This document shows, one piece after another, positions 1-22,070 of a DNA stretch of 22,070 nt. Source of the stretch: a virus; the IMG/VR virus record IMGVR_UViG_3300046534_000160, positions 1-22,070 of that record. One strand, given 5' to 3'. The notes below the pieces were generated by a model. It searched no databases and had not been told where the DNA came from. It saw only the letters and a program-made list of their open reading frames with translations. Every line of letters begins with the position of its first letter. Position 1 is the stretch's first letter. A program made the position numbers and the translations under genes.

Positions 1-2
1 GA

Positions 3-392
3 TTTGCATATTCACCAATGGGAACGTTTGGCGTTTTAACTGTTGATGATTTTGAATGTTACACAGTTGAGCGGCCATGGCTAGACAATAAAGCTAGCGA
101 GTCATGTATTCCAGAGGGTGCGTATGGCATTGAGCTGGGAATGTACAACCGTGGCGGCTACCCTGCATACGAGATAATGAACGTACCAAATCGATCACTA
201 ATTAAAATGCACCGAGGCAACAATATGAATGATGTTGTGGGATGCGTAGCGTTTGGTGCCAAGCTTTGGTATTACGAGGATTTGTGGTCCGTATCTGATA
301 GCGGCGGCGCAATGAAGAAATTTATGGCGGCAATGGATGGGCAAAACGGCCAGATTATTATTAAGTCAAAACAAATATGCGATTGGGGGTAG
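3..392 (+). CDS. DUF5675 family protein, 5' end cut by the window
   Basis: The reading frame is open from the window edge (codons from position 3 read FAYSP before the first Met at 18), so the true start probably lies upstream and this is a 3' fragment of about 129 residues. The motifs TVERPW, N-K-A-S-E-S-C-I-P-E-G-A-Y and the MHRGN segment match what I recall of the DUF5675 family, small proteins common in phage lysis and tail regions. The biochemical role of this family is not established to my knowledge. No signal peptide or membrane segment is visible. It sits just upstream of a promoter-like leader and a holin gene, so a link to lysis is possible but is only guilt by association. An alternative is that Met18 is the real start, but no Shine-Dalgarno site is visible in the 17 bases before it. 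Confidence 0.7.
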   Translation, partial: FAYSPMGTFGVLTVDDFECYTVERPWLDNKASESCIPEGAYGIELGMYNRGGYPAYEIMNVPNRSLIKMHRGNNMNDVVGCVAFGAKLWYYEDLWSVSDSGGAMKKFMAAMDGQNGQIIIKSKQICDWG

Positions 393-394
393 CG

Positions 395-422
395 ATCATT
401 TTCTTGGCGTCACGAAAATGAT
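395..422 (+). repeat. Perfect 9-bp inverted repeat just after the DUF5675 stop
   Basis: ATCATTTTC (395-403) and GAAAATGAT (414-422) are perfect reverse complements separated by 10 bases. The first arm begins 2 bases after the preceding stop codon. No T run follows directly, so it is a poor intrinsic terminator on the + strand. The right arm overlaps an extended -10 promoter element, so an operator or an RNA hairpin are the other readings. The repeat is seen directly; its function is inferred. Confidence 0.5.
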
Positions 423-427
423 ATAAT
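419..427 (+). promoter_or_regulatory. Candidate extended -10 sigma70 promoter upstream of the holin genes
   Basis: The sequence TGATATAAT gives a consensus TATAAT (422-427) preceded by TG at 419-420, the extended -10 arrangement that tolerates a weak -35 box. No good TTGACA-like box is found 16-18 bases upstream, where the sequence lies in the inverted repeat 395-422. A start near 434 would give a leader of about 100 nt before the first small ORF at 536. It could drive the lysis, spike and terminase genes. Host RNA polymerase use is inferred. Confidence 0.45.
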
Positions 428-476
428 ACAGCATAGGCTGTTTAGATGTGTGCGGTGTGTGGCAATGCGTAAACCC

Positions 477-524
477 TTGTTAGGTTGCTACCTGCGCAGC
501 ACGCACCTCTAAGCAGCTTAACAA
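477..524 (+). promoter_or_regulatory. Long hairpin in the leader of the holin transcript
   Basis: TTGTTAGGTTGCT (477-489) can pair along its whole length with AGCAGCTTAACAA (512-524): 13 pairs, of which two are G-U, closing a 22-nt loop. A smaller stem, ACAGC/GCTGT (428-432/437-441), lies upstream. The 3' arm ends 3 bases before the purine-rich ribosome-binding site (527-531) of the ORF at 536, so the hairpin may affect initiation there. It could instead be an RNA stability element. The pairing is seen in the sequence; the function is inferred. Confidence 0.35.
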
Positions 525-535
525 CAGGGGGATAT

Positions 536-634
536 ATGACCATCTTAATCGCATCAATAGTATTTACATCTATAATATGCGCTATCATTGATCCGTATAG
601 CGAGTATCTGAACTGGAAGGAGTGCAAGTCGTGA
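536..634 (+). CDS. 32-residue membrane peptide, translationally coupled to the holin
   Basis: This short ORF is preceded by a strong purine-rich site (AGGGGGA, 526-532) at short spacing. It begins MTILIASIVFTSIICAII, a hydrophobic helix of about 17 residues (2-18), and ends in a short polar tail with NWKECKS. Its TGA (632-634) overlaps the GTG start of the holin (631) in a GTGA arrangement, which suggests coupled translation. Single-helix peptides beside holins can act as holin regulators or accessory lysis proteins. Here that is inference from position and hydrophobicity only. A non-coding leader remains possible given its size. Confidence 0.5.
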   Translation: MTILIASIVFTSIICAIIDPYSEYLNWKECKS

Positions 635-1140
635 GCTGGAAAGATATAGTTAAAGCGGTAGCCCCAACTTTAGGCATGGCGTTAGGTGGCCCGATGGGTG
701 GAGCCGCCACCAAATTCCTCACTGACAAGCTTTTGGGTGATCATGGTGGCGATAGTAAGGATATTGAAAGTTTTATCTTAGGTGCGAGTCCTGAGCAGCT
801 TGCAGAGCTTAAGAAAATTGATAACGAATTCAAGATTAAAATGCGCGAACTTAATATTGACGTGTTTGAACTTGAGTCAAAAGACCGTGATAGTGCTAGA
901 GGATTGTACAAAGTTAATATATGGCCGCAGATCGTATTGTCTGCAATATTTATAATTGGTTACTTTGCAATACTCTACATGCTATTTTCGGGTGAAGTAT
1001 CGATTTCGGAAGAGCAGCGTGATGTGGTCAATATTCTGCTCGGCGTATTAACCGCAGCGGTACCCCAAATATTAAGTTTCTGGTTTGGCTCAAGCCTTGG
1101 ATCAAAAGAGAAAACTAACGCGATGAAAGCAGATCAATGA
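631..1140 (+). CDS. GTA-type 3TM holin-like protein
   Basis: The 169-residue product (from GTG 631) resembles the GTA_holin_3TM family, which forms lesions in the inner membrane so that the cell lyses. An N-terminal glycine- and alanine-rich amphipathic or hydrophobic stretch (about 6-30) is followed by a charged middle with the family-like segment around KDRDSAR (84-90) and WPQI (98-101), then membrane helices at about 99-119 and 132-153 and a polar tail. I chose GTG 631 over the in-frame GTG 622 because AAGGAG (616-621) lies 9 bases before 631 but directly abuts 622. The gene overlaps the small ORF before it (GTGA) and the membrane protein after it (ATGA). The family call is from recognition of the pattern; holin activity is inferred. 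Confidence 0.75.
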   Translation: MSWKDIVKAVAPTLGMALGGPMGGAATKFLTDKLLGDHGGDSKDIESFILGASPEQLAELKKIDNEFKIKMRELNIDVFELESKDRDSARGLYKVNIWPQIVLSAIFIIGYFAILYMLFSGEVSISEEQRDVVNILLGVLTAAVPQILSFWFGSSLGSKEKTNAMKADQ

Positions 1141-1406
1141 TTAAGAACGCATTACATTTGTCGATAAACTTGCTAGTTGTTGCAGCATACATGATGCTGA
1201 CCCGCGATTATCTTATATCGTTTAGCGATAGCAGCCATTCATATAACTCACTCAGCGAGTTTGTCATTGCTTGCTTTATTGCGGCAACCCTGGTTATTTA
1301 CGTATCTTACCCATTCGATGGCACCAAAAGCCACAGAAGCGAGTTTAGCCTCTTAGTTTTGTGTGTAACCGGGCTAATTGTAGGGGTAGATAAACTTGTA
1401 TTTTAG
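1137..1406 (+). CDS. Small three-helix membrane protein, possible second holin or antiholin
   Basis: The 89-residue product has three likely membrane segments (about 5-22, 41-59 and 70-86) joined by short polar loops, with a basic N-terminus (MIKN). Its ATG overlaps the holin stop codon in ATGA, so the two are probably translated together. I do not recognise a named family. Size, topology and place immediately after a holin fit a second holin, an antiholin or another lysis-timing protein, but none of these can be distinguished from the sequence. Confidence 0.65.
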   Translation: MIKNALHLSINLLVVAAYMMLTRDYLISFSDSSHSYNSLSEFVIACFIAATLVIYVSYPFDGTKSHRSEFSLLVLCVTGLIVGVDKLVF

Positions 1407-1439
1407 CTCTAGCATGTATTCATCTAAAAAGGTGGTACA

Positions 1440-1637
1440 ATGGCTATTAATTTTGCAGTGTTGGAAAAAATGATGGTTGCGATACAGTCAGATATTGAAG
1501 ATGTGAGATCAGACATTAATAAAACTGGCGATGATCCCGCTTTTTTAGCAGTTGAAGGTATGATGAGAGGTTTTAATCCTGATCTGCGCAAGTATTTGAA
1601 GCTGAGGGAGCTTATCAGTGACAGACGAGGAGCTTGA
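1440..1637 (+). CDS. Small hypothetical protein (65 aa)
   Basis: This ORF has a convincing ribosome-binding site (AAAAAGGTGG before ATG 1440). The product is charged and probably helical, with acidic and basic heptad-like spacing in the first 30 residues and a basic C-terminus (ISDRRGA). No membrane segment, signal or known motif is seen. It overlaps the next gene by 20 bases. I do not recognise a family and give no function; the next protein, also coiled-coil-like, may be a partner. Confidence 0.6.
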   Translation: MAINFAVLEKMMVAIQSDIEDVRSDINKTGDDPAFLAVEGMMRGFNPDLRKYLKLRELISDRRGA

Positions 1638-2025
1638 TATAGCCGTGGCAGAATGTACAGCAAAAAGCGCTAGAGGTTTAGGCATGTTTGAGCAGTTCAC
1701 AAAGCTGGTGTTCACGCTGTTAAGTGAAATGCGAACGCTTGAAACCAGGGTAAGTACGCACAGTAGAGATATTGATGGTCTAGCGTCTGAGATAGCGCTA
1801 CTGAAAGAACTCGCAGCAGACAACAAAAACACAAACAATCAAATGATTGAATCTCTATCTTTAATGAATAAATCTTTATTTCCTATCCTGAAAAAGAATC
1901 GAAAATTTGATAAGTTTTTTTCGTGGATGGGATGGGTAGGTATTGGGTCAGTAGTATTTGTAGTTATATTATTGATAGCAGTTGACCCTATGATCTTGAT
2001 AAACCTTGTATCAAAAAAAGTATAA
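1618..2025 (+). CDS. Coiled-coil protein with a C-terminal membrane anchor
   Basis: The 135-residue product starts at GTG 1618, preceded by GAGGGAG (1605-1611) at good spacing, inside the end of the previous gene. Residues 25-95 look like an amphipathic helix or coiled coil (repeated L, I and M at heptad-like spacing with many charged residues). A single hydrophobic segment (about 102-122) near the C-terminus is followed by a short tail ending SKKV. This tail-anchored topology differs from the N-terminal anchor of inner-membrane spanins. No family was recognised. It may anchor something to the inner membrane during lysis or entry, but this is speculative. Confidence 0.6.
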   Translation: MTDEELDIAVAECTAKSARGLGMFEQFTKLVFTLLSEMRTLETRVSTHSRDIDGLASEIALLKELAADNKNTNNQMIESLSLMNKSLFPILKKNRKFDKFFSWMGWVGIGSVVFVVILLIAVDPMILINLVSKKV

Positions 2026-2052
2026 CTCGTAAAATTTAACTGAGTTTAGAAT

Positions 2053-3357
2053 ATGGGAATTGGAATTGGAACTGGAGGTAGGATTGTGAGAGGTGCAGCA
2101 AGTCTCAGCAGTGTGGGTAGTCGTGTATGCGTAATAGCTACGTCTTTAGGTAATCAACAGTCGTCAGCAACATCAACGACCATTCGTAGGACTGCGCAGT
2201 CATGGGTTGATTGGGCTAGCGCCCTATCCAACGGCATGATTCAGTTTCCTGTATGGCATGACCCTACAGTTATTGCAGGTTGGGAGCCGGATGGTGCAGG
2301 TACAACACGCAGTTTTCAGGGGCTAAACTGTGGCGTTTCAGATCAAACAGCTCTACAAATATATGATCGTCGAGTGTCAATATTATCGTATAAAGCAGAC
2401 ATCTATGTTTTAGATATGGGGACTAATGATATAAGTTCTCAGACTGCGGAATATATACACAATTACCGACATTTAATGGCTACGTTTTTAAGTGAGCAAA
2501 ATAAACCGGTTATTGTATTACCTATATTGGCTAGAGACGCATCGGTCTGGGCTGAGGGTGGGACAGAACAGCTAAAGGCGTTAGAGGTTAACAGATTAAG
2601 TCGAGAATCTATGCGACAAATCCCCAACGTCTATATTTATGACTGGAACAATAGGTTTGTAGATCAAGATACGAATTTCACTCCGAGGACAGATGCCAGC
2701 ATAGATGGTACGCATTTTAGCGGAAAAGCGGCGTACTGGGTTGGCAAGGATTTTGGTAATTATATATCTCAATTCATAACATTTTCAGACGGGGAAATGG
2801 CGTCTACGAATGAACTTCCCGTGTTCACCGGCACAGGCGGTAGTAATACAGATACAACGGGTGACGTTCCAGACGGCTATAAATTTGAGCGGGTCAGTGG
2901 AGTTACTGCGGGGGTTTCTAGTGTTGGAGCTGACTACGTGCAGCTAGCCCTTACTACGACAGGCGCGGCAGGAGAATCGTTATTTTATTTTAGAACGGCA
3001 TCCGCAGATACAACTCACACATTTGCTGACGAATGGATGATGGCCAAATGCCTAATTGAAACACTAACTGCGAGCAGTAGTGTATTAGAGATAATTCTTT
3101 CGTTTAGAGACAGAGGGACAGCAGGGTTGACAGCTAGTGATGGGGACGCAAAGCCTGGGGCAAACTTCCCACCCGAAGAATTTGCTAAACTGTTTTCTAC
3201 TCCGCACAATAAATTTGTGAGTGATTCGACTCAGTATAGATGGCGCATAGAGGTTCGTTTAGATAATAGCGTTGCGGAGACGGTCACCATTAAAATCAAT
3301 CAGCCGTCGGTAAAAGAAGTTGCAGATCCGATTGTTCGCTACGGTTCAATCACTTAA
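2053..3357 (+). CDS. SGNH/GDSL-type hydrolase, probable virion-borne esterase or spike fibre
   Basis: The 434-residue product has the SGNH blocks in order: block I ATSLGNQ with the nucleophile Ser31, block II Gly94 (NCGVSD), block III GTND with Asn125, and block V DGTH with Asp218 and His221. The catalytic and oxyanion residues are therefore all present, although block I lacks the usual GDS glycine and aspartate. Residues from about 240 to 434 are rich in Thr, Ser, Gly and Val and look like a beta-sandwich, possibly carbohydrate-binding. Known members remove acyl groups from polysaccharides or other esters, so capsule or O-antigen deacetylation is a sensible inference. The glycine/isoleucine-rich N-terminus (MGIGIG) resembles anchor peptides of phage spikes. 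The alternative GTG start at 2086 has a better Shine-Dalgarno (GGAGGT, 2074-2079) but would remove that peptide. The next gene looks like a spike base, supporting a virion role. Confidence 0.75.
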   Translation: MGIGIGTGGRIVRGAASLSSVGSRVCVIATSLGNQQSSATSTTIRRTAQSWVDWASALSNGMIQFPVWHDPTVIAGWEPDGAGTTRSFQGLNCGVSDQTALQIYDRRVSILSYKADIYVLDMGTNDISSQTAEYIHNYRHLMATFLSEQNKPVIVLPILARDASVWAEGGTEQLKALEVNRLSRESMRQIPNVYIYDWNNRFVDQDTNFTPRTDASIDGTHFSGKAAYWVGKDFGNYISQFITFSDGEMASTNELPVFTGTGGSNTDTTGDVPDGYKFERVSGVTAGVSSVGADYVQLALTTTGAAGESLFYFRTASADTTHTFADEWMMAKCLIETLTASSSVLEIILSFRDRGTAGLTASDGDAKPGANFPPEEFAKLFSTPHNKFVSDSTQYRWRIEVRLDNSVAETVTIKINQPSVKEVADPIVRYGSIT

Positions 3358-3378
3358 TTAAAAAACAGGAGATACAGT

Positions 3379-3630
3379 ATGTCATTTATAGAGCTTACGT
3401 CAGCCGGCGGTTACGCTATTACCCCGCATGACGACACGGTTTTAGTGCCCACGGCTAACGGGATTTATTGTGGTGGAGGTGGAGACATAAGAATAATCAC
3501 ACCAGAAGGTGATGATCTGACTTTTACAGCGGTCCCGGCCGGGCAGACAATAGATTGGCAGGCAGTAAAGGTAATGGCTACAAACACGACGGCTACCAAC
3601 TTAATAGCAGCAACAAGACCGAGGAGCTAG
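3379..3630 (+). CDS. Spike-base-like protein, resembling the RCAP_Rcc01079 family
   Basis: The 83-residue product follows AGGAG (3367-3371). Its layout, an N-terminal TPHDDTVLV, a GGGGDI turn, then ITPEGDDLTFTAVPAG and a C-terminal ATNTTATNLIAATRP, matches my memory of the small all-beta proteins annotated as 'spike base protein, RCAP_Rcc01079 family'. In the Rhodobacter capsulatus gene transfer agent that protein forms the base of head spikes that bind the host capsule. Here it directly follows an SGNH hydrolase that could be the fibre it holds. The family match is from recognition of the motif pattern only. A generic small virion or decoration protein is the alternative. Confidence 0.65.
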   Translation: MSFIELTSAGGYAITPHDDTVLVPTANGIYCGGGGDIRIITPEGDDLTFTAVPAGQTIDWQAVKVMATNTTATNLIAATRPRS

Positions 3631-3631
3631 C

Positions 3632-3868
3632 ATGAGCAATGAAATTACAGCAGAAGCGTTAGGGGAGTTTGATGGATTGGTTGCGGATAAAATGGAAGCT
3701 GAAAAAGCAATATTAGTAGCAAAAGCGGCAGTAAAGCCAAAGCGACAAAAAAACGACAAGGATCGAATCGAAAAGCTAGAAAAGGATTTACGGGCAGTAG
3801 TTGACATGCTAAACAATATGGCATCAGCTATAGGTTTGCCAAAGTCGATTATTCCAAATTTAGATTAA
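3632..3868 (+). CDS. Small charged coiled-coil protein (78 aa)
   Basis: ATG 3632 lies 1 base after the preceding stop, with GAGGAG (3622-3627) as the ribosome-binding site. The product is highly charged, with a lysine-rich centre (residues about 30-45) followed by a heptad-like helix to about residue 70, and a short non-polar tail. There is no membrane segment. The close coupling to the spike-base-like gene suggests a structural or assembly role, for example a chaperone or linker, but I recognise no family. Confidence 0.6.
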   Translation: MSNEITAEALGEFDGLVADKMEAEKAILVAKAAVKPKRQKNDKDRIEKLEKDLRAVVDMLNNMASAIGLPKSIIPNLD

Positions 3869-3889
3869 ACCCACCCCACAAGGATACCC

Positions 3890-4042
3890 ATGATGAATGG
3901 CCCTAATCAAGAAAGTGTTACCGAAAGTAACAAGCACAAACAACTATCCTACATGCTGCCGTTAATCCTAGCGGCAATAGTATTACTTCCCCCTGAATTA
4001 GGTAGCCTCGTCATCCTCGCTTGTGTATGGAGGTCTTTATAA
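3890..4042 (+). CDS. 50-residue single-pass membrane protein
   Basis: This short ORF starts at ATG 3890 (a second ATG follows at 3893) with the weak site CAAGGA upstream. About 20 polar residues are followed by a long hydrophobic stretch, YMLPLILAAIVLLPPELG and then SLVILACVW, broken by PPE, so it may be one long or two short membrane segments. Its TAA shares the A of the next ATG (TAATG at 4040-4044). The coupling, and the otherwise empty space between two genes, support it being real. Function is unknown. Confidence 0.5.
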   Translation: MMNGPNQESVTESNKHKQLSYMLPLILAAIVLLPPELGSLVILACVWRSL

Positions 4043-4245
4043 TGACTAACGAAATGAAGCTACTAACAGCGCTATGTGATGCGCTAGGGTTTGATGTTAA
4101 GAGGGTGTGGGTTAATGAAGGTGAAATACATAATTACACTAAAATGGTTATCGAGAACTTTGGGCGGCTCGCGTTTAAGAGTGGTGTATATAAACCTTTA
4201 GAGCCCATATACGAATACAAGCTAACCAAGAGGGCTGAGGTATGA
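4042..4245 (+). CDS. Small hypothetical protein (67 aa)
   Basis: I chose ATG 4042 because GGAGG (4029-4033) lies 8 bases upstream. A longer form from TTG 4021 would place the ribosome-binding site inside the gene. The product begins with a probable helix (MTNEMKLLTALCDALGF) and has a mixed aromatic and basic second half ending KRAEV. No known motif is seen. It is coupled to the gene before it (TAATG) and the gene after it (ATGA). It resembles the small accessory proteins that often accumulate before the terminase genes. Confidence 0.6.
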   Translation: MTNEMKLLTALCDALGFDVKRVWVNEGEIHNYTKMVIENFGRLAFKSGVYKPLEPIYEYKLTKRAEV

Positions 4246-4487
4246 GTAAGCCAAGCCCTATAAATGTGAAGTTTAAGTTGGCGTACATACACGAAGAGGG
4301 ATGCGGAAAACCGGCATTCTATTTACATACTACGCCAAAGATATGCGAACCGCTTTACTCGAAGTATGTTGAATTATTGAATGGGGATACCCCAGAGAAA
4401 AGCAGCCTTATTCAATGCGGTACATGTGGGCTATTAATCGAAGGGCTTAGTGTGGATCAAATCCAAGAGGTAGAAGCTAATGAATAA
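4242..4487 (+). CDS. Small zinc-ribbon-like protein (81 aa)
   Basis: The ATG overlaps the previous stop in ATGA. The product has a His/Cys cluster (H17, C21 in HEEGCGKPAFYL) and a later CGTC knuckle (C59, C62), spaced as in small treble-clef or zinc-ribbon proteins often seen in phages; C35 lies between. This makes it a possible zinc-binding DNA- or protein-binding factor. The acidic C-terminus (IQEVEANE) is not typical of strong DNA binding. Metal binding is inferred from the residues. No specific partner can be named. Confidence 0.6.
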   Translation: MSKPSPINVKFKLAYIHEEGCGKPAFYLHTTPKICEPLYSKYVELLNGDTPEKSSLIQCGTCGLLIEGLSVDQIQEVEANE

Positions 4488-4587
4488 CCCATCAAAAACG
4501 CAATGTTATAACATAACACTATCAAGAGGTTGTCCACAAAGTGTGGTATCTGCGTTTATAGCGAGGGATAACCAGTATGGCAAGTAG
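4480..4587 (+). CDS. Possible 35-residue ORF bridging to the small terminase
   Basis: ATG 4480 lies within the end of the preceding gene (ATGAATAA) and is preceded by AGAGG (4466-4470) at 9 bases. The frame runs to a TAG inside the first codons of the small terminase gene, overlapping it by 11 bases. The peptide MNNPSKTQCYNITLSRGCPQ and onward is polar, with two cysteines and no membrane segment. It fits the overlapping layout here, but so short an ORF could be chance. It may instead serve to bring ribosomes to the terminase start. Confidence 0.35.
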   Translation: MNNPSKTQCYNITLSRGCPQSVVSAFIARDNQYGK

Positions 4588-4876
4588 AAAAGGTAGCTCA
4601 AACAAGAACAAAGACTTCCTTAATAGTCGCTTACAGGCTATGTACGGTAAGGACTTTGACCCTATTATGAAGATGGCTGAACAGGCTGTTCGAATACATA
4701 ACCAAACAAGTGACGTATCGGACATAGACGACCTAAAGTCATCTATTGACGCATGGGATAAGATCGCGCAATACACTACACCTAAGCTTAAAGCGTTAGA
4801 GGTTACAGGCAATGGTGAAGATGGCGAGCTTGTTGTATCTATCACACGCAAACGATTTGATGGTGAAGATGCCTAG
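4577..4876 (+). CDS. Terminase small subunit
   Basis: The 99-residue product fits the short small-terminase proteins of podoviruses: a basic N-terminus (ASRKGSSNKNK) likely to touch DNA, a helical segment LNSRLQAMYGKDFDP, an acidic middle, and a C-terminal WDKIAQYTTPKLKALEVTG segment that recurs in this protein group. Small terminases recognise phage DNA and regulate the large subunit during packaging. GAGGG (4562-4566) precedes ATG 4577. It overlaps the large subunit gene by 8 bases, the usual neighbour. The call rests on motif recognition plus position. Confidence 0.8.
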   Translation: MASRKGSSNKNKDFLNSRLQAMYGKDFDPIMKMAEQAVRIHNQTSDVSDIDDLKSSIDAWDKIAQYTTPKLKALEVTGNGEDGELVVSITRKRFDGEDA

Positions 4877-6335
4877 CGTTGAATACATCCTAAAGCCACA
4901 AGGCACGGTACTGCAAAACTTCGCAGACTGCCGCGAGCAAAACAGTTTCATCATGGGGCCGTTGGGTTCTGGCAAGACTGTGCAAACCATCTTAAAGATA
5001 TTTGATTTGTGTTGTGAGCAGGAGCCAGTAAAAGCAAAGGACAATAAGAATCATGGTGTACGCCTATCGCGATGGATAGCAGCGCGTAATACCTACTCTG
5101 AGCTATTCTCTACTACGATTAAAGATTGGCTAGAAATACATGGCGATCTTGGTGTATTCAAACAAGGCAGCAAAGAGCCACCAACCCACCGATTAGATTT
5201 TAAGCTTGACGATGGAACACGCGTGCAAGCTGAGATCATGTTTATTGCATTCGATAGGCCTGACCACGTAAAGAAAGCGCGAGGTATTCAGGCAACAGGT
5301 ATATGGTTAAACGAAACCAAAGAGATACCTAAGTCAGTAGTGGATATGCTTGATTTGCGTCATGGTCGATATCCTTCGCGTAAAGAGGGAGCTACGTGTA
5401 CGTGGCATGGGATGCTAGGAGATACTAATGCGCCCGATGAGGATCACTGGTACTACAAGATAGCTGAGGAAGAAAGGCCGGAGGGTTGGAAGTTTCACAA
5501 GCAACCAGGGGGAGTCTATAAGCATGGTGAGGGTTGGGAGGTTAACGAAGGTGCGGAGAACCTAGGCAACTTACCACAAAACTACTACCGGCGAGGAATA
5601 CAAGGCAAGTCCGAGGACTGGATTAAAGTTAACTTAGCGAATGAATACGGTTTTGTCAGCAATGGCAAGCCTGTGCATCCGATGTATGTTGATAGTGTTC
5701 ACTGTATCGACAGCTACACACCACAGCAAGGCGTTGAAATAATACTAGGGTTTGACTTTGGCCGGACTCCTGCCTGTGCATTCTTGCAGCGTACCGGTAT
5801 GGGTAGTTGGGTTTGCTTCGATGAGTTTATCGCGACTGATTCAGGTGCCATTGAATTCGCACCTATGCTAAAGCGTTACATTGAAGAGCATTACCGAGGC
5901 TTTAAGTTCAAAGGATGGGGCGACCCGTCTGGCGACAATAGAAACCAAGCTAACAGCGATACACCATTTAAGATAATGAGAGCTGCAGGTATTCCATGCT
6001 TTCCCACACAAAGCAATGACCCTACTATTCGACGTGCTGCGCTTGAATCGCCAATGAAAGAGCTGGCAATGGATGGTAAGCCAAGATTCACATTGACCAC
6101 TAAGGCTAGAATGATCCGAAAGGGTATGCAGGGTGGGTTTTGCTATCGTCGGATAATGGTAAGTGGTGAGAAATACACCGATGAGCCAGATAAGAATGAA
6201 TACTCTCACCCGGTAGAAGCGCTTGAATATGCGCTACAGGGAGAGGGTGAAGGAAAACAGGCATTAATTAGAAAAGACTTTATGAATGCAAGGCCGCACA
6301 AAGCCAAGGTTAGTGTGAATCTATGGGGCAGGTAG
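4869..6335 (+). CDS. Terminase large subunit (packaging ATPase and nuclease)
   Basis: The 488-residue product has a Walker A motif GPLGSGKT (30-37), a Walker B-like segment GIWLNE (144-149) with Glu149 as the likely catalytic carboxylate and Asn where Asp is usual, and an RNase H-like nuclease half with GFDFGRTPA (Asp near 295), GDPSGD (near 350) and HPVEALEYAL (near 446). It pumps DNA into the prohead through the portal and cuts the concatemer. I chose ATG 4869 because MPSVEYILKPQG is the expected beginning. In-frame starts upstream (4812, 4860) would extend into the small subunit gene without a good ribosome-binding site. Length fits podovirus large terminases. Confidence 0.93.
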   Translation: MPSVEYILKPQGTVLQNFADCREQNSFIMGPLGSGKTVQTILKIFDLCCEQEPVKAKDNKNHGVRLSRWIAARNTYSELFSTTIKDWLEIHGDLGVFKQGSKEPPTHRLDFKLDDGTRVQAEIMFIAFDRPDHVKKARGIQATGIWLNETKEIPKSVVDMLDLRHGRYPSRKEGATCTWHGMLGDTNAPDEDHWYYKIAEEERPEGWKFHKQPGGVYKHGEGWEVNEGAENLGNLPQNYYRRGIQGKSEDWIKVNLANEYGFVSNGKPVHPMYVDSVHCIDSYTPQQGVEIILGFDFGRTPACAFLQRTGMGSWVCFDEFIATDSGAIEFAPMLKRYIEEHYRGFKFKGWGDPSGDNRNQANSDTPFKIMRAAGIPCFPTQSNDPTIRRAALESPMKELAMDGKPRFTLTTKARMIRKGMQGGFCYRRIMVSGEKYTDEPDKNEYSHPVEALEYALQGEGEGKQALIRKDFMNARPHKAKVSVNLWGR

Positions 6336-6700
6336 CAGCAATAGTTTATACCAACGAAAACTATCACTGGTCGCGGAGATGGCTAAATAAGGTCAATCAC
6401 TGTTTTCTATGTGTTGCTGATAGTGGTCAATGGATAGTGTGCGATTACACGTCAAGAGGTTTAGAGCTGTTTATTACCAATGAGCTGCCGAAAGGTTTAT
6501 ACTATCAGCTTATAGAGATTGATAGTTTTAGCGTTGTGCCGTTTATTCCTACTTGTGTCGGATACATTAAACGGATAGCTGGGATATACAATCCGCTAGT
6601 ATTAACCCCGTGGCAATTACTTAAACATATGAGGCGACAAAATGAGCTTTGGATCAAAACCACAGAAAGCAGAAAAAACAGGGCAGGAAGTAGCGACTGA
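6323..6700 (+). CDS. Putative permuted papain-like (NlpC/P60-like) protein after the terminase
   Basis: The 125-residue product overlaps the end of the large terminase by 13 bases. It has an early His (H26, in KVNHCF) followed by beta-rich sequence with W37, and then CVGYIKRIAGI (Cys78) followed by LTPWQLLKHM. His before Cys, with the Cys at the head of a helix, is the order of circularly permuted papain-like folds such as LRAT-type NlpC/P60 proteins. I recall similar proteins directly after terminase genes in other podoviruses. A protease, amidase or acyltransferase activity on a virion or cell-wall substrate is inferred only. The C-terminus is basic. Confidence 0.55.
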   Translation: MGQVAAIVYTNENYHWSRRWLNKVNHCFLCVADSGQWIVCDYTSRGLELFITNELPKGLYYQLIEIDSFSVVPFIPTCVGYIKRIAGIYNPLVLTPWQLLKHMRRQNELWIKTTESRKNRAGSSD

Positions 6701-6863
6701 GCAACGACAAGCTCGACAGTTAGATGATGAGATCGGCAAAAGCGAGAAGAGTTTAAAAGCCTTGGCTCGTAATAAGATCGGTAAGCAGTCACTTTTATCT
6801 AAAAGTAAAGCCCCAACCACTGGCATTAAAGCCCCTGAGAAAAAGAAATCTCTAATCAAATAA
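6642..6863 (+). CDS. Small lysine-rich protein (73 aa)
   Basis: GAGG (6631-6634) precedes ATG 6642, which lies inside the end of the previous gene. The product is strongly charged, Lys-, Glu- and Gln-rich and low in hydrophobic residues, so it is probably a helical or disordered peptide. Its second half (SLLSKSKAPTTGIKAPEKKK) looks unstructured. Small basic proteins often precede portal genes in podoviruses and may be virion components, but no family is recognised. Confidence 0.6.
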   Translation: MSFGSKPQKAEKTGQEVATEQRQARQLDDEIGKSEKSLKALARNKIGKQSLLSKSKAPTTGIKAPEKKKSLIK

Positions 6864-6875
6864 TCGGTAATTGTT

Positions 6876-8456
6876 ATGGCGCTGCCTAAAAACCTTGGGA
6901 CTGTTCCCGACTTAAAAGCGAGAGCAAAGAAAGCATTCTCTACTGAATCACAGTGGGAATCTTTATTGTCTGATGCTTATGAGTATTTCCTACCTAATCG
7001 CAATCTATTTGACCGGAATGATAAGGGTCAGAATAAGATGGATTTAATATTTGACTCAACCGCACCCGTTGCTATTCAATTGGGCGCTTCTAAGCTGCAA
7101 GAAAATATAGCGCCTATATGGGCCAAGTGGGCAGCAATAGAGTTAGCTGAGGAAATGAAGCGCGATATTAAGGCTGGTGACGGTGAAATTGACGAGGATG
7201 ACATCCGTAAAAAGCTGGAAGAGCAGACCGAGATAGTATTCGATTACATTAACAGATCAAACTTTGCCACACAGTTTTATGAAATGGCGCTCGATGTGCT
7301 GATCGGCACGGGAACAATGATGATTAAGGAGGATGTCGATGATTTGGAAATGCCATTCTCGTTTCACTCGATTCCTCAAAAGCATATCGGTTTTGAAGAA
7401 GGTCCGCAAGGTAGCGTTGAATCCCATTGGCGCAAGCATAAAGTCAAAGGCCGTAACATTGAACGTACTTGGCGTGGGTTTAAAGCATCCCAGTCTATCA
7501 GGGATAAGATCGACAAAGACCCTGACGGCGATATAGCCTGTACTGAGGGTGTTGTATACGACCCAAAAGATAAAGTTTACCACGGCGTTGTATGGGTAGA
7601 TGATGAGAGTACTTTAAGCTGGGATCAGTCATACGATAATAGCAGCCCGTTTGTTACTGGTCGTTACGCTAAGACGAGTGGCGAGGTTCGCGGCCGTGGT
7701 CCTGCCATCATGGTATTGCCTGATGTTAAGACTCTCAATAAAGCCAAAGAGTTTGTATTGCAAAGAGCGGCTATTGAGCTTGCCGGAATGTGGACAGCTA
7801 CCGATGATGGCGTGACAAACCCGTACAATCTAACAATAGCGCCAGGTGTTGTATTGCCTGTTGGCTCGAATAACTCATCAAACCCATCTATACAACGATT
7901 AGACACTGGCGGCGGCGTAGAGCTGTCATTGTTTGAGATTAATGAGCTGCAAGGCGCCATTAAGAAATCATTATTCAATGACTTGCGTGATCCAGAGGGC
8001 CCGGTGCGGTCTGCTACTGAGATTGCCATGGAAGCAAGAGAGTTGGCTAAGCGTATTGGTAGCGCATACGGACGATTACAGACTGAAATACTGGTTCCCA
8101 CTCTCAAGCGTGTAATGTACATTCTTGTTAAGCGCGGGAAGATTGACCCTATATTGATTGATGGCAAAGCGGTAGACATTAAGTTCACCAGCCCATTGGC
8201 ACGCTCTCAGGATATGGAGGACATTATGGCAGTACAACAAGCGGTTGAGTTTGTGCTTAATACTGCTGGCCCTGACCAATCCAAAATGGCGTTTAAGCTT
8301 GAGGACTTTGGCACATGGGTAGCTGAAAAAACTGGTATGCCTGCGGAGCTGGTTCGATCTAAAGCAGAAAAGGCCACCGTTATTAAAGCTGGCGCAGAAG
8401 CTGCACAGGCTGGCATGAATGTTCAATCACCTGCACCTACAGGAGCCGCGCAATGA
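6876..8456 (+). CDS. Portal (head-tail connector) protein, T7 gp8 type
   Basis: The 526-residue product is close to the length of T7 gp8 (536) and shows the T7-type portal pattern: an N-terminal helical part with WESLLSDAYEYFLPNR (28-43), the FDSTAPVAIQLGASKLQENIAPIWAKW region, an acidic insert (about 95-118), then LPDVKTLNKAKEFVLQRAAIELAG and a C-terminal RSATEIAMEARELAKRIGSAYGRLQTE helix. The tail is Ala- and Gln-rich. It forms the dodecameric ring through which DNA enters and leaves and to which the tail adaptor binds. It follows the terminase and precedes the scaffold, the standard order. ATG 6876 has only a weak ribosome-binding site. Its stop overlaps the next start in ATGA. Confidence 0.9.
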   Translation: MALPKNLGTVPDLKARAKKAFSTESQWESLLSDAYEYFLPNRNLFDRNDKGQNKMDLIFDSTAPVAIQLGASKLQENIAPIWAKWAAIELAEEMKRDIKAGDGEIDEDDIRKKLEEQTEIVFDYINRSNFATQFYEMALDVLIGTGTMMIKEDVDDLEMPFSFHSIPQKHIGFEEGPQGSVESHWRKHKVKGRNIERTWRGFKASQSIRDKIDKDPDGDIACTEGVVYDPKDKVYHGVVWVDDESTLSWDQSYDNSSPFVTGRYAKTSGEVRGRGPAIMVLPDVKTLNKAKEFVLQRAAIELAGMWTATDDGVTNPYNLTIAPGVVLPVGSNNSSNPSIQRLDTGGGVELSLFEINELQGAIKKSLFNDLRDPEGPVRSATEIAMEARELAKRIGSAYGRLQTEILVPTLKRVMYILVKRGKIDPILIDGKAVDIKFTSPLARSQDMEDIMAVQQAVEFVLNTAGPDQSKMAFKLEDFGTWVAEKTGMPAELVRSKAEKATVIKAGAEAAQAGMNVQSPAPTGAAQ

Positions 8457-8728
8457 GCTGGGAAGATTTAGATGGCAGTAAAGTGGATACTGAGAAGAAT
8501 GCAAAGAAAGCGCAAGAGGCTCAAGCAACCATAGCGAAGAACTATCACCACACCTTTTCAACTGAGCAAGGCAAGTTTGTATTAAATCACCTTGTAAGCA
8601 CGTTTGTAATGGATAACTCTACAGCGTTAAACGCACAAAACATAAACTATGAAGCGGCGTATAAGAACGGCGAAGCTGGCGTAGTCAAGCAAATTCTTAA
8701 TCAACTAAAAAGAGCGGCCTTAATATGA
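8453..8728 (+). CDS. Bbp19-like phage protein
   Basis: The 91-residue product begins with a charged, probably disordered region and then has YHHTFSTEQGKFVLNHLVSTF and later YKNGEAGVVKQILNQLKRA. This matches the pattern of the Bbp19-like phage domain, which in other phages has the form 'F.t..G..VL..L' followed by a 'G...V...I...L' helix. The precise role is unknown; it often lies between the portal and scaffold or capsid genes. It is coupled by ATGA at both ends, to the portal and to the scaffold. The family call is by recognition. Confidence 0.7.
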   Translation: MSWEDLDGSKVDTEKNAKKAQEAQATIAKNYHHTFSTEQGKFVLNHLVSTFVMDNSTALNAQNINYEAAYKNGEAGVVKQILNQLKRAALI

Positions 8729-9429
8729 GCGAATCAATGCTATCCACAGAACCGGGTACTAGCGAAGAGTCAACAGCAACAGAATCAACAGAAGTCCAAT
8801 CTACATTCTCATGGTCTGAGGGTGTTAATGGTGAAGGTGATGCGCCCGAATACTTCAAAGCAGACAAATACAAGTCGGTAGCAGATCAAGCTAAGGCTTA
8901 TACGGACCTAGAAAAGCGTTTCGGTGGGTTTACCGGTGCGCCAGCAGCCTACGAATTGCCAGAAGGTTTAGACGGTGAAGATACCTTCGTCAAAACATTG
9001 TCGGAGTTAGGAGCTAAAGGGCAAATGAGCCAAGAAATGCACGGCGAGTTATTAGCGCTAGGCAATTCTATCTTTGAGGCTAAGGCTGAATTTGATACCG
9101 AAAAAGAAATGGAGGCTCTTGGCCCCAATGCTGACGATAGGCTAAAGAATATCGACGGGTATATGAAGAACAACCTCGGCGATAAGTACGAAGAGTTCAA
9201 AGATGTTATTAATAACGCTAAGACCGTTGAATTGGTAGAGGCGTTAATCTCTTCCACATCTGCCGCACAATTACCTACTGACTCGACTCCCGTTAACAGC
9301 ATGCCAACGCAGGGAGATGTGGAGAAGCTAATGACTGAAAAGGATGATAACGGCAAAACTCTTTATCATTACTCTAAGTCACAGCAGCAAAAAGTAGAAG
9401 AGGCTATCAGCAGAATGCACGGTCATTGA
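8725..9429 (+). CDS. Capsid scaffolding (assembly) protein
   Basis: The 234-residue product is acidic and Ser-, Thr- and Glu-rich at the N-terminus (about 1-30), contains DAPEYFKADKYKSVADQAKAYTDLEKRFG (about 37-65), which recurs in podovirus scaffold proteins, and is largely helical after that. Its position directly before the major capsid gene is the typical scaffold position. Scaffold proteins direct prohead assembly and are lost from the mature particle. ATG 8725 overlaps the previous stop (ATGA). The last codons overlap the -35-like part of the capsid promoter. Confidence 0.85.
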   Translation: MSESMLSTEPGTSEESTATESTEVQSTFSWSEGVNGEGDAPEYFKADKYKSVADQAKAYTDLEKRFGGFTGAPAAYELPEGLDGEDTFVKTLSELGAKGQMSQEMHGELLALGNSIFEAKAEFDTEKEMEALGPNADDRLKNIDGYMKNNLGDKYEEFKDVINNAKTVELVEALISSTSAAQLPTDSTPVNSMPTQGDVEKLMTEKDDNGKTLYHYSKSQQQKVEEAISRMHGH

Positions 9430-9453
9430 TTTTTCCTATTAGTGGCGTATAAT
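9426..9453 (+). promoter_or_regulatory. Sigma70-like promoter driving the capsid gene
   Basis: A perfect -10 box TATAAT (9448-9453) lies 16 bases after TTGATT (9426-9431), a 4/6 match to TTGACA. Transcription would begin near 9460 and read into the capsid hairpin leader. This is the cleanest promoter in the window and lies directly between the scaffold and major capsid genes, fitting a need for extra capsid protein. Use by host RNA polymerase is inferred. Confidence 0.65.
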
Positions 9454-9470
9454 CCATAGTATTCTCCGAT

Positions 9471-9525
9471 ACCCGAAAGGCCGGAAGTGTTTGTTGTTTG
9501 TTTCAGCACTCCCTTTCTTTCGGGT
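9471..9525 (+). promoter_or_regulatory. Hairpin leader of the capsid mRNA
   Basis: ACCCGAAAG (9471-9479) and CTTTCGGGT (9517-9525) are perfect 9-bp complements, and AGTG (9486-9489) can pair with CACT (9507-9510) inside, leaving a U/G-rich loop. No T run follows the stem, so an intrinsic terminator is unlikely. A 5' stem of this kind may stabilise the abundant capsid transcript or mark a processing site. The structure is seen directly; the role is inferred. Confidence 0.45.
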
Positions 9526-9585
9526 TACGTGTAAAGCAAATGAATCATTTTTTATTATTATTTGTTTTCTATTGGAGAAAATACT

Positions 9586-10431
9586 ATGTCAAAGTTCCTA
9601 TCTGATGTAGCACGTACCGAGTTTGATACTAACGTAAAGTTAGCTTATCAAGGTGGTTCTAAGCTACGTGATACCGTCGAGTATCGCGCTGGTATCGTTG
9701 GTGATACCTACAAATTCCGCTTAATGGGTAAAGGCAAAGGTCATCAGCGTACCGGCTCTAGTTCGCTAGTCGTTCCCATGGACCTTGGTCACTCAACGCC
9801 AAGCGCAACCCTTACTGATCACGAGCATCCAGAATATACCGATATTTTCGATCAAGCTACCGTCAATTTTGATGAGAAGCGCAAGTTGACTGAAACCATC
9901 GGTAAGGCAATGGGTCGTACCGAAGATCAAATTATCATCGACACTGCCATTGCTGGCACGTACAGCACTTCTGCAACTGATGGCCAAGGTTTTTCTATTG
10001 CTGCTGGCGGCACGGGCTTTACTGTTGCAAAGCTTCGCGCTTTACGTGCGTACTATGATGATTTGGAAGTCGAAGAAGATGTCTGTATTGTTGTTTCTGG
10101 CTTAGGGATGTCTTCATTGCTTGCTAATGCCGAATTAACTAGCACAGACACTAACACTGTTCGCGCCTTGGTTGGGGGTCAAGCTAATAGCTATATGGGC
10201 TTCTCGTTTAAAACTGTTGGCGCTCGCCGTCTTGAAGGCGGTTTGGGTGGTTCTGGTCTAGTAGCTTACTCATGGGCGCCTAATGCTATTGGTATGGCTT
10301 CTGGCAGTATTGAGAAATCAATGTCTGTTGATTGGGTTCCTGAGCGTGTTTCATATTTATGTAATGGTATGCTGAAAGCTGGCTCAACCATTATTGATCC
10401 CGAAGGCACTGCGAAAATAGCATTCGCATAA
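9586..10431 (+). CDS. Major capsid protein
   Basis: The 281-residue product begins MSKFLSDVARTEFDTNVKLAYQGGSKLRD and contains FRLMGKGKGHQRTG, DHEHPEYTDIFDQATVNFDEKRKL and RTEDQIIIDTA, a pattern I associate with podovirus HK97-fold major capsid proteins of about 280-330 residues. ATG 9586 was chosen because TTGGAGA (9572-9578) lies 7 bases upstream; an in-frame ATG at 9562 lacks a ribosome-binding site. It forms the icosahedral shell around the scaffold. Its codons favour GGT, CGT and GAC-type choices, suggesting high expression. It has its own promoter and hairpin leader upstream. Confidence 0.9.
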   Translation: MSKFLSDVARTEFDTNVKLAYQGGSKLRDTVEYRAGIVGDTYKFRLMGKGKGHQRTGSSSLVVPMDLGHSTPSATLTDHEHPEYTDIFDQATVNFDEKRKLTETIGKAMGRTEDQIIIDTAIAGTYSTSATDGQGFSIAAGGTGFTVAKLRALRAYYDDLEVEEDVCIVVSGLGMSSLLANAELTSTDTNTVRALVGGQANSYMGFSFKTVGARRLEGGLGGSGLVAYSWAPNAIGMASGSIEKSMSVDWVPERVSYLCNGMLKAGSTIIDPEGTAKIAFA

Positions 10432-10444
10432 TTGGAGAATTATC

Positions 10445-10720
10445 ATGGCTTTTGTATTAACTGATTTACAGGCAATAGGTGGTCAAGTCGGCACATCTCC
10501 AACACTTTGGAGTTATACCACTACTGACACTATTGCTACAGCAAACACAGCAGGTTATTTTAACGGCGCTTCGGAAGTTTTGAAGGCTGGCGATCTAATG
10601 TACTTGTGGACTTCTACTGGCGGTACGGCTGTTGCTGTTCTGGCTCAAGTATTAACTAACGCTGCTGGCGTTGTTGATGTTGCTGACGGAACTGTACTAG
10701 CTGCCACTGACAGCGATTAA
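10445..10720 (+). CDS. Putative capsid decoration or head protein
   Basis: The 91-residue product starts after GGAGA (10434-10438) and is rich in Thr, Ala, Gly and Val. MAFVLTDLQAIGGQ, then SYTTTDTIATANTAGYFN and DLMYLWTSTGGTA, is a pattern I have seen in small proteins encoded right after podovirus capsid genes. It is all-beta-like, without charge clusters or membrane segments. The gene lies inside the promoter-to-terminator unit with the capsid gene, which favours a structural, abundant product such as a decoration protein. The precise role is not known. Confidence 0.65.
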   Translation: MAFVLTDLQAIGGQVGTSPTLWSYTTTDTIATANTAGYFNGASEVLKAGDLMYLWTSTGGTAVAVLAQVLTNAAGVVDVADGTVLAATDSD

Positions 10721-10727
10721 GAAAACG

Positions 10728-10748
10728 GGGGCTTCGGCCCCTTATTTT
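10728..10748 (+). terminator. Intrinsic terminator after the capsid unit
   Basis: GGGGC (10728-10732), a UUCG tetraloop (10733-10736) and GCCCC (10737-10741) form a very stable hairpin, followed by TTATTTT. It lies 7 bases after the stop of the putative decoration gene. It should end most of the capsid transcript, leaving the tail genes to read-through or to an unseen promoter. Confidence 0.85.
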
Positions 10749-10774
10749 GTAAATAATAATTTGGTGATCAATTA

Positions 10775-11332
10775 ATGGCTAGTAAAATAGAATTAATATC
10801 TAACGCACTAATATTGATTGGCGACACCTCTATCAATAATTTGATTGGCGATGATAGACGTAAGAACGTAGCGCGTAATCTATACCCCAATATTGTTAAT
10901 AATGAGCTAACCAAGCATCGCTGGGGTTTTGCACGCACCAAAGGGCAATTATCTTTATTGGTAGCCAAGCCTTTAGATGGCGAATGGTCAAGTGCTTACG
11001 AATTACCTTCTGATTTATTGGTGCTTATCAAGCTTCACCCAAACACGAATTATCAGGTTTACGGTTCTACCGTTTACTGCAACACCAACCAAGCATTGTA
11101 TTGTGATTACATCTATTCAGCCCCAGAAGCGGAATGGCCTGCTTACTTCTCGAAGATGATCGAATACGCGCTAGCTCGCGACTTCTCTACATCTATACGA
11201 GATTCCTCTGCTTCGCGCGGAGAAATGGCCGCTGAATACGAAAACGCTTCCAGAATGGCTCGCTATACCGATTCACAGCAACACCCACAAACGCCTATAC
11301 AGAATCACCCGCTAATAAATGCGAGACGATAG
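10775..11332 (+). CDS. Tail tubular protein A (portal-tail adaptor, T7 gp11 type)
   Basis: The 185-residue product matches the gp11-type adaptor in length and pattern: SKIELISNALILIGDTSI near the start, RNLYPNIVNNELTKHRWGFA, then SAYELPSDLLVLIKL and a C-terminal helix with MIEYALARDFSTSIRDSSASRGEMAAEY. The T7 homologue forms the ring linking portal to nozzle. GGTGA (10764-10768) precedes ATG 10775. It lies directly before the nozzle gene with no gap, the standard order. The basic tail PLINARR may contact the nozzle. Confidence 0.85.
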   Translation: MASKIELISNALILIGDTSINNLIGDDRRKNVARNLYPNIVNNELTKHRWGFARTKGQLSLLVAKPLDGEWSSAYELPSDLLVLIKLHPNTNYQVYGSTVYCNTNQALYCDYIYSAPEAEWPAYFSKMIEYALARDFSTSIRDSSASRGEMAAEYENASRMARYTDSQQHPQTPIQNHPLINARR

Positions 11333-13411
11333 ATGGCAAAAACAAGATATATTCAAAACGCTTTTTTAAGTGGTGAGCTATCCCCTTTAGTTAAGGGTAA
11401 TATTACGTTAGCGCAATACTACCAAGGGTTAGAGCAAGCCAAAAATGTAATGGTCGTCCCCCAAGGGGGAGTTAAGCGCCGTGGCGGTCTTAAGTATGTC
11501 GCTACTAATGCGGCTGGATCCGCTAAACTATTAGATTTTAATACGTCAACAGCTAGTCGTTATCTTCTTTGTGCTACAGCTGGAAACATTGCCGTTTATC
11601 TTGCTGGTGCAACCAATACGTTGTTAGGTAATTTATCTGCGCCATATTTAGACGCGGAAGTGAGCGAGCTTCGTCATGTAACAACGGAAAATGTCTGTTT
11701 AATATTCCACGAAAACCATCCAACGCAAAGGGTTGTATATACTGGCGGCACTAGCTTTACCATAGGTTCAGCCCCTTTTACCAATGTGCCTCAGTTTGAT
11801 TTTGATGATGCGACAAGCCCGACTCCGGTATCAGAGGTTCAGGTGCTTACATTTGCCTCTTTTGTGCTGGGGCAGGTCTACCAAGTTGATGTTGAGGGCG
11901 TATTAAGCAAGAGCATTACCTATGCTGGCGATGCCACTGCTGACCAGCGTGCGGCCACTGTGTTTAACATGCAGAAAAACCTACAGGATATGCCTGTTTT
12001 TGGTGAAACGGGTGTGACCGTAGCAAGAACCGGCGCAGCTCAATTTACTATCACTATTGCCGGCGAATCAGCTAAAGCTTTTCAATTGTTTAGTGGGTTC
12101 GGAACCACAGGTTCAGCGTCATCTACATTAACTTTTACAAAGTCTGCTACAGGGACAGCGCGGAAGGAAGATGTGTGGAGTTCTGCGCGGGGATACCCAA
12201 GGCTAGGGGCATTCTTTGAGGGTAGATTATGGCTAGGCGGCACAAGAGACAAAAAGCAAAGTTTGTTTGCGTCAAAATCAGGTGCGCTGCTAGACTTCGA
12301 AATAGACGAAGGTGCAGACGATGAGGCCATTTTTATCACCCTTACATCAAGAACTTTAACGGAAATAACCGATATTTATGGGGGGCGTAACTTGCAAATT
12401 TTTACGTCGGGTGGCGAGTATGCGATTCTTGAAGCAAGCACAACAGCGGCCACTATTAACGCGCGAAATCAAACCTCTAATGGATCGCTATATATCGCAG
12501 TACAAGAGGCTGATGGCTCGGTAATCTTTTGTGATAAGAACGGTAAGACGCTACGCGAATACGCCTACACGTTTAATGAGGACTCGTATGCATCCAATGA
12601 CATCACCGTACTGTCTTCGCATTTAATTTCTTCGCCGGTCGATTCAGCGTTTTTAACCGGCACAGCTTCCGATGACTCGAATTGGCTTTTTACTTTAAAT
12701 GCTGACGGCACGGCCTCTATTCTAAATAAATTAAGGGCACAAGATATTAATGCTTTCACCTCAATGTCGCTAACAAGCCAGTTTACTTTGGCAACTAAAA
12801 TGGAAGCGGTTGAGGTAGTTGATGAAGAAGCTTATTTTGTTGTAAAACGGTTTAATGGTTCTGATACAGAAATATCAACCATTGAAAAACTTGATTTTAG
12901 TAGTTTGACTGATGGGTCAGTAACAGGAACGGCCACGGGGGACAAGTTAACCGGGCTGGATCATCTTATAGGGTTTGAAGTAAGCGTTATAGCAGATGGT
13001 GCTGTTCTCCCAAAAAGAACAGTGGATGCCGGCGGCGACATTACGCTAACCACTACCGAGCTGGCAAACCATACCAATTTTGAAGCAGGAATTAACTTTG
13101 TGCCTACGGTGCAGCCTATGCCGTCAAATACCAATATTGGCAGTGGTGAGAACTTTATGCGAATCAAGCGTGTGGTTCGCGTCAATCTTAGAGTGTACAA
13201 AACAAAAGGGCTTTATGTTGACGGCGTGCCTGTAGCTGTAAGATCGTTTGGCTCGGACATTTTAGATCAAGAAGCGTTGCCTTATACGGGTATAATAGAC
13301 GATCAATACGCTATCGGCGGATGGATAAGGGACGAAATGCCCGTATTTACTTGCCCGGACCCAACGCCTATGCACATACAAGCAATAGAATTAGAGATCG
13401 AATCATCATGA
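11333..13411 (+). CDS. Tail tubular protein B (tail nozzle, T7 gp12 type)
   Basis: The 692-residue product begins with the characteristic FLSGELSPLVKGNITLAQYYQGLEQ and VVPQGGVKRRGGLKYV, the N-terminal signature of podovirus nozzle proteins; length is near that of T7 gp12 (794). The rest is beta-rich with repeated Thr/Gly/Ala segments and EGRLWLGG and IQAIELEIESS near the end. It forms the hexameric nozzle carrying the fibres and gating DNA ejection. ATG 11333 starts right after the previous stop. Its TGA overlaps the next start (ATGA). Confidence 0.88.
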   Translation: MAKTRYIQNAFLSGELSPLVKGNITLAQYYQGLEQAKNVMVVPQGGVKRRGGLKYVATNAAGSAKLLDFNTSTASRYLLCATAGNIAVYLAGATNTLLGNLSAPYLDAEVSELRHVTTENVCLIFHENHPTQRVVYTGGTSFTIGSAPFTNVPQFDFDDATSPTPVSEVQVLTFASFVLGQVYQVDVEGVLSKSITYAGDATADQRAATVFNMQKNLQDMPVFGETGVTVARTGAAQFTITIAGESAKAFQLFSGFGTTGSASSTLTFTKSATGTARKEDVWSSARGYPRLGAFFEGRLWLGGTRDKKQSLFASKSGALLDFEIDEGADDEAIFITLTSRTLTEITDIYGGRNLQIFTSGGEYAILEASTTAATINARNQTSNGSLYIAVQEADGSVIFCDKNGKTLREYAYTFNEDSYASNDITVLSSHLISSPVDSAFLTGTASDDSNWLFTLNADGTASILNKLRAQDINAFTSMSLTSQFTLATKMEAVEVVDEEAYFVVKRFNGSDTEISTIEKLDFSSLTDGSVTGTATGDKLTGLDHLIGFEVSVIADGAVLPKRTVDAGGDITLTTTELANHTNFEAGINFVPTVQPMPSNTNIGSGENFMRIKRVVRVNLRVYKTKGLYVDGVPVAVRSFGSDILDQEALPYTGIIDDQYAIGGWIRDEMPVFTCPDPTPMHIQAIELEIESS

Positions 13412-13761
13412 ATGTAGTCGAAATGCAACATGAGGTAGCTCAATTACCGCAATCAATGCCGGAGGTTGTCCATCGTTTTGCTGATGGCTGCTACTCGCGT
13501 GAGGCAACAATGCTAAAAGGCACTTTAGGTGTTGGCGCATTGCATAAAACTAATCATCATTTTCTTTTATCTAAAGGAATGATCTTGGTTCAGAATGGAA
13601 ATGTTGGCGAAATACTTAGCGCCCCCTACCATGAGATTACGCAGCCCGGCGATAAGCGTTCTATATTTGCAATGGAGGATAGTGTGATTACTACCTTTCA
13701 TGTAACAGACTTAACAGATGTGGACGCTATCGGCGATTTGATTTTAGGAGAAGAGTTATGA
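13408..13761 (+). CDS. Cupin-like virion-region protein
   Basis: The 117-residue product carries H46 and H50/H51 in LHKTNHHFLLSKG, a turn-rich middle with SAPYHEI and PGDKRS, and H98 in TTFHVTDLTD. This is the two-motif pattern of a cupin-type beta barrel and matches small cupin-like proteins I have seen in other podovirus tail regions. The histidines could bind a metal. Enzymatic activity is not established. ATG 13408 overlaps the previous stop; a longer reading from 13321 would run through the nozzle gene and is not needed. AGGAG before the next start is supplied by this gene's own end. Confidence 0.65.
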   Translation: MNVVEMQHEVAQLPQSMPEVVHRFADGCYSREATMLKGTLGVGALHKTNHHFLLSKGMILVQNGNVGEILSAPYHEITQPGDKRSIFAMEDSVITTFHVTDLTDVDAIGDLILGEEL

Positions 13762-14168
13762 CATGGTTTACAGTGGCCGCAGTAGTTGTCGGCACTCTTG
13801 TTACCGCTGACGCACAGAAGAAGCAAGGCCAACAACAGCAAATGGACGTTGAGCGTCAAGCCGAGACTGAAAAATTATCCGCTGAGGGTGAAGAGATTAA
13901 ACGTAGAGAACGATTAAATAAAGTTCTTTCTGCAAATGTTAGGTCTGCGGCTGCTTCTGGCATAAAAACAGAAGGTAGCTCTCAGGCTGTCGCATTAGAT
14001 ACCGCTAAAAACATATCAAGCTCAGAAGGGGCGGAATCATTAAGCCAAAGAATTAGGCAGGATATGTTAAAGCGTGAAGGTAATGCGGCCAAGCAAAGAG
14101 GATCGGGTCAAGCTGCATCAACACTATTGCAGGGCGGGATTAGCGCTTATCAACTGAGTAAATCTTAA
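13758..14168 (+). CDS. Internal virion protein, T7 gp14-like position
   Basis: The 136-residue product has an N-terminal hydrophobic segment (about 2-17, WFTVAAVVVGTLVTA), then a long helical, Gln-, Glu-, Lys- and Ala-rich body with repeated glutamines (KKQGQQQQMDVE) and a Ser/Gly/Ala-rich end. This, and its place before two larger internal proteins, fits the small core protein that inserts into the outer membrane during ejection in T7-like phages. No sequence similarity to gp14 itself can be claimed by eye. Coupled by ATGA before and TAATG after. Confidence 0.7.
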   Translation: MTWFTVAAVVVGTLVTADAQKKQGQQQQMDVERQAETEKLSAEGEEIKRRERLNKVLSANVRSAAASGIKTEGSSQAVALDTAKNISSSEGAESLSQRIRQDMLKREGNAAKQRGSGQAASTLLQGGISAYQLSKS

Positions 14169-16231
14169 TGTTTCAAAAAATCGAGAAGTACGGAACAATC
14201 AGACCGTTAACTGCTGGCAATAACGCCAACACGGAGCGTATGAAGTCGCTTGCTAATCTTGGCAACACGGCAAGCAATCTAGCTTTTGATATTGGCAAAA
14301 AGAAAAGAGTCAAAGAAGGCAAAATTGAAGGTGCTAAAGCTGGCACAGAAGCGGCTGAAACCGGTGTAGCACCAGAAGAGAAAGGCAGCTTTATACCTAG
14401 GATCTTTGATGATGCGTTTAACGATGCACAGCAAGGGGCATATCTTGCGTCTGTCGATAACCAAGCGATTACAAAGCTAAGTGAACTCGAGTCACAATTT
14501 GGTTATGACGTAGAAGGGTATCAGAAAACATCTAAGGGAATGCTTGACGGTTTAGTTAAGAACGCCCCAGAAGCTTATCGCCAACCATTAACCGAGTCTA
14601 TCAATAACTATATCTCTCGCGGAAGTATGCGAGTGAACAATAATATTGTTAAGCGTGGGCAGGAAGAGACTAAAAGCGAATTAGAGTCTGCAAGTAAATC
14701 ATACTCCGATAACGCCGCACGCTTTGCACAGTTAGGCGACTACGATCAAATGGAAGATATGATCGACAAGCTTGAACTTACGACTAAGGCGCGGGTATCT
14801 GCTGGCATAATCTCCAAAGAAGAAGGCGCAGAAACTGTCATGGGCGCTAGAAAAGAAGTGTTCAGGCAGGAAACTAAGCGAGATATTTTAGATACTGGCA
14901 GATCAAACTATAGTAAAGCGGTAAAAATGCTTGATGATTTTGAGCGTAAGACACCGCCTAACCATACCCCTGACGAACATGAAACAAATGTCGACTCAAT
15001 TAGGGCGGATTTGAGACGGCTTGAGCCCGAAAAGAAAAAGGCGAAGGAGTCTGGCGGCTGGCTTAAGAAAGCGACCGCATCGGTAGGAGCTGGTTTTACT
15101 CTTTCTAGTGCTGACAAAGCAGAAGGGGCTTCGTTGGTTGCTGGCACTGACAAGCAAGAAGATTACGAACGATTGGTTCAGGCCGATAACTTTTCGCGCC
15201 TACCCTCGTCACAACGCAATGCAATCTTGGGCCAGTTAAATGATGCGGGTACGCTACAGGCTCAAACTGACTTTATAGCCATGAACAAGATACATCAAAA
15301 TGTTCTTCAAATGGCTAAAGATGACGGTATGGCTTTAGCTGAAAGGCAAGGTATTGTAAACCCTGCTAGTATTGAAGGTGGCGACATGGCCGCACGCAAT
15401 GAGCAGGCAGAGGAGTTAAGCGAAAGATATGGCGTGACTGTAAGCCCGTTTAAAGTTAGTCAGATCGAATCGCTTGTAGAATCAATGGCCGACAAAACCC
15501 CATTAGAGAAAGCAGAGCTAGCTATGGGCCTTGGTGGTAATGAAGCCACTTACCGACAGCTAGACAAAAAGAATGCGTCGACCTTTGCCATGTTATCCGC
15601 ACGAGGCGATGAAGATATTGCTAAAGCCGTCTTTACAGGTGAAGAGCTGATTAAAACTAAGCAGTTTAAATTTCCGCCGCGTGAAAAATATATGGTTGAT
15701 GTTGAAGCCTATCTCGGTGAACCTGGCGAAGTGTATCAGGTTGAAGATAGAGCTATTATTATTAATGCCGCTCAAAACTACTACGCCACAATAGGTGACG
15801 AGGAGTATGACCCATCATCTATGGAAAAGGCATTGATAGCTATTACCGGCGGGATTGGTGTTGTTAATGGTCGTCGCGTTGAATTGCCGCAAGGCGTTGA
15901 GGGTGATGACCTGGATGACTTTTTTAACGAGATTAATCCAGAAATATTAAAACAGTTTGGCGGCTTACTTCACCCACATGATATAGATGATGTTCGTGAC
16001 GGCAATTTAGTATCTGTTGGTTCTGGGCGATACCAATTAGAAATCGAGGGTATGAGACAGTACAATAGAAAGCACGAACCCTTTGAAATTGAAATAACAC
16101 CAGAATTAATTATGGGCAATGAACAACTTAATCAAACCCCATTAGATAACGCAATGGCAGCCAATGTAGAGCGCTATAAAAAGGATCAATTAAGAAAGGC
16201 CGAAGCCGCTAAAAGACGGAGGGCCAGATAA
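14168..16231 (+). CDS. Internal virion protein, T7 gp15-like
   Basis: The 687-residue product is close in size to T7 gp15 (747). It is hydrophilic and almost wholly helical, with many Lys/Glu-rich stretches (for example about 265-300) and no signal or membrane segments. The C-terminus is a basic helix ending KAEAAKRRRAR. Such proteins form an ejectosome component that enters the periplasm. It lies between the small internal protein and the two genes that look like a split gp16, sharing a base with each neighbour (TAATG). The function is from order and composition. Confidence 0.75.
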   Translation: MFQKIEKYGTIRPLTAGNNANTERMKSLANLGNTASNLAFDIGKKKRVKEGKIEGAKAGTEAAETGVAPEEKGSFIPRIFDDAFNDAQQGAYLASVDNQAITKLSELESQFGYDVEGYQKTSKGMLDGLVKNAPEAYRQPLTESINNYISRGSMRVNNNIVKRGQEETKSELESASKSYSDNAARFAQLGDYDQMEDMIDKLELTTKARVSAGIISKEEGAETVMGARKEVFRQETKRDILDTGRSNYSKAVKMLDDFERKTPPNHTPDEHETNVDSIRADLRRLEPEKKKAKESGGWLKKATASVGAGFTLSSADKAEGASLVAGTDKQEDYERLVQADNFSRLPSSQRNAILGQLNDAGTLQAQTDFIAMNKIHQNVLQMAKDDGMALAERQGIVNPASIEGGDMAARNEQAEELSERYGVTVSPFKVSQIESLVESMADKTPLEKAELAMGLGGNEATYRQLDKKNASTFAMLSARGDEDIAKAVFTGEELIKTKQFKFPPREKYMVDVEAYLGEPGEVYQVEDRAIIINAAQNYYATIGDEEYDPSSMEKALIAITGGIGVVNGRRVELPQGVEGDDLDDFFNEINPEILKQFGGLLHPHDIDDVRDGNLVSVGSGRYQLEIEGMRQYNRKHEPFEIEITPELIMGNEQLNQTPLDNAMAANVERYKKDQLRKAEAAKRRRAR

Positions 16232-17994
16232 TGCCTTTTGTATCTGCGCGTGATGAACGTGTAAGGTCTACTGATTTAAATTTTCAGGAAGAGTTTAAGC
16301 CTAAATCGACTGCGGGAGAAGTTTACGAAGCATCTATAGGCTTAACCATAGATGAAGACCTTTCTATATCCTCAAAATTAAACCGTGAATCTTATCGAGA
16401 AAGAAAAGCTATAGTTAAAGGTTTGATTGAGTCCGGAGAGATTGACGGAAAAGATTACGTAGTCAGCGGGAATAGGGGAGCCACTCCTTTTTCTGGTGGC
16501 GGAGCTTCTACCTTTAATTATGATGCGCTATCGGAAAAGTACCCACAAGTACGCAAAGATAACGACCTTCGTGAAGAGCGAAACGCAACGCTTAAATCAC
16601 GAAGAGATTACGCTAACGATGTCTTTGAGCGCGGCCCCGGCTGGGCTAGAATTGCCGGCGCGGCTACAGTTTTTCCGCTCGACCCTGTATCAATTGCCAC
16701 CATGCCTATTGGGTATTCAGTTGGTGCAGCTAAAGGTTTGCACGCTGTAGGTAATGCCATGCTAAAAGTTGGCGCTACTGAAATGCTGGTAGAGACAGGC
16801 ATCCAAGGTTTCGTATATGGCCATAAGCAAGATATTGATTCACCTTACAGTTATCAGGAAGCGCTTACTAATATTGGCACAGCGGCTTTCGGCTCTGCGC
16901 TGCTGGCCGGTACAGGCATGGGCATTAAAGAATACATATCGAGCATACGAGCGAAGACCAAAGACTTACCTCAGTCTGAGCAGCTAGACTTTGCTGATGA
17001 AACGCTCGCACGCATGGAGGACACTTTAAGTAACAACCCTTTACGTAAAGAGGGTATGACATCGAAAGAGCTTGTTGAAGCCGATAAAGAATTTTTGACT
17101 GAGCTTGAAGTGCGTAGAACTAAGGTCGAACCCGTACAGGTTGAGCGTAAAGAATATGCTAAAATAGACGGCACGCCACAAGCCAGTAGCCGTGAATTGT
17201 CAGTAATGGACAGAATAGGTCAGGCAGAAGAATATAAGCAGGATTTGCTGGCCTATGAACAGAAAGTTGGGAAGATGAGTGAAGAGCTAAAAGATGTTGA
17301 GCCGTATTTTCCAGAAGAAACAGATTTTGATTTTCCAATAACCCATGATGGTGGAGTGATAGGAAAAATAGAGAACACTGGTGTATTCAAAGGAATTTTT
17401 GGGGAATCAGGTATTTCATCTAGCGGTGGATTAGGGACAGGAGGGGAACAAACTACTTTTTTCCCTAGAAAAGGAAAGGTTATGGGCGAGAGTGATGTCG
17501 ATATAGACTACGATGAATCAATAGAATGGCTAAAAAAACAGCATCCTGACGCTGATGAAAACGAAATTGATGGCCTTTACGATGTTGTAATGCGAGATAA
17601 AGACTTATTTGATATGGAATCAAACCCATTTGAAAGATTCGGGTTTGATGATTTAGGAGAGGCGTCATGGGAAGGTCAGAAGCTTAGGGGGCAATACGCA
17701 GCAAGTAAGGGCTATGATGCTGTAGCAATGCGAGACGAGACGGGGGTAAGTTATCTGCTCCCCTATGGGTCTCAAGCAAAAAAATCCCTTAAAAAATTAA
17801 ACGATTATGACGAAATTGAGGATCTAAAAAGTAAGACACCAAATAAAAGCGAGACAAAAACCAAAGAAACAGAAATTAAGCCGGGCGTATCAATAGAAAT
17901 TGATGGAATAAGGTACGACTCAAACGAATACATAAAAGGCATTGATTCTGAAATTGAAGGAATTGAAGCCGTTAACAGGTGCTTGTTAGGATGA
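16231..17994 (+). CDS. Internal virion protein (N-part of a gp16-like core protein) with C-terminal ART-like domain
   Basis: The 587-residue product has an N-terminal helical part, a hydrophobic Gly/Ala-rich region (about 137-230, including AGAATVFPLDPVSIATMPIG) that resembles the membrane-associated region of large podovirus internal proteins, a charged coiled-coil (about 245-355), and then a distinct domain at about 383-515. That domain has GVFKGIFGESG, the segment around WEGQKLRGQYAASKGYDAVAM and DETGVSYLLP, a pattern I recall from ADP-ribosyltransferase (ART-PolyVal) domains of phage polyvalent proteins. Its tail is polar and ends VNRCLLG. The stop overlaps the next ATG (ATGA). Catalytic residues of the ART fold cannot be pinned by eye. 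Confidence 0.7.
   Translation: MPFVSARDERVRSTDLNFQEEFKPKSTAGEVYEASIGLTIDEDLSISSKLNRESYRERKAIVKGLIESGEIDGKDYVVSGNRGATPFSGGGASTFNYDALSEKYPQVRKDNDLREERNATLKSRRDYANDVFERGPGWARIAGAATVFPLDPVSIATMPIGYSVGAAKGLHAVGNAMLKVGATEMLVETGIQGFVYGHKQDIDSPYSYQEALTNIGTAAFGSALLAGTGMGIKEYISSIRAKTKDLPQSEQLDFADETLARMEDTLSNNPLRKEGMTSKELVEADKEFLTELEVRRTKVEPVQVERKEYAKIDGTPQASSRELSVMDRIGQAEEYKQDLLAYEQKVGKMSEELKDVEPYFPEETDFDFPITHDGGVIGKIENTGVFKGIFGESGISSSGGLGTGGEQTTFFPRKGKVMGESDVDIDYDESIEWLKKQHPDADENEIDGLYDVVMRDKDLFDMESNPFERFGFDDLGEASWEGQKLRGQYAASKGYDAVAMRDETGVSYLLPYGSQAKKSLKKLNDYDEIEDLKSKTPNKSETKTKETEIKPGVSIEIDGIRYDSNEYIKGIDSEIEGIEAVNRCLLG
17377..17790 (+). other. Putative ADP-ribosyltransferase-like domain coding segment
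   Basis: This segment encodes residues 383-520 of the internal virion protein. The Gln483/Arg486 region (EGQKLRG), Tyr495-Asp496 (GYDAV) and Glu503 (RDETG) fit the conserved C-terminal part of ART-PolyVal-type domains as I remember them. All 12 glycine codons between residues 374 and 405 are GGA, GGG or GGT with no GGC, unlike the GGC-rich upstream half of the gene, hinting at a separate origin. The domain call is recognition plus inference. Confidence 0.5.
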
Positions 17995-20321
17995 ACCCTT
18001 GTATTAGTGCAGCGTTAAAGGCTGGGAAGATCACCAAAGACTTAGCGCAACGATTAGATTCAGCGGAAGATTTGAATTCTGCCATTGAATTTGAAACGCT
18101 AGGACTTGCACGCAATAAGCGCGAGGCCGCTATTCAAGGTGTTCGTGTGGCTGATGGGTGGGAGAAAGCTAAGTCTCACGAGAGAGGCACGTTTGACGGC
18201 ATATGGTCGCTGTTAGCTAGGGATATGACAGAGAAATCAGGGTACAACAATATTGACACCTTGCAACTGCATTACCAAGGCCGCTATCACTCAAAATTCC
18301 GTGAAGCATTAGGCGCTTTTAGAACTAAAAACTTCGGCCTATCTCAAGATAAAGAAGGTATTCATAAATTAATCAAAGCTATCTACGGTGAAACGGTAGA
18401 CGATCCGGAGATAATGAAGTTTGCTAAACAATGGGCCGACCTTGCTGACGAAATGAGATTAGACTTTAACGCGAAAGGCGGTTCAATTTCTAAGAATGAG
18501 AAGTGGTTATTGCCACAAGCGCATGATGCCAATAAGATACTAAAGAAAAAACTACCTGATCGCGGTTTGGCTGATTGGAAAGCTAAGATTGCATCCAAGC
18601 TAGATAGGTCGCAAATGCTAGATGACCTCGGCAAGCCGTTAAGTGATGCAGATTTAGACGAGGCATTAGATTATACGTTTGAGACTATCACTACCGGCGG
18701 GTTAAATAAGGCCAAAGATTTAAGTGTTCCACGATTAGGAAAAAAGCTTAGTCGTCGCGGTTCTGATAAACGCTTTCTATTCTTTAAAGATGCCGATTCA
18801 TGGATGCAATACAATGAAGAGTTTGGTACGGGCAATATATTTACCACGCTGACTGATCATATTGAATCAAAAGCTAACGATAACGCGATGATCGAAATAA
18901 TGGGGCCAAACCCGCAAGCAGCTTATGACACGCTCACGGCAATGGCAAAGAAGGAGGGCGGCTTAACTGAAATACAGGAGGCCAAACTTAACTCATTGTG
19001 GAATGTAGTTTCTGGCAAGGTTAATGCTGGTACATTAACGCTTGCTTCGGATATTGGTCAAGGAGTGAGGAACGCTATTACAGCCACTACTCTTGGCGGT
19101 GCAATGTTAAGCGCCACTTCGGACGTTGGCTTTCAGCTTATAGCGGCCAAGTCAAACAAAATACCGTTTGTTAAAGTTATGCGAACAATGGTCAAGCAGC
19201 TTAACCCAAAGAACGAAGCCGATAGAATGCTTGCCGCCCAAATAGGTTTGGGGTTGGATGAGTGGACGGATTTAGCTTCTAGCGCAAACCGATGGGCTGA
19301 CATGTACGGCACAGGTGGTACGGCCAAGGTTGCGGATTTTGTTATGCGTGCTTCGTTCTTGGCTCAATGGACGGATGCGGGGCGCAAGGCTTTTGGCATG
19401 GAGTTCGCCGCTAAATTAGCAAATGACTTCCCTAAAAAGTTCGCCGATCTTGACGATGGCTTTAAAAAACAGTTTAAAATATATGGCATTGATGATGCTG
19501 ACTGGGATAAGTTTAGGAAATCTAAAACCTTATCGAAAGGTAAGGCTAAGTTTGCAGACCTAACACCAAAAGAGGCCGCTAAATTCCATCAAATGGTAAT
19601 GAGTGAAACCAACTTCGCTGTGCCTACGCCTGATGCAAACACTAGACAGGTGACTACTGGCGGCTCAGAGAGGTCATCATTAGCAGGACAAGGCATAAGA
19701 ACAGTCACCAATCTTAAGTCGTTCCCTATTACTATTTTACAGACTCATTTTAAGAGGATGTTAAATCAAGAAGGTATGGGGAAACTACAGTATGCGGGGC
19801 TTATGTTGGGAGTGACTACTATTATGGGTGGCTTGGCTTTACAGCTTAAAGATGTTGCCGCAGGCAGAACCCCTAGGGATACAGGCTATGAGAGTGGCGA
19901 TGTGGATCAAATGAGAAAGTTTCTTATTGCCTCAATGACGCAGGGCGGCGGCTTGGGTATCGTTGGCGATTACGTTTTTTCTGATGTTAACCGATTTGGG
20001 GGTGGCCCGGTTGCTGGCATTACCGGCCCCACAGGTGAGTTAATCAGTAAAACAGCGGAGCTTACACTGGGGAACCTGCAACAACTGGGAGCGGGTGAAG
20101 ATACAAACTTTGCAGGCGAAGCTATACAGTACGCAAAGCGTTATACTCCTGACGTATGGCAGACAAGATTATTAACGGATGCAATGTATGACCAACTAAC
20201 TATCATGGCGGACCCAAGATTCAATAAGAAATTCAGTAGACAAATGAGAAAACGAAACAAAGAATACGGCCAAGATTATTGGTGGAAGAAAGGCGAAATT
20301 ACCCCGGAGTTTGCACAATGA
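17991..20321 (+). CDS. Large internal virion protein (C-part of a gp16-like core protein)
   Basis: The 776-residue product begins at ATG 17991 (TTAGG just before it, overlapping the previous stop as ATGA); the longer GTG 17979 reading has no better site. It is mostly helical, with two hydrophobic, Gly/Ala-rich stretches (about 345-385 and 600-620) that may insert into or cross the inner membrane, and a Gly-rich region with GGGLGIVGDYVF near 653-665. Together with the 587-residue protein before it, the sum (1363) is close to T7 gp16 (1318), so the pair may be a split gp16. It presumably forms part of the DNA ejection channel. No transglycosylase motif was seen. Confidence 0.72.
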   Translation: MNPCISAALKAGKITKDLAQRLDSAEDLNSAIEFETLGLARNKREAAIQGVRVADGWEKAKSHERGTFDGIWSLLARDMTEKSGYNNIDTLQLHYQGRYHSKFREALGAFRTKNFGLSQDKEGIHKLIKAIYGETVDDPEIMKFAKQWADLADEMRLDFNAKGGSISKNEKWLLPQAHDANKILKKKLPDRGLADWKAKIASKLDRSQMLDDLGKPLSDADLDEALDYTFETITTGGLNKAKDLSVPRLGKKLSRRGSDKRFLFFKDADSWMQYNEEFGTGNIFTTLTDHIESKANDNAMIEIMGPNPQAAYDTLTAMAKKEGGLTEIQEAKLNSLWNVVSGKVNAGTLTLASDIGQGVRNAITATTLGGAMLSATSDVGFQLIAAKSNKIPFVKVMRTMVKQLNPKNEADRMLAAQIGLGLDEWTDLASSANRWADMYGTGGTAKVADFVMRASFLAQWTDAGRKAFGMEFAAKLANDFPKKFADLDDGFKKQFKIYGIDDADWDKFRKSKTLSKGKAKFADLTPKEAAKFHQMVMSETNFAVPTPDANTRQVTTGGSERSSLAGQGIRTVTNLKSFPITILQTHFKRMLNQEGMGKLQYAGLMLGVTTIMGGLALQLKDVAAGRTPRDTGYESGDVDQMRKFLIASMTQGGGLGIVGDYVFSDVNRFGGGPVAGITGPTGELISKTAELTLGNLQQLGAGEDTNFAGEAIQYAKRYTPDVWQTRLLTDAMYDQLTIMADPRFNKKFSRQMRKRNKEYGQDYWWKKGEITPEFAQ

Positions 20322-21616
20322 CCATTTTAAATAGCGGAACACGAAACCAGTATGTCGCCACAAGTGGGCAGACTGTGTTTAATTATAACTTTGAGATAAC
20401 GGTGGCGGCTGATATTGTCGTTTATCAAGGCGACACGCTCCTGGCGCTCACAACTAATTACACGCTAACCGGCTTGGGTGTTGACACCGGAGGCACGGTG
20501 ACCTTAGTTACTGGGGCCACAACGGGCGATATTATTACTGTCTATCGCTTTACGGCAGCGGAACGCCTCACAGATTACCAGAACAGTGGGGATTTTTTGT
20601 CAGATGAAGTTAACTCTGACTTTGATAGATTGTGGGCAGTCATTCAAGAAAATACCACGTCATCTGATTTTTTCTTACAGTTAAAGCAGACGACCGCATT
20701 ATCTCTACCTTTTGAGCTTGATGAGCCTGTAGCAAGTAATATTCTTAGGTATAAATCTGACTTGTCGGGAATTGAAAGCGCTCCATTAAGCGCCATTCCA
20801 GACGCTGACGATGCTTCTGATTTATCTTACAGTAATGCTGGCTCAACATTGTCGGCCACTAACACAGAGGCCGCGATTGATGAGCTTGACGCTGAAAAGG
20901 CTAATTTAAGCGGCGCAGCTTTTACCGGCCCAATATCAACAATTACAACCAACACTGCGCTATCAGATGCGGCGGCAACACTTACAGCGGCTCAGTTGAT
21001 TGGCGGCGAATTTACTATCACGCCTACCGTTGCAAGAATACAGACTACTGATACAGCGGCTAACATTATTGCGGCTATGACTGATAGTGTGAACAATAGT
21101 AGCTTTAATACTACCATGATTAATTTAGCCGCTTTTGATGTAACTATTGCACCTGGCGTGGGTGTAACGCTAGTTAATAGCATGGTTGTTAATGGTGGTT
21201 CAGGCACATTTAGAGTTAGGCGTACAAGCCCTTCGACTGTTAGTATTACGCGTTTAGAAGCGGGGGGCGTATCTGCGCCACTCACTAAATACCACAAAAC
21301 CACAGCATTAACAATAACTGCAGGTGGCCTTGTAGCTTCGGCCCACGGTTTTGGAGTAATTCCTAACTTTGTAACTTGCCACATAAAATGCTTAACGGCA
21401 GACGGCGGGTTTTCTGTAGGGGATGTTCTTTTGCCGAATTTAAACAGCACTACTACGGGTTCAAATAATTTCACATCGATTTACTATGATTCCACTAACG
21501 TTTATTGTCGGTTTTCTAATTCTACATCAGCGTTTATCACGGGTGCAAAAAGTTCTGGCGGGGTTTCTACGCTTACTAATAGTCGATGGGAATTATATAT
21601 GGAGGTTTACGCATGA
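20318..21616 (+). CDS. Tail fibre with T7 gp17-type N-terminal anchor
   Basis: The 432-residue product opens with a T7-type fibre anchor (about 1-110): TSGQTVFNYNFEI, VVYQGDTLLAL, TVYRFTAAERLTDYQ and VNSDFDRLWAVIQE. A linker with TNTEAAIDELDAEKANLSGAAFTGP (about 181-205) is typical of trimeric fibre shafts. The C-terminal part from about 325, with SAHGFGVIPNFVTCHIKCLTADGG and a final SRWELYMEVYA, looks like a receptor-binding tip found in several bacteriophage fibres. The start is ATG 20318, overlapping the previous stop (ATGA). It binds the host surface; the receptor is unknown. Confidence 0.88.
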   Translation: MTILNSGTRNQYVATSGQTVFNYNFEITVAADIVVYQGDTLLALTTNYTLTGLGVDTGGTVTLVTGATTGDIITVYRFTAAERLTDYQNSGDFLSDEVNSDFDRLWAVIQENTTSSDFFLQLKQTTALSLPFELDEPVASNILRYKSDLSGIESAPLSAIPDADDASDLSYSNAGSTLSATNTEAAIDELDAEKANLSGAAFTGPISTITTNTALSDAAATLTAAQLIGGEFTITPTVARIQTTDTAANIIAAMTDSVNNSSFNTTMINLAAFDVTIAPGVGVTLVNSMVVNGGSGTFRVRRTSPSTVSITRLEAGGVSAPLTKYHKTTALTITAGGLVASAHGFGVIPNFVTCHIKCLTADGGFSVGDVLLPNLNSTTTGSNNFTSIYYDSTNVYCRFSNSTSAFITGAKSSGGVSTLTNSRWELYMEVYA

Positions 21617-21897
21617 ATATTAAATATTATGTAGATTTTGAAGGTAAGTATATCGGCGGGTTTGAAGGTTCGATTCCAGAAAGCGGCATTGAAGTGCCGA
21701 CACCCCCTAATCATGGGCTTGAGATATGGAACGGCTCAAGCTGGGATGACCGCATACTATCTAAGGATGAGCAAATTGCAGCTATAGAATCAACGGCTAC
21801 GGCTAGATGGTTGAGGATGGGGCCGCTTGGTGACGCAATCGCTCTTGCTGAGCTGCAGAATATTGAGGATCAGATAGAGGTTATCCGAAATGCTTAG
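21613..21897 (+). CDS. Small protein after the fibre, possible fibre-assembly protein
   Basis: The 94-residue product, from ATG 21613 (ATGA with the fibre stop, GGAGG at 21600-21604), begins MNIKYYVDFEGKYIGGFEG, continues IEVPTPPNHGLEIWNGSSW, and ends in a helix LAELQNIEDQIEVIRNA. Its pattern 'YVD..G.Y.GGF' and 'W.G..W' followed by a C-terminal helix recurs in small proteins encoded behind phage tail fibres, some annotated as tail fibre assembly proteins. The role is inferred from this and from position. Confidence 0.6.
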   Translation: MNIKYYVDFEGKYIGGFEGSIPESGIEVPTPPNHGLEIWNGSSWDDRILSKDEQIAAIESTATARWLRMGPLGDAIALAELQNIEDQIEVIRNA

Positions 21898-21912
21898 CAG
21901 GTTTTATTGCAG

Positions 21913-21944
21913 AATTAAAAAAGCCGCCCGGTTAAAAGGGCGGC
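21913..21944 (-). terminator. Intrinsic terminator for a minus-strand transcript
   Basis: GCCGCCC (21923-21929) and GGGCGGC (21938-21944) form a 7-bp GC stem with an 8-nt loop. On the + strand AAAAAA (21917-21922) precedes the stem and no T run follows it, so on the minus strand the hairpin is followed by TTTTTTAATT, the classic terminator form. It would end transcription of the minus-strand gene at the right edge. Confidence 0.75.
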
Positions 21945-21986
21945 AACAGAGGAAATCTTATAATTCGATTTGACGTTAATCATACA

Positions 21987-22070
21987 CTATTTTTTATCAG
22001 TTAGCCGCTTCCAATCTTCAAGGTTGCATGTGGCCTCGATTGCCTCGCATTTTAATTGATCTTTAACTGC
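21987..22070 (-). CDS. 3' end of a minus-strand gene, cut by the window
   Basis: On the minus strand the frame is open from the window edge for 27 codons and ends with TAG at 21989-21987; the peptide ends EATCNLEDWKRLTDKK and has two cysteines (AVKDQLKCEAIEATC). A minus-oriented intrinsic terminator 43 bases downstream supports a real converging gene. The fragment is too short to assign to a family. It marks the end of the rightward structural operon. Confidence 0.5.
   Translation of the reverse strand, partial: AVKDQLKCEAIEATCNLEDWKRLTDKK

What the first reader, a model, noticed from the sequence alone, without database searches (positions are those of the whole stretch)
17377..17790. ADP-ribosyltransferase-like domain at the end of a putatively ejected virion protein
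Residues about 383-515 of the 587-residue internal protein carry GVFKGIFGESG, then WEGQKLRGQYAASKGYDAV and DETGVSYLLP, recalling ART-PolyVal-type domains. If this protein is ejected into the host like T7 gp16, the phage would deliver an ADP-ribosylating effector with its DNA, comparable in principle to T4 Alt but in a podovirus core protein.
Basis: partly seen in the sequence, partly recalled or inferred. Interest (0 to 1): 0.75.

Follow-up and report, generated by a model that had tools for sequence, protein, structure and literature searches.

The report
AcrIF11-type ADP-ribosyltransferase in phage ejection protein
A short-tailed phage carries, inside a protein it probably ejects into the host with its DNA, an enzyme domain of the same family as a known CRISPR-blocking enzyme (AcrIF11), sitting in a slot where its relatives carry other weapons; this suggests, but does not show, that a phage can arrive with such an enzyme ready-made.

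Summary
The 587-aa protein (16231-17994) contains an ADP-ribosyltransferase (ART) fold domain, but of the AcrIF11 anti-CRISPR family rather than ART-PolyVal. NCBIfam AcrIF11 scores 50.7 bits (cut-off 50). The AlphaFold2 model (pLDDT 88, pTM 0.85) matches AcrIF11 6KYF best in the PDB (E 2e-7, probability 1.00). Catalytic H372, D502 and E503 are kept; the third active-site residue of AcrIF11 is not. The domain is a swappable cassette. Against a relative, DNA identity is about 88% up to 17263, absent over 17264-17841, and 93% after. Other relatives carry a canonical ART-PolyVal, a ParB-like stretch, an ART-like stretch plus zeta-toxin kinase, an unidentified insert, or none at that place. The gene lies between internal-virion/core genes and a conserved virion structural gene, so packaging and ejection are likely but inferred by synteny. 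A solved cyanophage A4 pre-ejectosome chain gives a structural precedent. Similar AcrIF11-like domains occur in giant polyvalent phage proteins and between portal and capsid genes; the published AcrIF11 phylogeny discarded homologues over 200 residues. The target is unknown: Cas8f (Csy1) is the leading named candidate, but this domain belongs to an untested 'embedded' clade.

The parts
16231..17994 (+). 587-aa putative ejection (core) protein carrying the ART cassette
   Evidence: ORF; weak match of residues 132-261 to PHROG 342 (internal virion protein with endolysin domain, E 0.0047); relatives L001, L003, L005, L118-L124; Vibrio phage K300 homologue at the same locus
16231..17262 (+). conserved N-terminal module (residues 1-344), predicted helical
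   Evidence: 65-88% identical over residues 1-298 to three relatives with different inserts; helix prediction from a low-confidence full-length model
17264..17841 (+). exchangeable cassette (residues 345-537)
   Evidence: no DNA similarity to L001/L002/L004 here, against 88-89% identity before and 93% after
17323..17784 (+). AcrIF11-type ADP-ribosyltransferase domain (residues about 365-518)
   Evidence: NCBIfam NF052490 50.7 bits, cut-off 50; AF2 pLDDT 87.8, pTM 0.85; Foldseek 6KYF E 2.2e-7, 8DWQ E 5e-4; independent profile 58.8 bits
17344..17346 (+). H372, aligned with H20 of AcrIF11Pae2 (H20A/Y46A abolishes activity, PMC12421852)
   Evidence: 24 of 26 homologues
17386..17400 (+). F386 and F390 of the GVFKGIF loop
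   Evidence: both phenylalanines in 26 of 26 homologues
17734..17739 (+). D502-E503, aligned with catalytic D115-E116 (Pae1) and D146-E147 (Pae2)
   Evidence: 26 of 26 homologues
17842..17991 (+). conserved C-terminal tail (residues 538-587, ...SNEYIKGIDSEIEGIEAVNRCLLG)
   Evidence: shared by relatives whatever their insert; 93% DNA identity to L001
13758..14168 (+). internal virion protein, T7 gp14-like
   Evidence: PHROG 418, E 7e-6
14168..16231 (+). 687-aa ORF in the gp15 position
   Evidence: position only; no PHROG or Pfam match
17991..20321 (+). 776-aa virion structural protein; its ATG overlaps the TGA of the 587-aa gene (ATGA)
   Evidence: PHROG 684, E 2.6e-143; relatives in epsilon15/phiV10-like, Vibrio and Pseudomonas podoviruses

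Best explanation
The 587-aa protein is a podovirus core (ejection) protein whose N- and C-terminal parts are conserved and whose middle is an exchangeable effector slot. In this phage the slot holds an AcrIF11-family mono-ADP-ribosyltransferase. The protein is packaged in the head, leaves through the portal at infection, and the ART refolds where it meets cytoplasmic NAD+. There it modifies a specific host protein, most likely a component of antiviral defence, before any phage gene is expressed. Shown here by sequence and predicted structure: the domain, its family, its conserved catalytic residues and the cassette swap. Inferred: packaging, ejection, enzyme activity, a defence target. Type I-F Cas8f (Csy1), the target of AcrIF11 itself, is the leading named candidate, at about one in five.
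For: Domain and family: NCBIfam AcrIF11 above its curated cut-off; independent profile with shuffle control; AF2 model with AcrIF11 as first and second PDB match; H372, D502 and E503 conserved, whose counterparts are needed for activity in AcrIF11 (PMC12421852). Slot: sharp DNA borders; relatives with PF18760 ART-PolyVal (L005 E 2.5e-14; L118 E 3.7e-6, below the Pfam cut-off), zeta toxin (L124 E 1.7e-31), or no recognisable insert (L119-L121). Virion context: PHROG 418, PHROG 684 and weak PHROG 342 matches. Precedent: the third PDB match is chain B of the cyanophage A4 pre-ejectosome (9k3a, E 8.8e-3, probability 0.97), which is A-4L ORF27 with a YHGT...GTYFS ART-like stretch. Recurrence: similar AcrIF11-like domains between portal and scaffold/major head genes (L056, L063; portal and major head in L066) and in multidomain proteins with ART-PolyVal and LPD22 (L060).
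Against: No virion proteomics, ejection assay or enzyme assay exists for this metagenomic phage. The third active-site residue (the second H of H-F-H-D in Pae1, Y46 in Pae2) has no aligned counterpart here or in the sister embedded domains. Homology of the N-terminal module to T7 gp16 is only weakly supported, and none was found to phiV10p19 at the same locus. The domain groups with other embedded domains, none of them tested, and not with the main stand-alone AcrIF11 clade. Only one copy of this exact fusion was found.
Confidence: 0.68

Rival explanations
1. Ejected ART, but with a house-keeping rather than defence target (for example RNA polymerase or translation factors), working like T4 Alt to take over the host.
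For: Related virion ARTs such as T4 Alt modify host RNA polymerase (PMC5512222); the window domain is outside the tested AcrIF11 clade; the helical region thought to recognise the target differs from stand-alone AcrIF11.
Against: The only family members with a known target modify Csy1 with high specificity (PMC12421852); a slot that exchanges unrelated effectors between close relatives fits a fast arms race better than a constant house-keeping target.
Confidence: 0.3
2. Pseudo-enzyme: the cassette keeps the ART fold as a structural or binding domain but has lost catalysis.
For: The H/Y residue of the active site that stand-alone AcrIF11 proteins keep is missing.
Against: H372, both phenylalanines, D502 and E503 are kept across diverse embedded homologues, D and E in 26 of 26; Pae1 and Pae2 already differ at the third position and both are active (PMC12421852).
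Confidence: 0.13
3. The protein is not delivered to the cytoplasm: it stays in the capsid or periplasm, or acts late during assembly.
For: Its location was not measured; part of T7 gp16 stays in the periplasm (PMC8954989).
Against: NAD+ is a cytoplasmic substrate (general knowledge), so selection on catalytic residues points to cytoplasmic exposure; T7, P22 and epsilon15 eject internal proteins (PMC8954989); an ART-like stretch occurs in a solved podovirus pre-ejectosome chain.
Confidence: 0.12

Closest known systems
AcrIF11 (Pae1 6KYF; Pae2 8DWQ), anti-CRISPR ADP-ribosyltransferase
   Same: ART fold, both sequence blocks, H and D-E catalytic positions; NCBIfam equivalog score just above cut-off
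   Different: AcrIF11 is a stand-alone protein made in the cell after infection; here it is a cassette in a virion-type protein, lacks the third active-site residue, and its target is untested
ART-PolyVal (PF18760) and phage polyvalent proteins (Iyer et al. 2017, PMC5512222)
   Same: ART domains built into proteins predicted to be injected; a close relative carries PF18760 in the same protein
   Different: the window domain is not PF18760 but the AcrIF11 family; the host protein is a compact podovirus core protein
T4 Alt
   Same: virion-delivered ART in principle
   Different: a free-standing head protein of a myovirus; no sequence relation found here
Cyanophage A4 pre-ejectosome protein (A-4L ORF27; PDB 9k3a chain B)
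   Same: large podovirus ejectosome chain with an ART-like stretch, encoded next to a second large core protein
   Different: its stretch matches ART-PolyVal only weakly (E 0.19), and not AcrIF11 by sequence
T7 gp16 / P22 and epsilon15 ejection proteins
   Same: operon position and predicted helical ejection module
   Different: gp16 carries a transglycosylase, not an ART; sequence link only weak

Membership tests
AcrIF11 family (NF052490) | score above the curated family cut-off | tested here: met
   50.7 bits against 50, marginal; solo members score 113-135
AcrIF11 family (NF052490) | AcrIF11 ART fold | tested here: met
   AF2 model; Foldseek 6KYF E 2.2e-7, probability 1.00, TM 0.73 on the target
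AcrIF11 family (NF052490) | catalytic H and D/E at the positions of Pae2 H20 and D146-E147 | tested here: met
   H372, D502, E503
AcrIF11 family (NF052490) | third active-site residue (second H of Pae1 H-F-H-D, or Pae2 Y46) | tested here: not met
   no H or Y at the aligned loop positions; also absent from sister embedded domains; the loop alignment is uncertain
AcrIF11 family (NF052490) | small stand-alone protein | tested here: not met
   cassette in a 587-aa protein
AcrIF11 family (NF052490) | ADP-ribosylates Csy1 (Cas8f) N250 and inhibits type I-F CRISPR-Cas | not testable with these tools
   needs biochemistry; host unknown
ART-PolyVal (PF18760) | Pfam profile match | tested here: not met
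   no match in the 587-aa protein up to E 1
Podovirus ejection proteins | operon position among internal virion / core genes | tested here: met
   PHROG 418 upstream, PHROG 684 downstream
Podovirus ejection proteins | sequence homology of the N-terminal module to gp16-like proteins | tested here: inconclusive
   PHROG 342 E 0.0047, and 0.0018 for a relative; no match to phiV10p19
Podovirus ejection proteins | present in virions and ejected | not testable with these tools
   needs mass spectrometry and an ejection assay

The most novel reading that the evidence does not exclude
A virion-packaged anti-CRISPR: the phage ejects a pre-made AcrIF11-type ART that ADP-ribosylates Cas8f (Csy1) of a type I-F system before the genome is targeted, removing the need to express an Acr first. 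Embedded AcrIF11-like ARTs in polyvalent and portal-adjacent proteins would then form a wide class of delivered CRISPR inhibitors, and stand-alone AcrIF11 may share ancestry with them.
Probability: 0.2. Interest if true: 0.9.

Novelty: new variant of a known kind. Interest (0 to 1): 0.68.

Why it matters
Anti-CRISPR phages are generally thought to have to make their inhibitor after infection, so early infections fail and phages must cooperate (my knowledge of the field, not looked up here). A ready-made catalytic inhibitor ejected with the DNA would act at once and could be multiplied by turnover. The swap of unrelated effectors in one ejection-protein slot also offers a way to read phage counter-defence repertoires from structural genes. 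The published AcrIF11 phylogeny removed homologues over 200 residues (PMC12421852), so this group would not appear in it; none of the papers found with my searches of the open-access library was seen to link AcrIF11 to ejected proteins (most were judged by title and abstract only).

Tried and rejected
ART-PolyVal for this domain: no Pfam match. Full-length AF2 model: pLDDT 51.6, pTM 0.29, so used only for rough secondary structure and not searched by fold. Homology to phiV10p19 (epsilon15p16-like) at the same locus: none by BLASTP or hhalign. Sequence match of the AcrIF11-type profile to A-4L ORF27 or ORF28: none. The fusion in isolate phages: none; only short stand-alone genes matched the domain. 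Bacterial genomes: no match in 369 class and 399 phylum draws besides the seed genome, which carries a stand-alone copy. Host assignment: not possible (no tRNA; no host genome found). Foreign origin of the cassette by composition: GC 0.403 against 0.441 for the window, in the lowest 6% of windows of that size, weak. Naming the inserts of L001 and L003 by Pfam: nothing; 'ParB-like' for L003 rests on reading the motif VILDGHHRAKLAA only.

Full report
What is there. The ORF at 16231-17994 encodes 587 aa. NCBIfam assigns residues 378-509 to the AcrIF11 anti-CRISPR ADP-ribosyltransferase family at 50.7 bits against a cut-off of 50; PHROG 11282 of unknown function covers 413-512. Pfam ART-PolyVal does not match. 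Because the NCBIfam score is marginal, I built a profile from stand-alone AcrIF11 homologues plus 6KYF without the window: 58.8 bits, while 1000 shuffles reach at most 8.0 and four relatives with other inserts or none at most 2.1.

Fold and active site. An AlphaFold2 model of residues 354-530 built on 26 window- and locus-derived sequences has pLDDT 87.8 and pTM 0.85. Its first two PDB matches are the two AcrIF11 structures, 6KYF (E 2.2e-7) and 8DWQ (E 5e-4, deposited as 'H3 protein'). H372 aligns with Pae2 H20 and D502-E503 with Pae1 D115-E116 and Pae2 D146-E147; D and E are invariant in 26 of 26 and H in 24 of 26. In AcrIF11, D115A, D146A/E147A and H20A/Y46A abolish CRISPR inhibition (PMC12421852). 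The third active-site residue has no aligned counterpart here, so the cleft is mostly but not wholly that of AcrIF11.

Where it sits. Upstream are a gp14-like internal virion protein (PHROG 418) and a 687-aa ORF; downstream, overlapping by ATGA, is a 776-aa virion structural protein (PHROG 684, E 2.6e-143) with relatives in phiV10-like, Vibrio, Pseudomonas and other phages. Residues 132-261 weakly match the T7 gp16-type PHROG 342, and a relative does so too. T7, P22 and epsilon15 eject such proteins (PMC8954989). Ejection is therefore likely but inferred.

An exchangeable slot. Relatives in IMG/VR share the N-terminal module (65-88% over residues 1-298) and the C-terminal tail but differ in between. 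Against L001 and L002 the DNA is about 88% identical up to 17263, has no similarity over 17264-17841, and is 93% identical from 17842. L005 carries PF18760 ART-PolyVal (E 2.5e-14), L118 a truncated one below cut-off, L124 a zeta toxin (E 1.7e-31) with an ART-like stretch, L003 a ParB-like motif, L001 an unidentified insert, L119-L121 no recognisable insert, and the Vibrio phage K300 homologue, 391 aa, none.

The same domain elsewhere. Embedded AcrIF11-like domains occur in proteins of up to 3228 aa, one with ART-PolyVal and LPD22 domains (L060), and in roughly 300-680-aa ORFs between portal and scaffold/major head genes (L056, L063, with L066 the same by portal and major head; L016 by position). 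A tree groups the window with embedded domains (98/68) and apart from the main stand-alone clade; Pae1 and Pae2 lie elsewhere on long branches. None of the embedded group has been tested in the papers I found. A solved podovirus pre-ejectosome chain (cyanophage A4, 9k3a chain B) is the third fold match; it is A-4L ORF27 and has an ART-like motif stretch with a weak PF18760 match (E 0.19). The fold match does not list residues, so that the two coincide is inferred.

How it most likely works. The core protein carries the ART through the portal; it meets NAD+ in the cytoplasm and modifies a host protein early. A defence target is favoured because the slot exchanges unrelated effectors; Cas8f is the only known target in the family. 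I put an ejected, active ART effector in an exchangeable slot at about 0.68 and Cas8f as the target at about 0.2; the rival with a house-keeping target shares the delivery step, so the confidences given to the explanations overlap and do not add up to one.

Novelty. Virion-delivered ARTs (T4 Alt, polyvalent proteins; PMC5512222, PMC9503650) and AcrIF11 are both known. The new part is an AcrIF11-family ART as a swappable cassette of a podovirus ejection protein. The AcrIF11 phylogeny study discarded sequences over 200 residues.

Noticed in passing
L125 (Anabaena phage A-4L) 20116-25269, - strand; PDB 9k3a chain B: ORF27, a chain of the solved cyanophage A4 pre-ejectosome annotated 'tail protein', has a YHGT...GTYFS ART-like stretch near residues 1424-1470 and a possible ParB-like stretch before it.
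   Followed up: partly
L124:5914-9075: A distant relative of the window protein has a large insert with a zeta-toxin kinase (E 1.7e-31) and an ART-like stretch (YRAVPKG...).
   Followed up: partly
L056:4150-6183, L063:3148-4155, L066:2933-3919, L016:3238-4236: AcrIF11-like ARTs sit next to portal genes, before scaffold and/or capsid genes, in several phage contigs.
   Followed up: partly
L060:3121-10140, L062:76-9762, L064:1-9126: Proteins of 2339-3228 aa combine an AcrIF11-like domain with other domains (ART-PolyVal and LPD22 shown for L060).
   Followed up: partly
window 2053-3357: 434-aa ORF with a GDSL-like lipase/acylhydrolase domain (PF13472, E 5.6e-8), perhaps a virion or tail-associated esterase.
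   Followed up: no
window 3-392: DUF5675 protein (E 1.1e-25) at the left end.
   Followed up: no
window 17362-17757 (NCBIfam NF052490 match); PDB 8DWQ: The AcrIF11 'equivalog' model also picks up this embedded domain, so automatic annotation may call core proteins anti-CRISPRs; and 8DWQ, an AcrIF11, is named only 'H3 protein'.
   Followed up: no
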